A DNA stretch of 64,000 nucleotides, taken from the IMG/VR virus record IMGVR_UViG_3300017971_000207, positions 81,434 through 145,433 of that record. One strand, written 5' to 3'. Source of the DNA: a virus. This document shows positions 1-64,000 of the stretch, one piece after another. Made by a program: the position numbers and the translations under genes. Numbering within the stretch: the stretch's first letter is position 1; the number at the start of each line of letters is the position of its first letter. The notes beneath the pieces are model-generated. The model saw nothing but the letters and a program-made list of their open reading frames with translations. It was not told the origin of the DNA and made no database searches.

Positions 1-328
1 ACGTTCGTGAGCTCTTAAGGCCCGCAGGTCCCTCTTCACGCAGCCGCAAGTTTTGCAGGTGTAAGATTCGGTCGCCTTCGCGGATGTCTTCGGCATAGGA
101 CCAACCTCGTGCGGTCCAAAAAAGGTGGTTACCGCTAGCAGTTATCCTACGCTCACCACAATCTAGTGTAAAGGAGGTGTTAGCCCATTCATCTCGGACC
201 TCTACCACCGTCTCGATGCCTTGTTGACCAGAGGGTCCGAAGCTCACCACAGCGTCTCCCACCTGGACGCGTTCTATAGGCACTTGGAGACCCGAAGGCA
301 GCATTACGTTGGAGGATGGGTGTATGCA
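1..328 (-). mobile_element. Intein N-terminal part inside the AAA+ ATPase
   Basis: It begins at the Cys codon 328-326, immediately after Walker B residues EEIN. Block A (CIHPSSNVMLPSG) is followed by a G-D-A-V-V turn, and block B (ITASGNHLFWTARGW) by EGDRIL. The C-terminal splice junction and any homing endonuclease lie beyond the window edge. Confidence 0.75.
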
Positions 329-676
329 ATTGATCTCCTCTAGGCAGAGGATACAGCGGCCAACCTCATTGGCCACCTCGAAGGCGTTGGTTATGGGCCC
401 TAGAACAAAAGGGGTCGAGCCCCCTCGGATGATGTGCATCCCCAGCAGATGAGAGCGCCGCACATCCTCTGAGCAGTCAAAGGTGATGATCGGGCTCCGT
501 ACCTTGTTAGCGTAGTGCTGGATGGAGAGTGTTTTCCCTACCCCCTTCGGACCACACACAATTGCGGGTGCCCGAAAGGCTAGCCCATCATACAGAGGGA
601 GCAGGTCCAGGGCGTCGATGTAGGTAACCTGCTTCGGAGCGAAGCTGTCTGCGGGCAAACTTAGAATATCGCTCAT
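1..676 (-). CDS. MoxR-like AAA+ ATPase interrupted by an intein (partial at window edge)
   Basis: The frame runs off the left edge. It starts at an ATG at 676 with GAGGAG upstream, 11 bp after the previous gene. Residues ~42-49 read GPKGVGKT (Walker A) and ~111-116 CLEEIN (Walker B), the arrangement of MoxR/CbbQ-type AAA+ ATPases, which remodel other proteins. Directly after Walker B, at Cys117, the frame becomes an intein N-terminal half with a V-x-L-x-S-G block A and a TASGNHLFWT block B. The rest of the ATPase lies outside the window. Family assignment is good; substrate unknown. Confidence 0.8.
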   Translation of the reverse strand, partial: MSDILSLPADSFAPKQVTYIDALDLLPLYDGLAFRAPAIVCGPKGVGKTLSIQHYANKVRSPIITFDCSEDVRRSHLLGMHIIRGGSTPFVLGPITNAFEVANEVGRCILCLEEINCIHPSSNVMLPSGLQVPIERVQVGDAVVSFGPSGQQGIETVVEVRDEWANTSFTLDCGERRITASGNHLFWTARGWSYAEDIREGDRILHLQNLRLREEGPAGLKSSRT

Positions 677-687
677 CGCTCAGCTCC

Positions 688-1245
688 TCAGCAGTAGAAG
701 GTCAAAAGACGCCCATAGGGTCCCTGAGCTGCCTCGTGCGCCGGAGACTCCTGGAACTCGCCAACAGTGCGGGCGCCCTCGACGGTTATGATGGGCGCGA
801 CCCACACCCGCGTCTGGGGCCGAAAGCCGAGATGCGTGAATACTGCTAGCAGCGCGGGCTGCGGAGCGACCGGCTGTGTGTCTGCCAGGGCTAAGCCCAG
901 CAGGTCATCAATATCTTCCGAGACGCTTTCCCCGAGGGGAACCTCATCAACCGTCTCATAGATGGTCAGAACGCCCACCGCCTTGGTCACCTCCGCAAAG
1001 CGGCCAACCGCTGCTTGGTGATCCTCCAGAGATAGCTGCTTGCGCTCCACTGCCAGAACCTTAACCCCAATAGGCTCGCCGTCTGGGTCCGTGGTAGCCA
1101 ACAGCCACGAGGCCACGGGCAACCTTCCCCGCTGCGTTAATCTTAGCTGCGCCTGTGCAAAGGCCACCTCCGCAAAACGCTCCGCGCCTCTGAGCGTGTG
1201 CAGATCCTCCGGTAACCTTGGTCGTGTTGTCACTGCTAGTCCCAT
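688..1245 (-). CDS. hypothetical protein, 185 aa
   Basis: Not recognised. Soluble, mildly acidic protein without membrane segments or Cys motifs. It is first in the run that continues into the ATPase gene 11 bp downstream. A sigma70-like promoter at 1252-1280 places the transcript start at about the A of the ATG, so the message is probably leaderless; no ribosome binding site is visible. Confidence 0.7.
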   Translation of the reverse strand: MGLAVTTRPRLPEDLHTLRGAERFAEVAFAQAQLRLTQRGRLPVASWLLATTDPDGEPIGVKVLAVERKQLSLEDHQAAVGRFAEVTKAVGVLTIYETVDEVPLGESVSEDIDDLLGLALADTQPVAPQPALLAVFTHLGFRPQTRVWVAPIITVEGARTVGEFQESPAHEAAQGPYGRLLTFYC

Positions 1246-1251
1246 GCTGCG

Positions 1252-1280
1252 AAGATAATATGTAACCTCGCGATTGTCAA
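1252..1280 (-). promoter_or_regulatory. sigma70-like promoter, leaderless start
   Basis: On the minus strand TTGACA (1280-1275), 17 bp, TATCTT (1257-1252). The start codon begins 7 bp after the -10 box, where +1 is expected. Confidence 0.7.
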
Positions 1281-1287
1281 GCGAGGC

Positions 1288-1884
1288 TCAAGCGGTGGGC
1301 TTCAGCTTGACACGTGAGGGACGCACCTTGGGGGCGTAGCGGCGGCAGTTAGCAGCTGCGTTAGATGCCCAGTAGCAGGGGCGTCCGACGTCTCCAGGGG
1401 CGTGGCAAACTCCCTGACACTCGCCGGCTTTGAAGTGGGGCGGTATCTCGCCGGATAGGTGTGCACACGGATGGGTGTTGACCACCACTTGCTTAATCAT
1501 CTGAGGGCTCCTTTGCTCGTTGTTGGAGGGCTCCGGCGCAAAGCCGAAGATCATACCGTTTGGGGGAGATTGGTCCTCTAGCGCATCGAGCGTCTCAAAG
1601 GCGAGGTCAATCATGTGGGGGCTATCAGCCGTAACAGCTCGGCGCCTGGCGGTCTCAGGCACAGCATCGATGATGGCCCTAGCGGCCCAAGCTTCTGGAG
1701 AGAGTCCTCGGGTGGCGGCCCAACTGCTCACAAGCTGGTGCTTACTGCCTAGGGAGATCACAAGCTCGGGAGGCCGAGGCCGGCGGCGCTGCAGTGCCTT
1801 TCGGAGCGCGCCGCCTGCTAAAGCGCCTCCGAGGAAGGTCGCCACCAGAGCGACGCTGTACAGAATGGCAGATATCATATCCAT
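1288..1884 (-). CDS. membrane-anchored hypothetical protein, 198 aa
   Basis: An N-terminal hydrophobic segment (~4-26) precedes a basic stretch. A middle segment (~40-75) resembles a short helical DNA-binding or ribbon-helix-helix-like region, but this is weak. The C-terminal ~65 residues hold five cysteines plus His, suggesting a metal site. Start ATG is 3 bp after the stop of the upstream gene. Function unknown. Confidence 0.6.
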   Translation of the reverse strand: MDMISAILYSVALVATFLGGALAGGALRKALQRRRPRPPELVISLGSKHQLVSSWAATRGLSPEAWAARAIIDAVPETARRRAVTADSPHMIDLAFETLDALEDQSPPNGMIFGFAPEPSNNEQRSPQMIKQVVVNTHPCAHLSGEIPPHFKAGECQGVCHAPGDVGRPCYWASNAAANCRRYAPKVRPSRVKLKPTA

Positions 1885-1887
1885 AGC

Positions 1888-2109
1888 CTACTGGGGCAGA
1901 GGTACCCCGAAGTGCATATCGCGGAGGTGAGCGCGGAGCACCTCACAGTGCTCAAAAGCTGGGCACAGCTCACAGGAGGAGAGCCCTTTCATATCCTTGC
2001 ATGCCTCCACCTTACGCTGGCGGAGGACCGTCTCAAACTGCGGGGTGCCTGGGGTGTATCCTTCCAGCTCTACGGCAAGGTGTAGCTGCTCTAACCGACC
2101 CAGCGTCAT
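1888..2109 (-). CDS. small Cys-containing hypothetical protein, 73 aa
   Basis: Four cysteines (spaced C-x8-C-x2-C-x5-C in the C-terminal half) and a nearby His suggest a small zinc or metal site. Its ATG overlaps the upstream stop by 4 bp (ATGA), so it is translationally coupled. Not recognised. Confidence 0.6.
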   Translation of the reverse strand: MTLGRLEQLHLAVELEGYTPGTPQFETVLRQRKVEACKDMKGLSSCELCPAFEHCEVLRAHLRDMHFGVPLPQ

Positions 2110-2342
2110 GATGGGGTTTTTGCCGCCCGAGCAATACTCCGAATCTCCTCCAGCACGGATTGCGGAGACTCGATCGCTCGCCTAAAGCAGCCCTCGTGAA
2201 GATACCCAAACTCTCCCTGCTCCTCGTCCTCGTGAAAGCTGTTCTCGGACAACGTCCCGCGAAGTATCAGGTACACGCGCGTCCCAGCGTCCAACACCTT
2301 CCCACAACCACGACACCTATCAGTCGTTGCTTCGTCGCTCAT
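2106..2342 (-). CDS. small zinc-ribbon-like protein, 78 aa
   Basis: CxxC near residue 10 (CRGC) pairs with an HEGC motif near residue 49, a treble-clef or zinc-ribbon pattern. It overlaps both neighbours by ATGA-type junctions, within an operon led by the uracil-DNA glycosylase. Role unknown. Confidence 0.6.
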   Translation of the reverse strand: MSDEATTDRCRGCGKVLDAGTRVYLILRGTLSENSFHEDEEQGEFGYLHEGCFRRAIESPQSVLEEIRSIARAAKTPS

Positions 2343-3004
2343 CTCTTAGTCCTTTTCAAGCCCAGTCGGATCATAACCGCCTGAAGATCCTCCCACACCT
2401 GCGGCTTCCACTGCACGTTACGCAGTAGAGCAGCAGGATGGTAGGTAGCGCGGACCGGGACACCCTCCCAGCTGTGCCACTGTCCCCGCAGAGCCGTAAC
2501 CTTCTTACCAGACCCTAGCAACGTCTGCGCCGCTGTTCCTCCCATTGCAACGATGCACTGCGGATTGACGGCCCGCAGCTGCCCGCAGAGCAACGGGCGG
2601 CAGGCGTCTTTCTCTGCGGGCGAGGGCTTACGGTTCTGGGGCTCTGTTCGTCCCCTCGCAATATCCTCGTCCGAAGGAGGCGCCGTCGGACGGCACAATA
2701 CCGCGTTGGTGATGAACACCTGGGAGCGCTCCAAGGTCATGGCCTTAATCATGCGGTTTAGAAGCTTGCCCGAGGAGCCCACAAACGGGACCCCTTCCGC
2801 ATCCTCCTCAGCCCCCGGCCCCTCCCCCACAAAGGCCAGCAAAGGGCGATCAATGTTCCCCGCACCAAAAACAACATTACGCCGCTCTCGCGACAGAGCA
2901 CACGCCTGGCAGCCCTGCGCGCGCTCACGCAAGCGCGCCACCTCGTCCGCCCCCCGCTGACCCGCTAGGGCCTCTGTCGATAGTAGCGAAAGCTGTGCGC
3001 TCAT
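2339..3004 (-). CDS. family 4 uracil-DNA glycosylase
   Basis: Removes uracil from DNA by cleaving the N-glycosidic bond. Motif A (GEGPGAEEDAEGVPFVG, ~59-75) and motif B (HPAALLRN, near the C-terminus) are those of the iron-sulphur family 4 enzymes. Cysteines in CQACALS, LCRP and ACRPLLC match the four Fe-S ligands. The 221-aa length is normal. It heads a four-gene coupled run; the start ATG at 3004 is divergent from the late operon at 3097. In a phage this suggests DNA repair or nucleotide hygiene. Confidence 0.92.
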   Translation of the reverse strand: MSAQLSLLSTEALAGQRGADEVARLRERAQGCQACALSRERRNVVFGAGNIDRPLLAFVGEGPGAEEDAEGVPFVGSSGKLLNRMIKAMTLERSQVFITNAVLCRPTAPPSDEDIARGRTEPQNRKPSPAEKDACRPLLCGQLRAVNPQCIVAMGGTAAQTLLGSGKKVTALRGQWHSWEGVPVRATYHPAALLRNVQWKPQVWEDLQAVMIRLGLKRTKR

Positions 3005-3060
3005 GTGAGCATCTTACCCTATGGAGAGGGGATTGTCTATCCCACCTCGCCTGGAGCCAG

Positions 3061-3074
3061 TAACTAGAGTATGC
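3061..3074 (+). promoter_or_regulatory. late-promoter-like element
   Basis: AACTAGAGTATGC resembles the TGRTAGASTG element seen ahead of other predicted virion genes. It lies ~25 bp before the first gene of the 3.1-10.8 kb plus-strand run. There is no good -35 box. Confidence 0.4.
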
Positions 3075-3096
3075 TCAGAAGGCTGGAGGTCACACT

Positions 3097-3477
3097 ATGG
3101 ATACTCTTGTCGAACTCTGGGAAAAGCACAGCTTCTGGTTGATCCCTGTAGGCTGGGCGCTTCTCTCGGGCGCGCTCAACCTCGCGTTGCGCAAGCGCAC
3201 AGCGGAGGAGTGGGTCGAATATGCAGAGCAGCACCCGCGCCGGGCAGCTATCATCCGACTCATTCGCGCTCTGGGGTTTGATCCCGCTAAAGCTATCAAC
3301 GCTGTTCAGCACCTGGTAAATGGGAAAGCTGTAGCGACCCGACGAATGCTGCCGGAGCCTGCTGCTAAAGCTCTAGAGGCGGCAGAGATCCTAGCGACCG
3401 CTAAGGACGAGGACAAGGCCAACGAGGCCAAGAAGGACGAGAAGGAGAAGCCATGCGAAAAGCCGCAACCACCCTAA
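3097..3477 (+). CDS. single-pass membrane protein, possibly holin or spanin related, 126 aa
   Basis: One hydrophobic segment (~12-32) near the N-terminus, then a charged helical region and a Lys/Glu-rich tail. The ATG follows GGAGG. It overlaps the downstream lipoprotein gene by 25 bp in another frame. An N-anchored protein overlapping a lipoprotein gene recalls nested spanin pairs, and the next gene is a protease, so a lysis role is possible but unproven. Confidence 0.6.
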   Translation: MDTLVELWEKHSFWLIPVGWALLSGALNLALRKRTAEEWVEYAEQHPRRAAIIRLIRALGFDPAKAINAVQHLVNGKAVATRRMLPEPAAKALEAAEILATAKDEDKANEAKKDEKEKPCEKPQPP

Positions 3478-3824
3478 TCCTAGCCCTGGCAGCCCTGGTG
3501 CTAACCGGCTGTCCCCAGTTTAAGCCGTGGGCCCGAACAGCCCTCGAAGCAGCCCGACACGCCTGCGCTGCCTACGCGGAGCAAACGGGCCTGTCCTTCA
3601 AGGACGTGTGCGACACCGAGGAGAAGCTACGTCCGTTTATCGATTCGATCCTAGCAGCTCAAGCAGCAGCCGCGGCAAAGGGGGCGGCCGGAGCCTGCAA
3701 GTGCCCAAAGTGTGAGGAGGCCCCCAAGCCCGCTGCCCCCGCACCGAAGCCGCCTCCCCCCACGCCCTCCGCAAAGCCGGAGGCCAAACCCATCCCCAAG
3801 CCTGAGCCAGCACCAGGAGGCTGA
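3453..3824 (+). CDS. outer-membrane-type lipoprotein, 123 aa
   Basis: A signal peptide ends in the lipobox LTGC (Cys20). The mature part has a helical region with three cysteines, a CKCPKC motif and a long Pro/Ala/Lys-rich C-terminus that could span the periplasm. It overlaps the preceding membrane protein gene and stops 1 bp before the protease start. Candidate outer-membrane spanin subunit or surface lipoprotein; no family recognised. Confidence 0.7.
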   Translation: MRKAATTLILALAALVLTGCPQFKPWARTALEAARHACAAYAEQTGLSFKDVCDTEEKLRPFIDSILAAQAAAAAKGAAGACKCPKCEEAPKPAAPAPKPPPPTPSAKPEAKPIPKPEPAPGG

Positions 3825-3825
3825 G

Positions 3826-6800
3826 ATGACGGAGAAAGGCACAGGCTACATCCCATCGCCAGAGGACGAGCGGGACTACCCGCTGATAGGCCCAGGCGAG
3901 AACGCCCTCTTCGGGGCGCTGAACACAACGGTCCCCACCGAGCATCTAGCAATGCTACCGTTGATCGACTTCATCCGTGATCAAGGCGGCACCAACTCGT
4001 GCTTTCCTGCGGGCACTCGCGTGCTCCTGGAAGGCTTTACAGAGCGACCTATCGAACAGATTGCTCCAGGAAACCGTGTGCGGACGCACACAGGCCGAAG
4101 CGGTGCCGTCACAAAGGTGTCTGAGAGACCCTACGAGGGGCTGCTGTATTCGATCAAAGTAGGAGGCTGGATATACCCCCTAGAGGCTACTCCCGAGCAC
4201 CCCGTAGCCGTCATCGCCAACGTGTCCGCCAGAGCAAAGCACGGAGACTTCGAGCCTGGTGAGCTAACGTGGCGCCGGTTTGACGCGATACGTCCAGGAG
4301 ATCGTGTAGTCATGCCTGCAGACACCCGAGAGTTCCCCGAGGACTATCGGTCTGCGTGGCACGTGCTGCGCGTAGCGGACTATCTGGAAGGGGAGTACTG
4401 GGAGGAAGATGGCGCTGTTCGAGCGGCCATGGGAAGACGGGGGAGTGAGATACCTGCGGAGCTGGGGCTCACCCCCGATATCGGCAGGCTTCTCGGGCTG
4501 TTCCTAGCAGAGGGCAGCTTTCTCAAACCCAGCGGCACTAAACAGGGTGTGGCGTTCACCTTTGCGCGGCACGAAGCGCTCCTCCACACCTTCGTCTTGG
4601 AGGCCATGAGGACACACTTCGACCTGGAGGGCCAGAAGGAGGAGACGGAGCAGAAGCCCAACGTCACAACGTTGCTATTCTACAGCTCAACTGTAGCGCA
4701 GCTGTTCTACGCTCTGTGCGGAGAAGGGGCGCTACAGAAGCGCGTGCCCGACGTGTTTTTTGAGACAGGGCGCGACGTGAAGCTCGCACTCATCCGAGGG
4801 TGGTTTCAAGGAGATGGGTCTCAAGACCCCGTTCGTCTCCGCAGAAAGAAGGACGGCACTGTGCGCAAAGCTGCGGCCGTTCAAGGAGTCACAAGCTCTG
4901 AGGAGCTCCACCGTGGGCTATACCGCTTAGCCTCTCTCTGTAACATCAAGCTCAGTACGCAGCAGAGAAAGGTAGCGGAGCATCAAAACGCTGCCGGCCG
5001 CGAGCTGAACCTTTACGGGGACAACATCCTAAAGGTGTTCCCCGATGCAGCACCGCGCCTGGAAGCCGCTGGGATAAAGCTATCGGGACGGACCCGCTAC
5101 CGAAAGCACGCCTTGGGATATCTGTGCCGCGTAGAGGAGGTTTCTATGCGTGAGGCCCCCGCAGACACTAAGGTCTACAACTTGGAAGTCGAGGGGGATC
5201 ACTCGTACGTTGCCGAGGGCATCGCCGTCCACAACTGCGTCTGGCAATCCATCCAGCAGCAGCACTACATCGCACAGGGGGTACACGGGGTGCAGCAACG
5301 TCTACCCCTGAGCGTGATGTTCGGCTACTACCACACGCGCCTTCGCGGGGGCACGCAGAGGTTTGACAATGGCTGCTTCCCCAGGCTGGCCTGGCAGGTG
5401 GCGGAGAAGATCGGATTCTGTATCGAGGACCTGTGGCCCTTCAAGGAGCCCGAGATAAACCGACCGCCGAGTCTAGATGCCACCTCCGGGGCCATAGACC
5501 AGCGGTGGGTGCACGGCTACTACCACATCCTCGGACGCCCACGAGAGGAGGAGGTCCGACAGGCCCTCTCAAACAACCACCCTGTGGTATTCGGGACCGT
5601 CGTCGACAACGATTTCAAGCGGTACAAGGGCTCTAACCTTAGCACCGAGCCTATGAAGCCTCCGACGGGCCACTCCGGACGCCATATGATGTGCGCAGTT
5701 GCGTACGATCAAGACGGTCTGTGGGTGATCAACTCGTGGGGCTGTTACGACGATAAGACGGAGATTCTAACCGCCGCTGGGTGGAAGTCTTTTGCTGATG
5801 TCGTGGTGGGTGAGCCCGTCGCAACGCTTAATAGCCACGGGGAGCTGGAGTACCAGAATACGACTGACGTTCAACGCTACATCTACGACGGAGAGTTGTG
5901 GTCTTACCAGTCCCAAGGCGTAGACCTTGTTGTGACGCCAAACCACAACATGCTCATAGGACGCCGTTGTCGCGAAGGCGGTAAGCGCGTCCCCAAGTGG
6001 GAGCGCGTTCCGGCTGATCGCATCAACACCAAACACTTCTTGATGAAGAAAACGGCTGCCTGGTCAGGCGAAGAGCCTCCTTACATTGAGGTCGGTCCCC
6101 ACAGGATACCAACGGAGCTTTGGGTCGAGTTCCTCGGCTACTTCTTGTCCGAAGGTCATGCCCGAGAGAACGTGGTCCAACGGCCGGAGCGTGTGGCGCT
6201 TAACGGTACGACAGGTCGCGAGAAGCGGTACAGCGCGTGCAGCGAAACTCAGTACCTGGTGGGTATCCATCAAACCAAGTCTGAAGGTGTCTTCAAGATG
6301 GGCGCCTGTCTACGTCGCATGCCTGCCGCCTTCACCCGCATAACAGGGGGTTGGCAGGCAACATCTAGCCCACTGTGCGAGCATCTTCTCCCGCTCGGAA
6401 AAGCGCATCAGAAGTACATTCCTCCCTACGTCAAAAGGCTCTCTCCTCGGCTTCTACGAGTGTTCCTGAAGGCCGCTTGTCTCGGCGACGGCTCCCCTGT
6501 AGGCCGCAACGGCAGCGTCTACTACACCTCGTCCAAGCGGCTTGCTGACGATATACAGGAGGTTGCACTAAAGGCCGGGATGTGTGCAGATATACGCGAG
6601 GATGATCGCCGCGGTCGTACTAATGCGCGGGGGACCACTCGCTATGTGAACTACCAGGTGGCAATCAAACCCGTGAGGGGAGAAACCAAACCCAAAGGAG
6701 GCTTCACGCCAACAAAGATCCCCTACAAAGGTTTCGTGCGCTGCGTCACAGTACCGAACGGTCTGGTCTATGTTCGACGCAATGGTAAGGCGGTCTGGTC

Positions 6801-6936
6801 GGGCAACTCCGACTGGGGCTGCCCGGACCCATCAGGGTTCTATCGATCGGGGTTCTTTCATATGTCCTGGGAATGGGTAAACTGGTCAAGTGCCACTGAT
6901 TGGTGGGCCGTCCAATACCCAAAGATGTTCGTTTAG
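3826..6936 (+). CDS. papain-like (C1) cysteine protease with two inteins
   Basis: The 1036-aa precursor would splice to ~269 aa. The N-terminus (GYIPSPEDERDYP) is typical of bacterial C1A peptidases without a long propeptide. The catalytic Cys is in QGGTNS-C (codon 5236), His in GRHMMCAVAYD and Asn in VINSWG. Intein 1 splits the protein exactly before the catalytic Cys, intein 2 right after NSWG. Start ATG 3826 has AGGAGG 5 bp upstream; a longer upstream frame lacks a start signal. It lies between lipoprotein genes and predicted virion genes, so it may act in maturation, lysis or host attack; no signal peptide seen. Confidence 0.88.
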   Translation: MTEKGTGYIPSPEDERDYPLIGPGENALFGALNTTVPTEHLAMLPLIDFIRDQGGTNSCFPAGTRVLLEGFTERPIEQIAPGNRVRTHTGRSGAVTKVSERPYEGLLYSIKVGGWIYPLEATPEHPVAVIANVSARAKHGDFEPGELTWRRFDAIRPGDRVVMPADTREFPEDYRSAWHVLRVADYLEGEYWEEDGAVRAAMGRRGSEIPAELGLTPDIGRLLGLFLAEGSFLKPSGTKQGVAFTFARHEALLHTFVLEAMRTHFDLEGQKEETEQKPNVTTLLFYSSTVAQLFYALCGEGALQKRVPDVFFETGRDVKLALIRGWFQGDGSQDPVRLRRKKDGTVRKAAAVQGVTSSEELHRGLYRLASLCNIKLSTQQRKVAEHQNAAGRELNLYGDNILKVFPDAAPRLEAAGIKLSGRTRYRKHALGYLCRVEEVSMREAPADTKVYNLEVEGDHSYVAEGIAVHNCVWQSIQQQHYIAQGVHGVQQRLPLSVMFGYYHTRLRGGTQRFDNGCFPRLAWQVAEKIGFCIEDLWPFKEPEINRPPSLDATSGAIDQRWVHGYYHILGRPREEEVRQALSNNHPVVFGTVVDNDFKRYKGSNLSTEPMKPPTGHSGRHMMCAVAYDQDGLWVINSWGCYDDKTEILTAAGWKSFADVVVGEPVATLNSHGELEYQNTTDVQRYIYDGELWSYQSQGVDLVVTPNHNMLIGRRCREGGKRVPKWERVPADRINTKHFLMKKTAAWSGEEPPYIEVGPHRIPTELWVEFLGYFLSEGHARENVVQRPERVALNGTTGREKRYSACSETQYLVGIHQTKSEGVFKMGACLRRMPAAFTRITGGWQATSSPLCEHLLPLGKAHQKYIPPYVKRLSPRLLRVFLKAACLGDGSPVGRNGSVYYTSSKRLADDIQEVALKAGMCADIREDDRRGRTNARGTTRYVNYQVAIKPVRGETKPKGGFTPTKIPYKGFVRCVTVPNGLVYVRRNGKAVWSGNSDWGCPDPSGFYRSGFFHMSWEWVNWSSATDWWAVQYPKMFV
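4000..5235 (+). mobile_element. LAGLIDADG intein 1 of the C1 protease (412 aa)
   Basis: Starts with CFPAGTRVLLEGF and ends EGIAVHN before Cys. Block B lies around EATPEHPVAV. Endonuclease motifs GLFLAEGS and GWFQGDGS are present, so it may still home. The +1 nucleophile is the catalytic Cys of the protease, making activity depend on splicing. Confidence 0.9.
5743..6807 (+). mobile_element. LAGLIDADG intein 2 of the C1 protease (355 aa)
   Basis: Starts CYDDKTEILTAAGW after NSWG and ends VWSGN before Ser. Block B is TPNHNMLI. Endonuclease motifs GYFLSEGH and KAACLGDGS are recognisable. The penultimate residue is Gly instead of the usual His. Confidence 0.88.
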
Positions 6937-6948
6937 GAGACCAACACA

Positions 6949-7305
6949 ATGAATCGTGAGCTAAACCGCTTGTTAGAGAGCGTACGTGCAGAGCTGGCAG
7001 AGGGCCTCCCCAAAGGGAAGTACCTGGGCCTACGAGACGCAAAAAGCATCGACATGAACCGTGTCCGGGTTGATCTAGAGACCACCTCTGGGGACAATCT
7101 AGGGGGCAACATCGAAACCCTCTTGAGAGGTGAGGACGATGTAAGGTGGCTTACGAGGCCGCCGCGACGAGGGGAGGGCACCGCGAGCTTCACCATCTTC
7201 GTCCGGGACCCGGACGAGTTCAAGTACCTGTGGAACACGTTGGAGCGTGCAGAGATCTACGACGACACTATCCTAAACTTCTACGTCAGCGTCACGGACA
7301 TCTAG
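6949..7305 (+). CDS. predicted virion-targeted protein with MNREL N-terminus, 118 aa
   Basis: Not recognised by domain. The first ~19 residues (MNRELNRLLESVRAELAEG) form an amphipathic helix ending LAE-G, like T4 capsid-targeting peptides cut by the prohead protease. The same start is seen in the products at 31776, 52459 and 52027. The rest is a small alpha/beta protein. It follows the protease by 12 bp with TTAGGAG as ribosome binding site. Confidence 0.65.
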   Translation: MNRELNRLLESVRAELAEGLPKGKYLGLRDAKSIDMNRVRVDLETTSGDNLGGNIETLLRGEDDVRWLTRPPRRGEGTASFTIFVRDPDEFKYLWNTLERAEIYDDTILNFYVSVTDI

Positions 7306-7314
7306 GATATCGAC

Positions 7315-7656
7315 ATGCACCACCTTCCCTTCTTACTCATGCTGGCCCTCATGGTCTGCATGCTCCCCGCCTGCCCGGACCCTGTCATCCCTGGCCCTCA
7401 ATGGGACGGGGGGTCTGTTGAGCCCGACCCCGTTCTACCCCCTGGTGTTGATGCCAACGAGGCTGCCTGCAAGCGCCTAGAGGAGCTGCAGTGCAAGTCA
7501 AAGGATGGGCGCAACCTCTGGGAGCCCACACCCGGCGGCGTCTCCTGCGTCGACGTGTTCCGCAACGCAGAGAAGAATGGGGTCAACCTACACCCTGCGT
7601 GTTTGGCTAAAATAGAACGCTGTGAGGATAGGCATCGGTGTACCGACAAGGGCTAG
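7315..7656 (+). CDS. lipoprotein, 113 aa
   Basis: Hydrophobic signal sequence with lipobox LPAC (Cys20), then a Pro-rich linker and a Cys-rich domain with five further cysteines, likely disulphide-bonded in the periplasm. The final 15 codons (KIERCEDRHRCTDKG) are repeated in diverged form at 8434-8480, beyond an inserted HNH cassette, so the present 3' end probably arrived with that insertion. Confidence 0.65.
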   Translation: MHHLPFLLMLALMVCMLPACPDPVIPGPQWDGGSVEPDPVLPPGVDANEAACKRLEELQCKSKDGRNLWEPTPGGVSCVDVFRNAEKNGVNLHPACLAKIERCEDRHRCTDKG

Positions 7657-8159
7657 TCCAGATGCGCCCATAAACGGCGTGTGACAAGTGCATGCACCAG
7701 GCTCTCACTGACATGGTACTTCTCCGCCAAGCTTCTCAGGGACACCTTTCGAGGGACGTATCTCCGCCTGATGTCTCGCACCTGTTCAGGAGTAAGCTTG
7801 GCGGACCCGTTGGCTTCGCCTGGGTGTGCAACGTGTCGTCCTTTGGACATCATGTCTCTCATGTTATCCGTGTGGGTCCCAACCCACAGGTGCTCTGGGT
7901 TGACGCAGGGTGGGTTGTCACACTTGTGCAGAACACAGAGCCCCTCGGGTATAGGGCCGCGGGTAAGCTCCCAAGATACTCGGTGGGCATAGGTAGATAT
8001 GCTGCTGAGTTCCTGTCGGCTCCCCTGCCTGAAGAACCCATACTGGGTACGGGAGTGTCGAGGACCCGTCCAAAGCCAACAATCTCCACTACAGTCCACA
8101 TGTTTCCAGAATCGCTCGGTCTCGACCAGGCCGAAGGTAGTCTGCTGTCTTGCTGTCAT
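7653..8159 (-). CDS. HNH homing endonuclease with C-terminal helix-turn-helix, 168 aa
   Basis: HNH core: YAHRVSWELTRGPIPEG, then LCVLHKCDNPPCVNPEHLW, with Cys pairs for structural zinc, as in phage free-standing HNH nucleases. Residues ~120-160 (LTPEQVRDIRRRY...SLRSLAEKYHVSESLVH) form a helix-turn-helix. It lies on the strand opposite to its surroundings and overlaps the lipoprotein stop, typical of a selfish insertion. Coupled (ATGA) to the upstream ribbon-helix-helix gene. Confidence 0.9.
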   Translation of the reverse strand: MTARQQTTFGLVETERFWKHVDCSGDCWLWTGPRHSRTQYGFFRQGSRQELSSISTYAHRVSWELTRGPIPEGLCVLHKCDNPPCVNPEHLWVGTHTDNMRDMMSKGRHVAHPGEANGSAKLTPEQVRDIRRRYVPRKVSLRSLAEKYHVSESLVHALVTRRLWAHLD

Positions 8160-8386
8160 GATGCAGGAGGCTCCGCAGGCGTACGAAGACCTCGGACCGC
8201 GACTAGCTGGGCTTCCAGAGATTGCTCTGCCTTCGGCAGCTCCTTGGCCAAGAACTCCCCCAACGCTTCCTTGATCAGCTTGTTTAGCGTAGTCTCTCTG
8301 TAGTCGGCTAGGAACTTGAGACGCTTGTGGGTAAAAGGATACAACCTAACAGTGATTTTGACAGGATCTTCGTCTTTTGACTCCAT
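8156..8386 (-). CDS. ribbon-helix-helix DNA-binding protein, 76 aa
   Basis: Residues 8-45 (VKITVRLYPFTHKRLKFLAD then a second helix) fit the Arc/MetJ fold of small repressors. It precedes the HNH gene in a two-gene cassette. An 18-bp inverted repeat lies 6 bp upstream of its start and may be its own operator. Confidence 0.7.
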   Translation of the reverse strand: MESKDEDPVKITVRLYPFTHKRLKFLADYRETTLNKLIKEALGEFLAKELPKAEQSLEAQLVAVRGLRTPAEPPAS

Positions 8387-8391
8387 AATAG

Positions 8392-8409
8392 GAGTATGGC
8401 GGCATACTC
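8392..8409 (-). promoter_or_regulatory. inverted repeat upstream of the ribbon-helix-helix gene
   Basis: GAGTATG-CCGC-CATACTC on the minus strand, perfect 7-bp arms with a 4-bp centre, just before the ATG. The size suits an Arc-type repressor site; autoregulation is inferred. Confidence 0.45.
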
Positions 8410-8433
8410 AAGAGTTGCCGTCAAACCAACCGA

Positions 8434-8480
8434 AGATCGAAAAGTGTGAGGACCGTCACAGCTGCACCGACAAAGGATAG
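8434..8480 (+). pseudogene. displaced 3' end of the lipoprotein gene
   Basis: The plus strand reads KIEKCEDRHSCTDKG-stop, 13 of 15 residues identical to the end of the lipoprotein gene at 7656, with many synonymous differences. It has no start of its own. It most likely marks the original end of that gene, separated by the HNH cassette. Confidence 0.6.
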
Positions 8481-8483
8481 CCC

Positions 8484-10001
8484 ATGACCAGCAAGGCACA
8501 ATTGACCGAGGAGATGCGGCGCCTGATGGGTGTTGCGCCACGACCGCTGGGGCCTTGGTCAGATAGACCAGAGGAGACCTGGAAAGAGCCGATCACCACA
8601 AAGCTCGATGAGGCCAAGCTCAAGGTAGACTGGGACGAGGGGATAAAGATAGTCGACCAGGCTCTGAACAAGCTTCGGACGACCGGCCCCAAGTGGCTGA
8701 AGGGCCTTGTAGGGGACGACTGGAAGGCAGGGAAGGTCCAGAAGACCAAAGGCAAAGGAGCCCAGAAGAAGTACACCGGGCGCCTTCGGCTCTTTGTGGG
8801 CCCCTCTGTCAGCAACGCCAGCAAGACCGTTGTGGTGACCCTGACGCAGACAGAGGCGCCGGGAGAGCACGACTACTACACCGGCGTATACACCACAGGG
8901 CTAATCGAGATCGACGCCTCCTGTAAGCTACTGTTGGGCAAAAAGGGTGTAGGCGGCGCCAAGGTGGGCCTACCCGACCTAAGCGCCATTCAGGACCTTA
9001 CTGCCAGCGTGCTTACCACCTTTAAGCCTTACCTTGAAAAGCACTTTGGTAGCCCGAGTGGAGAGGATGCGAAGGACCTCGCTAAGGATACCCTAAACGA
9101 CGCGGCACAAGAGCTACTACCGTGGCTCAAGGGCCTTACAGGCGACAAGTGGTATGCTTCCTCAGTGGGCCCAGAGACGCTGCGACTCCACGTCGGTCTA
9201 AGCTACGCCGACGCGCCGATCTCGATGACCATAATCCTGAAGTACGACCCCATCAAGGGGACCTTCACCGCAACAGCTCGCGCCTTCTCCGGGGAGGGGC
9301 TGATGGATAAGGTCACCAAGGACAATCTCAAGTCGGATGGTCTGCAGGGGGTTGTCGCCATCGCGAAAAGCTTACAGCCGGTGATAAAGCTGGCGTCCGA
9401 GGCTGCTCAAGAGGTCGCGGCGACGAACACCGAGGAGATCATCTTGGACGCTGTCGCGAACTTGGTAGCCGATGGTCTGGTGTGGCTAAAGGATGTAACC
9501 GGCGAACCGGACGGCTGGAAGATCACAAAACCTACGGAGCACGACCCCTGGATGTACTTCAACCTGAACCCGCCGGGGAAGAGCTTCACCTTGACGGTCG
9601 GAGTGGTGGTTGACCCGTTGGACGAGGGCGAGGGCTTCCAGGTCATCACGGACGTTCTAGGCAAACAGGGACAGCCCTTTGCCCACCACGGTCCTGTGAT
9701 CGCTAGTGAGGACGACCTAAAGGACCTAGTCAAGGTGGCTTTGAAGCCTGTTGAGAAGAACATCAAGGAGGTCATCAAAGCGGAGGGGGCCAAGGTCCTT
9801 ACCTTGATCAAAGATATTCGCACAGACTACAAGAAGATGCGCAAGGGCCTTGTCATGGCACGTGCCGCCTTGGAGTTCGTCAGCGAGAAGCTAGAGGTGG
9901 AGGATTTCACGGGGGTCGAGGCAAAATGCCTGGAGTTCGAGGAGAAGCTCGGCGCGGCACTCGACAGCTCGAAGCAGCTTCGCTCAAAGCTCCCTTACTA
10001 A
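8484..10001 (+). CDS. repeat-domain protein, predicted virion-associated, 505 aa
   Basis: Three copies of a ~110-residue domain, marked by WLKGLVGDDWK (~70), WLKGLTGDKWY (~213) and WLKDVTGEPDGWK (~335), each followed by beta-rich segments; then a coiled coil (~430-500). The N-terminus (RRLMGVAPRPLGPW) and coiled coil recur in the next gene. No catalytic motif. Ends 43 bp before its paralogue. Function unknown. Confidence 0.7.
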   Translation: MTSKAQLTEEMRRLMGVAPRPLGPWSDRPEETWKEPITTKLDEAKLKVDWDEGIKIVDQALNKLRTTGPKWLKGLVGDDWKAGKVQKTKGKGAQKKYTGRLRLFVGPSVSNASKTVVVTLTQTEAPGEHDYYTGVYTTGLIEIDASCKLLLGKKGVGGAKVGLPDLSAIQDLTASVLTTFKPYLEKHFGSPSGEDAKDLAKDTLNDAAQELLPWLKGLTGDKWYASSVGPETLRLHVGLSYADAPISMTIILKYDPIKGTFTATARAFSGEGLMDKVTKDNLKSDGLQGVVAIAKSLQPVIKLASEAAQEVAATNTEEIILDAVANLVADGLVWLKDVTGEPDGWKITKPTEHDPWMYFNLNPPGKSFTLTVGVVVDPLDEGEGFQVITDVLGKQGQPFAHHGPVIASEDDLKDLVKVALKPVEKNIKEVIKAEGAKVLTLIKDIRTDYKKMRKGLVMARAALEFVSEKLEVEDFTGVEAKCLEFEEKLGAALDSSKQLRSKLPY

Positions 10002-10044
10002 GATGAACGCCATGAGATGACGAACAGGGAATGAGGAGAACAAG

Positions 10045-10782
10045 GTGAGCAAACTGCAAGAGCAGCGGCGATTGATGGGGCTAGAGCCTCGACCTATGGG
10101 GCCATGGGCTCAGGACGCAGAGGGCGCGGGTCCTCCTGATGAGGAGATAGTAGAGGCGACCCAAGGACCCTGGGTAAAGATGAACCGCGCCCTCAAGAAG
10201 GCAGAAAAAGACGGGGTCTCCTGGATCAAAACGAACGTAGCCGACCGAGACTGGAAGACCTCCCTAACCACGGCCGACAAGAATTACCCCTACGGGCGGC
10301 TGGAGATCTACCTTCTTAGCCCCGAGGGAGTTTTCGAGAAGAACCTCTGGGACCTGACCATCTACCTAACGTGGACCGCATCCTTAAGCTCAGACACAGA
10401 CCCCAAGTTCAAAGCGCGCATCCGTTTGGAGGACAAGCAAGGCCAGGTTCACGTGGAGGAGACCAAGGAAGAGGTCAGCGCTGCGGACATCAAGGACCTC
10501 AAGAACCTGCTACTGCTGCCCAACAAGAAAGCTTTGGCCGATGCTTTTGCCCCCGGAGCCCAACAGAAGAAGTCGTTGAAGGACCTCCGGCGAGCATACA
10601 AGGATGCTCGCCAGAACCTCGTCTCTATGAGGGACAAGATCGAGGTTCTCAGCCAGCACCTAGAGAAAAGCGCGCTCGCGGATGTAAAGGATTCGGCTCA
10701 AGAGCTGTACAGCATGGAACTCAAGCTATCCTCAGCAATAAAGAAGCTGCGGAACTCTGCGGCCACCGCCGCAGAGTTCTAA
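10045..10782 (+). CDS. paralogue of the repeat-domain protein, 245 aa
   Basis: GTG start with GAGGAG upstream. N-terminal RRLMGLEPRPMGPW, a single domain copy (WIKTNVADRDWK, ~56) and the same C-terminal coiled coil (~175-240) as the 505-aa neighbour. Gene duplication with gain or loss of domain copies is evident. Ends 2 bp from the convergent reductase gene with no terminator between. Confidence 0.7.
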   Translation: MSKLQEQRRLMGLEPRPMGPWAQDAEGAGPPDEEIVEATQGPWVKMNRALKKAEKDGVSWIKTNVADRDWKTSLTTADKNYPYGRLEIYLLSPEGVFEKNLWDLTIYLTWTASLSSDTDPKFKARIRLEDKQGQVHVEETKEEVSAADIKDLKNLLLLPNKKALADAFAPGAQQKKSLKDLRRAYKDARQNLVSMRDKIEVLSQHLEKSALADVKDSAQELYSMELKLSSAIKKLRNSAATAAEF

Positions 10783-10784
10783 CC

Positions 10785-13700
10785 CTATCTTATCGGACAG
10801 CTTCCGCTAGCGCACGCCTCCTCAATCTCCATCTCACCGCCGTTGACCAGCGGGTGGTCGTGGTCGATGTTGGAGGCTAGACGCTCAAAGGTCTCGCGGT
10901 CTATCGCCTCGTAGGGAGGCTGGGCGTAGCCATGAGCCTTGGGCAAGCAGGTGGTGCTCTTAAGCCGCGGCACAAACTCCCCGAGAAGAGCGGCAAGCTC
11001 CTCCTGCTCCGTATCGGCGTCAAAGGTGATAGTGGCACTGACGGCATTATCTGCCCAGTGCTCCTGTACGGCCGCCTGCCGTTCAAACTGCTGGCGCAGC
11101 GTCTGCGTCTGCGCAGTCACGCGCCCCGCGGGCGTCGACTCTGCGAAGCTGAACACGATCGTGTTCCCTGTCTGGTCGTACACATCAAGCTCGTGCGGAA
11201 CGCCAGCCTCCATAAGGGCGCCGGCTAGGTTGTCCGCAATGTCCAAGCGAACACGGCGGATGTAGTGGCGCGCGAAGGGGGCGTGGATGCCTGGCGAGCT
11301 GCGGCTTAGCAACGATATGGTGCCGCTAGGCTTAACGGTGGTAACGGTCTTGGGGATAGCTGTGCCTAGCTCAATGGCGTAGCGCGTAGCCTCCCTGCGA
11401 CATGCTCCGTACCACGCATCGAGCTGTGCTGGCGTCCAGTCGAAGTCGCAGATACCCCCCAGCCCTACTCCTAGCCTCATGTTCTGCTGCTGCACCGCGT
11501 TCGAGATGGGGTCCGTCAGCTTAGACAGTCGATTGCGAAAGCAGTAGCGCGTGACAAGGCGAAACACCTCGTCAGCGTCAGTCGTATCGTGGAACCGTGA
11601 GGGGAACACCTCGGACAGGTTGCACGCCTCACGGTTGTACAGCGGCAGCTCGCCACAGTTGCCCGTCGCTACGCCGTCTGCAATGAAGGTCTCGTGCGTC
11701 GGCTGCTTGAGGCAGAACACCGGCTCGTGTCCGATAGGCTCGATGCTCACGATCTCCGTGGTGAACCGCTCCGCATAGGGTCCCCTCTTCCACGAGCTGC
11801 GCCAGCTTAGATAGCGATCCTCCATATCCTCTCGGAGGAATCCGAGCTGCTCATAGAAACGGACCGCGTTGGCCTTTGAGACAACAAGGTCGTACTGCGT
11901 CTTGCACCAGTAGTCAGCAAGGTCCCCCTTACCATCAGGCAGACGGCGATAGCCTGCGTCTCGCCGCTTGTAGACGGACGACACGATGCCGAAGTTTAGG
12001 AGCAGCGTTTGAACATCACGGAGAAGAGCTGGGTTGCTCTGCGACAGACGGACGGAGAAGGTCTGCTTTTCGGCTGTCCAGTTTATCTGACCGTCTGTTG
12101 CGAAGAGGCCGCGGAGGTAGCCGCGGACGCACTTTTTGGTCCCGCGCCACACCACCTCTGGCACAGAGCCCTTCTCACGATAGCCTACCTCAGCCAGGGC
12201 ACGGCTTAGCAGCGAGCTGCAGATGTCCTCGTAGCGATCATACACTTGACAACCGAAGCGCTTCAGGTGCCCGTTACGCGGCGCTACGGAGGCCGCTACC
12301 TCGTGGCACCACGCTAGATATTGCCCGGACATCTTGCGCTTGGCGTCCCAGAAGAATAGATGAGCGCGCTTGCCGTCCTCGCTCCAACAGCCGTCACCTT
12401 CGAGCCACCCAATAACATGCCCGAGAGCCTCGCTGCCGTCCGCCCCCCACAAACCCTCGCCGGATTGAAGTAGCAAGGTATCTCCAGGAGACAGGTCCTT
12501 AAGCTCCACAAAACCGTCGGGGGTCGGGAAGCGGTGATACGCCGTAGCCTTGATCTCGTTACCGTGCCGGGTCCGCATCCGGTAGACCTTCTCGGAGGCG
12601 CTTGTCTGGAAAGCCGCCTCCGCCTCGCGATGCACCGCTCCAGGCGAGACGTTCGTACGGTCCGTGCCGACACGAGCGTCGGTGGTGACCTGGAAAGCTT
12701 TGGCGTCCTTGAGATCTCGGATGGGTATTAAGCCCCATTGCGTGACGACACGGGTGTCGCCGGTGAGGCAGGGGTTGATCCCAACGATACCGGGGTCCGT
12801 CTCACGACATAGAGGGAGGTTGAACACACCAGGCTCGCCACCAGGCTCCGCAACGATGTCCGAAACGAGCTGGCGCCAGTCAAACCCCTCCAGCTCCTCC
12901 CTGCTTTGGAAGGCCAACGAGTTGTTGCTGGTGTGCCGATGCAAGGTTACCAGGCTCAGGTCCTTCTTCGCATTCCGGAAGGCTTGGTCGGTCGGGCTCC
13001 CCAAGGTCATCAAGGCGGAGTTGTGGACGAGCAAGCCGTTGCAGACAAACTCCTCAGCACCAGCTACCTCGATATCGTAGGTGTCCGCGGTCTCGTCCGT
13101 CTCGGTCACGTCCTGCACACAGATGGGCACGAGACCCTGAGCTTCTCCGCCCAGCTCTTCGTAAAGCGGGAAGACCATCTGTTTGCTGGTTGAATCCCAC
13201 CGACCTTTCCAGAAGGTGGTGCTGTGTTCTGCGCGCACCATCTCGGAGGGGTAGCCGTAGTCACACTGAGACACCGCGCTTACACGGACGCGCTTGGTCG
13301 CGTGGGGCTGCACTAGCTCCAGAAAGCGGGCCGTCGCGGTCCGTCCCACCAGATTGAGGTGGTACATAGGCTGCCAAGACCCTCTAGCAGAGCGATTAAG
13401 CTTCAACCTCGTCGGTATTCCCAGGCTCGCGTAGACCGCCTGCACCTGCTCCAGGAAGGAGGGGTACACCGAGGCGCAGAGAACCACGGGGCGATTGCGT
13501 GCTGCACCGTCCGCATCTAGGAGGCCCGCCAGGTAGGAGGCTCGAACATGGGGGAGCCCCTCCAAGATGAACGACGGCACGTTAAGAGGCTGACGGGGTT
13601 TCTTCAGATTATCGTCCAGGTACCAGGCTAGCTGCTTGGACTGTGCTCGTATCCTTAGACAGTCGTCGAGGGCTCGTGGGGGGCGCTCGTTGAGCCGGAC

Positions 13701-15968
13701 CCCGTAGCGCGTCAATTGCTCACGGCATCTGTTTGCTATTGCGTTGTGATAGCCGTCGTTAGCAACTACCACAGAAACATAGGCGTTGAACCCGTCGTCG
13801 CGTCGGTTGGCCCTGGTGTAGCCGTCTCCCTGAAAGTAGCCAAGAAACCAAGCGCTCTGCTCATCTAACCGCGGAACGGTTATATCGACGCACGTCGTAG
13901 AGTGTTTCGGCTTGTCGTAGGACCACGAGGGCAGCTCAGTAGGACGCCCTGGTAGAATGGCGTCGACAAACACCATACGGTCCCCTGGCTCCAGCTCTTT
14001 AGCCTCTTTGAACTCGTAGCGGCCGGGGGCTGTGAGGACGGCCACTCGATGGTTTCCGGTACAACGAAAGACGCCCATTTGCGTGGTCAGCTCGTAAAGA
14101 GCCTGAACGCCCTGGTGTACGTGCTCCGAGACCTTAGCAAACTTCGAGCCCCCTGTGAGAACCTCATCGCCTACCGCAACGGCCTCGATAGGCTTCAGCC
14201 CGTTCTTGGTGTGAACCAAGGAGCCTTCGGGGAGACAGCGACGCACGTTGCCTGCCTTCACGCATAGCCCGATGTAGTTGGTGACATCCAGGCAGTCGAT
14301 CGAACTAAGCCTCCGACCCCGAGCTCGACGGACAACCTCCCAGCAGGACCTCAGCATATGAGTTAGCGGGCCAGGGCCGCCGGCCACTCCGCCAAAGGTC
14401 CGGATGGGTGTACCTCGCGGGCGCACGCGGGACACGTCAATGACCACATCAACCCCCTGGAAGGCTGAGAGCAGCACCTCACCTAACGCCTTCATCCAGC
14501 CCTCACGTGAGTCCTCTACATCGTAACGGTGTGTGCTCCCGTTGAGCATCTCTCCGCTGTACTTCGACACCTCGGTGTAGTTGGGGTGGTCCAGCCGACA
14601 CTCGATGAACAGACGCGGGTTGCCTGGGGCAACAGGAGGGAGTGCCCCAATGTTATCGAGCCCTACACCAACGCCTCCGCCAAGCATGAGCTGCTCAGAC
14701 GTCCACACCCAGTCGTCCACGCCGGACAGCTGCACAAACCAGCAGTTGCCCGTTACTACGCCCCCCTCCAAGGTAAAGCTACCTGTCTCGGGCTCGGTAA
14801 CGCAGAAGACCTCCTCTTCTTGTCCCTCATCCACGATCTCTCGCACGGTGTAGCGGGTAGGCTCGGGAACGACTGTAAGAATCTCCAGGCGTCCTGAGCG
14901 TATACCGTAGTTTGTCTCAGTGCTTGGATCCGTTGACCTACCAGTAACGCAGTATCCTAACAGTGGCGCACGCTCAGCCACCCAGTCCAACGCAGCGCTG
15001 TTCTGGGAGGACAGGCGATTGCTGGGCTTCCCCGGTCTAAGAGAGCCATCAGCTGCTAAGAGTCCGGCGAGAAAACCGGCCTGGTAAACAGTATCCAACC
15101 TGGTTGGGGGCAGGCTCTTGAGATCCTCCACAGACTTAAAGAACAGCACAGGCTCTCCATCCTGAGAAGGCGGCGTGCACGTGTACGAGAAGAAGCTAGC
15201 CCTCTCCAACCGCTCTCTGTGAGCAACCTTCTTACCGCACAACCGTAGCCTAAACGTGCTGAGCTTGAGCGTCTCACGGCTCCCATCTCCAAAGATGAGC
15301 CCATGAGCAAACCCATCGTTGAACGTCTTGGGGTCGCATCCTTCAAGCTCTTTTGCGCAAGCGGGTGTTACTAGGATCTGGTCACCCACCCGGAGGTCTG
15401 TGACCTCCCCGCGGTTCGAGGTGAACCAACGGTGCTCGGCTGTAGCTGTGAACTCAAAAGCGAAGCTGGACCTTAGCCCTGTAGGCTTCATGCGATAGCG
15501 GAGGAGCCGTTGCCTACCAAAGGACCTAACCTTTGCTGGACGCCATTGCCCATCCTTGGTCAACACCTCTACGGTTTCTCCTACCGCCTCCTCCAAGGTT
15601 GCAAGAACACCGTTGGCCCAGAAGCGAGTACCTCCCGAAAAGCAGTTGAACCGAGCGTTAGCAGGGATGCCTGGCACACCACCGGTCCATAGCCCGCGAC
15701 CGGGGGGCAACGCCTGGCAGGTCCAGAAGAGCTCAAACAGCCGCTCAGCCTCGGCGCGGCAGGGGCTTGGAGCCAAGGACACATTACCCTCCACCACGCG
15801 GCGGATAGTGTCGGTCCACGACTCCTCGTTGCGGCAGTACTTCGTTAGGTAGGTGCTACGGGAGAGTATGCTCTCGAACGGGTCGCGGGCCCTCCTGTAT
15901 GGCTCCAGGAAACGCTCCTGAAGCCGAAATTCCTGCGTCTCACGGGCCTTGACGACGATCTGCTGCAT
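10785..15968 (-). CDS. nrdJ: adenosylcobalamin-dependent (class II) ribonucleotide reductase with three inteins
   Basis: Makes deoxyribonucleotides using B12 radical chemistry, without oxygen. The 1727-aa precursor splices to ~650 aa, somewhat short for the family. Key sites: the active-site Cys in N-CWFVQLSG, the radical Cys in NP-CGELPL, PSGTISLL, and a C-terminal CASGSCPIR redox pair. Each intein sits beside a core motif: before CWF, before SALM, and between NP and CGE. I chose the ATG at 15968 (GGAG upstream) over a TTG at 15998. Phage reductases feed genome replication. Confidence 0.92.
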   Translation of the reverse strand: MQQIVVKARETQEFRLQERFLEPYRRARDPFESILSRSTYLTKYCRNEESWTDTIRRVVEGNVSLAPSPCRAEAERLFELFWTCQALPPGRGLWTGGVPGIPANARFNCFSGGTRFWANGVLATLEEAVGETVEVLTKDGQWRPAKVRSFGRQRLLRYRMKPTGLRSSFAFEFTATAEHRWFTSNRGEVTDLRVGDQILVTPACAKELEGCDPKTFNDGFAHGLIFGDGSRETLKLSTFRLRLCGKKVAHRERLERASFFSYTCTPPSQDGEPVLFFKSVEDLKSLPPTRLDTVYQAGFLAGLLAADGSLRPGKPSNRLSSQNSAALDWVAERAPLLGYCVTGRSTDPSTETNYGIRSGRLEILTVVPEPTRYTVREIVDEGQEEEVFCVTEPETGSFTLEGGVVTGNCWFVQLSGVDDWVWTSEQLMLGGGVGVGLDNIGALPPVAPGNPRLFIECRLDHPNYTEVSKYSGEMLNGSTHRYDVEDSREGWMKALGEVLLSAFQGVDVVIDVSRVRPRGTPIRTFGGVAGGPGPLTHMLRSCWEVVRRARGRRLSSIDCLDVTNYIGLCVKAGNVRRCLPEGSLVHTKNGLKPIEAVAVGDEVLTGGSKFAKVSEHVHQGVQALYELTTQMGVFRCTGNHRVAVLTAPGRYEFKEAKELEPGDRMVFVDAILPGRPTELPSWSYDKPKHSTTCVDITVPRLDEQSAWFLGYFQGDGYTRANRRDDGFNAYVSVVVANDGYHNAIANRCREQLTRYGVRLNERPPRALDDCLRIRAQSKQLAWYLDDNLKKPRQPLNVPSFILEGLPHVRASYLAGLLDADGAARNRPVVLCASVYPSFLEQVQAVYASLGIPTRLKLNRSARGSWQPMYHLNLVGRTATARFLELVQPHATKRVRVSAVSQCDYGYPSEMVRAEHSTTFWKGRWDSTSKQMVFPLYEELGGEAQGLVPICVQDVTETDETADTYDIEVAGAEEFVCNGLLVHNSALMTLGSPTDQAFRNAKKDLSLVTLHRHTSNNSLAFQSREELEGFDWRQLVSDIVAEPGGEPGVFNLPLCRETDPGIVGINPCLTGDTRVVTQWGLIPIRDLKDAKAFQVTTDARVGTDRTNVSPGAVHREAEAAFQTSASEKVYRMRTRHGNEIKATAYHRFPTPDGFVELKDLSPGDTLLLQSGEGLWGADGSEALGHVIGWLEGDGCWSEDGKRAHLFFWDAKRKMSGQYLAWCHEVAASVAPRNGHLKRFGCQVYDRYEDICSSLLSRALAEVGYREKGSVPEVVWRGTKKCVRGYLRGLFATDGQINWTAEKQTFSVRLSQSNPALLRDVQTLLLNFGIVSSVYKRRDAGYRRLPDGKGDLADYWCKTQYDLVVSKANAVRFYEQLGFLREDMEDRYLSWRSSWKRGPYAERFTTEIVSIEPIGHEPVFCLKQPTHETFIADGVATGNCGELPLYNREACNLSEVFPSRFHDTTDADEVFRLVTRYCFRNRLSKLTDPISNAVQQQNMRLGVGLGGICDFDWTPAQLDAWYGACRREATRYAIELGTAIPKTVTTVKPSGTISLLSRSSPGIHAPFARHYIRRVRLDIADNLAGALMEAGVPHELDVYDQTGNTIVFSFAESTPAGRVTAQTQTLRQQFERQAAVQEHWADNAVSATITFDADTEQEELAALLGEFVPRLKSTTCLPKAHGYAQPPYEAIDRETFERLASNIDHDHPLVNGGEMEIEEACASGSCPIR
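11658..12770 (-). mobile_element. intein 3 of the ribonucleotide reductase (371 aa)
   Basis: Begins CLTGDTRVVTQWG after GINP and ends GVATGN before CGEL, splitting the radical-cysteine motif NPCGE. LAGLIDADG motifs GWLEGDGCW and GLFATDGQ. Penultimate residue Gly. Confidence 0.9.
13020..14237 (-). mobile_element. intein 2 of the ribonucleotide reductase (406 aa)
   Basis: Begins CLPEGSLVHTKNG after GNVRR and ends GLLVHN before SALMTLG. Block B CTGNHRVAV. Endonuclease motifs GYFQGDGYT and GLLDADGAA look intact. Confidence 0.9.
14745..15644 (-). mobile_element. intein 1 of the ribonucleotide reductase (300 aa)
   Basis: Begins CFSGGTRFWANG after ANARFN and ends VVTGN before CWFVQ, directly before the active-site Cys. 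Endonuclease motifs GLIFGDGS and GLLAADGS in a short insert. Penultimate residue Gly. Confidence 0.88.
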
Positions 15969-16002
15969 AGCTTCTCCACGCGCACGCTTGCCCGCCAAGA
16001 GG

Positions 16003-16026
16003 CCCGCGCCTCCTGCGGGTCTTTTT
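16003..16026 (+). terminator. terminator-like hairpin read on the plus strand
   Basis: CCCGC-loop-GCGGG followed by TCTTTTT on the plus strand, between two minus-strand genes. No plus-strand gene feeds it, so it could stop antisense transcription or be fortuitous. Confidence 0.35.
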
Positions 16027-16032
16027 GGTTAA

Positions 16033-16602
16033 TCACGAGGTGAGGAGGTCTCGGACCTCCGCCTCTAAGCTCTCCACGACTCCCAGCTTGGGAGGATCGT
16101 CCGAGAGCTTAAACCGGACCTGCAGCAGGTCATCCTGGCTGTCTCCTCCCCATAAAGTGGTCGAGTCCACCGTCCCCACGATGGGCTCATCAAGCGTTAT
16201 CTCATAAGGCGTGGGGCTGTAGGATAGCGTGATGTGCGGCTGATAGTCCGGGAACTTCTTCGAGAACGGGACACCCCCGGCATCGAAGGCGCGCGCCAAC
16301 TGCGCGCGCAGCTTCATAAGCGCAGGGCTGAGCACCTTAGCGATTATTGGGTGTCCGGGCTTGTCGTCCGGGTTCTCAGGGAAGTAGGACACCTCCCTGA
16401 CCACTACCTCGAACGGCGGTGTGCGGTCCATGATGGGGGCCGCAATCTCTATCGCGCCACCCAACGTGTGCAAAGGCACTCCCTTGCCGAGGTAGAGCAT
16501 CGTGATGTGGTGGCTGTTTGCCCCCACATGCTCCCCAGGACAGCCGATACTTCTAAGGCGCTCACTGAGCGCGGGTGACATGGCTACCCCTAAAAACGAC
16601 AT
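16033..16602 (-). CDS. 2H phosphoesterase (LigT/2'-5' RNA ligase-like), 189 aa
   Basis: Two H-x-T motifs, HHITMLYLG (~32) and HITLSY (~122), define the 2H fold, whose members cleave 2'-5' or cyclic phosphodiester bonds in RNA ends, tRNA splicing products or cyclic oligonucleotides. Phage 2H proteins include the anti-CBASS enzyme Acb1, so defence evasion is one possible role, RNA repair another. Start at 16602 keeps the first strand (SFLGVAM). Confidence 0.82.
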   Translation of the reverse strand: MSFLGVAMSPALSERLRSIGCPGEHVGANSHHITMLYLGKGVPLHTLGGAIEIAAPIMDRTPPFEVVVREVSYFPENPDDKPGHPIIAKVLSPALMKLRAQLARAFDAGGVPFSKKFPDYQPHITLSYSPTPYEITLDEPIVGTVDSTTLWGGDSQDDLLQVRFKLSDDPPKLGVVESLEAEVRDLLTS

Positions 16603-16665
16603 CCCTTGGTTCTACCACGATTCGAGGCTAGTTAGCATCTTTACGACACAGCCCTTAGACGGCCT

Positions 16666-16764
16666 CTAATCATCTCCAGCAGATAGCCCCTGATGGCGTT
16701 TCTGAAGCGAGCTGATGTCGTCCGAAAGCCCCGTATAATCCTGCATCAGCGAGCACGGGGCCAC
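16666..16764 (-). CDS. possible microprotein, 32 aa
   Basis: GTG start with GAGAGG upstream, 10 bp after the RNase HII stop, giving a polar peptide (MAPCSLMQDYTGLSDDISSL...). It fills a gap of 170 bp in an otherwise packed run. Only spacing and ribosome site support it. Confidence 0.35.
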   Translation of the reverse strand: MAPCSLMQDYTGLSDDISSLQKRHQGLSAGDD

Positions 16765-16774
16765 ACCCGCCTCT

Positions 16775-17437
16775 CTAGTCTACCTTGAAAGGGCGGAAGC
16801 TCCGCCGGTGTATCTCGCACGGCCCCAGCCGCTCAATCGCGTCCATGTGGGCCTTAACGCCGTAACCCTTGTGGGCTGCGAAGCCGTAACCCTTGTAGGT
16901 ATCAGACAGCTCAACCATGAGCCGGTCTCGAACCACCTTCGCGAACACGCTAGCCAAGGAGACCGCAGGCACCAGCCTGTCGGCGCGCGGAAGACAGACA
17001 ACCTCAGCTACGTCCGGCTTGCCTATAGCGGGAAGCCTCATCCCATCGACCACAACAAAAGGGGGATAGGCCAGCCGGTAAAATGTGGCGCGGATAGCCT
17101 CGGCTTGGGCGTCCGCCTGCGCTGCATCAATGTCTCCCTTGTCAATCTCGGCCGCGCTCACCTCCCCGATACCCACGACCACGTGGTCGTCATCCTTTAA
17201 GCTCTCAAAGAGCTGCTCTCGCCGCGCGGGGCTGAGCCGCTTGGAGTCGGTTAAAAGCTTGGGGGGCTTCCAGTCAATCGAGACCGCTGCTGCAGCCGCT
17301 ACAATCGGCCCTGCTAAAGCTCCACGCCCCACCTCATCCACTCCCACGATGGTTCCCGGACGGAGGAGCTTTAGCAGCGCAGCTAACATCGCGAGGTTTT
17401 GCTGGTCAACCTCTTCTTTGCTCAGCGTATCAGTCAT
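16775..17437 (-). CDS. rnhB: ribonuclease HII
   Basis: Cuts the RNA strand of RNA-DNA hybrids. Conserved GVDEVGRGALAGP (~31-43; catalytic D-E), LTDSKRLS, an SLASVFAKVVRDRLM block with VVVDG, and YGFAAHKGYG...HRRSFRP near the C-terminus. The ATG at 17437 overlaps the upstream stop by 8 bp. A perfect 16-bp palindrome lies inside the gene at 17175-17190. Probably removes primers or resolves hybrids in phage replication. Confidence 0.93.
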   Translation of the reverse strand: MTDTLSKEEVDQQNLAMLAALLKLLRPGTIVGVDEVGRGALAGPIVAAAAAVSIDWKPPKLLTDSKRLSPARREQLFESLKDDDHVVVGIGEVSAAEIDKGDIDAAQADAQAEAIRATFYRLAYPPFVVVDGMRLPAIGKPDVAEVVCLPRADRLVPAVSLASVFAKVVRDRLMVELSDTYKGYGFAAHKGYGVKAHMDAIERLGPCEIHRRSFRPFKVD

Positions 17438-18284
17438 GCTTGCCCCCCAATAGGGGCGCTGCAGCAATGCCCGAGACTAGACCTCTGCCTGCCACGCCAA
17501 TCGCCGACGGCACCCACCCACACCCCTTGACGAAAGCCTCCGCTGCCTCCCGCGTTTGACCTTGCTCCGAGTAGCACTTAGGAGAGCCGTCGCCATAGAC
17601 CCCATGGGTAGACCAATCCTTGTCGGATCCCTTGGGTTCGCAGAGCCAGTCTATGAGCGCCTCCGCAGTTGCAAAGACCGGGCTGCAGGGGCTCCCCTCC
17701 GAGACCGTCTCCCAGACCTGCCATCCTGGACCCGCTGGGGGTGGTGTGGGCTCCCACGCATCGTAATCGTCCTGAGCGTCGGGGTGCATCGCCGAGCCCT
17801 TACAGACCGGACAGACGCCCCAGGAGTCCGGGTCTTGCCCCGCCAGCTCCAAGAGCCTCTGAGCAAGCCGCCATCGCGCTGAGCCGCCAAAACCAAAGGG
17901 ACCATCCAGCTCTGTCTCGGACAGCTTCTCCACTAAGGTGAGAAACTCCGGGGAGGGAGGCAAGACCTTGGGGCGGCGCACCCACCCAAGGCGCCCGTCC
18001 GGCGCACGGGTGATCTCCCCTTTAGCTGTAGGGGCCAACGCAAACTCTTGCAGATAGGGGTGGGGGTAGCTCTGAGTGCGGCGGTCCATGACCGCCGCTT
18101 GCTCTCCCACCAGTGTGATGAATTGGCAGATAGATTCGAGCCATGCCCCCGCCGTGGTACGACCATTAACACACTCGTCTGGGGCCTTTGGGCACGGGCG
18201 TCCATGCGGGTTGAGGTAGCCCTCCCACACCTCCCCCCATTTGCCGTCAAAGTCTAACACCACTCGCTTGATCTCTCGTCCCAT
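17430..18284 (-). CDS. conserved phage hypothetical protein, 284 aa
   Basis: Starts at an ATG with GGAGG 6 bp upstream. The first part (VVLDFDGKWGEVWEGYLNP) is followed by a CPVCKG zinc-knuckle half and the segment WEPTPPPAGPGWQVWETVSE, a pattern I associate with a widespread phage family of unknown role. Coupled to RNase HII downstream. Confidence 0.65.
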   Translation of the reverse strand: MGREIKRVVLDFDGKWGEVWEGYLNPHGRPCPKAPDECVNGRTTAGAWLESICQFITLVGEQAAVMDRRTQSYPHPYLQEFALAPTAKGEITRAPDGRLGWVRRPKVLPPSPEFLTLVEKLSETELDGPFGFGGSARWRLAQRLLELAGQDPDSWGVCPVCKGSAMHPDAQDDYDAWEPTPPPAGPGWQVWETVSEGSPCSPVFATAEALIDWLCEPKGSDKDWSTHGVYGDGSPKCYSEQGQTREAAEAFVKGCGWVPSAIGVAGRGLVSGIAAAPLLGGKHD

Positions 18285-18306
18285 CTTAATCCTCCGTCCA
18301 CACAGC

Positions 18307-18558
18307 TCAGTCCCGCTCCACAAAGACCCCCGGTCGAACCTCCTGGTAGCGTCTCTGCCGAGGCTTGAGAAAGCTCTGCATGATGCTTGCCCAGACCTTA
18401 CTGTCCTTGAAATCCGTTCCCTTGGGATATCGCCCGAGATGGGTAAGGAACGGCTCGTGATCTCCTATCCCCAGCCTGTTCAGGATTCGAAGGCAACGCA
18501 TGCGATGAAAGCCGGTAACCTCCTTCATCCGGACAGAGATATCATACAGCTCCGCCAT
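18307..18558 (-). CDS. hypothetical protein, 83 aa
   Basis: Basic, helical small protein (KEVTGFHRMRCLRILNRLG). Its start overlaps the previous gene by 17 bp. Not recognised. Confidence 0.6.
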   Translation of the reverse strand: MAELYDISVRMKEVTGFHRMRCLRILNRLGIGDHEPFLTHLGRYPKGTDFKDSKVWASIMQSFLKPRQRRYQEVRPGVFVERD

Positions 18559-18847
18559 CCTCTCCCTCCTTACCGCCGTACTCCGCCGAGAACGCCTCCT
18601 CTAGCGCCGCAATCGCTCCATGCACCTCGGGCCCCAGCTGGGCCTGGTAGGGCTGTAGAACGTCAAGGAGACCCTCTGCTGCCCGCGCTATCGGGCAGGG
18701 CTCGGCCGCGAGCTCCGCTAGCTCCGCGACATCTACCAGCATCGCGCGAAGCGACTCAATCCTCTCGGCAGAGGGCAGAAGCGAGGCAGGCTCGCGCAGC
18801 CTCGCTAAGATTGATTTGACCAGCTGGTGTCGACGTAATGCTCCCAC
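18542..18847 (-). CDS. hypothetical helical protein, ~101 aa
   Basis: Leucine/alanine-rich helices. The GTG at 18847 overlaps the phosphatase gene by 43 bp and has no clear ribosome site, so a start further downstream is possible. Not recognised. Confidence 0.5.
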   Translation of the reverse strand: MGALRRHQLVKSILARLREPASLLPSAERIESLRAMLVDVAELAELAAEPCPIARAAEGLLDVLQPYQAQLGPEVHGAIAALEEAFSAEYGGKEGEDGGAV

Positions 18848-19473
18848 CGCTCGTCCTCCTCGGGCACCGGCCCAGGCTCGGTTAGAAAGCGCTCGTACTC
18901 CTCAACAAACCATTCCTGCTGCGGGGTTTGGATAGTGCCCTTGCGCGAGGCTCGCGTCTCCGCGATGGCATCCGCAGCGGACATACCCATCAGGATGAGG
19001 CAGCAGGCAACGACGAGGCCCGTGCGGCCTAAGCCTCCGCGGCAGTGCACAACGATATTCTCGCCATGCTCCAGCCGCTTCACGAGCTCCCGGACGAGCT
19101 CGTGAAGGCTCGCCATCGAATGCGGGACGCTCACGTCGGGGAAGGGGTAGTAGATCGAGGCCATCCCCGCATGGCCAACCTCATAAAGCAGGTCGGGAAT
19201 CTGCAAGAGCTTGAGCTCATGCCACTCCACCAGGGGGACAAGCACATCCACCTTGTGGTGACGAGCAAGAACCCCCACATCTGCCGGCAGGTTGCGGTCC
19301 CATATAGCGGTCAGCCCCCCCTCGTCCTTCTTGCCCGGCGCGAAGGTCATCCCAAGACGGCCCGGAAGGCCCGTCTCGACCCAGTCAACTAGGATCGGGT
19401 GGGAGATGCTGGTGCGGCGCTGTCCCGGCGGTTGGGGCTTAGCTTTCATCATCTTTGCTGCGTTCTTGGTCAT
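18805..19473 (-). CDS. dual-specificity (cysteine-based) protein phosphatase, 222 aa
   Basis: The P-loop HCRGGLGRTG (C-x5-R, ~142-151) is the active site of DSP/PTP phosphatases; the upstream Asp region (YYPFPDVSVP) fits the general acid. Length is normal. First gene after a strong promoter at 19491-19519. May dephosphorylate host proteins or nucleotides; substrate unknown. Confidence 0.85.
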   Translation of the reverse strand: MTKNAAKMMKAKPQPPGQRRTSISHPILVDWVETGLPGRLGMTFAPGKKDEGGLTAIWDRNLPADVGVLARHHKVDVLVPLVEWHELKLLQIPDLLYEVGHAGMASIYYPFPDVSVPHSMASLHELVRELVKRLEHGENIVVHCRGGLGRTGLVVACCLILMGMSAADAIAETRASRKGTIQTPQQEWFVEEYERFLTEPGPVPEEDERWEHYVDTSWSNQS

Positions 19474-19490
19474 GATCTCTCCCTGTTATC

Positions 19491-19519
19491 AGTGTATAAC
19501 ATGGCGAGGGTATTGTCAA
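19491..19519 (-). promoter_or_regulatory. sigma70-like promoter of the phosphatase gene
   Basis: TTGACA, 17 bp, TACACT on the minus strand; a 10-15 nt leader with GGGAGAG precedes the ATG at 19473. Confidence 0.7.
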
Positions 19520-19740
19520 GGGATGACCGCTCCGCCGTCCGGGAGGTTCTCCACAGAAGCCTCTGAAAGGCTCTTAATCTGGACAGACCTAGGGGAGCCC
19601 CTACAGCCTCGACAAAGCTTTGGCGGCACTGTGCCGGCATACAGGCGCCCGCAGCACCGAGCGATGTACGTAGGGGTACCCTGGTCCAGAAAGGGCTTTA
19701 CGAGGCGGCTAAGAGCTTCCTGTAGCTGGTCATCATTCAT
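19516..19740 (-). CDS. small zinc-binding protein, 74 aa
   Basis: Cys pairs CC and CRGC with a basic, Gly-rich region suggest a zinc finger. Overlaps the preceding small gene by 8 bp. Its 3' end overlaps the phosphatase promoter. Not recognised. Confidence 0.55.
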   Translation of the reverse strand: MNDDQLQEALSRLVKPFLDQGTPTYIARCCGRLYAGTVPPKLCRGCRGSPRSVQIKSLSEASVENLPDGGAVIP

Positions 19741-19927
19741 GGGGGACTCCGAGCTTCTGCTCTATCTGAGCTTGCTCCAGAACGTTCGCGGCCAGCTTCT
19801 CCTCCAGCTGAGCTTGCTGCGCACGCAGCTTGCGCAGCCGAAGAAGAAGCTTACGCTCGGCCGGGGAGGCGCGCTGGAGCCGCACCTCCTCGGGGTCATA
19901 CTCTGCACCACAGGTCGAGCACAGCAT
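19733..19927 (-). CDS. zinc-finger plus coiled-coil protein, 64 aa
   Basis: Starts MLCSTCGAEYDPEE, a single CxxC zinc-knuckle half, then a coiled coil to the end (RLRKLRAQQAQLEEKL). It begins 7 bp after the helicase stop. A longer upstream frame exists but overlaps the helicase. Function unknown. Confidence 0.6.
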   Translation of the reverse strand: MLCSTCGAEYDPEEVRLQRASPAERKLLLRLRKLRAQQAQLEEKLAANVLEQAQIEQKLGVPHE

Positions 19928-19934
19928 AGGTAAC

Positions 19935-22238
19935 CTATAGCGAGCTAACGTCGCCTCGGGCGAAGTAGAGCTCATGCTTAGCGCGAGTGATGGCAACGTA
20001 GAGCAGGTTGTGCTCCTCGTCTGCAGGGGGCTTACCGCACCACCACTGGAGATAGGTATCGCGGAGCACGAAAACGCGATCTCGCTCCAACCCTTTAGCC
20101 TTATGGGTGGTGGACAAGGTTACGCGGGAGCGTGCATCATCGTCGTCGCAGAAGAACTGATCGATGCGTTGCTCCAGCTCCCGGATAGAGGAGGCACCTT
20201 CCATGAGGGCGAGCATGCAGCGGCGCTTATCATCCAGCAGCCCGGTGTCGCCCGGCGGCTCCTTACTTTCTAGGCGCTCTGTCTCCTTGTCGTACCAGTC
20301 CTGCAGCCACGTCTGCAGCTCCCCTAGCGTTCGGGCCTTGGATCGCTCGATAAGCTTCAGCAGCACCGCGCTGAACCGACGCCCGAGAATACCGGCAGGG
20401 CGCTTGTCCAGCAGGAGCTTGAGGCAAAGGCGGATCAGGGGAGCGTTGGTCCGAGAGAGGACGAAGTCTCCCGGCCTGGCATCCCGGAAGAGGTCCTCCA
20501 CGGCGCACTTCTTGACGAGGCCCTCGGGACGACCTGGCTCGACCTCCAGGTCTGGGACAATGCGCTGAGCTTCTCGGACAATCGCCGCGTCGCAGCGGTA
20601 GGTGATGGGGAGCGGGAGGACCTTAGCGTTGAGGCGCTGAATGATACGGGGGATTGAATGGGAATCGGCGCCGCGGAACAGATATATAGAGTTGAGGACG
20701 ACCACACCATTGGCGGCGTAGCTGTGATCCTCCTCCACATCGAGGGAGAAGACGGGACCCTCGTAGCTGCTCACCTCTACACGGTCGACAGGCTCCCAGC
20801 GGTTCTGTCCGTCAGGTAGAGGTAGGGACATGAGACCAGGCTCTACGTTCGATGCGAACACTTTGAAGTAGGTCGCACGTCCCTGCTTAGCTCGGACGTC
20901 CGGCATATCTGGCCACGGATACAAAGGGAGAGCTAGCTCGCGATTATGGTCCGAGAGAGCTGCAAGTCCTCGGCCCGTGTTGCTGTCAGCTACCGCGTCG
21001 AAGAGTCGGCGGATGGTATCCTCTGTAATGTGGTTTGCCCCGTGTACGGGCTCAAAGGTCATGGTAGGGAGGCCGTACCGCGCCGCCACCACACTCTCGT
21101 AGAGGCTGGCCTCGGTGCGGTCATTGTGAGTACGCAGTATCCAGGTCTTGTCCGCCTGCTCCATGCGTGCACGGTGCGCTAGATGAAAGATGCGTGCGTT
21201 GCTGGAGGTGGTGAAGAGCTGGCACCACCCGACGCGGAAGCCGTACCCTTCTCGCCACATCAGGTAGGTTACACAGGTCTTCACGGTACGGTCTGACCAA
21301 CGGCAAAGCAGTTTGTGGTTGGGAGTCATCGGCACGTCTCGCCCGGCAACACCGACGGTGCGGAGAGCACCGCTGTAGGGGCGCTGGGCTATTCTGTAGT
21401 GGCGTCCCCCCACCATCCTCTGCGCGTTGCGACTCCACCCAGCAATGGTCGCGCCTGTGTTACTCTCGGGCGCTAATAGCTCAATGGGAACCTCCGCACC
21501 TGTGTGATCTATCTGCACACGAACGCCGGGCGGGTGGCACTGCCGGTCATCCCCTACAGCGCAGATGCGTCCCCCGCGCCCGCAGGCGCGCAGGGCCAGC
21601 TCGACCTGAGCGCGATTGAGATCCTGGGTCTCGTCCACGAAGACGTGCTTGTACTTGGGGGTCTGCATGCGAAGCTTGACGGGCATCCAGATCATGTCGT
21701 CGAAGTCGTAGGTCTTCTGGTCCTCCAGACACACCTTCAACATGAGCAAGATACCTTGGATAAATTGCTTCCGCTCTCGGTCCCCATCACCGTAGTAGAG
21801 ATCAAAAGCGTCTATCAGGTTGTCTAGCTCCTGCGGCTCCTCTACCAGCAACCCCTTGGCCTTTGACACAGCATCCGCCAGGCTCCGCTTCACATCCCAG
21901 GCAACGTCGTAGTACCAGGGAAGGTGCTCCTTCATCAGGCGAAACACCTTCCGCTGGTCCAGCTCCGCCGAGTTACCCCACGCCTTCCACAGTATCCCGC
22001 GCCCAAAAGCGTGCAGAGTCTTGATATTGGGGCCCCGCGGCGCCCTAGACTCCATCTCCTCGCGAATCGCGCGGTTAAAGGCCACCACCAAGGTGCGATG
22101 GTTGCGCTTCGGTAGGTGACGCAGAGACTCGATAATCGTTGCTGTCTTTCCAGACCCCGCCCGAGCAAGCACAACGGTGTGTCCGTTGCCCGCCTTGGCG
22201 TCCTCAAAGACCGCTTCCTGATACTTGCTCCACTGCAT
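19935..22238 (-). CDS. UvrD/PcrA-type superfamily 1 helicase with an intein
   Basis: Unwinds DNA with ATP. Motifs: VLARAGSGKTATI (Walker A, ~23-35), VAFNRAIREEM (Ia), VFVDETQDLN (II, ~199), AVGDDRQ|SIYLFRGA (III, split by the intein), VLPLPITYRC (IV), LSTTHKAKGLERDRVFV (V) and LLYVAITRAK (VI). Extein ~484 aa, short for UvrD. I chose the ATG at 22238 with TAGGAG upstream. Promoter at 22273-22301. Likely replication or repair helicase. Confidence 0.9.
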   Translation of the reverse strand: MQWSKYQEAVFEDAKAGNGHTVVLARAGSGKTATIIESLRHLPKRNHRTLVVAFNRAIREEMESRAPRGPNIKTLHAFGRGILWKAWGNSAELDQRKVFRLMKEHLPWYYDVAWDVKRSLADAVSKAKGLLVEEPQELDNLIDAFDLYYGDGDRERKQFIQGILLMLKVCLEDQKTYDFDDMIWMPVKLRMQTPKYKHVFVDETQDLNRAQVELALRACGRGGRICAVGDDRQCHPPGVRVQIDHTGAEVPIELLAPESNTGATIAGWSRNAQRMVGGRHYRIAQRPYSGALRTVGVAGRDVPMTPNHKLLCRWSDRTVKTCVTYLMWREGYGFRVGWCQLFTTSSNARIFHLAHRARMEQADKTWILRTHNDRTEASLYESVVAARYGLPTMTFEPVHGANHITEDTIRRLFDAVADSNTGRGLAALSDHNRELALPLYPWPDMPDVRAKQGRATYFKVFASNVEPGLMSLPLPDGQNRWEPVDRVEVSSYEGPVFSLDVEEDHSYAANGVVVLNSIYLFRGADSHSIPRIIQRLNAKVLPLPITYRCDAAIVREAQRIVPDLEVEPGRPEGLVKKCAVEDLFRDARPGDFVLSRTNAPLIRLCLKLLLDKRPAGILGRRFSAVLLKLIERSKARTLGELQTWLQDWYDKETERLESKEPPGDTGLLDDKRRCMLALMEGASSIRELEQRIDQFFCDDDDARSRVTLSTTHKAKGLERDRVFVLRDTYLQWWCGKPPADEEHNLLYVAITRAKHELYFARGDVSSL
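20691..21539 (-). mobile_element. intein in the helicase (283 aa), without LAGLIDADG
   Basis: Begins CHPPGVRVQIDHTG after VGDDRQ and ends GVVVLN before SIYLFRG. Block B MTPNHKLLCRW. The central ~120 residues show no LAGLIDADG motif, so homing function is absent or of another type. Penultimate His is replaced by Leu. Confidence 0.87.
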
Positions 22239-22272
22239 GTGCGTTGCTCCTATCGCTCGCATAAGATGCTCG

Positions 22273-22301
22273 ACCCTACCACATAAGGAAAAAGTTGTCA
22301 A
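22273..22301 (-). promoter_or_regulatory. sigma70-like promoter of the helicase gene
   Basis: TTGACA, 17 bp, TAGGGT on the minus strand, about 28 bp of leader before the ATG at 22238. Confidence 0.65.
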
Positions 22302-22364
22302 CAGTGTGAAAAACTGCCCCAGCTTTGTCAGATTGGGAGGGTGTCTGTTCGTCCTGCAGACACC

Positions 22365-22712
22365 ATGACGAAGCTAATCAATCTCACCCCACACCCTTTA
22401 ACCCTTAGAGACGCCAACGGCGAGGACACTGTGATCCCGCCCTCCGGAGCTGTTGCTCGTGTAGCGATGGTTGCCGGTGCGCTGGAGCACGTTGAGGGCG
22501 TCCCCATCCCCATCGCTGGCGCAGATCAACCCGGCCCCGTCCAAGGGCTCGGAGAGCCGCGGCCTGGTGTTCTATACATCGTCTCGGCGATGGTTGGGTC
22601 CTATTGTCGAGGGCGCCACGACGTGGTTGTCCCCGGCACGGGGCCGGCCGACGGTGCAATCCGAAATGCCAAGGGGCACATAGCTGCTGTGACACGGCTT
22701 AAGAGGGTTTAG
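22365..22712 (+). CDS. conserved small phage/bacterial protein (NLTPHPL family), 115 aa
   Basis: Begins MTKLINLTPHPLTLRD, a start I have seen in many small proteins of phages and actinobacteria without known role. Beta-rich, with IPPSGAVARV and ends in a VTRLKRV tail. Divergent from the helicase; overlaps the convergent broken gene by 14 bp. Confidence 0.65.
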   Translation: MTKLINLTPHPLTLRDANGEDTVIPPSGAVARVAMVAGALEHVEGVPIPIAGADQPGPVQGLGEPRPGVLYIVSAMVGSYCRGRHDVVVPGTGPADGAIRNAKGHIAAVTRLKRV

Positions 22713-22977
22713 GCGCGGGCTCGGGCAGGTGGGGTAGCGGACCCACCTTGGCCTGCCCGAGCATCTCCAGCAGCAGCGTATGAGCCACAGCATACTCGTT
22801 CACAAGGTCCTGGTCCGGAGCTGTCGGGCACCCCTTCGCGGCCTGCAGAGCTGCTTGCCAGCGACGGATGATCTCTACTGCCCGAGGTCATCGAGGCGAG
22901 CCCTCGGGCAGCTCAAGCTTCGCCTCTACCTTAGCGCGGCGAAGTCGCTCTGCGCCGAGGTCCACAAGCTTGCTCAT
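22699..22977 (-). pseudogene. 92-codon reading frame with an in-frame TGA
   Basis: Starts with ATGA coupling to the upstream gene: MSKLVDLGAERLRRAKVEAK..., then TGA at codon 30 (22888-22890), then 62 more sense codons in the same frame with coherent helical protein (VEIIRRWQAALQAAKG). It could be a nonsense mutation, a sequencing error or readthrough (the stop is followed by C, a leaky context). Confidence 0.5.
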
Positions 22978-23174
22978 GCAGAGTTCTTTGAGGCTAGAGA
23001 GGGGATTCGCGGCAGCAGTGCTAGCCGACGGATGAAAGGGGGCAGCGGAGGCAGCGGCGGTATCTGCGGCAAGACGGCGTCGTGGTTGTGCAGCCTAACC
23101 TTGGCCATCTCCAGCCGATGCTCTGCTAGCTCGACCTCGTACTCCAGCTCCTCACGCTTGTCATCGTGCGTCAT
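22974..23174 (-). CDS. short coiled-coil protein, 66 aa
   Basis: MTHDDKREELEYEVELAEHRLEMAK... coiled coil, then a Pro-rich segment (PQIPPLPPLPP). Second of two tandem ATGs chosen for spacing from GGAG. Overlaps both neighbours. Not recognised. Confidence 0.55.
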   Translation of the reverse strand: MTHDDKREELEYEVELAEHRLEMAKVRLHNHDAVLPQIPPLPPLPPFIRRLALLPRIPSLASKNSA

Positions 23175-23703
23175 CATCTACTCCTAGCAGCTTGAGGGCC
23201 CGCGAGACATGCTCATCCGTGAGCCCCCCACCATACATGTCAGTCCGAATAAAACGCTCGCCAAGCGCTCGCGTCATGTCCTCGTCATCGATGGCCACCC
23301 ACTGCTTAACGGGAACCCGCTTTAGCCACGCGAGGACGGCCTCTGCGCGTGTTGTTCGGTGGTAGGTGTCCGCATCTATCCCCTCTGTCACAACGGCGCC
23401 TATGACCCGCTCAGGGCTCCGCAAGCCTCGGTCGTAGAGGATGGAGGCGAGGTAGGGTACCGGCTCCTTCCAGGCCCACGAGGTACTGAGGACGATTGAG
23501 GCGTCTGCACGCTCCACCAGGCCCGAGAGGCGCGCCACCTTGGAGGGGTCGAGAAACTGCAGGTCCTCCAGCATCCCGCCCAAGTAGTTGGGGAACTCCT
23601 GCTGGATCGCATCGAGTGGTTGCTTTCGGGCAGAGGCGTTCCAGTCCTCGTCGTTCAAGACGCCATCGAAATCGAGGAACACTACTCGGAGGGGCTTACG
23701 CAT
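23161..23703 (-). CDS. HAD-family phosphatase (Swiss-Army-knife RNA-repair type), 180 aa
   Basis: Motif I VVFLDFDGVLND at the N-terminus, motif II LSTSWAWKE (~90), motif IV AIDDED (~140). This layout, without a cap, matches the HAD domains found in phage RNA-repair proteins and 5'-nucleotidase-like phage enzymes. The start at 23703 overlaps the upstream gene by 22 bp. A similar protein is encoded at 29687-30199. Confidence 0.75.
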   Translation of the reverse strand: MRKPLRVVFLDFDGVLNDEDWNASARKQPLDAIQQEFPNYLGGMLEDLQFLDPSKVARLSGLVERADASIVLSTSWAWKEPVPYLASILYDRGLRSPERVIGAVVTEGIDADTYHRTTRAEAVLAWLKRVPVKQWVAIDDEDMTRALGERFIRTDMYGGGLTDEHVSRALKLLGVDDDAR

Positions 23704-24089
23704 CGGAGCATCTCCTCCGTTCGTACTACCAGGTCCGACAGGTCCAGCTCCAGTCCAGCCACATCGCACTGCGCGGCTGCATGTAGCAGGACGGTACGTA
23801 CCCCGCGGGCGGGGTCGACCCAGCGGCTAAGCTTCTGTGCACCAATAAGTCCCAGCAGGGACCAGATACGGAAGGCGGCCGACACCGCCACCTCCTTATC
23901 CTCCAGCGCCTTGACGACGGCTAGCATCATCCTGTTTATTGGGTGGTCCGTAAGCTTCATCTCGACCCCATCTAGCTCGAAGCTCTTACCAAGCTCGATC
24001 GGCACCACGTTGCCGCTGGCAATGGCCTCGTTTGCGGCATCCCATGCGACCATGAAGCTCTCGATGGAGACCGCTTTGATCTCAAGCAT
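23682..24089 (-). CDS. hypothetical protein, ~135 aa
   Basis: Helical, soluble (MLEIKAVSIESFMVAWDAANE...). Start chosen at the second ATG of an ATGATG pair, 8 bp inside the upstream gene, with GAGG ahead. Not recognised. Confidence 0.6.
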   Translation of the reverse strand: MLEIKAVSIESFMVAWDAANEAIASGNVVPIELGKSFELDGVEMKLTDHPINRMMLAVVKALEDKEVAVSAAFRIWSLLGLIGAQKLSRWVDPARGVRTVLLHAAAQCDVAGLELDLSDLVVRTEEMLRCVSPSE

Positions 24090-24621
24090 CATCCACCTCG
24101 CTGTAGCCTCCCCCATGCTGGAGCACGGATAGGCTAACGAGGCGAGCAAGAATAAATCGGACCAGGTGCTGCCGACGGATGGTCTCGCCCACATCCTCGC
24201 ACCAGCGTTGCCCGCTCTCCAACTGCGCACCGCAGACCACCAGATTAGGGGGTGGCTTAGCCCAATGCGGCACCACCATGAGCACCTCCTCAGCACGGCG
24301 CCCATCAAGCTCAGCCTTGAGCCGCAAGGGCTTAGCGCCAGGCTCTGCCGGGATACACGGCCGCAGCCCGTCGGCCAGCGACCGCAGCTTACCGTCGATC
24401 GCTTTGACACGGTCGGCAATCCCACAGCAACGACAGCGCCCCGTGCGACCGTCCGAGAGCAGCTCCCAGTCGTGTCCTGTAGCTTCCGCTAAAGGCGGCA
24501 CCAAGCCGCGGAGGCGCTCATCAATGATGCGCCGAAGGGTGTGCAGGAGGTCCTCGTCGCCTTCCTGGCGTTGCTCCTCCAGCAACGCCCAGATCTTTTC
24601 GTCGTCGGTCATACAGCTCAT
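24082..24621 (-). CDS. hypothetical protein with a CxxC pair, 179 aa
   Basis: Start ATG at 24621 lies 9 bp after a -10 box (promoter 24630-24658), so the message is probably leaderless; a second ATG at 24612 is possible. Contains RCRCCG and later Cys residues that could bind metal. First gene of the run that ends with the broken frame at 22699. Function unknown. Confidence 0.6.
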   Translation of the reverse strand: MSCMTDDEKIWALLEEQRQEGDEDLLHTLRRIIDERLRGLVPPLAEATGHDWELLSDGRTGRCRCCGIADRVKAIDGKLRSLADGLRPCIPAEPGAKPLRLKAELDGRRAEEVLMVVPHWAKPPPNLVVCGAQLESGQRWCEDVGETIRRQHLVRFILARLVSLSVLQHGGGYSEVDDA

Positions 24622-24629
24622 AGGCACTG

Positions 24630-24658
24630 ATACTACCACATAGGGGGCGGATGGTCAA
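24630..24658 (-). promoter_or_regulatory. sigma70-like promoter, near-leaderless
   Basis: TTGACC, 17 bp, TAGTAT on the minus strand; expected +1 within 2 bp of the ATG at 24621. Confidence 0.6.
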
Positions 24659-24685
24659 TCGGCGGCGCCTGCGGCCGTCCGGGGC

Positions 24686-24764
24686 AAAAGCTCCCTAGAC
24701 CTCGTGGACCGACCAGCGACCAATTGTAGTCCGCAAGCTCCCTTGGAGAGCTCAGGGGAGTTTG
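24686..24764. repeat. GGGAGTTT/GGGAGCTT motifs and an AATTGTAGT box in a divergent intergenic region
   Basis: Copies of a short motif: AAAAGCTCCCTAG (24686), AAGCTCCCTTGG (24734) and GGGGAGTTTGG (24754). CCAATTGTAGTCCG lies between them (24720). The same motifs recur at 37.7-37.9 and 45.0-45.2 kb. Confidence 0.45.
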
Positions 24765-24772
24765 GTAGACTC
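24763..24772 (+). promoter_or_regulatory. late-promoter-like element
   Basis: TGGTAGACTC followed by GGGGG and the ATG at 24778, so almost no leader remains if this is a -10 element. Confidence 0.5.
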
Positions 24773-24777
24773 GGGGG

Positions 24778-25329
24778 ATGCTGCTGCAGGAGAAGATCAG
24801 GAGATGCGAGGATATCCTGGAAGCAGCCGGGCGTCCGCGGAGGCGGTACGCCCGGTGGGCGGAGGTAGAGGAGCTGGCGTCCGTGATCGCGGATAAGCTC
24901 CTGGTGTCTCTACTCTACGCTCGTGGCAGGGAGGCCAGCAGCGATTTTGGCGGCCTTGTCTCGGACCTTATCGAAGGCCCCTACGCCGCGCTCCTGATTC
25001 TCCGAGACGCTTTCAAGGCCGCCAAGATGACCAAGGTCTCAAGGGCGCTGGATGCTTGGGCTTCTAAGCACACTCCCATCCGGCCGGAGGAGGAGCTAAC
25101 CGACAAGGAGCTGCGAAGGTCCGAGAAGGCTCTAAGCCGCGCCCAGACCCGCGCCGCCAACATTCGGGACGCCATACGCTTCGGGCGAAGGGAGAAGCTT
25201 TACGAGGTCGAAGATCTTCGAGTCGACCTGCTGGAGCTAACTCTGATGCTGGCAGATGTCCTTCCCCTGCTGGGCTACCATACTGGAGGCCGCACCCTGG
25301 CGCAGCTGGTCCACACCATCCAGCTTTAG
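24778..25329 (+). CDS. helical protein with capsid-targeting-like N-terminus, 183 aa
   Basis: N-terminus LLQEKIRRCEDILEAAG ends in ILE-A, like a prohead-protease site. The rest is all-helical with a basic middle region. It shares architecture and start with its neighbour at 25341 (paralogues). Directly preceded by the late-type element. No catalytic motif; probably a virion-packaged protein. Confidence 0.65.
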   Translation: MLLQEKIRRCEDILEAAGRPRRRYARWAEVEELASVIADKLLVSLLYARGREASSDFGGLVSDLIEGPYAALLILRDAFKAAKMTKVSRALDAWASKHTPIRPEEELTDKELRRSEKALSRAQTRAANIRDAIRFGRREKLYEVEDLRVDLLELTLMLADVLPLLGYHTGGRTLAQLVHTIQL

Positions 25330-25340
25330 GAGAGTCCGCC

Positions 25341-25865
25341 GTGGAACTGTATGAGAAGATCAAGAAGTGCCGAGACATCCTAGAGGCTCCCAGGCCCACC
25401 CTAGATATGCCGAGCTGGGAGGAGGTGGAGGTCGACCTCCGCGCCTCTCTGTCCGAGCTTGAGCTCGCGCTGTCCTACGCAGATGGACGTCGCCAAACAT
25501 TAGGGGAGCCCACGTCACACGCGGTAGCCGCCGACGTACGCAACGCGGCTCTAGATCTCAGCGCCGCGATGAAAAGCGCGGGCCTCTGGAGGATCAATCG
25601 CGCCGTAGAGCGCTGGTATGACAACCACGTCGGCCGCCAGCCCGAGCGCGACGTAAGCCTGGCAGGTATCCGCACCGCACAGCCAAAGCTGGCCGGGCTC
25701 CGCGCAGGTACCGAGGCAGTGCTAGGCAGCATTCCTAGGCTCCCCGATGTTGCTGAGCTTAGAGGAGACCTGGCGACGCTCTTGCGTCTTTACGGCCCAA
25801 TTCTGACCTCGTTGGGGTTCACCAGCGCGGGCGCAGATATTAGCAGAATTGCTCAAAGCGCTTAA
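25341..25865 (+). CDS. paralogous helical protein, 174 aa
   Basis: GTG start with AGGAG upstream, 11 bp after its paralogue. N-terminus MELYEKIKKCRDILEAPR again ends ILE-A. All-helical, ends LGFTSAGADISRIAQ, similar to MGYDEAGADLWRVIP at the end of the product at 51518-52027. The three form one family of unknown function. Confidence 0.65.
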   Translation: MELYEKIKKCRDILEAPRPTLDMPSWEEVEVDLRASLSELELALSYADGRRQTLGEPTSHAVAADVRNAALDLSAAMKSAGLWRINRAVERWYDNHVGRQPERDVSLAGIRTAQPKLAGLRAGTEAVLGSIPRLPDVAELRGDLATLLRLYGPILTSLGFTSAGADISRIAQSA

Positions 25866-25881
25866 AAGCGATAAGCAGTAC

Positions 25882-25920
25882 AAATAAAAGCGGCCCCGTC
25901 GGGGACCAGCCGACGGGGCC
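25882..25920 (-). terminator. intrinsic terminator of the minus-strand block
   Basis: Perfect 11-bp arms GGCCCCGTCGG / CCGACGGGGCC around a 7-base loop, followed on the minus strand by GCTTTTATTT. It ends the run coming from 26 kb; the hairpin also faces the plus-strand gene ending at 25865. Confidence 0.8.
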
Positions 25921-26047
25921 TGTAGGAGAGTAACACACTACGTCAGCAAGCAACCGTGGGCATGCGGTTGCAGGCTGAGGAGGACACGCGATACCAACCT
26001 TTCGGGTACCCTCCTCAGCCTCCGAGGAGGCGTGCACTCGTTGGGGC
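25921..26047 (-). other. non-coding, structured leader of the terminator
   Basis: No gene. GGCTGAGGAGG and CCTCCTCAGCC (25975-26021) pair around an inner hairpin with a TTTC/GAAA loop. It would be transcribed after the stop at 26048. It may be a 3' structure or small RNA; not a tRNA. Confidence 0.4.
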
Positions 26048-26491
26048 TCAGCCCTCGTAGGTTCCTGGGTCAAGCTTGCGGGCGAGCTCGTCCAGACCAT
26101 CCGCGAGCTGATCAACCAGCTTGTCGGTGTCCTCAGCAGGACCGCCAACCGGCCCTGTTTGGATCAGCTCCAGAAGCTCGTCTACGAGCTTGGCGGCCTC
26201 GGCTGTCTGCTCATTGGAGGCGTCGAGCGCCATCCGCACCAGCTGCAGATCAACCTGCTGCTCCACCAGGTGAGGCGCAAGCCCAGTGCTCCCACACTCC
26301 TCGCACGGGTCCTCAGCCCAGTAGCCCTTGGGATTGAACTCGTCCACCTCAAATGAGGTGGTGTTGGGATTGAGCCCTGAGCCCTTACAGGCGGCGCAGT
26401 GGGCCTTCGCCCGCTTACGGCAAGGATTATCCGCACGCAGCCGTGCGGCACGAGGGGTGGTGGGGGTGATTGTGATGTGGTCGTCGGTCAT
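26048..26491 (-). CDS. zinc-knuckle protein, 147 aa
   Basis: CAACKGSGLNPN (~32) and CEECGSTG (~66) are DnaJ-like CxxCxGxG repeats that bind zinc; the C-terminal half is an acidic helix bundle. A paralogue lies at 27804. Single gene behind its own promoter at 26517-26545. Role unknown, probably early. Confidence 0.65.
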   Translation of the reverse strand: MTDDHITITPTTPRAARLRADNPCRKRAKAHCAACKGSGLNPNTTSFEVDEFNPKGYWAEDPCEECGSTGLAPHLVEQQVDLQLVRMALDASNEQTAEAAKLVDELLELIQTGPVGGPAEDTDKLVDQLADGLDELARKLDPGTYEG

Positions 26492-26516
26492 GTCGTTGCT
26501 CTCCGTTGTTGTTTTA

Positions 26517-26545
26517 ACAGTATACGGTAAGGCGGGGGTTGTCAA
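26517..26545 (-). promoter_or_regulatory. sigma70-like promoter
   Basis: TTGACA, 17 bp, TACTGT on the minus strand; leader with GGAGAG before the ATG at 26491. Confidence 0.6.
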
Positions 26546-26868
26546 GGAATAATTCGCAGGAGGCGCTTGCACTGGCGGGTGAGGAACAGCTCGGTGCCAG
26601 GCTCTACGGCGCCGCGCTCTGCAGACCACTCCCCCTCAGCGTTCACCCACACGTAGCCGTTGGCGCGTGTGTACCCGCTAGTGCGTGCCTCCTTCGGTTC
26701 CCAATGGTACGCCGCCCTCACGAGCCCGAGGCGCTCAAAGACGAGATCCTCAACCTCTCGGGCCCTGGCACAGTCTTGCTCGTCGCCGTCGTTCAGACGG
26801 TCGACGCCCTCGGCGAGGGCACGGAGGATAGCGGGTGTTGTAGGAATGGTGGTGTTATTGTTGGCCAT
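26542..26868 (-). CDS. hypothetical protein, 108 aa
   Basis: MANNNTTIPTTPAILRALAEG start with GAGGAG upstream. Contains AYHWEPKEART and WVNAEGEWSAERG; no motif recognised. Its stop overlaps the promoter of the next gene. Early-type block. Confidence 0.6.
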   Translation of the reverse strand: MANNNTTIPTTPAILRALAEGVDRLNDGDEQDCARAREVEDLVFERLGLVRAAYHWEPKEARTSGYTRANGYVWVNAEGEWSAERGAVEPGTELFLTRQCKRLLRIIP

Positions 26869-26887
26869 AGCTATATGCTCCTCTTTG

Positions 26888-27295
26888 CTAGCAAAACAGG
26901 TCTCCCGCCTCGACACGCAGCTCCTCCCCGGAGGGGAACGCCACGGTTACCTTACGGCGGTCGCGTCGGCTCCCCTTTACACGATCGTGCCACTTAACGA
27001 CCTTTACCTCCACAGAGAACCCGCACCCTGAACACGGAGCCCGTCCGACAAGCTGGAGCTCTGCGCCTGGTGGGTGCGTCAGCTCCCCAAGCTCCGCACG
27101 AGCAAGGACGAAGGGCACGACCCAATCATGCCCTCCCTCTCGCACCACAAGCGCAGTCCCCTTTCGCGCTTTGGTACGCCCGCTCCGCGTCGTGTCGCGT
27201 TCATCGGGAAAGTAGATGGTGGCGCCGTTCGCTACGAGGGCATCGAGATCGTTACTAGAGGCGAGGTAGTAAAGAGGGAGGATTGGGTCGGTCAT
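26888..27295 (-). CDS. hypothetical protein, 135 aa
   Basis: AGGAG ribosome site. A CSGCG pair near residue 90 lies in a basic beta-rich region (VEVKVVKWHDRVKGSRRDRRKV), which could bind nucleic acid. Preceded by a hairpin at 27336-27358. Not recognised. Confidence 0.6.
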   Translation of the reverse strand: MTDPILPLYYLASSNDLDALVANGATIYFPDERDTTRSGRTKARKGTALVVREGGHDWVVPFVLARAELGELTHPPGAELQLVGRAPCSGCGFSVEVKVVKWHDRVKGSRRDRRKVTVAFPSGEELRVEAGDLFC

Positions 27296-27335
27296 TGTGT
27301 GCTCCTAGCTGGTTGCTGGCTCTTCTAACGCCTCA

Positions 27336-27358
27336 AGCCCCAGGCTTTCGCTCTGGGG
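27336..27358 (-). terminator. hairpin between early genes
   Basis: GCCCCAG / CTGGGGC arms around a 9-base loop; no T-run, so it may be an RNA-processing or leader element. Related hairpins: 38644-38674 and 41149-41175. Confidence 0.45.
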
Positions 27359-27388
27359 CGGCTCTCTAGCGCCTCGCGGCGCCGCACC

Positions 27389-27661
27389 TCAGCCGGTGCG
27401 GTAGGCGTTAGGCACATAGCGTGCCCCGCGCGCCTTGGCGCGGCCCGCCAACGCTTTCGCGAAGGCGTAAGGCGTGCCCGCAGGGGCCATGCACCCAAGG
27501 GTGCCATACTGGTGCTCTTCAGCACCTACCTGGCGGAGGTACTCCCCCCGCTCGGTAACCCACAGCTCCTCACCATCGAGGGAGCCGAGGAACTGGGCCT
27601 CGTCGGCCCAGCTAAAAAGGGTGGGGGAAACGTTGCGGGTGATGAGAGAAGCTGTAGCCAT
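27389..27661 (-). CDS. hypothetical protein, 90 aa
   Basis: MATASLITRNVSPTLFSWAD..., strong GGAGG. Small alpha/beta protein with a basic C-terminus. Expressed from the operator-bearing promoter at 27714-27774. Not recognised. Confidence 0.6.
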   Translation of the reverse strand: MATASLITRNVSPTLFSWADEAQFLGSLDGEELWVTERGEYLRQVGAEEHQYGTLGCMAPAGTPYAFAKALAGRAKARGARYVPNAYRTG

Positions 27662-27713
27662 GGGAGACCTCCAAGGGAAAGGGGTTGATGCGGGCCCGAC
27701 GCCGCGCTGCGTT

Positions 27714-27774
27714 GTGAGTATAAGATACACACCCCAAACGATCCTGTCAAGGGGTGTGAGTAATCTTTTCTCAC
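27714..27774 (-). promoter_or_regulatory. promoter with paired 19-bp operators
   Basis: TTGACA, 17 bp, TATCTT. Palindrome O1 GTGTGTATCTTATACTCAC (27714-27732) covers the -10; O2 GTGAGAAAAGATTACTCAC (27756-27774) lies upstream of the -35. Centres are 42 bp apart. Confidence 0.75.
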
Positions 27775-27803
27775 TTTTTCTGGTTGCTCGGGCCGGAGGC
27801 GCG

Positions 27804-28151
27804 CTACAGGCCCCCCTCCTCGGGGTCGAGCAAGGCGCTCGCATCGGCTAGGCCCTCGTGCACCTTTGCCAGCAGATCCCAGGGGTCATCGTCGTCAGAG
27901 TCTGGGGACTCTAGTGCCGCAGCAACCAAACGCTCCAGGGCCTGCAGGCCCGAGAGGGCCTCGGCGGCTAGCGCGCGCTCCTCGCGCAGGATACGCGCTG
28001 TCTGTGTCAGGTCCTCCTGCGTACGGGCAATTGTAGGCGAGACTCCCGACCCTTCGCAGTCTGTACATGGGTAGGAGGACGCGGGGTTGAGGAGCCCAGA
28101 CCCCAGGCAACCGGGGCACAGGATCCCGTCGCGGATAGTGTGAAGAGCCAT
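27804..28151 (-). CDS. zinc-knuckle protein, 115 aa
   Basis: CPGCLGSGLLNP and CTDCEGSG give two CxxCxGSG knuckles, as in the product at 26048-26491 (paralogues), followed by acidic helices (SPDSDDDDPWD). Starts 4 bp after the upstream stop. Role unknown. Confidence 0.65.
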   Translation of the reverse strand: MALHTIRDGILCPGCLGSGLLNPASSYPCTDCEGSGVSPTIARTQEDLTQTARILREERALAAEALSGLQALERLVAAALESPDSDDDDPWDLLAKVHEGLADASALLDPEEGGL

Positions 28152-28155
28152 GGGA

Positions 28156-28392
28156 TTACGCCACGCGAGCCTTGAGAGGGCAACGTTCGCCTGGGCACGG
28201 GGCGCCGCATCCGGGGCACCCCCCGGTGCCCTTAGCTGCGACACGGAGCTGCTCAGCCCATCCGGCGTCCTCCAGCGCCTCGTCGACGCTGGAATATGAC
28301 CAGTCGCAGACGTAGACACGCTCGAAGTGTTCTACAGCCTCGGCAGTCGAGGTGTCCGATAGAGTCTGACATAGTGTTTGCTTGGTGGTCAT
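28156..28392 (-). CDS. small Cys-rich protein, 78 aa
   Basis: C-terminal CPGCGAPCPGERC (four Cys in 13 residues) is a likely zinc knuckle; the N-terminal part is acidic and helical. Tightly spaced with the next gene. Not recognised. Confidence 0.6.
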   Translation of the reverse strand: MTTKQTLCQTLSDTSTAEAVEHFERVYVCDWSYSSVDEALEDAGWAEQLRVAAKGTGGCPGCGAPCPGERCPLKARVA

Positions 28393-28480
28393 TACTGCTG
28401 CTCCTGATAGGGTTGCTCCTAACGGCTAAAGCCCCAGGCCCCATGATGAGGCTCTGAGGTTCAGCCGGCCAAGCAAGCTG

Positions 28481-28912
28481 CTAGCTCTTGAGCCGCCACA
28501 CAGGCTCGCTGCCATCAAAGCAGCGTTTCGGGACCGACTCGATCAGGCGGTCGTCTACCAGAGACGACCAGGCCATGTGCAAATCAACCCTATCGTAGCC
28601 GGAGGGGCTCATCCCCCAGAAGGTTCTTGGACCTTTGGCTAGAGCCGCCAGCATATGCTTGCGGATCCCAGCACGTTTGACCGCCACCTCTGCCGGGTCT
28701 TGGGGCGGGAACAGATCAGCAAAGCTGCAGCCGCTCCACTCAATGCGGCCGATACCGTCCGAGCTGACCGCGTAGCCGAGCCCCTCCTCGGGGTGAGCCC
28801 CTACCATCTTGTGGGCGTAGAGCCTCGCCCACTTCAACCCCTTGTACACCCTGCGCCCACGAGCGCCGTCCACGGCGCTGTAGGTGATTGTGATATTGCT
28901 CCTGGTCCCCAT
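28481..28912 (-). CDS. hypothetical protein, 143 aa
   Basis: GGAGGGAG before the ATG. Begins MGTRSNITITYSAVDGARG; a C-terminal winged-helix-like part (KHMLAALAKGP...LVDDRLIESVPKR) may bind DNA. Driven by the operator promoter at 28942-29000. Not recognised. Confidence 0.6.
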   Translation of the reverse strand: MGTRSNITITYSAVDGARGRRVYKGLKWARLYAHKMVGAHPEEGLGYAVSSDGIGRIEWSGCSFADLFPPQDPAEVAVKRAGIRKHMLAALAKGPRTFWGMSPSGYDRVDLHMAWSSLVDDRLIESVPKRCFDGSEPVWRLKS

Positions 28913-28941
28913 GTGCTCCCTCCGTTGCTGGCTGCTGTGTT

Positions 28942-29000
28942 GTGAGTAAAGGATACTCACCCCATCCTGCCTGTCAAGGGGTTGAGTAACTTTTTCTCAC
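28942..29000 (-). promoter_or_regulatory. promoter with paired 19-bp operators
   Basis: TTGACA, 16 bp, TATCCT. O1 GTGAGTATCCTTTACTCAC over the -10 (28942-28960); O2 GTGAGAAAAAGTTACTCAA upstream (28982-29000). Centres are 40 bp apart. Confidence 0.7.
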
Positions 29001-29014
29001 TTTTGCTCGGAGCC

Positions 29015-29095
29015 TTAGCTATCCTCGTGCTCCAGGATTGACGCGAGGACTCCCAGCAGGACGATCACAGCGAGCATTATTCCGACCTTGAGCAT
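29015..29095 (-). CDS. single-TM microprotein, 26 aa
   Basis: MLKVGIMLAVIVLLGVLASI then LEHEDS: one membrane helix with an acidic tail. It starts 10 bp after the upstream stop. No strong ribosome site. Small phage membrane peptides often modulate host envelope proteins, but nothing here proves expression. Confidence 0.4.
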   Translation of the reverse strand: MLKVGIMLAVIVLLGVLASILEHEDS

Positions 29096-29105
29096 AGGAA
29101 CGGGC

Positions 29106-29690
29106 TTATTCACCTGGTGGGGAATCTTGTGGATTGAGGAGGCTGGGCGGGACCCAGAAGGGTCGGAGGTCCTTGCGGAGATAGAGGGGGTGGCCGGGGT
29201 GATGATCCTTAGTCAGAGTGAGGCAGCTCAGGTCTCCATACCCTGCTAACAGCTTGGCCACTCGGGGACCTTGGCCTCGAAGTGCCCCGTGTACGCCCCA
29301 GGCAGCAATCTGAAGGCCGTTTGCCTCGGTAACGGTCCGAGACCACCTGGCAAGCACCTCGTCGTTCTGAGGGCCCTCTGGGGCCGGAGAGGCATATAGC
29401 GCTTTCGGGTCGGAGGCGCGGAGGGCGAACAGGTTGCACACGTGGACGGCGTTAAAGCCCCAGCTATGGGCGTACTCAACGCACCGGCGCACGGTGGGGT
29501 CGAGCTGCCGCTCGTCGGCCGTGCTCGGGTTGAGCATCACCCACAGAATAGGCTGGTCTGCGGGACCCCACCAGCGGCTCAGGTGGTATCGATAGAGCTC
29601 ACAGTCCGAGAGGACCACCGAGCCGCGCGCGCTGTACCAAACACGGCCGCCAATCCTTACCGCCTCAAACTGATGCTGCCTCTCGATCAT
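29106..29690 (-). CDS. DUF1643 protein, 194 aa
   Basis: LWVMLNPSTADERQLDPTVRR (~48), HVCNLFALRASDP (~84) and HPLYLRKD near the end are the DUF1643 signature. The family occurs in phages and bacteria; activity unknown. Overlaps the HAD gene by 4 bp. Confidence 0.85.
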   Translation of the reverse strand: MIERQHQFEAVRIGGRVWYSARGSVVLSDCELYRYHLSRWWGPADQPILWVMLNPSTADERQLDPTVRRCVEYAHSWGFNAVHVCNLFALRASDPKALYASPAPEGPQNDEVLARWSRTVTEANGLQIAAWGVHGALRGQGPRVAKLLAGYGDLSCLTLTKDHHPGHPLYLRKDLRPFWVPPSLLNPQDSPPGE

Positions 29691-30199
29691 ACCCCTCCTC
29701 GGCGCGCTATAGCCCTGGAGAGATTTAGGGTAGGGGGTCCTTGACCTAGCACCCGCTTGGCCTTCTCGATGTGTGCATCCTGCAGCCCCTCCTCGGCGGA
29801 TGGTCGGATACGGTAACTCTCCAGCTCACACATGTGCTCGTTGTCATCCTCGATGACAAACGGGCAGGGCGGAAGGTTGGTGAGGTAAACCAAGAGCTCC
29901 TTCCCGCGCGGGTGACCACTAAGCCTCGGCGTTATCCCCACCACCCTACCCTCAAAGCCCCCTAGCTCTAAGATAGCCTGTAAGCGCTTGGGTGGGTTCG
30001 CGAGACGCCAGCTCGATATAACCACCACCACCGCCCCGGTCTCCCGTAGCAGCCGGTTAAGCCGCTGCACCGCCACCGGGTCTAGCATCTCGGCCCACCA
30101 CTCAAGGCTGTGCATCTCTAGCGTTTGGCTAAGCGTTGCCCCGTCGATGAACGTCCGGCTGTTAAGCACACCGTCAATGTCACAGAACACCAGCTTCAC
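29687..30199 (-). CDS. HAD-family phosphatase, leaderless GTG start, 170 aa
   Basis: VKLVFCDIDGVLNSR (motif I), VVVISSWRLANP (motif II, ~70), FVIEDDNEH (motif IV, ~120): the same capless HAD type as the product at 23161-23703. The GTG at 30199 lies 8 bp from the -10 box, so translation probably begins at the 5' end of the message. Coupled to DUF1643. Confidence 0.75.
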   Translation of the reverse strand: MKLVFCDIDGVLNSRTFIDGATLSQTLEMHSLEWWAEMLDPVAVQRLNRLLRETGAVVVVISSWRLANPPKRLQAILELGGFEGRVVGITPRLSGHPRGKELLVYLTNLPPCPFVIEDDNEHMCELESYRIRPSAEEGLQDAHIEKAKRVLGQGPPTLNLSRAIARRGGV

Positions 30200-30206
30200 A
30201 GCCCCG

Positions 30207-30235
30207 ACCCTAACAGGTGCGCCCGCAATTGTCAA
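30207..30235 (-). promoter_or_regulatory. sigma70-like promoter, leaderless start
   Basis: TTGACA, 17 bp, TAGGGT on the minus strand; expected +1 at or next to the GTG at 30199. Confidence 0.65.
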
Positions 30236-30240
30236 AAAGG

Positions 30241-31278
30241 CTATGTGACCACAGCCTCGCGGAGGATGGTAGGGGCGCCCTCTGGGCCCTTCCAATACGG
30301 CTCGATCCAGGTCGGTCGCCGTTCCTGCCGACCCTTCCCACAAGCTTGGTTGCGCCAATGTCCTCGTACGACCCAGCGCACCTTGCAGGTCCGGCTGCTT
30401 TTGCCCGAGAGGTAGTCTCGGATGTGCTTGGTCATGTCGAGCTTGACCGGCATCCCGAAGATGTGGGTGTTGCTAGGCTGATTTCGTGCTTTGCGTCCTT
30501 TTCTGCCACGCTGCTTTACCTTGGGTCGCAGAAGACTTTGGCGGCTGGCAGGGTGCGTCACGGCATAGCAGAGGTTGAGGACCGCCCGACCTACAAGCTC
30601 CATCACGCGTGCTTGCTCCTCGGAGGCGTTGGAGCTGTCTGCAGGTGACAGGCGCCGAAAGACGGACTGCGCAGAGCCCATGAGCGCCATCGGCACGTGG
30701 TCTGTCATCACGGACATGTACCAGTGCCCCTCGATAAACGATACCAGCACACGGTTGATCGGCCTACCGCTTACACTCAGACAGGAGTCGTCGATGTGGA
30801 GAAGGAAAGCACGCCACGGCGGCACGAGGGCTTCGAGCTGCGCATTCGATAGGTCGCTAAGCGCAAGCGAGCCCACCTGCTTGTTGGAGGCATACACGGT
30901 CGGGCAGCTAATCCGCCACCACTCACGGGCCCAGGCGTACAGGCCCACCAGAGCCGCCTCTAGCAGGCTCTCGTCGTGATCATCCAGCTCCGCTGAGTGG
31001 CTTTCCTCGGTGACCGATATCAGCAACCGCACCAGTGCGATACATAGCAGCACATGAACGCCCGGCTGAGGAGCGATGCTGTACAGCGCCTGGAGCCGCT
31101 GCCCTATGCCGCGAAGCTCGCTATCCGATGGTGCTAACCAGCAGCGTAGAAGAAACCGAGCGATAGCCTCCGTCCCTTCGAAGCGTCGGAGAAGCTGTGC
31201 GGCGACCTGAAGATCTACCGTCTCTAGCCGCGCCTCGTAGCGCCTCATCCACTCGTGGTCTTTCGCTCGTTTGCTCAT
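30241..31278 (-). CDS. hypothetical protein, 345 aa, paralogue of the 399-aa protein at 36410
   Basis: ATG with GGAGG upstream. N-terminal two thirds helical; the C-terminal ~60 residues contain WVVRGHWRNQACGKG and PTWIEPYWKGPEG, shared with the 36410-37609 product (RGHWNNQPYGP, PTWVNRDGGPTILRE). I recall this C-terminal module in other phage and plasmid proteins, function unknown. Basic linker before it suggests nucleic-acid contact. Upstream carries ACTACAATTGTTGACC. Confidence 0.65.
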   Translation of the reverse strand: MSKRAKDHEWMRRYEARLETVDLQVAAQLLRRFEGTEAIARFLLRCWLAPSDSELRGIGQRLQALYSIAPQPGVHVLLCIALVRLLISVTEESHSAELDDHDESLLEAALVGLYAWAREWWRISCPTVYASNKQVGSLALSDLSNAQLEALVPPWRAFLLHIDDSCLSVSGRPINRVLVSFIEGHWYMSVMTDHVPMALMGSAQSVFRRLSPADSSNASEEQARVMELVGRAVLNLCYAVTHPASRQSLLRPKVKQRGRKGRKARNQPSNTHIFGMPVKLDMTKHIRDYLSGKSSRTCKVRWVVRGHWRNQACGKGRQERRPTWIEPYWKGPEGAPTILREAVVT

Positions 31279-31332
31279 CTCCGTCCTCCTACCACTAAGA
31301 CGGCGCAGCAACCCCACAATCTGACAACACTC

Positions 31333-31348
31333 GGTCAACAATTGTAGT
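31333..31348 (-). promoter_or_regulatory. ACTACAATTGTTGACC box
   Basis: Minus-strand 16-mer found at 31333, 31653 and 37651 and, shortened, at 24720; contains the palindrome ACAATTGT and a TTGACC -35-like end. No good -10 at 17 bp, so it may bind a regulator. Confidence 0.4.
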
Positions 31349-31371
31349 GGTGTCTAGCTCCCCGTTCCTGG

Positions 31372-31608
31372 TCACACCAAAGGACCCTGCATCAGCTCGT
31401 CGTAGCTAAACTGCTTACCCAGAGCATCGTGGATGGTGACGGTTCCCTTGCTATCATCTAGCTCCCAGCAGCGGCCGCCGTAGTCCCAGGCTATCCGCGG
31501 AACCGAGACGCGGCCGTGCACGAAGTCGATACCCAGCTGAGTCGGCCGCCATCGGCCTGAGTTGCTAGGATCCTTTTTCCCCTTGGAGGGGTCCTTGTGC
31601 GTCTGCAC
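31372..31608 (-). CDS. conserved phage protein, probably N-terminally truncated, 78 aa
   Basis: RWRPTQLGIDFVHGRVSVPR and DALGKQFSYDELM match the C-terminal half of a phage family that normally has a zinc-binding N-terminal part. The frame stays open upstream (LDNPPYWKL) without ATG, through the ACAATTGT box and a GTCCTCC repeat, so the GTG at 31608 or a degraded gene is likely. Confidence 0.5.
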   Translation of the reverse strand: MQTHKDPSKGKKDPSNSGRWRPTQLGIDFVHGRVSVPRIAWDYGGRCWELDDSKGTVTIHDALGKQFSYDELMQGPLV

Positions 31609-31652
31609 CAGCTTCCAGTACGGAGGGTTGTCAAGGACGTAGTGTGAGGGTG

Positions 31653-31668
31653 GGTCAACAATTGTAGT
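31653..31668 (-). promoter_or_regulatory. ACTACAATTGTTGACC box
   Basis: Same 16-mer as at 31333 and 37651, just inside or upstream of the truncated gene at 31372. Confidence 0.4.
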
Positions 31669-31669
31669 C

Positions 31670-31705
31670 CGCTGTCCTCCGCTGTCCTCCGGTGTCCTCC
31701 TCCTC
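31670..31705. repeat. short GTCCTCC direct repeats
   Basis: CTGTCCTCCG, CTGTCCTCCG and GTGTCCTCC in tandem, in the divergent intergenic region. Confidence 0.6.
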
Positions 31706-31760
31706 GCTGCCCACGTTCCTGTGGGATAGTAGTGGAAGAAGGTAGGCGGCTGGCGGAGTG

Positions 31761-31770
31761 TGATAGAGTG
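31761..31770 (+). promoter_or_regulatory. late-promoter-like element
   Basis: TGATAGAGTG, then GGGGC and the ATG at 31776. Confidence 0.5.
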
Positions 31771-31775
31771 GGGGC

Positions 31776-32588
31776 ATGAACCGGGAGATCAACGAGCGGC
31801 TGGATGATGTCCGAGCGCTGCTGGAAAGCTTTAAGCCTCCTGCTAACGTCGCTAAGGCGGCCGCACGCGGGCTGGAGTACCGGCGTAAGCAGACGGACAA
31901 GGCGGGGCTCACACCAGCTCAGGCGGCAAAGGCGGGCATAGGCAGCGGAGTACAGCGAGCGGTCAACCTCAAGAACCGGGATCGCATCAGCCTCAAGGTC
32001 ATCAAGCAGATGAACGCCTTCTTTGCTCGGCACGCCAAGAACGCAGCGGTGGATGCGAAGCATCGCGGGGAGCCCTGGAAGGATAAGGGCTATGTGGCGT
32101 GGCTGCTGTGGGGTGGGGACGCCGGGCGGTCATGGGCCCGAAAGGTGCTCAAGAAGCAGCTGAAGGAGGCGGACGAGGGGGGCCTGTCTGTCCGAGAGGT
32201 GGTGGAGCGCTGGAGGCGGGGAGAGCGTGCGGGCAACGGCGCGGTGCTCTGGTATCCGGCTCGGGAGCTTTGGCCATATCGCGAGCACACGTGGACGCGG
32301 GATACGGCTCGGCCGGGGCTGGCCTGGGTGGAGGGTCAGCAGCTGTGGCTTGACGGTGATGTGAAGTGGGATGCGCTGCGGGCCGACATGCAGGCTCGGG
32401 GCTGGGATGAGGATGAGCCGCTGCTGATGCGGGTTGGGAGGAACGGCGTAGCGCTGCTAGGGGAGGGGAACCACAGGCTCGCTATTGCCCGAGAGCTTGA
32501 CCTCATGGTGCCGGTGGAGCTGCAGTTTGAGCAGCGGGTGGTCAACGAGCGGGAGGTTATGGTTCGAGAGCTTGGGGGCCGCGGCTAG
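31776..32588 (+). CDS. DUF5824 plus ParB/Srx-like domain protein with virion-targeting-like N-terminus, 270 aa
   Basis: MNREINERLDDVRALLES ends LLE-S like a prohead-protease site. Residues ~25-120 match DUF5824 (GLTPAQAAKAGIGSGVQRA..., KGYVAWLLWGGDAGRSWARK). The C-terminal part (GEGNHRLAIARELDLMVPVE) has the GxNHRxxA motif of ParB/sulfiredoxin-like nucleotide-binding domains. Preceded by the late element. I infer a packaged protein with nucleotide or DNA-related activity. Confidence 0.7.
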   Translation: MNREINERLDDVRALLESFKPPANVAKAAARGLEYRRKQTDKAGLTPAQAAKAGIGSGVQRAVNLKNRDRISLKVIKQMNAFFARHAKNAAVDAKHRGEPWKDKGYVAWLLWGGDAGRSWARKVLKKQLKEADEGGLSVREVVERWRRGERAGNGAVLWYPARELWPYREHTWTRDTARPGLAWVEGQQLWLDGDVKWDALRADMQARGWDEDEPLLMRVGRNGVALLGEGNHRLAIARELDLMVPVELQFEQRVVNEREVMVRELGGRG

Positions 32589-33346
32589 AGCTCGTCGTCG
32601 TCCGGATATAGCCGTTGCAGCTCTGACCACTCGTCGGAGACCACGCGGGCTACGGCTTTAAGGACCAGGCGATTGTTGGCGGAGGTGAGGTCGCGTCTGA
32701 TGCGCTCCCATGTTGCCGAGCTGTCGAGAGCGGATTGGATCATGTCTGAGCTTGGGGGTCCTACAAAGAGCCAGCCTCCATCATCCTGTCCGAGATGGTG
32801 GAGGTATGCGAGGGCCTCATCTGATATCTGCTGCATGAAGGCTCGGACCTCTGAGGGGCGGTTGTGGTAGTCGAGGCCCTTCTCGGGCTTAAGCAGATCA
32901 CGAAGGTGCGTTACCTCATGCACCAGCACGGAGTAAAGCTCATCCTCCACCTCGCTCATGTTGGCCAGGAGCTCCGATGGGCTTCGTTGGCTATTTAGCC
33001 CGATAAACAGCAGGTGCTTTACCCCGTAGGAGGTTGGGGTGTCGTGTGTGCTGAGCACGTTGCCTCCGGTTACGTAGCGCCGGGGGCTCCGCCACGTGCG
33101 CGGCTCCTCAACGCGTAGCGTCACGTCGACCTTGACAGGAGCACCTCGGACGTCCGTGGTCTCGTAGGCTCCCAACGACCAGCTACGCCGCCGCAACGGC
33201 CGCTCTGAGGGCTTCAGCTTCCTCCTCAGAAGGCTGATGGCCTCCTTGGCTAGCTGCCTTGCCTGCCTCTTATCAATGGGGATAGGTCGGCCCTCCCCCA
33301 GCTCTAGGCGTATCCTGGAGAGGATACTGTTGATGCTTTCTCTCAT
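32585..33346 (-). CDS. metalloprotease-like protein with virion-targeting-like N-terminus, 253 aa
   Basis: Start MRESINSILSRIRLELGEG ends LGE-G. Central VLVHEVTHLRDLL (HExxH, ~150) is a zinc-protease motif; ~165-180 EKGLDYHNRPSEVRAF could supply further ligands (E in PSEVRAF). ATG at 33346 has GGAGG and overlaps the thymidine kinase stop. Substrate unknown; may act in the virion or injected cell. Confidence 0.7.
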   Translation of the reverse strand: MRESINSILSRIRLELGEGRPIPIDKRQARQLAKEAISLLRRKLKPSERPLRRRSWSLGAYETTDVRGAPVKVDVTLRVEEPRTWRSPRRYVTGGNVLSTHDTPTSYGVKHLLFIGLNSQRSPSELLANMSEVEDELYSVLVHEVTHLRDLLKPEKGLDYHNRPSEVRAFMQQISDEALAYLHHLGQDDGGWLFVGPPSSDMIQSALDSSATWERIRRDLTSANNRLVLKAVARVVSDEWSELQRLYPDDDEL

Positions 33347-33347
33347 G

Positions 33348-33899
33348 CTAAACAGCCTCCAAAGGGGTTGGGCTGAAGTGCTCCCGACACCGTGCTGTGT
33401 AGTGCTTGGTGCTCCCAATAAGCACCTCCTCAGTGCTGGCCGTCAGGCGCTGAGAGCGTGTGGCGTCTGCTCCGCAGACAGTGCAGACCGCATATAGCTG
33501 GATGATGTGATCGGCGACCGCCATAAGCGACGGCATCGGCTCCCAAGGCTCCCCTCGCCAGTTCAACGATAGCCCCGCAACCACCACCCGGATGCCCCGG
33601 TCCGAGATAGCCAGGACGTTGGCCGACAGCCCCTTGTCGAACAGCTGCCCCTCGTCAATCAAGACCAGCTGCGTCTCAGGCAGGAGATGCTCCTTGATGG
33701 CCGCAGAGTAGGGAACGGTCGTGGCATCCAGCTCGCGCCCCCCGTGGGTACGGATGACGGTTGATCGTGTGTCCTTGGCCGGCTTGAACGCCTGGAAGGG
33801 CTGTCGGGCGTATGTGGCGCGCTCAGCGCAGCTGATAAGCTCGTCCGTCTTGCTCGCAAACATCGGGCCCGCGATAACCTCTATTCGTCCTTTGGTCAT
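33348..33899 (-). CDS. tdk: thymidine kinase
   Basis: Phosphorylates thymidine with ATP. IEVIAGPMFASKTDELI (P-loop, ~7-23), VLIDEGQLFDK (Walker B-like, ~78), and a zinc site CTVCGADATRSQR ... CREHF. 183 aa is normal for type II thymidine kinase. Works with the reductase and deoxynucleoside kinase in precursor supply. Confidence 0.93.
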   Translation of the reverse strand: MTKGRIEVIAGPMFASKTDELISCAERATYARQPFQAFKPAKDTRSTVIRTHGGRELDATTVPYSAAIKEHLLPETQLVLIDEGQLFDKGLSANVLAISDRGIRVVVAGLSLNWRGEPWEPMPSLMAVADHIIQLYAVCTVCGADATRSQRLTASTEEVLIGSTKHYTARCREHFSPTPLEAV

Positions 33900-33943
33900 C
33901 CGAGGAGGATATCAGGAAGGAGGTCTAGGGGGTACATGCGGAA

Positions 33944-33971
33944 GCGGTAGCGACCGCGTGGTCGCTACCGC
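33944..33971 (-). terminator. 12-bp stem hairpin with CGCGTG centre
   Basis: GCGGTAGCGACC / GGTCGCTACCGC around GCGT, holding the stop codon of the gene at 33965. Variant of the CGACCACGTGGTCG palindrome found at other gene ends. No T-run. Confidence 0.5.
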
Positions 33972-35026
33972 TTGTACCCCCGCAGCAGTGCTTTCTCTAG
34001 AGCTTGTAAGCTCAAGGTCGGATGGCCTCCTCCCAGCATCGCCCATATGTCATTGTAGCTGCTTCGCAGCCAGCTACGAAGCTGCTCCGCGGTCCACCCG
34101 TCACGCTTGGCCTGCCGTCCAGTGGTGATAGCTGCGCTCTCCATTCGCATTGCGGGTGGGTCCCCTTGGAATAGATCGAAGGCGCGAGCCGCATGTGATG
34201 CCAGCTGCTGCGCCTTTATTGGATCAATAGGTTTTTCCTTTACCGCGCTCTTTCCGCTAAGCCACGCTTCAAAGGCGTCGAAGAGCTCCGGAGCCGTGCG
34301 CTCCATATGCTTGGGCGCCAAAGCCCACCAGGCTGCGGCCTCCATGGTGCCCTCTAGATCTCCTGCTAGACCATGATAGACCGACACCCCCTTACCCCAA
34401 GCCTTGAGGGCTTTGGTTGCAAGAGCCCCAGCTGCAGGGTCCTTGGCGTATACCGCGTGGGCGGCCTCATGTGCTGCTGTCTTCGACCCGTGATGAACCT
34501 TGGTTCCCCCAACCTCTGTTGTGTTGTCTAGGTGGGCGTTAACCACTCGGGCGCGCCCCGCCAAGCTGTCCCCCTCAACATCCCCGTGAGGCTTCACGAA
34601 GAACTCGATCTTAATGGTCGGTAGAACCCTCTTAGCCGCCCGCGTCGCCTTTGCGAGGTTGGCCTTCCCCCCATCCGAAGGTTTCCAAGGACGCTCCTTC
34701 GCGGGAGGAGGCGACATCTTAACTATCCGATCAACCTCTTTAACCCATCGCTCCAGCTCCTTAAGCTTCCCTACAATCACCCCCACGCTGCCGTCGCGGC
34801 CGTGATATACGAGCCAGCCGTCCTTTAGCTCGTAGCGAGCGATAGCCATGGGAAAGGTGTCGTCCGTGTCTGGTGGTTCGGCCCACACCTTTCCTATTCC
34901 GGGAACCGCTACCATGGCGACCTTTCCCCCCACACTGCGTCGAGCCTGCTTCCGTAGATTCGGCGCGGCTGCGGCCTCCCCTAGGATCATTCTACACCGC
35001 TCGATCTTCTCAGCTAATGTCCGCAT
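33965..35026 (-). CDS. HExxH metalloprotease-like protein with virion-targeting-like N-terminus, 353 aa
   Basis: N-terminus MRTLAEKIERCRMILGEAA matches the EKIxxCRxIL pattern of the 24778 and 25341 products and has LGE-A. HEAAHAVYA (~190) is an HExxH zinc motif, with EGTMEAAAWW (~230) as possible third ligand. C-terminal helical domain with GWTAEQLRSWLR. ATG directly follows TGGTAGGTTAGGGGGC. Likely packaged protease or protease-like protein. Confidence 0.68.
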   Translation of the reverse strand: MRTLAEKIERCRMILGEAAAAPNLRKQARRSVGGKVAMVAVPGIGKVWAEPPDTDDTFPMAIARYELKDGWLVYHGRDGSVGVIVGKLKELERWVKEVDRIVKMSPPPAKERPWKPSDGGKANLAKATRAAKRVLPTIKIEFFVKPHGDVEGDSLAGRARVVNAHLDNTTEVGGTKVHHGSKTAAHEAAHAVYAKDPAAGALATKALKAWGKGVSVYHGLAGDLEGTMEAAAWWALAPKHMERTAPELFDAFEAWLSGKSAVKEKPIDPIKAQQLASHAARAFDLFQGDPPAMRMESAAITTGRQAKRDGWTAEQLRSWLRSSYNDIWAMLGGGHPTLSLQALEKALLRGYKR

Positions 35027-35031
35027 GCCCC

Positions 35032-35760
35032 CTAACCTACCACAAGCTCCTGCCACCGCGCCTCAAGCATCTGAGCGTACAAGGTCGCAGGTAGCCCATA
35101 CGGGCCAAACGCAAACCCATCGTTCACCTCGATCAAGAGGGTCTGACCGCCCGTGGTAACCCCCATGTCGAGCGTGTAGGCTGCAGGGGCGTCATGGTAG
35201 GCTTGGACGGCCTCCAGGACGACGTTTCGATCAAGAGGGCGCGACCAGTCCCCCTTGTAGTGCCGGGCCGCGAGGATGTCTCCTCGGAGCACACAGCACC
35301 GGTACTCGGCTTGGAAGGGAAGGGGTGGTGAGACCCAGCACAGCTCGTCATCGTCGTAAGGGCCAAGCCGCACCTGGTCCTCGAAGGTGCCCGAGGTAAC
35401 AAAGCCCGTGAACAGCTTCTGCTTATGTGGCTTGATGAACAGGCGACGGTGCGTGATGGTGCGGACCTCGGATAGGGGGAGGGTCTCGATCGAGCGTCCG
35501 AGGAAGGCTTTCAGGGATGGGGGATAGTCGAGGCTCGGGGGCCGGGGGATGTGCAGGTGGTCGAGGGCCTCCCACACATCCCCGACGAAGCCCGCCAGGC
35601 CCGTGTCGTGGCCCAGGTCCGAGAGTGAGCGGATGTCCCCAAAGCCGTAGAAGGGGACGGTCTCCGTGCCGCGGGCCCGGAAGCCCAAGGCTGCGATCGC
35701 ATGAGGCGCGCTGTCGGGTAGGTCCTCGCGATAGCGTATGTAGCAGCGGCGAAGGGTCAT
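35032..35760 (-). CDS. ATP-grasp protein (R2K-like clade), 242 aa
   Basis: LFIKPHKQKLFTGFVT (~109), YRCCVLRGDILAARHYKGD (~158) and YTLDMGVTTGGQTLLIEVNDGFAFGPYG near the C-terminus are the ATP- and Mg-binding parts of ATP-grasp ligases; this short form matches the R2K clade common in phages. Such enzymes join amino or carboxylate groups; substrate unknown. Stop is 5 bp before the next gene. Confidence 0.82.
   Translation of the reverse strand: MTLRRCYIRYREDLPDSAPHAIAALGFRARGTETVPFYGFGDIRSLSDLGHDTGLAGFVGDVWEALDHLHIPRPPSLDYPPSLKAFLGRSIETLPLSEVRTITHRRLFIKPHKQKLFTGFVTSGTFEDQVRLGPYDDDELCWVSPPLPFQAEYRCCVLRGDILAARHYKGDWSRPLDRNVVLEAVQAYHDAPAAYTLDMGVTTGGQTLLIEVNDGFAFGPYGLPATLYAQMLEARWQELVVG
35033..35042 (-). 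promoter_or_regulatory. late-promoter-like element
   Basis: Minus strand TGGTAGGTTA followed by GGGGGC and the ATG at 35026; same layout as at 24763 and 31761. Confidence 0.4.
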
Positions 35761-35770
35761 GGCTCGGCCA

Positions 35771-36091
35771 TCACACCAGGTCGAGGAGGAGCGACACCAC
35801 GAGGGCGACGGCGAGGCCGAGGGGGACCGCTGTCAGCAGGATTAGGATGGAGCCGTGCAGGCTCTTACCCCTCCGGCGGCAATAGGCTAGGTGTGCTGTG
35901 GTCGAGAGGAGGCCCCCAAGGGCCGCCGGCGCTGCCCGCCAAGGGCTTGTGACGCCTCCGGTCCACAGCACGAAGGTCACACCGATGAGCACGAAGGCTG
36001 CAACGGAGGCAGTGGGGTGCCACCAAGGCTTCCACCATCTCGGGCCGTCATCGGGCACTGCAGTAGGGGTCCGATAGGGAGCGGTGGTCAT
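35771..36091 (-). CDS. membrane protein with three predicted helices, 106 aa
   Basis: Hydrophobic stretches at ~28-47, ~53-70 and ~85-104, short polar N-terminus. ATGA overlap with the upstream gene. Holin-like in size and layout, but no family recognised. Confidence 0.6.
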   Translation of the reverse strand: MTTAPYRTPTAVPDDGPRWWKPWWHPTASVAAFVLIGVTFVLWTGGVTSPWRAAPAALGGLLSTTAHLAYCRRRGKSLHGSILILLTAVPLGLAVALVVSLLLDLV

Positions 36092-36402
36092 TCGCTCCCC
36101 TTGTCGCCCTTCACTGGGGCGCACCACACGATCTCGTCCAGCTCAAGGTCCAGACCTCCCTCGAACACGATCGGGTCCGAGAGCACCTTGACCTTGCTGC
36201 CACTCAGATTCGTGACCTTGCTTAGCCTCACCCAGTCACCCTTGAGCTCCACCCCCTTGAATCTCACCACCAGGCCGCCGCGCGCCGCTAGCAGATAGTG
36301 CTGGGCCTCTGATCGATGGTAGTGAGGCTCTAGGGCCTCCTGCAAGCACGGCGGCAGCTCCCTCAGCCGTCGCTGCTCCTCATGTAGGTCCTGTCGTCTC
36401 AT
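36088..36402 (-). CDS. hypothetical protein, 104 aa
   Basis: N-terminal helix, then beta-rich part (VRLSKVTNLSGSKVKVLS). Located between the membrane protein and the 399-aa protein with tight spacing. Not recognised. Confidence 0.6.
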   Translation of the reverse strand: MRRQDLHEEQRRLRELPPCLQEALEPHYHRSEAQHYLLAARGGLVVRFKGVELKGDWVRLSKVTNLSGSKVKVLSDPIVFEGGLDLELDEIVWCAPVKGDKGSE

Positions 36403-36409
36403 CTGTCCT

Positions 36410-37609
36410 CTATGTCTTGATCGTCATCTCGCGGAGAATCGTGGGCCCTCCGTCACGGTTGACCCATGTGGGCTTGCGCCATATCCGCTTGCGCAGCGAG
36501 CTTCTCGGCCCGTACGGCTGATTGTTCCAATGACCTCGACGGATGTGCTGAGCCTTGTGGATATGGGTCGACTCGCCGCGCAGGTACTGAATGACCTTCG
36601 TCGACAGGTCTACCTCAATCGGAAGGCGCAGCTCAAAGCTCTGTGAGCCGCTCAGCGGCCTCCCCTTTCGCTTGCGCCTCTTGCCTTTGCTGCTTGTCCT
36701 CCTCGCCTGTCCTTTGATCACGAGGTTTGGTCTGAGGGATGAGTCGCCTAGCATGTAGCAGAGGTTGAGCACCACCCGGCCCTGGATCTCTGCTGCCCGA
36801 AAGATCTCCTGGGTGTCACACTCCACATCTACATGTGCTCCGCCAGGCGTACGGTACAGCTCCTCCAAGGGCTGGTCGCGATAGCTGCTTGACGTTTGAT
36901 CCCTGTCCACGATAAGCGACCACCGATCTCTGTCCACAAGGATATATAACCTCTCCCAGATGCTGTTGAGCAGTGGAGGGCTGATAGCAATACAGAAGGC
37001 GCTCCAAGGGGCTCGTATCGACCGTAGCTGCGCCGCCCGGAGATCGGTAAGGGCTAGGGCCGCTGCCTGTGTCGCTGTTAGATGGATGGTTGGGCATGTC
37101 TGCCCCCACCAGCTAGCCGCCCACACCATACGCATATCGTTGTATATCGTGGCGACCTGGTTAGACCGACGGCTAAGGCGGGGATCTGGACCACTCAGCG
37201 ATCGCTCGAAAGCTGTCTGCGCTTGGAGCGTATGCAGCTGCTCAAGCTTCAGCAGGTCCTTGTCCGACAGAGCTAGCAGCGCCTGGTTCGCTTTACCAAC
37301 CTGACGGAGATCCGCTAGGCCAAACACATCGCTCCCCCCAGCAGCAAGATCTTTGGCCCACCTACCCATCAGTGCGTACAACGGACGATAGGCTGCGATG
37401 ACCTCGGCTTTCCGCTCGCGCCAGGTGCGGGAGGCCCACCCCCTCGCTGCCTCCCGATCCGCTAGAAGCTTGTCGCAGAACGCCGGGTGCCGCACGTAAA
37501 GCGCTCGCGTGTAATCCCAGTACGCTAGCTCACCCCCAGTGTGGCTACCCCGACCCTCCCCAGCTACATCTAGCCCCGTGCAGTATCGTGCCCAATCCTC
37601 AGCACTCAT
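36410..37609 (-). CDS. hypothetical protein, 399 aa, paralogue of the 345-aa protein at 30241
   Basis: C-terminal module RRGHWNNQPYGPRSSLRK...WRKPTWVNRDGGPTILRE matches the 30241 product; a Lys/Arg-rich linker (SSKGKRRKRKGRP) precedes it. N-terminal part helical with many Trp. Same upstream ACTACAATTGTTGACC box. Two such genes with the same control element suggest a small co-regulated family. Confidence 0.65.
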   Translation of the reverse strand: MSAEDWARYCTGLDVAGEGRGSHTGGELAYWDYTRALYVRHPAFCDKLLADREAARGWASRTWRERKAEVIAAYRPLYALMGRWAKDLAAGGSDVFGLADLRQVGKANQALLALSDKDLLKLEQLHTLQAQTAFERSLSGPDPRLSRRSNQVATIYNDMRMVWAASWWGQTCPTIHLTATQAAALALTDLRAAQLRSIRAPWSAFCIAISPPLLNSIWERLYILVDRDRWSLIVDRDQTSSSYRDQPLEELYRTPGGAHVDVECDTQEIFRAAEIQGRVVLNLCYMLGDSSLRPNLVIKGQARRTSSKGKRRKRKGRPLSGSQSFELRLPIEVDLSTKVIQYLRGESTHIHKAQHIRRGHWNNQPYGPRSSLRKRIWRKPTWVNRDGGPTILREMTIKT

Positions 37610-37650
37610 ACGGCTACCCTATCTTATCCATCAACACGGTGCAAGGGGTG

Positions 37651-37666
37651 GGTCAACAATTGTAGT
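37651..37666 (-). promoter_or_regulatory. ACTACAATTGTTGACC box
   Basis: Identical 16-mer to those at 31333 and 31653, ~45 bp upstream of the 399-aa gene. Confidence 0.4.
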
Positions 37667-37743
37667 CTGACCTGCCCTGCGCGTTTGGGGGTGCAGGCCC
37701 GTACTCCCTAGAACCAGGTAGCTCGAAGCGGAGAAGTTGCATG

Positions 37744-37769
37744 CTCCCGATAACGTTATCGGGAGTTTT
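37744..37769 (+). terminator. perfect 22-bp palindrome followed by TTTT
   Basis: Arms CTCCCGATAAC / GTTATCGGGAG then TTTTA on the plus strand; terminator-like, though no plus-strand gene precedes it. Confidence 0.45.
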
Positions 37770-37925
37770 AGAGGGCCTAGGGAGGAGTAGGGAGGCAGCT
37801 CGGCGAGGGAGCCCTGTAAAACTCCCTTGTGTTAGTTATAGGGAGTTTAGGGTACATCCGTTTGGTCTAGGGAGTTTCCGGCGCGCCTGCGGCGAGGCCG
37901 GCAGGGCCGGCCCAAGCCCTAGAGC

Positions 37926-38120
37926 CTAGGGCTTGGGCCGCGGCACGCCTCGGTGGAGGCGAAGCGGCGGGGCCTCGATGAGCAGAGTGATCGCGCGCTC
38001 GTAGTCACCCTCACGCTCGGCCTGCAGAGCTGCGGGCGGTAGGACGTAGCACTCGTGGCCCACCGGCTTGCCATCACTGAGCCGGTGGGCGTGGTTGCAG
38101 TAGGTGGTGCAGTAGATCAT
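37926..38120 (-). CDS. small Cys/His-containing protein, 64 aa
   Basis: MIYCTTYCNHAHRL... with a later HECY could bind zinc. ATGA overlap with the gene upstream. Not recognised. Confidence 0.6.
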   Translation of the reverse strand: MIYCTTYCNHAHRLSDGKPVGHECYVLPPAALQAEREGDYERAITLLIEAPPLRLHRGVPRPKP

Positions 38121-38626
38121 CTAACCCTCACGGATACGTAGACCCACATCTCCTCATGGGCGTCCGGAGGAAGGCGCGCATCATCTGCTGTGGGCGCATC
38201 GGGCCAATCGTCGGCGTCGTCGAGGATCCAACCTGCTTGACCTAGCTGCTCCAAGGCATCCTCGAACGCTTCGGCTGCGTCGGCGCCTACGCCTGTAGCC
38301 GCAGCGCGGAAGTCCGTGACGGTTAGGCCGCAGCCCTGGAAGTACTGCTCATGCTCGACGCCGTGGACGATCACGTCGTGAGCCGCAACCGTGCGTCGAG
38401 GCGTGGTGGCGCTGAAGTGAGGCTCGCACAGTGATGGTGGGCGCTTCAACGCCTCGACGCACAGGTTAGCTAGGCGCTCTCGGACATCGGCGGGGATGTC
38501 CGCGCGGTCCTCCTTCAGGATAGCCTCTACCCCGCGGCGCAAGGCAAACAGCATGTCCTCGACCTCGCGGATACTCTGCTGGGCTCTTCGTATCTCCTGG
38601 TGCAGCTCTTCCTCGTGTGTTGCCAT
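38117..38626 (-). CDS. hypothetical protein, 169 aa
   Basis: N-terminal coiled coil (EEELHQEIRRAQQSIREVED), acidic C-terminus (DDADDWPDAPTADD). Follows the hairpin at 38644. Not recognised. Confidence 0.6.
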   Translation of the reverse strand: MATHEEELHQEIRRAQQSIREVEDMLFALRRGVEAILKEDRADIPADVRERLANLCVEALKRPPSLCEPHFSATTPRRTVAAHDVIVHGVEHEQYFQGCGLTVTDFRAAATGVGADAAEAFEDALEQLGQAGWILDDADDWPDAPTADDARLPPDAHEEMWVYVSVRVR

Positions 38627-38643
38627 TAGTTCCTCCTACCCCG

Positions 38644-38674
38644 AAAGCCCCAGGCTTGAAGGCTCTGGGGCTTT
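38644..38674 (-). terminator. hairpin AAAGCCCCAG...CTGGGGCTTT
   Basis: Arms AAAGCCCCAG / CTGGGGCTTT around GCTTGAAGG, after the gene ending at 38692. Stronger form of the 27336 hairpin; the minus-strand arm ends in CTTTCGGG. Confidence 0.5.
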
Positions 38675-38691
38675 GGTGGGGACGCCTCGGG

Positions 38692-38973
38692 CTACCCTAG
38701 GCGCCGATCGTCAAGGTCAAGGTCCGGAGGGTAGAGCGCGGTGAGGTCAAGCACCTCACGCGTGGAGGCGCCCGTGCTGTCGCGGAGCTCCCATCGGTCA
38801 GCGCTCACACGGACCATACAGATCACACCGCCGGTTAGGTCCACCAAGGTTAGGGCCGTGCGGAACGCGTCAGCAGCCGACGCGCCGACGAGCACGGTGG
38901 TGCCGCCGTCACGCGAGCGGAAGGTGCGGAAGGTTGGGGTAGAAGGAGCAGGCGGGGTCATCGTTTTGGTCAT
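38692..38973 (-). CDS. hypothetical protein, 93 aa
   Basis: Small beta-rich protein (GGTTVLVGASAADAF...WELRDSTGASTREV). Behind the promoter at 38999-39053. Not recognised. Confidence 0.58.
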   Translation of the reverse strand: MTKTMTPPAPSTPTFRTFRSRDGGTTVLVGASAADAFRTALTLVDLTGGVICMVRVSADRWELRDSTGASTREVLDLTALYPPDLDLDDRRLG

Positions 38974-38998
38974 CGTTGATCTCCGTTGTTGCTCCTAT

Positions 38999-39053
38999 AA
39001 TATACCCACTACCTGAACGATTGTCAAGGGTGTGGTGTGTAAACATTACACAC
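38999..39053 (-). promoter_or_regulatory. promoter with upstream 19-bp operator
   Basis: TTGACA, 17 bp, TATATT. O2 is the perfect palindrome GTGTGTAATGTTTACACAC (39035-39053). At the -10 only one half-site (GTGGGTAT) remains. Confidence 0.65.
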
Positions 39054-39079
39054 CATGTCCTTACGCCGCGGCACTCTGC

Positions 39080-39430
39080 TCAGTCGATCTTCCTAGGTAC
39101 ATCGACGCCCACAGAGCGGGGAAGGCCCCCGTAGGCGCGGATCAAAGCGAGGGCAGCGTCAAAGGCTGTGGAGACCTCGTGGGTTCCACCGGCGAGTGAG
39201 CCCGCCTCTACGAGGAACGGCTCGCCGTAGCCCTCGCGAGTGATGTGGCAACCCCACACCGAGACTGAGCCGCCGTCGCAGGCATAGTCCTCGATGATGG
39301 TTGCAAGCCCCATCACGGGGCACGAGCCCGAGTGAATGCTCCGGGAGCCGACCCAGCGCTGGCCGTCGTCGGAGGCGTGAAGGCTGGGGTCGTAGGGGTG
39401 GGGGGCGGTCTGGTCGACGGTCAAGGTCAT
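39080..39430 (-). CDS. hypothetical protein, 116 aa
   Basis: MTLTVDQTAPHPYDPS..., beta-rich with two Cys; GGAGCA ribosome site. Its stop is ~25 bp from the O2 operator of the next promoter. Not recognised. Confidence 0.58.
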   Translation of the reverse strand: MTLTVDQTAPHPYDPSLHASDDGQRWVGSRSIHSGSCPVMGLATIIEDYACDGGSVSVWGCHITREGYGEPFLVEAGSLAGGTHEVSTAFDAALALIRAYGGLPRSVGVDVPRKID

Positions 39431-39532
39431 GTGTTGCTCCTTCGAGATTCGGTCCTAACAAGCGTTGCCCGTGCTAGAGGTCAGCCCCCACGGGCAGGGG
39501 CTCTCGGGCCTCTACAGGCCCACCAGGCGCCG

Positions 39533-40225
39533 CTATGCAGCCTTCTGGCCGGGGAGGGTGGAGATCCCCTTGGTGCCGATGACCGCCATGCCGGGGAAGG
39601 TGTCCGAGAGGGCAGCCCACAGCTCTTTGCGGCTTTTGAGCGCAATATAGCGGCCCTTGGGAACGCGCACGCCCTGGACCTCGGTCTTGCCGTCGGCCCA
39701 TCGGCGCCAGACCTTATGAGCCTTGAGCGCCTCGTTGAGCTCGGGGCTATAGGGGGTGGTGAGCTTGAGGCACGGCCCAAAGTCGGGGTGCTCGCTGGCC
39801 TCGACCTTAAGCGCGCCAGCGTTGGTGGTGATACGCTTGGCAAGCTTGTGGTAGCCAAGGGCGAAGATGATGGCCGCAAGGGCGTACACCTTGACAGTGC
39901 CCTGCACTAACGCGCAAGCGTAGGTCAAGGCATTGCAAGCCTTGCGGGCGTCGCCTGCAACGATCGCAACGGGGCCGCCCGGACCTGCGACCGAGCCAGA
40001 CTCCAGCTCCTTGTCCAGGAGCACAGAGGCCGTGGCCCAGTCAGCCTCCACACAGGGGACCTTGTAGCCGTGCTTGCGCCGGCACACAGGACCTACGCCC
40101 GTCTCCACCGACGCCGCGTCCACGAGCTCCTTGCCGCAGCAGGCGCAGTTGGAGGCCAACATGGCGCAGGCGGGGGACTGGGTGTAATCGGAAGCGGCGG
40201 CGGTGTGGGCGGTGGTCTTGGTCAT
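39533..40225 (-). CDS. DUF6011-like zinc-binding protein, 230 aa
   Basis: CACCGKELVDAASVETGVGPVCRRK (split pattern CxxCG...VxxGxGPxC, ~27-50) is the treble-clef motif found in DUF6011-type phage and helicase-associated proteins. The remainder is alpha/beta without catalytic motif. Expressed from the operator promoter at 40251-40310. Confidence 0.65.
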   Translation of the reverse strand: MTKTTAHTAAASDYTQSPACAMLASNCACCGKELVDAASVETGVGPVCRRKHGYKVPCVEADWATASVLLDKELESGSVAGPGGPVAIVAGDARKACNALTYACALVQGTVKVYALAAIIFALGYHKLAKRITTNAGALKVEASEHPDFGPCLKLTTPYSPELNEALKAHKVWRRWADGKTEVQGVRVPKGRYIALKSRKELWAALSDTFPGMAVIGTKGISTLPGQKAA

Positions 40226-40250
40226 CGTGTGCTCTCCTCGTTGCGTCGTT

Positions 40251-40310
40251 GTGAGTATATAATACACACCCACCCCCACCCTGTCAAGGGTGTGTGTATC
40301 TTTTACTCAC
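40251..40310 (-). promoter_or_regulatory. promoter with paired 19-bp operators
   Basis: TTGACA, 17 bp, TATTAT. O1 GTGTGTATTATATACTCAC (40251-40269) over the -10, O2 GTGAGTAAAAGATACACAC (40292-40310) upstream of the -35; centres 41 bp apart. Confidence 0.75.
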
Positions 40311-40366
40311 TTTTTTTCAAACGTGGGGGTCGGGGCAACGATAATGGGGACTTAGCCCGAGCGACC

Positions 40367-41104
40367 TCAGTCCAGGAGGTACTGGCGGATGTCCGAGATC
40401 AGATTCCACACGCTCCACTTGTTGGAGGCGTAGCGCAGGCGATCTTCGATCGTCCCCTCCTCGGGCAGCTGCCAGCCGAGGTTGAGCCGCGACAGCACGG
40501 CGTCTACGCGCTCTGCAGCTGCCTGTAGGTCGGCCTCCTGGGCCACTAGGGTCTTGGGGTCCTTGGAGGTCCGAAAGGCCCGCAGGGCGTCTCCTACGGC
40601 CAGCACGTCGGCTTTAATCTCGGATACCCAGGAGGCCGGGAGCTGGCTGTCGTCGGCCTCAAAGATGGCGTCGTACGCCTCGATGATGTCGCGGGCCCAG
40701 CGGAGGTACTTGGCCGGCTTGAGGCTCTCGTAAGAGCTCTCAAAGGGGAGGGCGTAGGCGAAGCTCTCCTCGAAGTCGTACGCGTCCACGCGCGCCTGGG
40801 CAAGCTGCGGGTTGGCGAGCACGCGCTCGTACTCACCTCGACCTAGCCCTATGACGTGAGCCAGGAGGTCCGAGAAGCTGTCGTCTCCGAGCCCTTCGAC
40901 CACCGGGCCGATGGCCTTGGACAGACGCCCCTCCAGCACGTGGAAGGTCCCCCGCAGCGCGACGGCCTGCGCCCGGTCGAGCTCCCGCAGGAGCCGCTTC
41001 TCAATCACCTTGTAGTCTGTGGTCTCGGTGCCCCAGCCGAGGGGCTCGGTGGTGCTCCAGAAGCGGGTGATGGCGGCGGGGGATGCTGGGTCGGTCTTGG
41101 TCAT
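40367..41104 (-). CDS. hypothetical helical protein, 245 aa
   Basis: All-helical, acidic (LLRELDRAQAVALRGTFHVLE...). AGGAG ribosome site. Transcribed across the hairpin at 41149. Not recognised. Confidence 0.6.
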   Translation of the reverse strand: MTKTDPASPAAITRFWSTTEPLGWGTETTDYKVIEKRLLRELDRAQAVALRGTFHVLEGRLSKAIGPVVEGLGDDSFSDLLAHVIGLGRGEYERVLANPQLAQARVDAYDFEESFAYALPFESSYESLKPAKYLRWARDIIEAYDAIFEADDSQLPASWVSEIKADVLAVGDALRAFRTSKDPKTLVAQEADLQAAAERVDAVLSRLNLGWQLPEEGTIEDRLRYASNKWSVWNLISDIRQYLLD

Positions 41105-41148
41105 GGTGTGCTCCTAGCGTGTGGTTGCTGGTCTCTCTAACGCCTTAA

Positions 41149-41175
41149 GCCCGAGGCCAGCTAAGACTCTCGGGC
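41149..41175 (-). terminator. hairpin GCCCGAG...CTCGGGC
   Basis: Arms GCCCGAG / CTCGGGC around a 13-base loop, same place and flanks (TTAAGGCGTTAG) as the 27336 hairpin. Confidence 0.45.
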
Positions 41176-41180
41176 GGAGG

Positions 41181-41200
41181 CAACGACCACGTGGTCGTTG
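41181..41200. promoter_or_regulatory. 20-bp palindrome CAACGACCACGTGGTCGTTG
   Basis: Perfect palindrome abutting the stop codon of the gene at 41201; one of six CGACC-CACGTG-type palindromes in the window. Confidence 0.55.
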
Positions 41201-41500
41201 CTACGCGGCGATCTTGATGTCGTGCGCCTGGAGGTCGAGGGCCTGGAGGTCCGAGAGCAGCTGGTGCTCCACGAAGAGCGCGCGGATAGCCGCGAGGCTG
41301 CCCTTCTCGACCAGCACCAGGCCAACCTCCTCAAACTTATGCACCTGGACGCCGAGGGCCTGGAGGTCCGAGAGCAGACCGTGCTCATCAGCCAGCGCAC
41401 GGATGGCCGGGAGCGCGGAGGCGCTCAGAAAGACCCACTGCTCGTAGTCTGAGGTTAGGTTCAGGGTGGCGGTCTCAAGGTCGATGGTCAGGGTGGTCAT
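41201..41500 (-). CDS. hypothetical protein with internal duplication, 99 aa
   Basis: Contains two similar ~40-residue halves: IRALADEHGLLSDLQALGVQVHKFE and IRALFVEHQLLSDLQALDLQAHDIK (each shown without gaps in part), suggesting internal duplication. Expressed from the promoter at 41526. Function unknown. Confidence 0.62.
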   Translation of the reverse strand: MTTLTIDLETATLNLTSDYEQWVFLSASALPAIRALADEHGLLSDLQALGVQVHKFEEVGLVLVEKGSLAAIRALFVEHQLLSDLQALDLQAHDIKIAA

Positions 41501-41525
41501 GTGTGTTGCTCCTCGTTGCTACGTT

Positions 41526-41585
41526 GTGTGTATAACTTACTCACTTTCGACCAGCTGTCAACCCTTGTGAGTAACTTTTTCTCGC
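41526..41585 (-). promoter_or_regulatory. promoter with paired 19-bp operators
   Basis: TTGACA, 16 bp, TAAGTT. O1 GTGAGTAAGTTATACACAC (41526-41544), O2 GCGAGAAAAAGTTACTCAC (41567-41585); centres 41 bp apart. Confidence 0.7.
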
Positions 41586-41634
41586 TTTTCTTTTTCGGTT
41601 GAGGGATCGCTCGTATTAACAACCACTTACGGCG

Positions 41635-41678
41635 GCGCTCTCGGGCCTGCTGGTGGAGTAGCGCGGGCCCGAGAGCGC
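41635..41678 (-). terminator. 13-bp stem hairpin
   Basis: Arms GCGCTCTCGGGCC / GGCCCGAGAGCGC around an 18-base loop, just after the gene ending at 41684; no T-run. Confidence 0.5.
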
Positions 41679-41683
41679 GGAGG

Positions 41684-42238
41684 CTACATCTCGTCGATGG
41701 CCGACTCGGGGCAGGACTCGGGACCCCAATCACGGATTGAGGGCTGAGTCTCTGGGCAAGGCTCCTCACCGTCGTCGCAGCAGCCCGAGAGCCAGTCGGT
41801 GTGCGACTCCTCGGTCAGCTCTGGCACGACCACGAGCTTAGGTGCTGGAGCGGCCTTGGGGGCCGAGGTGGGCTTGTTGACCTCCCGCATGTAGGCGGTG
41901 TGGAGGTTGCGCACGCGGCGCCGCGTGGCCACGTAGCAAGCCCGCAGCTCAGTAAGCTCTGCCAGCAGCTCGGCTGGCGCCTCCGCGCCCAGAGCATCGG
42001 CAGCCTCACGGAGGTCACGGCCCACAGCCTCAAGGTCCGTCAGGCGAACCCGCACGAAGGAGAGGCTCTGGCGCAGGGCCTCCTCCTTGGTCGGCTCCAG
42101 CTTGGTGCCCTCACACCGATAGCAGACCCCACCGTCCGGGCGCCACCACTCAGGGCGACGACCTTTGCCCTGGCAACGGACACAGGGCTTACGGTCGGAG
42201 GTGGTGTGAGAGACGGTGTGGGCGGTGGCGTTGGTCAT
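41684..42238 (-). CDS. zinc-knuckle protein, 184 aa
   Basis: CVRCQGKGRRPEWW (~20) and CYRCEGTK (~39) are DnaJ-type CxxCxGxG knuckles; then helices and an acidic Cys-containing tail (CCDDGEEPCPE). Third protein of this type in the block with 26048 and 27804. AAGGAG ribosome site. Confidence 0.65.
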   Translation of the reverse strand: MTNATAHTVSHTTSDRKPCVRCQGKGRRPEWWRPDGGVCYRCEGTKLEPTKEEALRQSLSFVRVRLTDLEAVGRDLREAADALGAEAPAELLAELTELRACYVATRRRVRNLHTAYMREVNKPTSAPKAAPAPKLVVVPELTEESHTDWLSGCCDDGEEPCPETQPSIRDWGPESCPESAIDEM

Positions 42239-42263
42239 TGTGCGATCTCCTTGCTGCGTCGTT

Positions 42264-42324
42264 GTGAGTATAAGATACACACTCCAGACGATCCTGTCAA
42301 GAAGAGTGAGTAACTTTTTCTCAC
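42264..42324 (-). promoter_or_regulatory. promoter with paired 19-bp operators
   Basis: TTGACA, 17 bp, TATCTT. O1 GTGTGTATCTTATACTCAC (42264-42282), identical to that at 27714; O2 GTGAGAAAAAGTTACTCAC (42306-42324). Centres 42 bp apart. Confidence 0.8.
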
Positions 42325-42373
42325 TTTTTCGGCGCAGTGTTAAGATCGTGAGACCTTACGCGCACTTAGCGAG

Positions 42374-42703
42374 CTAGTGTGGTGGGGGTAGGCGCTCCTC
42401 ATGCCAGGTGGGGTAGAGCTGGCCCGAGAGCACCGAAGCTAACCTCCGTGCGTCCTTCCTGGCCTGAGAAAGGCTCCTAAAGCGTCGAGGGCCTTCGGCG
42501 GGCACGCGCACCCCTGGGATAGCTCGGGGACCTTGTGGGCTAACCTCGTGCACGAGACGAGCACGGACGGTGTAGGTCCAGCCGACAGCTAGGGGCTCCT
42601 GTCGGACCTCGACCGTCCAGCGCTCGGCACGTCGCCAAGTGGCCGGGCGTAGCGAGCTATCCCACCGAGCCGGGGCGTCCACGGTTAGGCGGGTGCGGAG
42701 CAC
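42374..42703 (-). CDS. hypothetical basic protein, 109 aa
   Basis: Arg-rich, beta then helix (RRFRSLSQARKDARRLAS). Overlaps the upstream gene by 19 bp. Not recognised. Confidence 0.58.
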   Translation of the reverse strand: MLRTRLTVDAPARWDSSLRPATWRRAERWTVEVRQEPLAVGWTYTVRARLVHEVSPQGPRAIPGVRVPAEGPRRFRSLSQARKDARRLASVLSGQLYPTWHEERLPPPH

Positions 42704-42924
42704 GGGCTACCCTCCCGACGGTAGATAAAGCCTGAGCCATACGGGACCGCCTTCAGCCCGAGGTCCAGCAGCCGCTTCCCAATACCCGAGAGGGCTCCGT
42801 GGGCTGGGCTGTTTAGGAGCAGGGCGGAGGCTCCCCCCGCCTTGGTCCACTGCCAATCCTCCCATTCCTCCAGCTGCTCTGCCGCCAGGGCGGCCAAGGC
42901 TCGCATTATAGTCTCTCTGTCCAT
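42685..42924 (-). CDS. small protein, paralogue of the upstream gene, 79 aa
   Basis: EEWEDWQWTKAGG...GIGKRLLDLGLKAVPYGSGFIYRRE aligns with EGEDWQW...DIGRELCALGLRVDDYGMGYVYYHPE in the product at 42906-43229: tandem duplication. Overlaps both neighbours. Function unknown. Confidence 0.62.
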   Translation of the reverse strand: MDRETIMRALAALAAEQLEEWEDWQWTKAGGASALLLNSPAHGALSGIGKRLLDLGLKAVPYGSGFIYRREGSPCSAPA

Positions 42925-43229
42925 CTGTCTGTTCTCCTGTGATGATGATCGGGCCTCGGTGCTGGGCAGCAGGGAGGCTCGGGGTGGTAGTACACGTAGC
43001 CCATGCCATAGTCGTCCACTCGGAGCCCCAGAGCGCAGAGCTCCCGGCCGATGTCCGACAGACCGTCATGGTCAAGGTCAAAAAGCTCGATTGCCTCCCG
43101 CCGGGACAGCCAGAAGAGCTTGGACTCGTAGTGATAGGTGATCCACTGCCAATCCTCCCCCTCCACAAGGCCGGCAGCCTCAAGGGCGTTCAGGGTAGCA
43201 GCGCGGGTGCCGGGACTCAGCTTAGTCAT
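42906..43229 (-). CDS. small protein, tandem paralogue, 107 aa
   Basis: See the 42685 product for the shared segments. The last ~20 residues (His/Arg-rich) overlap the start of the next gene and may be unconserved. Not recognised. Confidence 0.6.
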   Translation of the reverse strand: MTKLSPGTRAATLNALEAAGLVEGEDWQWITYHYESKLFWLSRREAIELFDLDHDGLSDIGRELCALGLRVDDYGMGYVYYHPEPPCCPAPRPDHHHRRTDRWTERL

Positions 43230-43232
43230 CTC

Positions 43233-43469
43233 TCAGACCTCCTTGCAAGCCACCCAAAGGCTCGGGCTCCAGATGTGGTCTGGCTGATACGCGCCGGTCC
43301 GCTCCCGCCACTCCTTGAAGGCGCGGAGCTCAGGCTCATGGCGGCAACCGCCGCACTCTGTCCGCCCGCAATAGGCTGACTGACAGTGGGCGGGGTACCA
43401 GCGCTCCTCGGGAGCACGCCGGCGAGCCTCTCGGGCTTTGATCTGAGCTTTGATGTGGTCGTTTAGCAT
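43233..43469 (-). CDS. small Cys-rich protein, 78 aa
   Basis: CQSAYCGRTECGGCRHE gives four Cys plus His for zinc; basic N-terminus. Tight junction with the next gene. Not recognised. Confidence 0.6.
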   Translation of the reverse strand: MLNDHIKAQIKAREARRRAPEERWYPAHCQSAYCGRTECGGCRHEPELRAFKEWRERTGAYQPDHIWSPSLWVACKEV

Positions 43470-43534
43470 GGATCGTTGTCGGTTAAGGTGTGGTTAGACG
43501 TAACTGTCGGACAATAGGGATCGGCCCCCCAAGC

Positions 43535-43550
43535 GCGACCACGTGGTCGC
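43535..43550. promoter_or_regulatory. 16-bp palindrome GCGACCACGTGGTCGC
   Basis: Perfect palindrome abutting the stop codon of the gene at 43550. Confidence 0.5.
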
Positions 43551-43861
43551 TACCTGAGATACCCCACCCCGTAGCGGCTCATGTTGCCCCAGCTGCTGGG
43601 GTCGTAGATGTTCCCACGGGAACCCTTAGCTGGCCCCTTCCACCCCCTCGGCTTGAGCACCGTGCCGTCGTCCTTGCGGACGAAACAGTAGACCGAGCGG
43701 CCCGACGAGGACCCGTGGGGGTCTTTGAATACGCGTACATAGCGCGGCCCGGCGGTCGTCCCAAGCGTGTCGGGCTTGAGCGATGGGTGGTTGTAGCCAA
43801 GCCCCAAGGACTCGATGTGGCGGATGAAGGCGGATAGGGCTGTGCTGAAGTCGTTGGTCAT
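43550..43861 (-). CDS. conserved phage protein, 103 aa
   Basis: GPRYVRVFKD...SVYCFVRKDDGTVLKP and WKGPAKGSRGNIYD match a small family common in phages (GxKYxRI...SVYxFVD...GxIxKxxxWKxPAxGxRGNI), role unknown. Confidence 0.7.
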   Translation of the reverse strand: MTNDFSTALSAFIRHIESLGLGYNHPSLKPDTLGTTAGPRYVRVFKDPHGSSSGRSVYCFVRKDDGTVLKPRGWKGPAKGSRGNIYDPSSWGNMSRYGVGYLR

Positions 43862-43881
43862 GGTTGGTCTCGTTGCGTTGG

Positions 43882-43936
43882 TTGACGGCGGCTGTGAGCT
43901 GTGGTAGGGTCGAGGACCTCTGTCAAGAGAGGTCCT
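43882..43936. promoter_or_regulatory. overlapping promoter-like boxes and a 10-bp inverted repeat
   Basis: Plus strand TTGACG, 17 bp, TAGGGT (43882-43910) runs into the hairpin GAGGACCTCT...AGAGGTCCTC (43911-43936), whose loop holds a minus-strand TTGACA. Minus-strand use for the 43861 gene lacks a clear -10. The hairpin could end the transcript from 43948 or encode a short antisense RNA. Confidence 0.35.
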
Positions 43937-43947
43937 CGGGGGGCAGA

Positions 43948-44223
43948 CTAGGCGCGGAGGTGGTCAAAGCAGCACGGGCAGATGTGAGCGCCGGGCCCGA
44001 GCTGCTCCCCCTCACGCTTCCCACACTCGTCGCAGGGATGGGTAGGGGAGGTCAGGGTTAGGGGGAGCACGCGGACCACGAAAGGTTCGCGGGTCGGGTG
44101 AGCCTGCGCCACGCGGGCTGCAGCCGCGGCGTAGGAGGGATAGCCCCCGCGGCTAAGGCCGCACAGAACGTGCGGGCCAAGGGTGCCGGCGGCTCGGTCT
44201 GCTCTACACATGTAGTAATACAT
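43948..44223 (-). CDS. small zinc-finger protein, leaderless, 91 aa
   Basis: C-terminal CDECGKREGEQL and CPCCFDHL form a likely zinc site; N-terminal part (GPHVLCGLSRGGYPSYAAAAARVA) resembles small phage regulators, not recognised. ATG lies 9 bp from the -10 box at 44232; a second ATG at 44211 is possible. Confidence 0.62.
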   Translation of the reverse strand: MYYYMCRADRAAGTLGPHVLCGLSRGGYPSYAAAAARVAQAHPTREPFVVRVLPLTLTSPTHPCDECGKREGEQLGPGAHICPCCFDHLRA

Positions 44224-44231
44224 TTACCTAT

Positions 44232-44284
44232 AAGATACCCACTAGTCTGACGATTGTCAAGGAAAGTGAGTACGTTTTCCGCAC
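44232..44284 (-). promoter_or_regulatory. promoter with upstream 19-bp operator
   Basis: TTGACA, 17 bp, TATCTT; O2 GTGCGGAAAACGTACTCAC (44266-44284). At the -10 only one half-site (GTGGGTAT) is kept. Confidence 0.65.
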
Positions 44285-44565
44285 TTTTCTTTTTCCTAAT
44301 GATTCCGCATAGTGTTGTTAGGTGCCATCGCCGCGCGCGCGCACACGCGCGAGGGGGGTTGATCTGCGTCGAGATCACTAAACCTCCTCGCAAACCTCCC
44401 CCAAGCCTCCCGGATGGCGCGCACAGAACCTCCACCTCCCCTCGACGGGGACGGCTCGTGCTGCCCCGAGAATCGATTCTAACGCGCCCTCGTGCTCGGG
44501 CAGGGCTGAGGGTGTCCGAGAGCCTCGCCCGGCTCCTGGAGGTGTCCTCGGCCGAGTATGGGGCC
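44285..44565. other. non-coding region
   Basis: No gene with support. Contains an alternating CG/CA tract (~44331-44350), the 12-bp palindrome AGAATCGATTCT (~44469) and purine/pyrimidine-biased stretches. Lies between the helix-turn-helix gene and the promoter at 44232. Confidence 0.4.
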
Positions 44566-44859
44566 TTACGGCTCTGCTGGGGCCGAAGCCTCTTCCTTCT
44601 TCGTGGGAGGCCGCAGCGCGAACCTAGCCGCTAGGGCCATCTCGCGGATCTCCTCTCTACCCTCCCGCAACGCCGGCACCGAGTTAAGCCAGTTGTGCAG
44701 CGTCTTTCGCTCGATCCCCAGATCTCGGGCCGCCGGCGCAGCCATACCGCGATGCTCCCTAAGCGCCCCAAGCACCTCCGCTAACGCCGCCGGGTCCCCC
44801 AACCTCAAACGCGCTCCAAGAATCCGAGTCCGATCTCTGCTCATCTGTCCCTCACTCAT
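44566..44859 (-). CDS. helix-turn-helix protein (Fis-like C-terminal motif), candidate regulator, 97 aa
   Basis: Residues ~35-62 (HRGMAAPAARDLGIERKTLHNWL) form a helix-turn-helix of the Fis/transposase type. It heads the minus-strand early block. An operator-like site GTGGGTAACTACTTCTCAG overlaps its own start region, similar to the paired operators of other promoters, so it could be the regulator of that set; this is inference. Confidence 0.68.
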   Translation of the reverse strand: MSEGQMSRDRTRILGARLRLGDPAALAEVLGALREHRGMAAPAARDLGIERKTLHNWLNSVPALREGREEIREMALAARFALRPPTKKEEASAPAEP

Positions 44860-44876
44860 GTTGATCTCCCGATGTT

Positions 44877-44922
44877 GTGGGTAACTACTTCTCAGTATAA
44901 CCAGGGAGCCCCTCCTCGTCAA
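44877..44922 (-). promoter_or_regulatory. promoter of the helix-turn-helix gene with operator-like site
   Basis: TTGACG, 17 bp, TATACT on the minus strand. The plus-strand 19-mer GTGGGTAACTACTTCTCAG (44877-44895) overlaps the -10 end and +1, and resembles the operator GTGAGTAACTTTTTCTCAC. Confidence 0.6.
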
Positions 44923-44960
44923 CAGCAGCAGCTCCGCAGCCCAGCCCCACAGCAGCCGCC

Positions 44961-45185
44961 CGAAAAGCTCCCTCTAACCACGATCGTCTCCCACCCCCGT
45001 GCGAAACTCCCCAGACCCTATCGAGGCCGCCAGCTCCCGAAACTCCCATAACACCACTGGCGCCGCGCTCGCCCGAAACTCCCTTAGATAAGAGGGCTTA
45101 GGGAGTTTCGCACGTGTCCGAGAGGCCAGACCTCCTAGGGAGCTTTAGGGGGGACCCCCCCCTCCCCCATCGCCTAGGGAGTTTG
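44961..45185. repeat. GGGAGTTTCG iteron-like motifs
   Basis: CGAAACTCCC at 45002, 45039 and 45074; GGGAGTTTCG at 45101; variants at 44961, 45136 and 45176. The 45074 and 45098 copies form an inverted pair. Also found at 24.7 and 37.8 kb. Confidence 0.6.
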
Positions 45186-45202
45186 CAAAGGCGGCAAAAA
45201 AG

Positions 45203-45312
45203 CCCTGCCTGTGAGGGCCTGTGAGGCCCTGCCTGTGAGGGCCTGTGAGGCCCTGCCTGTGAGGGCCTGTGAGGCCCTGCCTGTGAGGGCCTGTGAGGCC
45301 CTGCCTGTGAGG
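45203..45312. repeat. 24-bp tandem repeat, about 4.5 copies
   Basis: Unit CCCTGCCTGTGAGGGCCTGT plus GAGG, copies nearly identical. No spacers, so not a CRISPR. Confidence 0.9.
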
Positions 45313-45624
45313 CGCGCGCTGTAAAGGAAGGAGGAGACGGGGAGCCCAGGAGGAGGGCGGGTAGGTGTCTGGTCAAGGCTCGCGACCCACGATCCGAGCA
45401 CACCTCGGCGCCGACGGCGACCATATTGTCCCGTAATTGTTAGCTTTTTCGTGGTCTGTTGGTAAGCTTAATACGCAGGGAGGCAGCAGGCAAGGATCTC
45501 AAGGGGGGCAGGATGGGCGGGGCTGGTGGCTGGATGGGGGTCTTGTAGGCAGCGGATGGGGCCGAGTAGATGGGGGAGGGGGGCAGCTGAGATCTACTAG
45601 GGGGGTGAGAGGGGAGGGGGGCTA

Positions 45625-45634
45625 TGGTAGAGTG
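45625..45634 (+). promoter_or_regulatory. late-promoter-like element
   Basis: TGGTAGAGTG, followed by CTGGGAGG; ~75 bp ahead of the ATG at 45709. Confidence 0.5.
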
Positions 45635-45708
45635 CTGGGAGGCTTTAGACATACCTGACGAGCACCGGCAGTGGAGGCCGAGCGGGGCCACACGGGAGAG
45701 AGGTTAAG

Positions 45709-48492
45709 ATGAGGAGCAGAGGAGCGAGAGCAGCAGCAGCGCGACGAGGGGGTAGGCGTAAGGGCGAGGGGGAGCTACGGCGAGGCTGTGAGGAGCCTAT
45801 GGGGTGTGAGGCTCGGTGGCTGTCCGAGAGGTATCTCCGACGGTGGGGGGCAGGCGGATGGGGGGAGCTAGCCGAGACGGTGGGGGTAACGGCCTCTGTG
45901 CCGGTGGGGTTGGGCGCGCTGGGTCACTCTGCGGACGAGTGGGCGGCTAGTGGAGGCTGGGACGAGTGGGTTGATGATGACGAGGGGGAGGGGTGTGCTG
46001 AGTGTGGGGACAAGGAGGGGGTAGAGGAGGCAGGCGAGGGGGGCGACGAGGCTGAGTATGATGAGGATTGCAGCTGCTTTGATGACGTAGGGGGCTGTGC
46101 GGATTGTGAGGAGGGGCTGTCGGTTGGGGGTCGAGATGGGGGAGGACTGTTCGAGGCTGGGGGGGTATCTGGTCCTGAGACACCGGCGGTGCTGTCGAAG
46201 ATAGGGGCGTATGTCCGGTCACATCAGAAGGACCCGATGATGGTGGCCATCAAGATCAAGCCGGGGGGCAAGGCGAAGCTGCTGGGGACGCTCAAGAAGG
46301 CTGGGTTTGACGTTGACGAGCTTGAGACGATGAGCACGGGGCAGCGCTTCATCGTGTTCATGAGCAAGAAGGAGCTGGCGCAGCTAGCCTCTGGGGTGAA
46401 GCCGAAGAAGGGTGCGGGGCCCGCCAAAAAGGGGGCGCGGGGGCCGAAGGGGGCGGCAGCAGCAGGCAAGGGGGAGGACCTGCCGAAGGCCCTTTCGGGC
46501 ATAGGGGCCTATCTACGGCCTCACATGAAGGACAAGTCTAAGGCCACGATCAAGATTGATGCCAAGAAGGAGGACGAGCTCCTAGGCGTCCTCGCGTCCA
46601 TGGGCTTCAACGTGGACAAGCTGGACACGATGAAGACAGGCCAGAGGTTCATGGTCTTCCTGGACCGCAAGGAGATGGAGGCCAAGTTTGCGGGCAAGAT
46701 GGACAAGCTGTGGGCCGCAGCGGGTGGGGTGGTCGTGGACAAGCTTGAGCCTACCGCCAACACCTACCTGGTTCTACCGTCGTCTAAGGGGCTGGGCTCC
46801 TGGACATTACCGAAGGGTAAGGTGGACGCGGGCGAGACGGCGAAGAAGGCAGCAGTCCGAGAGGTAGAGGAGGAGTCGGGCCTGAAGGCTAGCATCCTGC
46901 CGGGCGGATACCTAGGCAAGCACAAGGGCGACTACAGCCAGACCGAGTACTGGCTGATGCTGCGGAAGGGGGGCTCTCCCGCAAAGGCGGGCTGGGAGAC
47001 CAGCGAGGTGAAGGAGCTGCCGCTGGGTGCAGCGCTCGCACTGCTAAAGAAGGCTCGGGACATCCAGGTGATGACCAAGGCGATAAAGGTGCTGGCCAAG
47101 CTGTCGGGGTCGACGGAGGCCGAGGTGCTGGCGGCCGCGGGTGCTGCTGCGCAGCCCGAGAAGGTGGTGGTGGTCGGGATGCCTAAGCTCCAGAAGGAGC
47201 TGAAGGCCGTGGGAGGCTATCTACGGGCGCACGAGACCGACGCCAACATGATCGTCGTCAAGGCTCCGAAGGCGAACGCCAAGGCGCTGGAGGACCTGCT
47301 CAAGTCTCTCGGGCTGGATGTAGACAAGCTCAAGTCGGCGCTGGGGGCCAAGAACCTGATGTTCTTCGTGCCGAAGGAGCAGCTAGAGAAGGCCATCGGC
47401 GTTCCGATCAAGATTGCAGACCTCAAGGGCTCCGGGGCGGCCTCCGGGGTAGGGTTGGGTGCTACCGCAGCCGCAGGCGCGCTGGCTAAGCTGGCCAAGA
47501 AGCATGACCTACCAGCTCTGGGCGATACCGAGCCCTCGCACGTCGTCGATATTGGGGGCACCAAGGTCCGCTTCTACGGCTTCACGGACGAGATGATGGA
47601 CAAGACGGTCCCTGAGTTCCAAAAAGCCTACACGAAGCTCAAGCAGAAGGGGTTCGAGAAGGCTTGGGGTGGCCGCATCTACGTCTACCCGTTCGCTAAC
47701 GGAGGCACGCTGGGACGCTACGAGTACAAGTGGGATATGACCGAGCTGTGGAAGGGGATGGACACTGAGACGATCGTCCACGAGCTGGGGCACCGTTGGT
47801 GGTACAAAGGCATGACGAAGGCCAACCGATTCAAGTTCATCGATTGGATCGAAGCTCAAGCCAGGTATGGGGTTGAGCCGCTGAAGCCTGTCAGCGACTA
47901 TCCGTACAGGGCACACGGGCGGATGAAAAAGAAAGGAGGTAAGTGGGTCCCTGCTAGGAGAAAGTCCCCAGACTCCTGGGAGGCATTTGCCGAGGCGTTT
48001 GCCTACTACGTAATGGACAAGGAGATGGACCACCAGCAAAGGCTAACCTTTAAGCTTGTGACCAAGGGAGGACCCGTCGAGGCTCGCGAGGACGACACCC
48101 TGAAGGACCGCATACGGTCGCTGCTTAAAAGCTGGGAGGAGCCCCTGGCTGAGCGCCGCTTTGATGGCACCGGCCCGAGAGGCCGAGGCCCGAGGACTGG
48201 TCGGGGTCTAGGGCGCTGCGCCGCAGAGGACGGTCGAGGCTACGGCGGTGGCGAGATAGGCGATGACGAATGGGATGAGGAGGCGGACAGCCTGATGCGT
48301 GAGCGTAACCACGACGGTACGGGTCCCCGCGGCCGCGGGCCTCGAACCGGTCGAGGGCGCGGCCTCTGTCCGGATGAGGAGGATGCTCTGACCGCCGCCG
48401 TCCGTAAGATTGTAACTACCGAGGAGGAGGAGCCCTTCTCCTTCGAGATAGAGCTAGGGGACGACGGCGCCTTCGAATGGGAGCGCCACTAG
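45709..48492 (+). CDS. multidomain protein: three repeats, Nudix hydrolase, zinc metalloprotease, DGTGP motifs (927 aa)
   Basis: Order: basic then acidic Cys-rich N-terminus (1-160); repeat 1 (162-230) and 2 (262-330), each with IGAYxR and TGQRFxVF; Nudix domain (340-445) with box GKVDAGETAKKAAVREVEEE then SGL (360-382); repeat 3 (488-555); metalloprotease with HELGHRWWY (681) and EAFAEAFAYY (~755); two copies of DGTGPRGRGPRTGRG (~815, ~857), a motif known from DUF5320-type and phage proteins. Likely a virion protein or polyprotein. GAGAGAGG ribosome site. Confidence 0.8.
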   Translation: MRSRGARAAAARRGGRRKGEGELRRGCEEPMGCEARWLSERYLRRWGAGGWGELAETVGVTASVPVGLGALGHSADEWAASGGWDEWVDDDEGEGCAECGDKEGVEEAGEGGDEAEYDEDCSCFDDVGGCADCEEGLSVGGRDGGGLFEAGGVSGPETPAVLSKIGAYVRSHQKDPMMVAIKIKPGGKAKLLGTLKKAGFDVDELETMSTGQRFIVFMSKKELAQLASGVKPKKGAGPAKKGARGPKGAAAAGKGEDLPKALSGIGAYLRPHMKDKSKATIKIDAKKEDELLGVLASMGFNVDKLDTMKTGQRFMVFLDRKEMEAKFAGKMDKLWAAAGGVVVDKLEPTANTYLVLPSSKGLGSWTLPKGKVDAGETAKKAAVREVEEESGLKASILPGGYLGKHKGDYSQTEYWLMLRKGGSPAKAGWETSEVKELPLGAALALLKKARDIQVMTKAIKVLAKLSGSTEAEVLAAAGAAAQPEKVVVVGMPKLQKELKAVGGYLRAHETDANMIVVKAPKANAKALEDLLKSLGLDVDKLKSALGAKNLMFFVPKEQLEKAIGVPIKIADLKGSGAASGVGLGATAAAGALAKLAKKHDLPALGDTEPSHVVDIGGTKVRFYGFTDEMMDKTVPEFQKAYTKLKQKGFEKAWGGRIYVYPFANGGTLGRYEYKWDMTELWKGMDTETIVHELGHRWWYKGMTKANRFKFIDWIEAQARYGVEPLKPVSDYPYRAHGRMKKKGGKWVPARRKSPDSWEAFAEAFAYYVMDKEMDHQQRLTFKLVTKGGPVEAREDDTLKDRIRSLLKSWEEPLAERRFDGTGPRGRGPRTGRGLGRCAAEDGRGYGGGEIGDDEWDEEADSLMRERNHDGTGPRGRGPRTGRGRGLCPDEEDALTAAVRKIVTTEEEEPFSFEIELGDDGAFEWERH

Positions 48493-48628
48493 CCACCACC
48501 CCCTGACAATCCCCAAACAATGTGTATGGTGTTTCTACGATCAGCACCGGCGGTGAGATTCGGGGTGGGAGGTGTGCTAGGGAGGCTGGGGCTGGTATAG
48601 TGCGATGGTACTCTACAGGTAGGTGATC
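48493..48628. promoter_or_regulatory. intergenic promoter region with late-type element
   Basis: TGGTATAGTG at 48593-48602 matches the late element. A CTGACA-16 bp-TATGGT pair (~48503) could be a second promoter. AGGTAGGTG precedes the ATG at 48629. Confidence 0.45.
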
Positions 48629-50593
48629 ATGAGTCTAGAGGAGCAGATTAAGGACATCAAAGGGCTGCTGGCCGCGGTCGAGAAGATCAAAAAGGACGCA
48701 GAGCCTCCCGTCGCAGAGCCTGAGCCTACCACCGCTCCGGCAGCAGTGCCGACGGCTGCGCCAGAGCCCGAGGCTAAGACCTTCAAGACGAGCACGACCT
48801 ACGACCTCACCACGCTCATGCACATGGTGTACGGGGAAAATGGGGTGAGCATTGCTGACCTACACACGTCCACCGCGGGCTTCACCTCTGCCGAGGAGTG
48901 GTATGAGAGCCCCAACGCGCAGAAGTTCCTCGTCCAGACGCTCTCGGACAACGAGGGCACCGTCTTCCAGTGGCTAACCGACGCAAAGGCTGAGACGGAC
49001 ATCCCCGCGTTTGTCGACACAGCTCACATGGTCAAGAGCCACGAGGATTGGGTGCCACAGCTGATAGCGCGAGTGACGGGAAAGAAGGGCCTCAAGGCGG
49101 CCGTCACGGACTTCATCACGGGGCTGGGCGGACAGATCGTCTACGCTGGTGAGCAGGACCTCGACCCAGACGACGCAGCGTACGGCGAAGGATCAATCTA
49201 CGAGGTCGAGGCAGACTTCTGGGAGCCCGCCGGCAAGGTGCTTAAGGATGTGATCGCGAGCGCTGTCGACAAGGCTATAGCAGCTTCCAAGGCTATAGCT
49301 ACCGGAGCGATCAAGCTGCCGCTGAGCAAGGTTGTGGACGCTCTTGCCACAGGCGACTACGAGCCCCTAGCCAAAGGCGCCGTATTGATGGGCGCCAAGG
49401 CGCGCCAGATGCTTCGTAAAGCCTTCTCAAAGGCGCAGGCGGACAACGATCTCTCCGCAGCGCTAGAGCTGGCCAAGCTCCTAGCCACAGCCCACGGCGC
49501 AAACCAACACCCCACCATCGCCAAGAAGTGGAAGGATAAGGCCGCCGACATAGAGGCTCAGCTGGCGGCAGCAGAGCCCGAGCCCGCAGCAGAGCCTGAG
49601 CCTGCACCTGCCGCCGTCTCCACAGGCGAGAGCCTAAAGACGCTGCTGCCAAAGGCGTACGCTGAGAGCGACGGCGAGGCCATTCTAACGAAGGGGATGG
49701 AGGGCTTCACAAGCCTAGAGGGGTGGTACAAGAACATAGCGGCCCGACGGACAATGACGCGGCTGATGGTGTATGCGCCCAAGGCGGTCACCGCCTGGTT
49801 GGAGAGCGCCACCGACGCCCTCACCGTCTACGTGGACGATGCTGAGATGATCTACGGGGATGACGGGCAGCCTGAGCTATCCGCCAACATGACGGGCCTC
49901 GCCGGCCTGAAGGAGACCATCCAGGATCTTCTAACCAAGATGGGTGCTGACTCCACATACGTCTACGAGAAGGACCTACCCCCCGACGACGTGGGCTCAG
50001 ATGCGGGCTCCGCATACGAGGTCACGGCCGTGTTCAACGAGTCCCCAGAGGCCACGCTGAAGGCCGCTCTCGGGCCCGAGATTGAGGCTGTGGCCGCCAA
50101 GGTGTTTGCTGATGGAGAGTCGGAGCTAGCCCCGATGACACCAGCAGAGGTAGCCAAGGCTATAGCAGCAGGCGATTACGACACCCTTGAGAAGGGCGCC
50201 CCCCTCCTCAGCACCGAGGCTCGCTTGGAGGTCCACAAAGCCCTCATCCAAGCGAAGGATAGCGGCGACCTGATAACAGCAGCCAAGCTTGCGACCATCA
50301 TGGCCATAGCCATGGACGCAAAGGGCAATGCCCTCGCCGCAGCTGAGTGGAAGGCGCAGGCTGCGGAGCTCAAGCAGCAGGCAGCAGACGCAGTGCCCGA
50401 GGAGCCTGCAGAGCCTCCCAAAAAGAAGACGATCGCCTCACCTACACCCAAGCCGGTCCTACCCAACCTACCGGCAGGCGCCAAGTCTCGCACGTGGCAG
50501 TTCGCTGGCACCTACGTGCGGCTAGCAGACGGTACGTGGGTCACCGAGGCGGAGCTCAAGAAGATAGATGAGCTGGCCGCCAAGCCCGCCTGA
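48629..50593 (+). CDS. duplicated-domain protein, predicted virion-associated, 654 aa
   Basis: N-terminal MSLEEQIKDIKGLLAAVEK helix, Pro/Ala/Glu linker, then two copies of a ~240-residue unit (GFTSAEEWYESPNAQKF ~75 and GFTSLEGWYKNIAARRT ~365), each ending in a helical part (ALATGDYEPLAKGA / AIAAGDYDTLEKGA). C-terminal WQFAGTYVRLADGTWVTEAE module. No enzyme motif. I chose the ATG two codons after a GTG for its ribosome site. Confidence 0.7.
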   Translation: MSLEEQIKDIKGLLAAVEKIKKDAEPPVAEPEPTTAPAAVPTAAPEPEAKTFKTSTTYDLTTLMHMVYGENGVSIADLHTSTAGFTSAEEWYESPNAQKFLVQTLSDNEGTVFQWLTDAKAETDIPAFVDTAHMVKSHEDWVPQLIARVTGKKGLKAAVTDFITGLGGQIVYAGEQDLDPDDAAYGEGSIYEVEADFWEPAGKVLKDVIASAVDKAIAASKAIATGAIKLPLSKVVDALATGDYEPLAKGAVLMGAKARQMLRKAFSKAQADNDLSAALELAKLLATAHGANQHPTIAKKWKDKAADIEAQLAAAEPEPAAEPEPAPAAVSTGESLKTLLPKAYAESDGEAILTKGMEGFTSLEGWYKNIAARRTMTRLMVYAPKAVTAWLESATDALTVYVDDAEMIYGDDGQPELSANMTGLAGLKETIQDLLTKMGADSTYVYEKDLPPDDVGSDAGSAYEVTAVFNESPEATLKAALGPEIEAVAAKVFADGESELAPMTPAEVAKAIAAGDYDTLEKGAPLLSTEARLEVHKALIQAKDSGDLITAAKLATIMAIAMDAKGNALAAAEWKAQAAELKQQAADAVPEEPAEPPKKKTIASPTPKPVLPNLPAGAKSRTWQFAGTYVRLADGTWVTEAELKKIDELAAKPA

Positions 50594-50600
50594 TAAGTTT

Positions 50601-50616
50601 GCGACCACGTGGTCGC
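50601..50616. terminator. 16-bp palindrome between convergent genes
   Basis: GCGACCACGTGGTCGC, in the 28-bp gap between convergent stops; could act both ways, but has no T-run and little loop. Confidence 0.45.
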
Positions 50617-50621
50617 ACCCA

Positions 50622-51497
50622 CTAGGTGCTGTAGAGCTGCTGTGCAGGACACGGAGCAGTGGGCAAAGCTTGGAGGGCCGTCGTCCGAGAGGTGCTCGCC
50701 CACAGCTTCTGTAGGGGGGCATCGTGGACCGACCCTAGCGTGAACGGCTCCCAGACGCCCTTCAGAGCCTCGCAGGGGAGCACCCGACCGTCGGGCTGGA
50801 TTAGGAGGCGCGAGGCCGCCTGACAGCCCGCGGCGCCCAGGAACGGGGCACCTAGCCGCACGCCTGCACCAGAGGCGAAGGCTGTGATGCGCTGGGTCAG
50901 CCCGTCGGTTAGCTCTAGCTCGGGGCGTGCCGCCGCTCCGCGGCCCTGGGGGACAAAGCGCAGCAGCGAGACCTGGGTCAGCTTGAGGGCTCGGGCACAC
51001 TCAACATAGGTGGGGAGCTGAGCGACGGTGAGCAGCAGGGGGGTGTGCTGAGCCTCCACCTTGAGGTGCAAGCTTTGGGCGCGCTCGATCGTATCGATTG
51101 GCTGTCGGACGGTAGCCTCGGAACGTGCGATGCGCCGGTAGGTGCTGGCGCGGAAGGACGGGATACCGAGGATGAGCTGGGTCCTGGTCGCGCGAACGGT
51201 GTCAAGGATGTCGAGGGATAGGGGCTCGTAGGTGTCCGAGACACCACAGGAGTAGAGCCGTAGCTTGAGCCCCAAGCTGTGACCATGCTGGAGGATGTCG
51301 GGCAAGCCTGGATGTAGGGTTGGCTCTCCGCCTGATATCGCGGCGGTCGTCGCCCCAAGCTCTCGGGCCTCAGTGAGAACTCGGCACACCGTCGCGGTGT
51401 CGAGATGCGTGGTAGCGTCGGGTCCCCCCTCCGTCGAGCAATAGACGCAGCGGTTGGGGCAGCGCTGCGTCAGCTCGATCGTCAGCTCCTTGAGCAT
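50622..51497 (-). CDS. radical SAM enzyme with SPASM-like C-terminus, 291 aa
   Basis: CPNRCVYCS (13-21) is the CxxxCxxC 4Fe-4S motif; ISGGEPTLHPG (~55) the SAM-binding GGE. The C-terminal part (GAAGCQAASRLLIQPDGRVLP then C, later C) recalls SPASM/twitch domains that modify peptides or proteins. Function in the phage is unknown; candidates are modification of a phage protein or of a nucleotide. It ends convergently to the repeat protein. Confidence 0.85.
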   Translation of the reverse strand: MLKELTIELTQRCPNRCVYCSTEGGPDATTHLDTATVCRVLTEARELGATTAAISGGEPTLHPGLPDILQHGHSLGLKLRLYSCGVSDTYEPLSLDILDTVRATRTQLILGIPSFRASTYRRIARSEATVRQPIDTIERAQSLHLKVEAQHTPLLLTVAQLPTYVECARALKLTQVSLLRFVPQGRGAAARPELELTDGLTQRITAFASGAGVRLGAPFLGAAGCQAASRLLIQPDGRVLPCEALKGVWEPFTLGSVHDAPLQKLWASTSRTTALQALPTAPCPAQQLYST

Positions 51498-51517
51498 GCT
51501 CTAAAGATTCTCGGCCC

Positions 51518-52027
51518 TCAGAGCCTCGGGATGACGCGCCAGAGGTCCGCTCCGGCCTCGTCGTACCCCATACGATGCAGCACCTTAGCAGTGACGTCCA
51601 CGAGACCCTTCACCTTCTTCATATCCTCAAGAACTCCAGGGTTGTGTGTGATCTGCCGATACATCCCATTAGCCTCCTGCCAGACAGACCGCACAAAGGC
51701 TACAAGGTTGTCGATCGCTGTGAACTCCGAGGTAGGGGCCTTGTCGCGCCACCGGGTGCTCCACGCTTCAAGGGCTTTCCCCTCCTGGACGTTACCCTGG
51801 AGCTTCAGCATCCCACCGAGGTAGGCCATTGCCCAGTTGAGGTAGCGCGCCACCTCCTTAGACTTACCTCTACGCGCAGCCTTCGTAGCGAGGTTGAGAT
51901 TGTCTCGGACGTCTGCGAACCAGTCCGCGGGGCCTTCGGAAGGCTCCTCGTACTCCATAGAGTCGCTACCCTCCAACTCCAACAGCCGACGGCACTCCTC
52001 AAGCTTCCTGTTCAATGCTCGGTTCAT
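51518..52027 (-). CDS. helical protein with MNRALN capsid-targeting-like N-terminus, 169 aa
   Basis: MNRALNRKLEECRRLLELEG. The remaining helical bundle and its end (MGYDEAGADLWRVIP) resemble the paralogues at 24778 and 25341. Own late-type element at 52070. Probably virion-packaged, function unknown. Confidence 0.66.
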   Translation of the reverse strand: MNRALNRKLEECRRLLELEGSDSMEYEEPSEGPADWFADVRDNLNLATKAARRGKSKEVARYLNWAMAYLGGMLKLQGNVQEGKALEAWSTRWRDKAPTSEFTAIDNLVAFVRSVWQEANGMYRQITHNPGVLEDMKKVKGLVDVTAKVLHRMGYDEAGADLWRVIPRL

Positions 52028-52069
52028 GTGTTCTCTCTCTCTCCGTAACGGTTAGCGGGATCGCGGAGG

Positions 52070-52079
52070 CAGTCTATCA
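52070..52079 (-). promoter_or_regulatory. late-promoter-like element
   Basis: TGATAGACTG on the minus strand, ~43 bp ahead of the ATG at 52027. Confidence 0.5.
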
Positions 52080-52096
52080 ATCCAGCATGTAGAATG

Positions 52097-52459
52097 CTAG
52101 CCGACCTTCTTCTGCCAAAGCCTGTCGGCGTCGTTGAAGATGCGCTTGATATCTGATAGGTCTGAGTAGTCGTACTCGTGGCGGGCGATCGAGGTCTCGT
52201 CTCGGCCGAGGGACAGGTAGGCCATACCGTCGCTCATGCTCCCGTCCAGCACGTCCTCCAGGTCAAACAGCGTGACGGACATCGAGTGACCCTCCGGGCC
52301 ACGGAAGACCGCTGTTGTGATCTCGTCGTCCTCGTGCACCTCCCACCCAGGCCCAGCAATCCGCTGGAGCTGCTGGGCAGCACTCGCCTCATGAAGGTCC
52401 TCCGCACCCTCCAGGATGGAACGGACCTCCTCCAGCTTCGCATTCAGCTCACGGTTCAT
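52097..52459 (-). CDS. MNREL-type predicted virion protein, 120 aa
   Basis: MNRELNAKLEEVRSILEGA ends ILE-G. Small alpha/beta remainder (GWEVHEDDEITTAVFRG...). GGAGGAG ribosome site, own late-type element. Not recognised. Confidence 0.66.
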   Translation of the reverse strand: MNRELNAKLEEVRSILEGAEDLHEASAAQQLQRIAGPGWEVHEDDEITTAVFRGPEGHSMSVTLFDLEDVLDGSMSDGMAYLSLGRDETSIARHEYDYSDLSDIKRIFNDADRLWQKKVG

Positions 52460-52495
52460 TGATCGTACTCTCCTCCACAGTCACAAGATCTTGGG

Positions 52496-52505
52496 CAGTC
52501 TATCA
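52496..52505 (-). promoter_or_regulatory. late-promoter-like element
   Basis: TGATAGACTGCC on the minus strand, identical to the copy at 52070, ~37 bp ahead of the ATG at 52459. Confidence 0.5.
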
Positions 52506-52727
52506 CCCTCTCGGACAACGTACTAGCTCAGCCGCACGCAGCTCATTAGCAAAGTGCTGGTGCACACGACGCACCTCACGTCGTACCACCCTAGGGTCTC
52601 CCTGGATACGCCGAGCGGTCCGTCGACCGCTGCGATGTAGCGTGATGACGGTAGCCTCCACAGCCTGAGCCCGCTCATTGAAGCGGGTATGCTCGACGGT
52701 GTACGAAAGGACAGGATCCTCCGACAT
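52503..52727 (-). CDS. small basic protein, 74 aa
   Basis: MSEDPVLSYTVEHTRFNERAQ..., Arg-rich C-terminal half (RRTARRIQGDPRVVRREVRR). ATG at 52727 follows a 20-bp palindrome. Not recognised. Confidence 0.55.
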   Translation of the reverse strand: MSEDPVLSYTVEHTRFNERAQAVEATVITLHRSGRRTARRIQGDPRVVRREVRRVHQHFANELRAAELVRCPRG

Positions 52728-52736
52728 CAGAGCTCT

Positions 52737-52756
52737 TAGCGACCACGTGGTCGCTA
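52737..52756. promoter_or_regulatory. 20-bp palindrome TAGCGACCACGTGGTCGCTA
   Basis: Perfect palindrome containing the stop codon of the gene at 52754. Confidence 0.55.
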
Positions 52757-53281
52757 ATCCCCCGTAACCTCGAACGGATCTAAGGCGCCCATAGGCCACG
52801 TTCCTCGGGGCCCGCGACGGTCCAGAGCAAACTCCGTTGGCAGCTCCGCTGGGTCTTCTCCAGGCTCCTCGGGAGATGTCGATCGCGACCAACGCCTGGG
52901 CGGGGGAACAGGCTCTCCAGCTGCTGCAGCCTCTCGCCGTCGACGCTCATAACGCGCCTGCTCCTGAAAGACGACTAGCGCATTGCGCACTGTAGCTAAG
53001 ACCTTAATAACGTTGATGCCGTGCGCCTTATCACGATCGAGGCCACGGAGCACATCGCTCATATTCTCCACCTCATGCTGGAGTGCGCGAAGAAAGGTGG
53101 CCTCATCCCGGCTTCTCACAGAGCTCCGCACCCCGACTCCGAGCGGCGCCACCAGCTTACCTATCTTCTGCCAATCGATCACGTGCTCCCGCCGTCGCAC
53201 GTCCTCAAGAAGCGCGCGCCCCGCCTGCAGCTCAAGAGCGGCCCGACAAACCCGCAGCACTCTGTTGGTCTCTGGTGTCAT
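52754..53281 (-). CDS. hypothetical protein, paralogue of the next upstream gene, 175 aa
   Basis: MTPETNRVLRVCRAALELQAG parallels MTPEMNTVLRACVVLLEVGQ of the 53293 product; both continue with a W-x-(K/R)-I...LVxPLG segment and a helical core. Arg/Pro-rich tail. The N-terminus is a variant of the targeting-like helix. Likely virion protein. Confidence 0.62.
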   Translation of the reverse strand: MTPETNRVLRVCRAALELQAGRALLEDVRRREHVIDWQKIGKLVAPLGVGVRSSVRSRDEATFLRALQHEVENMSDVLRGLDRDKAHGINVIKVLATVRNALVVFQEQARYERRRREAAAAGEPVPPPRRWSRSTSPEEPGEDPAELPTEFALDRRGPRGTWPMGALDPFEVTGD

Positions 53282-53292
53282 GGTTGGGTCCC

Positions 53293-53865
53293 TCACCTCC
53301 GGCGCGGCCTTGTGGCTGCGTGGCTTTGACTGGTGGACCAGCTCCCCGAGCTGTGCCGCTCTCCTGGGTACATGGTGGTCAACTGCGACGGGGTCCGCTG
53401 AGACCGAGGAGGTCTAATCCGAGTAGAGGGGCCACTTACCGACGGCGACCTCCCTCGCACCCCACGCCGCGGAGGCGGGGGGGCCTGCCCGCGTCGGCGC
53501 GCGGGAGGCACGCGAGCATCGCCGCGCTCTTCTGCATCCCACCGAGCCTGCCGCGCAAGCTCCGATACCGCCGTAGACGCCGCCATAAGCTCCCGATTAA
53601 AATCGTGGCCTTCCCAGGTGTCGCGATATACGCCCTGCCCTCCTAAGAGGGCGCGGATCTTATCCACCTCTTTTTGCAGAGCATAGAGAAGGTAGTCCTC
53701 CGATTCGTGCTCCGCTGCGTGCCTAGCCTCCGCGCCCAGCGGTCCGACAAGCCTTCTTATGCGATTCCACTGCGGAGCCGGCTTAGCTTCGCAAAGGCTC
53801 CGGTGTTGACCTACCTCTAGCAGGACTACGCAAGCTCGCAGCACCGTATTCATCTCTGGGGTCAT
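53293..53865 (-). CDS. hypothetical protein with basic Pro-rich tail, 190 aa
   Basis: Tandem paralogue of the gene at 52754. N-terminal helix ends LLE-V; C-terminal third is Arg/Pro/Ser-rich and disordered. ATG at 53865 chosen over 53877 because the latter directly abuts the GAGGAG site. Confidence 0.62.
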   Translation of the reverse strand: MTPEMNTVLRACVVLLEVGQHRSLCEAKPAPQWNRIRRLVGPLGAEARHAAEHESEDYLLYALQKEVDKIRALLGGQGVYRDTWEGHDFNRELMAASTAVSELARQARWDAEERGDARVPPARRRGQAPPPPRRGVRGRSPSVSGPSTRIRPPRSQRTPSQLTTMYPGERHSSGSWSTSQSHAATRPRRR

Positions 53866-53940
53866 CGCAGCAACCATCTCCTCTTAGGTGGATCACAGAC
53901 CCACGAGAACGGGGCTTCCCACGCCGAGGCTTATGGCAGC

Positions 53941-54111
53941 CTACCACCTCGGCACCTTGGGCTTCAACCCCAGACGTCGCTCCTCCTCAGCCATCCGTTG
54001 CTCGACCACATCAACCCAGAAGGAACGATCTGGCTCGGGGAGCGCGTTAGCTTTAGCGAGCGCCTGCGCGTACCACCGCCACAGCTTGGTCATCTCGTCC
54101 TCCTCGTCCAT
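53941..54111 (-). CDS. small hypothetical protein, 56 aa
   Basis: MDEEDEMTKLWRWYAQALAK then ANALPEPDRSFWVDVVEQRM...: helical, coherent coding sequence filling the gap between genes. The internal ATG at 54093 has a better ribosome site (GAGGAGG), giving 50 aa. The opposite-strand frame here is Ser/Arg low complexity. Confidence 0.6.
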   Translation of the reverse strand: MDEEDEMTKLWRWYAQALAKANALPEPDRSFWVDVVEQRMAEEERRLGLKPKVPRW

Positions 54112-54151
54112 GGGTCACGACCCGCAGACGTAACGAGGCTGCCCCCTAAGA

Positions 54152-54604
54152 TCAAGCCTCTGATGGTGGGGGCTCGGAGGGCTTCTCCTCCGTAAGCTCC
54201 TTGGGACCCTCCTCGGGCTTATTCAGCGGCTTGGTGGGGTCCGCAGGCCCTGGCGTTAGGTCTATCCCCGTCTTCTTCTTGACGGCCTTCCGAAGGACCT
54301 TGTACAGGAAGCTGCTGAACCACCCCACGATCACGCCCCACACAGCCGCCCCTCCAACCGTCTTAAGGTTGGCCAGGTAGTCCGAGCTGTAATGCTTGAC
54401 ACCAGCAGCGATACCCGCTCCTACCAGGACGGGCAGCAGGTAAAGCAGAACTCCCGTCCACCACCGCCCAAAAGCGTTCTCGGGGTCCTTCGCCTTGGGA
54501 TAGGCGAGCTCTACCACGCGCCTGACGAAGAAGGTGACGATCACGACCAACACCGAGAGGTATATGGTCTCGGCTTTCACTAGCTGTGAGAAGACCTCAT
54601 CCAT
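54152..54604 (-). CDS. membrane protein with three predicted helices, 150 aa
   Basis: Hydrophobic segments at ~12-33, ~52-70 and ~85-107, followed by a Pro/Glu/Lys-rich tail. Start ATG has GGGGG directly upstream. Size and layout would fit a holin; not recognised. Confidence 0.65.
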   Translation of the reverse strand: MDEVFSQLVKAETIYLSVLVVIVTFFVRRVVELAYPKAKDPENAFGRWWTGVLLYLLPVLVGAGIAAGVKHYSSDYLANLKTVGGAAVWGVIVGWFSSFLYKVLRKAVKKKTGIDLTPGPADPTKPLNKPEEGPKELTEEKPSEPPPSEA

Positions 54605-54659
54605 CCCCCATAGATAGCACATTCCCTCGGACACCTGCAGCTGTGCTACCAGGGAGCAC

Positions 54660-54911
54660 CTAGCGTGATAGGCGTTTGCTGGGGCTTGCGGGGCGTACGG
54701 GCCCGCAGCGCACCACGATAACCCGGAAGCCCTCCCACGTCTCGGGGACGGGGTTGCGCCACCCTTTGGGGACGTAGGCGCACAGGGTAGGCTCCCCGTG
54801 CTCATCCTCCCCCACCCCCACGAACCTCGGACTCCGCGCGGTGCCGGGGCAACCTAGCTTCCTCCCCAAGCTATGGGCGGCCTGCTCCTGCTTAGTCTCT
54901 AGCGGGCTCAT
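54660..54911 (-). CDS. hypothetical protein, 83 aa
   Basis: MSPLETKQEQAAHSLGRKLG..., with CAYVPKGWRNPVPETWEGF. Basic C-terminus. Starts within an ATGA overlap. Not recognised. Confidence 0.55.
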   Translation of the reverse strand: MSPLETKQEQAAHSLGRKLGCPGTARSPRFVGVGEDEHGEPTLCAYVPKGWRNPVPETWEGFRVIVVRCGPVRPASPSKRLSR

Positions 54912-54976
54912 GACAAGCTGTGCGCCATCCGTCTCTGGGCCTTCTCGCCTAGGTTGTACCCACGCTTCCTGCTCAT
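54908..54976 (-). CDS. possible microprotein, 22 aa
   Basis: MSRKRGYNLGEKAQRRMAHS plus two residues; starts 2 bp after one stop and ends in an ATGA overlap with the next gene. Basic peptide; supported only by this perfect packing. Confidence 0.42.
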   Translation of the reverse strand: MSRKRGYNLGEKAQRRMAHSLS

Positions 54977-54978
54977 TC

Positions 54979-55272
54979 TTACTCTACCTCCATGGCGCAC
55001 TTAGCGCACCATCCTAGGGACCACCACAGCTGCAGGGGTCCGAGAAGCAGCCCATCGTTGGGGCCGTCGTAGTAGCTGTGGACGCGCCCCCACCTCGTCC
55101 AGCTCTTCGGGGTCCAGGCTAGGAGCGCGTAGCGCGCGCTAAGGCCCACCCAGCGGCCGTTCAGCTCCAGCTGCTCAATAACCCCCACATAGTCGCTCGC
55201 GAGCTCTAGAGCCCATCTACGGGGCGAAGCGGGCCCATCTGAGGGCACCTCTAGCAACGGTACGGTGAGCAT
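54979..55272 (-). CDS. hypothetical protein, 97 aa
   Basis: TGATG overlap with the upstream gene fixes the start at 55272. Trp-rich (WTPKSWTRWGRVHSYYDG...LQLWWSLGWC) with a CAKC pair at the end. Not recognised. Confidence 0.6.
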   Translation of the reverse strand: MLTVPLLEVPSDGPASPRRWALELASDYVGVIEQLELNGRWVGLSARYALLAWTPKSWTRWGRVHSYYDGPNDGLLLGPLQLWWSLGWCAKCAMEVE

Positions 55273-56000
55273 CAGCACCCGACCTCCGCGTGCTGCAGAA
55301 GAGTCTCTATGTCCTTCCCGATCCAAACCAAACCACGAAGGGTCTTTACTAGCGCCTCATCAAGAATGTTGTGGCGCAAGATGCTCAGATCCTCCGAGAC
55401 GAGGAATAGGAACAAAGCGCGGCGCAGGGGAACGGCGACGGACTCTGGTGGAATAGCACGCATCCCTAACAGACGATCTAAAAAGCTCTCCCAGCTCTCA
55501 TACTTCGCCTCCTCGACGATATCCTTCCACTCCCTAAGCTCCTTAGCTCTACACTCCAAGGCCACCTCACTATCCCACCGGACATCCTGGTCATAGGGCA
55601 CAAGAGGATAGCGCCCTAGCTCCAGGCACCGCTTGATGTTGCGCTTGGTGCCGCTACTCTCGCGAGCCGACGGATGGGTATAGGCGAGGAAGTGGGTGCA
55701 GGCCTCGATCGCCGCGTCGTCGCGGGCCTCGTCGGTGGCGAATCCCCCCTCCAGCTGCCAGCTGCTGACCTTGGTGCGGTACCTGTCGGGCAGGTACCGC
55801 GGGCGCTCCCCGATGTGATATACGCTTACCCGCGTGGTGCGGGTCTTGAGAAGCTCCATCACCAAGGTATCGACCCCACGGAAGTCGCAGACGATGAAGC
55901 TCTCGTCGTCCTCGTACGGGAGGAGCCAAAGGGGCTCAGCATACAGCTTTACAAAGTCCTCGAAGCGTGCGCAGCCAGGACCAAAGATGTAGAGCCTCAC
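55272..56000 (-). CDS. conserved phage protein with nucleotide-binding-like N-terminal half, 242 aa
   Basis: VYHIGERPRYLPDRY, GGFATDEARDDAAIEACTHF and SGTKRNIKRCLELGR form a pattern I know from widespread phage proteins related to SLOG or deoxyribosyltransferase-like folds. The C-terminal half is helical and not recognised. Activity not established. Confidence 0.65.
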   Translation of the reverse strand: MRLYIFGPGCARFEDFVKLYAEPLWLLPYEDDESFIVCDFRGVDTLVMELLKTRTTRVSVYHIGERPRYLPDRYRTKVSSWQLEGGFATDEARDDAAIEACTHFLAYTHPSARESSGTKRNIKRCLELGRYPLVPYDQDVRWDSEVALECRAKELREWKDIVEEAKYESWESFLDRLLGMRAIPPESVAVPLRRALFLFLVSEDLSILRHNILDEALVKTLRGLVWIGKDIETLLQHAEVGC

Positions 56001-56407
56001 AGGCTTGCTCCCGACGCTGTGGGGTCATAAGCAACGACCTCGGGAGGCAACCCGACCGTCTCGATACGAGCAATGAGCTTGCATAGTCGCTGCTGTGTAC
56101 GTTTCTCAGCAGCTGCAAACTTAACAAATCGATCGTGTACCTCCTGATTATCGAAGTGCTCTAGCCAGTGCGACGCGGTGCGCTGCTGCTGAACCTCTCG
56201 GGCTGCAGACATGTTGGCAAGGCCCTTCAGCCCTTCAAGGATGACACGCTCGCGGTTGCCCGAGAGCCACGACCGGAAACGCTCCGCTGCGGCTTGCATG
56301 TCGCCCAGGACGTACGATGGGGGAGGACGGCAACGCAGCCACGCGCCGTCCAGCTCGCCACACATCCTACGGATGTCCGTCTTGGTCCACCGTTTAGCCG
56401 TTTTCAC
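55997..56407 (-). CDS. hypothetical helical protein, 136 aa
   Basis: GTG start in a GTGA overlap at 56407 (VKTAKRWTKTDIRRM). Helical, basic, ends EVVAYDPTASG. Not recognised. Confidence 0.6.
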   Translation of the reverse strand: MKTAKRWTKTDIRRMCGELDGAWLRCRPPPSYVLGDMQAAAERFRSWLSGNRERVILEGLKGLANMSAAREVQQQRTASHWLEHFDNQEVHDRFVKFAAAEKRTQQRLCKLIARIETVGLPPEVVAYDPTASGASL

Positions 56408-56760
56408 GATCCGGTGCTCCCCAGGTACGCATTGGCCCACTCTAGATCGTCTTCCAACTCCCCGTGCTTGATCGCCTCGGTATGATGCCTTTCTCTCACC
56501 AAGCGCATTAGCCCCTCGATGGCCGCTTTGCTACCACTATCGTTGTCGTACTGCTCAGCTCTGTCACGGAGCCACGCTACAAGATAGACGTCGGATACAC
56601 CTATGTGTAAGCCCAGCTCCAGCTGTACCAGCACCAGCTCCGCGAGCCGCTTAGCTTTGCCGAGCATGCTAAAGATCTCCTCGGTGTCTGTCAGCTCGCG
56701 AATCTCTAGAATCTCCCCAGCAAGCATAAGCTGCTCCTTCCAGTAGTCCTCCGCATCCAT
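56404..56760 (-). CDS. hypothetical helical protein, 118 aa
   Basis: MDAEDYWKEQLMLAGEILEIRE..., acidic, all-helical. AAAGGA ribosome site. Follows the kinase gene by 26 bp. Not recognised. Confidence 0.6.
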   Translation of the reverse strand: MDAEDYWKEQLMLAGEILEIRELTDTEEIFSMLGKAKRLAELVLVQLELGLHIGVSDVYLVAWLRDRAEQYDNDSGSKAAIEGLMRLVRERHHTEAIKHGELEDDLEWANAYLGSTGS

Positions 56761-56786
56761 GATCAACGTCCTTTCTCTATCAATGT

Positions 56787-57476
56787 CTAGCGTCCGTGTG
56801 ACATCCACAGCTCCTCGACCAGGGCTGCGGTACGGTCCCAATCCTGCGGTGTGAGCCCGTTCGGGTCCCAGGGCAAGATTGCGCACTCCACCGTGTGGCT
56901 CCAGGGGTACATCGCGGTCTTAGCCTCGCTCAGCAGCTGCTGATAGCCCTCGTGTATCTCCTGGAGGTACTCCAGCGTGATGTCGGCCTCCTGCGGTCTA
57001 CCGCGCTTCCTGATGCGCTCCAGGCACGTCTCGGGCCTGGCGTTCAGATACAGCAGGACCGTAGGGGGGAAGAGCACGAGGGACATGTTGCGGACGGCCG
57101 TCATGTAGATATCCCACTCCTTGGGGTGGATCGCCCCATGCTTCATCAGCACCTGCGCGAACACCATATCCCCCCAAAGGGAGCGATCGAGAATGGCGCC
57201 GTCATAGCCGGCTGAGACCATGGTCTCAGCCGCGGCCGACATCTGAGCAGCCCAGCGGCGGTGAAGCATCTCTATCTGGAAGGGGAAGGACCACCTCTCC
57301 TTATCCGCGTAGAACAGCTCCAGAAGCTCGGGGTCTACCGGCTCCTCGATTAGCCGCAGATTGAGGCGGTTGGCAAGCTCGCGGCTCGCGGTGCTCTTAC
57401 CTGCACCTATTGAGCCCTCAACAATGATCAACGGGCGCAGCCACGCCCTAACATCTTTCGGACCTCTACCGGTCAT
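56787..57476 (-). CDS. deoxynucleoside kinase
   Basis: Phosphorylates deoxynucleosides. IIVEGSIGAGKSTASREL (P-loop, ~17-34), EEPVDPELL (~45), ILDRSLWGDMVFA (~94-106; DRS motif) and RIRKRGRPQEADITLEYL (lid, ~155). 229 aa is normal. Complements thymidine kinase and the reductase. Upstream microprotein gene ends 11 bp before. Confidence 0.9.
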   Translation of the reverse strand: MTGRGPKDVRAWLRPLIIVEGSIGAGKSTASRELANRLNLRLIEEPVDPELLELFYADKERWSFPFQIEMLHRRWAAQMSAAAETMVSAGYDGAILDRSLWGDMVFAQVLMKHGAIHPKEWDIYMTAVRNMSLVLFPPTVLLYLNARPETCLERIRKRGRPQEADITLEYLQEIHEGYQQLLSEAKTAMYPWSHTVECAILPWDPNGLTPQDWDRTAALVEELWMSHGR

Positions 57477-57486
57477 CTGTGCTCTC

Positions 57487-57612
57487 CTATGGGCTAGTCC
57501 AGTCCAGTCTAATGTCCGACAGCCGCACGCGGCTACACAGAATCTGCACCACCTCGAACGAGGCCCCCCTATCCTCCGACGCCCTCAGCGCGATAACGTT
57601 GCTGCTGCTCAC
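57487..57612 (-). CDS. small hypothetical protein, 41 aa
   Basis: GTG start with GGGAGG upstream; MSSSNVIALRASEDRGASFE... ends DIRLDWTSP, 10 bp before the kinase ATG. Beta-type pattern, coherent coding sequence in a 190-bp gap. Confidence 0.5.
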   Translation of the reverse strand: MSSSNVIALRASEDRGASFEVVQILCSRVRLSDIRLDWTSP

Positions 57613-57625
57613 CGATGCCTCCCGT

Positions 57626-57650
57626 CTCCCAGCCCCTCTAGAGCTGGGAG
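57626..57650 (-). terminator. hairpin after the gene at 57667
   Basis: Arms CTCCCAGC / GCTGGGAG around 9 bases; no T-run. It is also close to the ribosome site of the 41-aa gene. Confidence 0.4.
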
Positions 57651-57666
57651 AATAGCACGCCAGGAG

Positions 57667-57933
57667 CTAGTTAAGCTCCTCCTCATCGGAGGCCGTAGGG
57701 AGGCTCGGGACGGGGCTCGGCTCCTGGGCCTTCAGCTCGTCCTCAAAGCAGGCCATGGCCAGTGCCAAGAACGCCTGCGGGGGCGCCTGAAGGTCGATAA
57801 AGACGCGCGCCGCCATCCGAAGGCACACCCGGACAAACCGCCGTGTGTGGTCAGCATCCATGGGGATACCAAGAGCACTCATCTTACCCTTGACCGCCTC
57901 GCCCAGCTTCACCTGTAGCTCGATTCTCTCCAT
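57667..57933 (-). CDS. hypothetical protein, 88 aa
   Basis: MERIELQVKLGEAVKGKMSA..., helical, acidic tail. Expressed from the promoter at 57986. Divergent from the decarboxylase-like gene. Not recognised. Confidence 0.6.
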   Translation of the reverse strand: MERIELQVKLGEAVKGKMSALGIPMDADHTRRFVRVCLRMAARVFIDLQAPPQAFLALAMACFEDELKAQEPSPVPSLPTASDEEELN

Positions 57934-57985
57934 TGCGTTGCTCCTTGCCGCTGTGTTGGTTGGTATAATGTTTGGCGACACGACC

Positions 57986-58014
57986 AGCGTACCCACTAGC
58001 GTGGTGATTGTCAA
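57986..58014 (-). promoter_or_regulatory. sigma70-like promoter with GTGGGTA half-site
   Basis: TTGACA, 17 bp, TACGCT. CTAGTGGGTA at the -10 matches the half-sites of the promoters at 38999 and 44232. Confidence 0.6.
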
Positions 58015-58048
58015 GACGTTGGGTAAACTTTCCACAGACGAGGGTAAG

Positions 58049-59134
58049 ATGAGCACAGAGGCGCGTGATATTGTTGACGAGCTGACGGACCTACTGCTAA
58101 CGCATCCGGGCTGGGATGACCTGCTTCTGGCCTCAATCACGGAGGCGAAGGAGGAGGCGCTGCAGCGGGGGATGGAGCGGGCCAGGGAGTGGCCTGACGA
58201 CCTGGACGGCTACTTCGAGTATCTGCGTGGAGCGGTGCGGTGGATACCGCGGCAGGACTACCCGCGGGAGACGTTCAACCACCTGGCCAAGTTCTACTGG
58301 CTGCTGGACCAGCCGACGGGGCGGAAGCTGCAAGCTTCCGAGGAATTTAACCGGTGGATGTGCGACTTTGCAGCGGACTGGGGAGCTTTCCTCAGCACCT
58401 CTGCATCAGCGGCAGACCTGGCCACCTTTGAGGCAGACCCAGCTTACAACACCTGGCAGTATGTCAAGCCGCCGCATGGGTGGGCCACGTTCAACGACTT
58501 CTTCGCTCGCTACATCAAGCCAGGCATGCGGCCTGTGGCCGGCTACCGGCAGGATGCCATCATCACAAGCCCCGCCGACTGCACCTTCAAGGCTAAGTGG
58601 CCCATCAGCAACGACAGCACAGTCACGATCAAGTTCACCCACACCTACTCGGTCCTCGACCTGCTGGAGGGGAGCCCCTACCGCGACCGCTTTCGCGGCG
58701 GCCTGTTTGCTCACAGCTTCCTGGGTCCCTCGGACTACCACCACTTCCACTCACCGGTCCGGGGGACCGTGCTGGAGAGCCGAGCTGTGGTGGGCCGCGT
58801 ATTCCTCGGGGTCACGATCAACGAGCATGGGGAGTTTGAGGCGCCCGACAGAGCTGCCAACGGCTACGAGTTTCGGCAAGCTCGGGGCATCATCATCTTT
58901 GACAGCCCGATCGGGCTGGTCGCTGTCATCCCCGTAGGGATGGCGCAGGTCAGCTCGGTGAACATGACCGCTGTCGAGGGCTCCTACGTGAACAAAGGCG
59001 ATCGCTTCGGCTACTTCATGTTCGGCGGCTCGGACATCATCGTGCTGTTCGAGAAGGGCTCCGGGGTCGAGTGGACCGCTGCCCCCGGCATCCACACTAA
59101 CGTGGGGATGGCCGTCGCTGAGGTCTTTCGCTAG
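58049..59134 (+). CDS. phosphatidylserine decarboxylase-like enzyme, 361 aa
   Basis: Family role: converts phosphatidylserine to phosphatidylethanolamine after self-cleavage at a Ser that becomes the pyruvoyl group. Seen: FFARYIKPGMRP (~155), ITSPADCTF, DYHHFHSPVRGTV (~232-244) and YFMFGGSDIIVLFEKG (~320-335) with the cleavage Ser in GGS-D where most enzymes have GST. N-terminal ~100 residues are helical and not part of the family core. No membrane segment. In a phage it may alter host lipids or act on another substrate. Confidence 0.82.
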   Translation: MSTEARDIVDELTDLLLTHPGWDDLLLASITEAKEEALQRGMERAREWPDDLDGYFEYLRGAVRWIPRQDYPRETFNHLAKFYWLLDQPTGRKLQASEEFNRWMCDFAADWGAFLSTSASAADLATFEADPAYNTWQYVKPPHGWATFNDFFARYIKPGMRPVAGYRQDAIITSPADCTFKAKWPISNDSTVTIKFTHTYSVLDLLEGSPYRDRFRGGLFAHSFLGPSDYHHFHSPVRGTVLESRAVVGRVFLGVTINEHGEFEAPDRAANGYEFRQARGIIIFDSPIGLVAVIPVGMAQVSSVNMTAVEGSYVNKGDRFGYFMFGGSDIIVLFEKGSGVEWTAAPGIHTNVGMAVAEVFR

Positions 59135-59676
59135 ATATCGACGCCGTTCACCCATGCGGGGTCGTAGGGGTCCGAGAGACCTGCGCAGGTGAGGTCCTCC
59201 GCGTCGCCCTCAATCTGCATCAGGTAGGTCACGGTCCAGTCCTCGGGGTTGGCCCACTCAATCACCTCGTCCGGGGCCTTAGCCGTCTCCTCAAGGCCGT
59301 CCTCAACCGCCTCGGGGGTCACGGTGCGTGTGATGCCGAAAACACGTCCTGTAAGCTCTGATCGTAGAAGGCGGCGCGGCGTCTTAAAGTTCCTCATCTC
59401 CCCGAGCTGCTGCCACGTCTCCTTGCGCTGCTCATAGAGGCCGTCTACTCGCCGGCGTAGCATCGTTACGCAGCGCTCGATCGGGTACTGTCGCGGTTTG
59501 AAGGTAGCCAGGAGCTCGTCGGCCACCCAGACCTGGTGCATTCGGTCGAGGCGCTCTCGGACCACCCCACACTTTGCGCAGTGCCGATTGCCACCACCCC
59601 CTATTGAGGTCTCCTCAAACGGGTACCCGAAAAGCTCCGTCGCACACTCGGTGCATAGCCATGCCAGCTGTCTCAT
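59131..59676 (-). CDS. zinc-ribbon protein, 181 aa
   Basis: CTECATELFGYPF ... CAKCGVVRERLDRMHQV (8-47) is a two-CxxC ribbon, shared with the 79-aa product upstream. The C-terminal part is helical then acidic. Overlaps the decarboxylase-like stop by 4 bp. Possibly transcription or tRNA related; not established. Confidence 0.65.
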   Translation of the reverse strand: MRQLAWLCTECATELFGYPFEETSIGGGGNRHCAKCGVVRERLDRMHQVWVADELLATFKPRQYPIERCVTMLRRRVDGLYEQRKETWQQLGEMRNFKTPRRLLRSELTGRVFGITRTVTPEAVEDGLEETAKAPDEVIEWANPEDWTVTYLMQIEGDAEDLTCAGLSDPYDPAWVNGVDI

Positions 59677-59912
59677 GATGGGATCTCCGTAAGCTCCGCA
59701 GGCGCCTGGGTCGAGATGCCTGCGGCCTGAAAGAACTCCTCGGTGGCGTTGCACCAGTGCATCCGATCGCTCTGCTTCCGGACCACCCCACACTTAGCGC
59801 AGCGGCGCTTCCCCTGGCCGAGCGTCTGCCAATTCTTGAAAGGAAAGGCAAAAAGCTCTGTCGCACAGTCGGTACATAACCAGACTTGGTCTTTTCTCTT
59901 CTGCTCACTCAT
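59673..59912 (-). CDS. zinc-ribbon protein, paralogue, 79 aa
   Basis: CTDCATELFAFPFKNW ... CAKCGVVRKQSDRMHW: tandem copy of the ribbon in the next gene, with which it shares an ATGA overlap. Confidence 0.68.
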   Translation of the reverse strand: MSEQKRKDQVWLCTDCATELFAFPFKNWQTLGQGKRRCAKCGVVRKQSDRMHWCNATEEFFQAAGISTQAPAELTEIPS

Positions 59913-60520
59913 GATTGCATCTCCATGTACTCGGCCACCACCTCACCTCGGCGGAGCAACACCAAGCCCCCCCGAAAAGCCATAGGTCCTTGATCGGAGG
60001 CGTACCGCCACAGCTCGTCGCCGTCCTGCCATTGATCGCAGAAACGGTCCCATTCGGGCTCGCCGGTACGCGTCGGCGGCTCTCCCTTGGGGGTACGCTC
60101 TATCAGCCGTGTCTTGAGCCTCGCCATCCAGCCCGGAATACTCGGCGCTGCCGGCCCAACGGTGGTGGCCTCCATCACGGTGTCGTCCACCACGTCCACG
60201 TGGAGGGGTCGCGGTGTCTCCGTCTCCCGGCGGTTGTCGGCCCGCAACGTGGGCAGGTTGGCCGCGCCGGTAACCCACAGCACGCCTTGAATGAAGCCCA
60301 GCCACCGCTGGGCCTTGTCCAGCTTCTCAGCCTCTAGGTGTCCGAGAGCCTCCTCACACATCCACAGGGCGTGCTTGAGGGCCGCCTCGGGCCACGGCTT
60401 GACATCGACGAGCCCATACCGCGGGGGGAAGGGAGGAGCTTCTAGGCCCCGCTCCTTGAAGGCGGCGCCGATGTGCTCCTGGCACCGTTTGATCGCTCGC
60501 CGTACACGCGCGGCGTCCAT
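59909..60520 (-). CDS. hypothetical protein, 203 aa
   Basis: MDAARVRRAIKRCQEHIGAA..., helical N-terminal domain with WLGFIQGVLWVTG, then DELWRYASDQGPMAFRGGLVLLR, a segment like those of small phage regulatory proteins. TGATG junction upstream. Not recognised. Confidence 0.6.
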   Translation of the reverse strand: MDAARVRRAIKRCQEHIGAAFKERGLEAPPFPPRYGLVDVKPWPEAALKHALWMCEEALGHLEAEKLDKAQRWLGFIQGVLWVTGAANLPTLRADNRRETETPRPLHVDVVDDTVMEATTVGPAAPSIPGWMARLKTRLIERTPKGEPPTRTGEPEWDRFCDQWQDGDELWRYASDQGPMAFRGGLVLLRRGEVVAEYMEMQS

Positions 60521-61056
60521 CACCCCTCCAGCTCCGTGTAGCATCCCCTGTGGTACCAGACGTGCGGGCCGTACTTCGCAATACGCTCAGTGCCCCCACC
60601 CACAGACCGCAGCACGGTATCCTCAGCTACCCCGACCGCGTCCTCGTAGCCTAGAGCTGGTAGATCAACCACGTTTCGGCCGCAGACAGCACAAGAATGA
60701 ACTATCAGCAGCCTATTGCTCTCGGGCAGCCATCCGCCCGTGAGAACCTGCTGAACGACACGAAAGGTCGCAGCCCGCCACTTCCGCCTGATGTGCTCGG
60801 GCAGGTCCTCCCAGGTGGGCATGGGCTTACCCTCGTAGTTCTTCCAATCCGCATCCTCGCCGTAGGCGACGTAGCCTATACGAGCCAAGCTCTCGTGCTG
60901 GAGCAGCTGCTCAGACGTAGCGGATGCTCGGGCTGCTACCTCCCGCTCTACATCAAGCGCCTGCTGCCGCTCCTCCTCCTCGCAAAGTATCTTGGCTAAG
61001 TACGCCACATCCTCGGGCGTCATGTTGCGTAGATCAATCTCTCTCGGGCGCTTCAT
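60520..61056 (-). CDS. protein with RyR-like segment and zinc site, 178 aa
   Basis: YGEDADWKNYEGKPMPTWEDLPEHI (two parts) recalls RyR-domain phage proteins. The C-terminal CAVCGRNVV ... HRGC forms a likely zinc site. Overlaps both neighbours. Role unknown. Confidence 0.6.
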   Translation of the reverse strand: MKRPREIDLRNMTPEDVAYLAKILCEEEERQQALDVEREVAARASATSEQLLQHESLARIGYVAYGEDADWKNYEGKPMPTWEDLPEHIRRKWRAATFRVVQQVLTGGWLPESNRLLIVHSCAVCGRNVVDLPALGYEDAVGVAEDTVLRSVGGGTERIAKYGPHVWYHRGCYTELEG

Positions 61057-61367
61057 TCCTCGTCCTCCGCATCGCGCTCTGCGCGTCTATCCCCCTCGTT
61101 CCGTCTAGCCTTCAGGTAGGTGGTAGAGAAAGCCTGGTAGCCGGCCTTGCGGGCCTCGCGCAGCTCGGCGGATGCCTCCTTGCGGGTCAGACAGGCGACG
61201 GGCTCCCACGAGCTGTCGTCAAGCGTGAGCCGCTTGACCCACACGATCACGAGCCGCTTTCGGCCGGTAAACTCCTGAGAGTGCGGGTTGCCGGGGTTAG
61301 GTGGATGCTTGTGGTGCTTGGGGGCCGGCTTAACCTCTCGGACCACTCGCCGGTACGGATGGCTCAT
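61053..61367 (-). CDS. hypothetical basic protein, 104 aa
   Basis: Lys/Pro/His-rich N-terminus, then beta strands and a helix (CLTRKEASAELREARKAGY) resembling a small nucleic-acid binding fold. Not recognised. Confidence 0.58.
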   Translation of the reverse strand: MSHPYRRVVREVKPAPKHHKHPPNPGNPHSQEFTGRKRLVIVWVKRLTLDDSSWEPVACLTRKEASAELREARKAGYQAFSTTYLKARRNEGDRRAERDAEDEE

Positions 61368-61450
61368 CCTCTAGTCTCCCCTAGGGCCAAAGCACAACGC
61401 ATGGAACGCCGTCTGGTTTGAGGTCCTCCTCGCTGTCAGCTCTTTAACGA

Positions 61451-61924
61451 TCATCCCACCCCCTTTACCAGCAGCAGCGTGCCTCCGCCCTCATGAGGAC
61501 ATTCGAGCGGGCGGGCATCCAGCGCTCTCGGCCGCCGATCGTCATCAGTGGCCGAGTGTGTGCATTTCCCCTGCGCCTGCACCCCGCGGCCGCTCTTTAC
61601 CGCAAAGGGGCACTCTCGACAGCGCGACACCTCGATCGTGTACGCAGGCGCTACTGCGATTCCCGTAGGGGGCTCGGACTCAGGTGGAGGGGGCTCTGGC
61701 TTCGGCTCTGGCTCAGGCTCGGGTGGAGGGGGCTCTGGCTCTGGTACCGGAGGCTGTTCGGCCAGGCGTCGAATAAGCTCATCCTTCAGCATTCGGACGG
61801 GGCTTTCGGCCGTCTCCGGTGGCGTAACGAAGCCCACCTTGGGGCGACGTTTGAGGACCGCTGCCTGAAAGGACTCGATCAGCTCCTCTGTGTCCATCTC
61901 CGTTACAGGTGTGTCGCTGCTCAT
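61451..61924 (-). CDS. Pro/Glu-linker protein with Cys-rich C-terminus, 157 aa
   Basis: N-terminal helical part, a (P-E/P)n repeat linker (~57-87), then CRECPFAVKSG ... CTHS ... CPHEG, likely metal-binding. Not recognised. It is the last phage gene before the IS607-type element. Confidence 0.6.
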   Translation of the reverse strand: MSSDTPVTEMDTEELIESFQAAVLKRRPKVGFVTPPETAESPVRMLKDELIRRLAEQPPVPEPEPPPPEPEPEPKPEPPPPESEPPTGIAVAPAYTIEVSRCRECPFAVKSGRGVQAQGKCTHSATDDDRRPRALDARPLECPHEGGGTLLLVKGVG

Positions 61925-61934
61925 CTATCGGTCT

Positions 61935-62100
61935 CCTATACGTCTGAGGGTTTAGGTCCCCACTAGCGCGGGGAAGCTCCGTCACCAGGGGCTAAGCCAA
62001 CCGTTCCGCTAAACTTACCAAAAGTTACCATTAGGTAGCTCCTGCGTTAGCTTCCTGCCCAGAAGGTAGTTTCACTCGGCCCACATGGACCAAGCCAGCG
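61935..62100 (-). ncRNA. possible TnpB omega RNA
   Basis: TnpB guide RNAs normally cover the 3' end of tnpB and the following element end. This stretch has a stem TCCCCGC/GTGGGGA. The exact ends and guide cannot be set from sequence alone. Confidence 0.3.
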
Positions 62101-63254
62101 CTCCCTTGGCGACAGGCTGACACCCCGGAACTCGGGGCCAAAGTCTTCAGATTCACAGCAGCGTTCAGGTCCCTATCCATCACCAGACCACACCGCTCAC
62201 AACGATAGGTTCGCTCTCCGAGACCCAAGGTCTCTTTGACGTGTCCACAACGTGAGCACCTCTTGGATGATGGATAGAATCTGTCTGCCTTGACCAAGAT
62301 GGCACCATACCACCTGGCCTTATATTCAAGCTGCCTGTGGAACTCCGACAAGGAAGCGTCGCTCAAAGCTCGGCTCAGCCTACGGTTCTTGAGCATCCCG
62401 GCAACATTCAGGTCCTCAATCACAATCGTCCCCGCCGACTTGGCTATCATCGTCGTGGCCTTGTTGATTGAGTCTCGTCTGATGCAGGATACTCGATAGT
62501 GCTGACGAGCTAGCTGAAGCTTGGCTTTCCTTCGGTTCTTTGATCCTTTCTTCCGCCTTGAGACGGCCTTTGACAAGCGACGAAGGCGCTTCAGCGCCCC
62601 ACCCAAAGCTCTTGGGTTCTCGAACACCTCGCCCTCAGAGGTCACTGCGAGATGTGAAATACCAACATCCGCCCCAAGCACACCTTTGGCGGACCTCGGC
62701 TCTGGTCTGTCCTTCTCGACGGAGAGGGAAACGAACCACCGCCCGGCCCGCTCAGAGATGGTCGCTGAGAGCACTTTGACTCCATCCTGGGGAAGGTAGC
62801 CCTGCTCCTTCAAACGGAGCCTACCAAGCCTCGGGAGCTGAATATGAGTGCCTTCGGAGGTGACCTTGACGGTGCCGGTGAGAGTGAAGCTTCCAATCCC
62901 GTTCCTTCGGCTTTTGAAGCGAGGGAATCCCTTCCTTTTGGCCCCTTGCTTGCAACGCCTAAAGAAGCTCTTGTAAGCCTTATCAAGGTTCCTCAAGCTC
63001 TCCTGGGCCGCGCACTTCGAGACCTCATACATCCAGGGGACGCCGCCCTGCTCCTTGGGGAGCTTCTTCAGCTTGTTCAGCTCCCGGTGAAGCTCCATGG
63101 CGCTCGGAGAGCGTTTGGTTGTCCGATAGCTCTCGATCTTCTGACGAAGGCCCCAGTTGAAGGCCCACCGAGCAGCTCCCGCGTGCTTCAAGAGCAGTGT
63201 CCGCTGAACGTTGTTGGGGTCCAGCTCCACTTTATAGCCACGGTTCACCTTCAT
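62031..63254 (-). CDS. tnpB: TnpB RNA-guided nuclease (Cas12 ancestor family), 407 aa
   Basis: RuvC residues appear intact: VLGADVGISHLAV (Asp), TIVIEDLNVAGM (Glu), MDRDLNAAVNL (Asp), with the zinc finger CSRCGHVKETLG ... CERCG. N-terminal YKVELDPNNVQ is typical. Length is normal. With an RNA made from the element end it would cut matching DNA and help keep the element. Start ATG overlaps tnpA. Confidence 0.92.
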   Translation of the reverse strand: MKVNRGYKVELDPNNVQRTLLLKHAGAARWAFNWGLRQKIESYRTTKRSPSAMELHRELNKLKKLPKEQGGVPWMYEVSKCAAQESLRNLDKAYKSFFRRCKQGAKRKGFPRFKSRRNGIGSFTLTGTVKVTSEGTHIQLPRLGRLRLKEQGYLPQDGVKVLSATISERAGRWFVSLSVEKDRPEPRSAKGVLGADVGISHLAVTSEGEVFENPRALGGALKRLRRLSKAVSRRKKGSKNRRKAKLQLARQHYRVSCIRRDSINKATTMIAKSAGTIVIEDLNVAGMLKNRRLSRALSDASLSEFHRQLEYKARWYGAILVKADRFYPSSKRCSRCGHVKETLGLGERTYRCERCGLVMDRDLNAAVNLKTLAPSSGVSACRQGSAGLVHVGRVKLPSGQEANAGAT

Positions 63255-63864
63255 TTTCCTGGGCCTTCCTCTTGCGGTTGGCGGCAGAGCGACGACCATA
63301 GATCCTTGCGGAGAAGGATGACATCAGAGAAAGGATGTCCGAGACAAGCTCCTCCTCGTAGCTCTTGCCCAGAGCCTTTCGAACCCACTCTATCCGAACA
63401 CCATGGCTCGCAAAGTAGCTCTCAAGGAACCCAAAGGAGAAGCGGCAGAGGCGATCCTTATGCTCGACTACAACCACGTCCACCTTGTGCTCGTTGACTA
63501 GCTTGAAGAGCCGATGAAGCTTTGACCTCGTATCAGACATCCCCGAGCCAACCTCTCGAAGCACGGCTTTGACCTGGTACTCCTTCTTGGCGCAATAGGC
63601 TGAAACACGGCCTACCTGACGTTCAAGGTCGCCCTTCTGCTTCTGGTCATGGCTGCTTACGCGACAGTAGACCACGGCTCTGAGAACCGCGCTCTCAGGC
63701 TGCTGGCCCTGAAGAGCTTGAATATCCGAGAGACGATAGCGCCGATGACCTCCTGGGGTGCGGACAGCTTGGAGACGGCCTTCGTTATCCCACCGACGTA
63801 GTGTACTCGGGTCTGCTCCAAGCTGCTTGGCCGCCTGACGGAGCGTTAGGAGTCGCTCACTCAT
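63232..63864 (-). CDS. tnpA: IS607-type serine recombinase transposase, 210 aa
   Basis: MerR-like helix-turn-helix at the N-terminus (LRQAAKQLGADPSTLRRW, then GGHRRY), then a serine resolvase domain with YCRVSSHDQ (catalytic Ser, ~67) and EHKDRLCRF. Full length. ATG overlaps the stop of the upstream phage gene, so it could be expressed by read-through. Confidence 0.92.
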   Translation of the reverse strand: MSERLLTLRQAAKQLGADPSTLRRWDNEGRLQAVRTPGGHRRYRLSDIQALQGQQPESAVLRAVVYCRVSSHDQKQKGDLERQVGRVSAYCAKKEYQVKAVLREVGSGMSDTRSKLHRLFKLVNEHKVDVVVVEHKDRLCRFSFGFLESYFASHGVRIEWVRKALGKSYEEELVSDILSLMSSFSARIYGRRSAANRKRKAQENEGEPWL

Positions 63865-64000
63865 CAGCCACGCGCTCTTGAGGGTCTAGCAACAGAACTT
63901 TTCGCCAGTGATCGTAGACCTTCTGAAACTCCTCAAGGGTGGGGACCTCATCAGGCTCAAAGGGGAACATGTGAGGATGAATAGCCCCGTTAGAGGTCTC
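63857..64000 (-). CDS. C-terminal end of a gene continuing beyond the window
   Basis: 48 codons (47 aa plus stop) read through the right edge: ...MFPFEPDEVPTLEEFQKVYD..., ending QERVADE. Stop overlaps the tnpA start. Whether this is its nat­ural end or a truncation by the element is not clear. Not recognised. Confidence 0.55.
   Translation of the reverse strand, partial: ETSNGAIHPHMFPFEPDEVPTLEEFQKVYDHWRKVLLLDPQERVADE

Follow-up and report, generated by a model that had tools for sequence, protein, structure and literature searches.

We describe a phage gene that most probably (at a rough estimate, two chances in three) encodes a soluble amino-acid decarboxylase that depends on a pyruvoyl group and belongs to the phosphatidylserine decarboxylase (PSD) superfamily, on the side of PsiD, the L-tryptophan decarboxylase of psilocybin biosynthesis; it would be an auxiliary metabolic gene of large phages. 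Comparison with solved structures and related sequences reveals a predicted fold like those of PsiD and the Aspergillus oryzae arginine decarboxylase over the whole length of the protein, loss of the phosphate contacts of PSDs, absence of an N-terminal membrane segment and membership of a clade of viral proteins on which purifying selection acts. Members of this superfamily in viruses are read as phosphatidylserine decarboxylases; the evidence for this clade points to amine production, and the enzyme is more likely to alter small molecules than membranes in infected cells. The initial annotation of the gene called its product PSD-like, which names the superfamily correctly, although phosphatidylserine decarboxylation is probably not its function. 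If its substrate is found, this would mean that phages use a further protein fold for making amines, by way of a gene kept under purifying selection in large phages.

The gene and its phage

The window, i.e. the whole 64,000-nucleotide stretch of DNA analysed here, corresponds to bases 81434–145433 of a 145,433-base IMG/VR record. In this record there are genes for a T4-type major head protein (phrog_138, 4.6e-71), a head maturation protease, a portal protein, a tail sheath and a baseplate hub, as well as a DNA polymerase, a UvsX-like recombinase, a DnaB-like helicase and ribonucleotide reductase, which identify it as belonging to a large contractile-tailed phage. These genes and the uniform composition of the record (tetranucleotide r to the record mean is 0.954 for the 5-kb window starting at 55001, and the 28 windows span 0.818–0.968) agree with the initial assignment of the gene to a phage. 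A second record of the same phage (G001, 99.99–100% identical) reaches about 11.5 kb past the left end of the window's record and stops before the decarboxylase gene. The four near records found by their capsid genes (G001–G004, this second record included) lack the decarboxylase gene, and all of them may be fragments.

The gene (Table 1), first recognized from its open reading frame, is clearly real: the frame runs from the ATG at 58049 to the stop codon at 59132–59134, as read from the sequence, and its product matches Pfam PF02666 (PS_Dcarbxylase) far beyond chance, with 153.7 bits where 22 would suffice (E = 6.3e-45, residues 148–357). The N-terminal part scored 17.7 bits with PF12588 (PSDC), under the cut-off of 23.4, and no PHROGs family matched the protein at E values up to 1. 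The cut-off was reached in none of the six listed NCBIfam equivalog models for PSD, the nearest being TIGR00163 with 86.5 of 111.75 bits. A promoter scan returned no hits (0.2 expected).

The decarboxylase gene stands alone on the plus strand amid minus-strand genes. Its downstream neighbours are ORFs without known function, two of which have weak PHROGs matches of unknown function; the neighbour that matches phrog_7775 is also found in G808, the record of a viral relative (see below). No relative of the neighbouring kinase was found in IMG/VR viral contigs, and there were no tRNA genes around the decarboxylase in the window or in the 21-kb locus L183. Pfam or PHROGs scans covering approximately 100 ORFs of the record showed no other lipid gene. 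A link to DNA hypermodification was considered and dropped, as no such family occurred among the Pfam-scanned ORFs, a subset of those in the record; no polyamine gene was matched in this subset either, which makes for a weak negative result.

Table 1. Positions in the window of the decarboxylase gene, its elements and the neighbouring kinase gene.
Feature	Position	Strand	Basis or remark
Deoxynucleoside kinase gene	56787–57476	−	Upstream of the decarboxylase gene, with one small ORF
GAGGG, likely ribosome-binding site	58040–58044	+	Direct sequence reading
PSD-superfamily (PsiD-like) decarboxylase gene, 361 aa	58049–59134	+	Start backed by the aligned N-termini of relatives from viruses and bacteria
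Helical N-terminal domain (PSDC/PsiD-like), residues 1–147	58049–58489	+	AlphaFold2 model; PsiD structural match spans the domain
Catalytic PS_Dcarbxylase domain, residues 148–357	58490–59119	+	Pfam PF02666
Asp177, equivalent of E. coli PSD D90	58577–58579	+	Residue alignment
Phe224, replacing E. coli Tyr137 (phosphate contact)	58718–58720	+	Residue alignment
Asp229-Tyr230-His231, corresponding to D142–H144 of E. coli PSD	58733–58741	+	Alignment; residue roles as reported in PMC7952604
Leu253, replacing E. coli Ser166 (phosphate contact)	58805–58807	+	Residue alignment
Ser328 (in FGGSD), where cleavage and pyruvoyl formation are predicted	59030–59032	+	Aligns to E. coli S254

Predicted structure

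The AlphaFold2 model of the protein, obtained with 23 rows (mean pLDDT 89, pTM 0.86), has helices from residue 8 to residue 129 that precede the catalytic domain. The helical N-terminus that was initially described as extra is thus indeed predicted, but it is a trait of the family and not peculiar to the phage protein. Foldseek ranked PsiD first for this model (E = 1.6e-15), followed by the A. oryzae arginine decarboxylase (9jer, 8.2e-14) and E. coli PSD (1.2e-11). In VIA-align, PsiD (8x4q) aligned with the model over 296 residues (model residues 4–326, Z 22.6, 3.9 Å) and the A. oryzae enzyme (9jf5) over 303 residues (Z 21.7, 3.8 Å). The alignments of E. coli PSD covered 204–217 residues within the 77–326 range, starting between model residues 77 and 103 (Z 16.5–17.1, 3.0–4.7 Å). 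Sequence profiles ranked the three in the opposite way: when a 23-row alignment, 7 rows of which were PSDs, was run against PDB sequences, E. coli PSD scored 205 bits, PsiD 183 and the A. oryzae enzyme 153. Predicted structures of PSDs from giant viruses match as well. Chains of IIA-Glc and of the LytM/M23 type, with VIA-align Z scores of approximately 7–13, were taken to share only a common beta-sandwich architecture.

PsiD (PDB 8x4q, 8zia) resembles the phage protein in its whole-length fold, the helical N-terminal domain, the self-cleaving GGS motif (residues 326–328 of the phage protein) and the Phe residue at the position of E. coli Y137. It differs in being fungal, not viral, with approximately 18–23% identity, in lacking the PSD-type Asp229 and, in an alignment read by eye, in having Ala where the phage protein has Leu253. 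The A. oryzae enzyme (PDB 9jer, 9jf5), reported to be a pyruvoyl-dependent arginine decarboxylase (PMC12283126), likewise shares the whole-length fold with a PsiD-like N-terminal domain; it is 24% identical to the phage protein, contains insertions and, as read by eye, has F and A at the two phosphate-contact positions, as does PsiD. E. coli Psd (PDB 6l06, 7cnx) has the catalytic domain and the autocleavage residues in common with the phage protein but lacks most of its N-terminal domain and is anchored via amphipathic helices. In a hydrophobicity scan, the 19-residue Kyte–Doolittle maximum in the first ∼ 140 residues was 0.76 for the phage protein versus 2.4–2.9 in four short bacterial PSDs, which bears out, as judged from hydrophobicity, the initial observation that the former has no membrane segment.

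Catalytic and lipid-contact residues

In E. coli PSD, according to PMC7952604, autocleavage depends on D90/D142-H144-S254, and Y137 and S166, together with a backbone amide, bind the phosphate of the lipid. The same source reports that the Y137F mutant has ∼ 50% activity, that S166A alone causes no significant change, that the double mutant is substantially less active, and that the position of Y137 is occupied across the PSD family by Y (85%) or R (15%). The phage protein retains all autocleavage residues (D177, D229, H231 and S328) and the G327–S328 site; the key motifs, GGS included, are thus kept, as first noted, and these conserved residues make self-cleavage of the phage protein likely.

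Among the 14 rows of clade C (see below), D177, H231, H234 and S328 are present in all and D229 in 12. The position of Y137 is occupied in this clade by F in 13 rows (and I in one) and that of S166 by L in all 14, whereas the 15 PSD rows all have S at the latter position and either Y (9 rows) or R (6 rows) at the former. PsiD-like bacterial rows never have D229 (0 of 9), and D177 is found in four of them, with Glu in the other five. Ser328 is invariant in the four viral sequences, and the three viral relatives of the phage protein keep all compared residues except H234 (G, R and R, respectively). This loss could mean that the phage protein, whose activity is predicted, is a degenerate relative that is inactive and has a role other than catalysis. 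Such a role is very improbable: the residues most important for autocleavage in E. coli are kept, H147 (the equivalent of H234) is reported to be largely dispensable for cleavage of the E. coli enzyme (PMC7952604), and dN/dS values are as low as 0.07–0.22.

Relatives in viruses

Full-length relatives at 60–62% identity were found in four IMG/VR contigs, L179 (32 kb), L180 (398 kb), L181 (173 kb) and L182 (416 kb). The 13-kb loci of L181 and L182 are identical, so these contigs represent three distinct viruses. All viral counts are lower bounds, as four family-member scans with short patterns missed the 60–62% relatives, which were found in two scans. The record of L179 (G808) encodes a T4-like head protein and a portal protein. 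The record of L182 (G811) encodes a head protease and a portal protein with relatives among the portals of Bacillus phage G and Tunturi_5 and can therefore be recognized as a phage; G809 is linked to phages indirectly, by several flanking genes that it shares with G811. Hallmark searches with PF03237, phrog_138, phrog_23, phrog_213 and PF17289 retrieved nothing from G809, G810 or G811, PF03237 and PF17289 being insensitive enough to miss the window's own record as well. No 16S rRNA was found in any of the six viral records searched. Among the distant IMG/VR relatives, L015 (11.4 kb, with terminase and portal genes) shows 27% identity and L016 (482 kb) 22%; L016 is partly degenerate, with E at the position of D177.

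In 21-kb loci of the relatives, the decarboxylase gene lies inside dense tRNA arrays, with 30 tRNA genes in L184 and 38 calls (36 tRNA and two tmRNA) in L185 and L186; two of the three further viruses (∼ 400 kb) carry the gene within such arrays. Ketosynthase-like, acyl-carrier-protein-like and AcpS-like ORFs were seen by eye ∼ 2–4 kb upstream of the decarboxylase in the 416-kb G811 (L182:2238–4205, and the same in L181). The dN/dS ratio is 0.068 for the G809/G811 pair and 0.218 for the window's record (G000) and G811, the other four pairs being saturated at synonymous sites; the viral clade is under purifying selection. The GC3 of the decarboxylase gene varies among the viruses from 0.49 to 0.82.

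Among deposited phage records, 6 of 50,697 matched at E ≤ 1e-3, each with less than 60% identity; a further search again gave six hits. The two that were inspected are an evident stretch of Acinetobacter chromosome and an unannotated 2.9-kb contig; by names and lengths, the others are two 0.5-Mb Salmonella genome contigs, a sister Acinetobacter contig and a 1.7-kb contig. These six matches look like host DNA where judged, and the 50,697 records contain no convincing member of the viral clade.

Such host sequences in phage records raise the question of whether host DNA was misjoined to phage DNA in the assembly of the window's record too. The gene is indeed solitary, opposite in strand to its neighbours and located towards the record end, and, with G001 ending before it, the junction has no second assembly. 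A misjoin is nevertheless the least probable of the explanations considered, with only a slim chance of being correct: the composition around the gene fits the record, its closest relatives are viral and differ among themselves in gene GC, and the phrog_7775 neighbour is common to the window's record and G808.

Relatives in bacteria and phylogenetic trees

A scan of GTDB genomes was evaluated for the best 80 of 471 confirmed candidates, and 37 of these 80 loci were taken to the tree stage. The best ten among the listed matches consist of clade C members from Aquimarina (2), Balneolales, Kordia (3) and a gammaproteobacterial MAG (36–44% identity), followed by Brocadia, Cyclobacteriaceae and Desulfobacterium (28–32%). 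Of 395 Bacteroidota genomes sampled, 23 matched the clade C alignment at E ≤ 1e-60, six of them (the centre genome included) at 487–698 bits and 17 at 213–237 bits; in 398 genomes from the phylum of the gammaproteobacterial MAG there were three matches at E ≤ 1e-50. Given these low counts in both samples, clade C is rare and has a scattered distribution. Its bacterial members are 37–47% identical to the phage protein and share the SPADCT, FGGSD and GYEFxQxRG motifs with it, but most are 400–440 aa long, with insertions, as compared to 361 aa in the phage. The member from genome G021 (L177:4494–6251) has ∼ 185 extra N-terminal residues, which we presume may form an ILEI/FAM3-like domain. The bacterial genes are solitary, with no operon in common; in three Kordia loci a GNAT-like ORF (identified by eye) is adjacent to the gene or one ORF off, which may reflect mere common descent.

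In the first two maximum-likelihood trees, clade C was sister to PsiD-like (PSDC) bacterial proteins (support 99/96 and 95/92) and apart from the true PSDs (100/100 and 98/99). The third tree (33 rows) grouped L179, L180 and L181 with the phage protein in one clade (98/95) beside Bacteroidota and Balneolota members (88/91), within a 16-row clade with bacteria (99/98); the deepest split of this tree is weak (76/31). The sister relation of clade C and the PsiD-like proteins is therefore likely but not firm, judging from these sequence trees, none of which placed the phage protein inside the PsiD-like sequences: it falls into a separate clade. L015 forms a long branch of unsure placement. A crude motif filter left eight rows out of the first tree (L016, L036, L038, L040, L041, L043, L056 and L093), seven of which are in the residue table; L016 was also included in the second tree and left out of the third, and L041 (wrong frame) was not used.

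All ten bacterial genomes checked (seven with clade C members and three with members of the nearer outgroup) have at least two PF02666 matches. In nine of them, the second match is a complete short frame of 216–242 aa, and in one it is only partial. Of the nine short frames, four were scanned with NF003678 ('phosphatidylserine decarboxylase family protein'), and all four passed its curated cut-off. With separate short PSDs in these genomes, the clade C gene is probably not needed there for phosphatidylethanolamine.

These data bear on the two roles offered in the initial annotation, remodelling of host lipids and action on a small molecule. Lipid remodelling, taken as the first hypothesis, was put second on the evidence of the residues, the fold and the second PSD. 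It would require the phage protein to be a genuine PSD and to increase phosphatidylethanolamine in the host membrane during infection, as might be expected from the PF02666 match (6.3e-45), the intact D-H-S autocleavage residues of the PSD type and the report of psd among auxiliary metabolic genes of ocean viruses, tied to membrane lipids and at negligible abundance (PMC11360552). A table on prophages of Paenibacillus larvae also lists psd (PMC9341999), and the gene is reported in algal viruses (PMC11633385). We consider this function unlikely: F and L replace the phosphate contacts Y137 and S166, the N-terminal domain is like those of PsiD and the A. oryzae enzyme and not like that of PSD, the N-terminal membrane segment is absent, the PSD equivalog cut-offs are not reached, a short PSD is encoded separately in nine of the ten genomes of bacterial relatives, and no further lipid gene was seen among the scanned ORFs of the record. 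Action on a small molecule is favoured by the fold, the trees, the lost phosphate contacts and the lack of an N-terminal membrane segment.

Proposed reaction and substrates

As an amino-acid decarboxylase, judging from its conserved residues, the proenzyme would cut itself between Gly327 and Ser328 into a beta chain (residues 1–327) and an alpha chain of 34 residues, the first of which would become the pyruvoyl group. By analogy with the superfamily, the amine of the substrate, a free amino acid, would form a Schiff base with the pyruvoyl group, and His231 would hold the carboxylate while CO2 leaves, after which the amine would be released. Several observations speak against this reading. The matching superfamily profile, PF02666, is named for the lipid enzyme; D177 and D229 are PSD-like, unlike the PsiD-like bacterial rows; and in E. 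coli PSD the Y137F mutant is reported to keep about half of the activity and S166A alone to cause no significant change (PMC7952604), which leaves some room for a lipid substrate.

The substrates of the two closest solved structures are, by their PDB titles, tryptophan and arginine, neither of which can be assigned to the phage enzyme; PsiD is reported to act on tryptophan (PMC6121855). No operon or partner gene pointing to a substrate was seen at the bacterial loci examined. It is quite improbable, less so than the inactive or misassembled gene discussed above, that the substrate is something other than a free amino acid, e.g. an amino acid attached to a nucleotide, to a hypermodified DNA base or to a carrier protein. 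Some residues are peculiar to the viral proteins (H234 is replaced by G or R in three of four), and the huge phage G811 has the ketosynthase-ACP-AcpS-like cassette described above, but no DNA-hypermodification family was seen among the Pfam-scanned ORFs and no ketosynthase-type cassette near the gene in the window's record, G808 or G809.

Phage-encoded amino-acid decarboxylases that serve polyamine production have been reported, among them pyruvoyl enzymes with the AdoMetDC fold (PMC9992855), which makes it plausible that an amine is produced in infection. These arginine/ornithine decarboxylases are, like the protein described here, phage-borne and pyruvoyl-dependent, and act on amino acids, but they have another protein fold, and the main text of PMC9992855 does not mention phosphatidylserine, PsiD or tryptophan. 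Tentatively, and with a good deal less confidence than the decarboxylase assignment itself, the virus-specific clade of the PSD fold may make a polyamine-type or other amine in infection, a second pyruvoyl fold put to the use known from the AdoMetDC fold; the position in tRNA arrays would then tie the amine to viral translation. In the literature searched, with partial coverage, we found no phage decarboxylase of the PSD fold described as PsiD-like or as acting on amino acids.

Other features of the phage records

An MNRxxNxxLxxxxxxL-like N-terminal peptide is found on six proteins, in the window at 6949, 31776, 52459 (minus strand) and 52027 (minus strand) and in L002 at 13529 and 13112 (both minus strand). 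We assume that it could be a sorting or cleaved leader, comparable to the capsid-targeting peptides of T4. Four overlong ORFs (window 10785–15998, L003:9329–13492, L004:3077–7951 and window 3712–6936) have split matches to ribonucleotide reductase, portal, DNA polymerase and thymidylate synthase families, which suggests inteins or inserted endonucleases. An ATP-grasp ligase of the R2K clade (R2K_2, 6.9e-38) is encoded at 35035–35760 of the window on the minus strand; phage enzymes of this clade have been predicted to modify host proteins (PMC4431377). A radical SAM protein with a SPASM domain and no evident partner is encoded at 50622–51497 (minus strand). One of 35 scanned ORFs matched both 2′-5′ RNA ligase and Acb1, an anti-CBASS family; judged by eye from the HITMLYLG motif, this would be the ORF at 16033–16602 (minus strand). 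At the record end (window 62031–63864, minus strand), a TnpB-like protein adjoins a MerR-resolvase, which we take to be an IS607-type pair.
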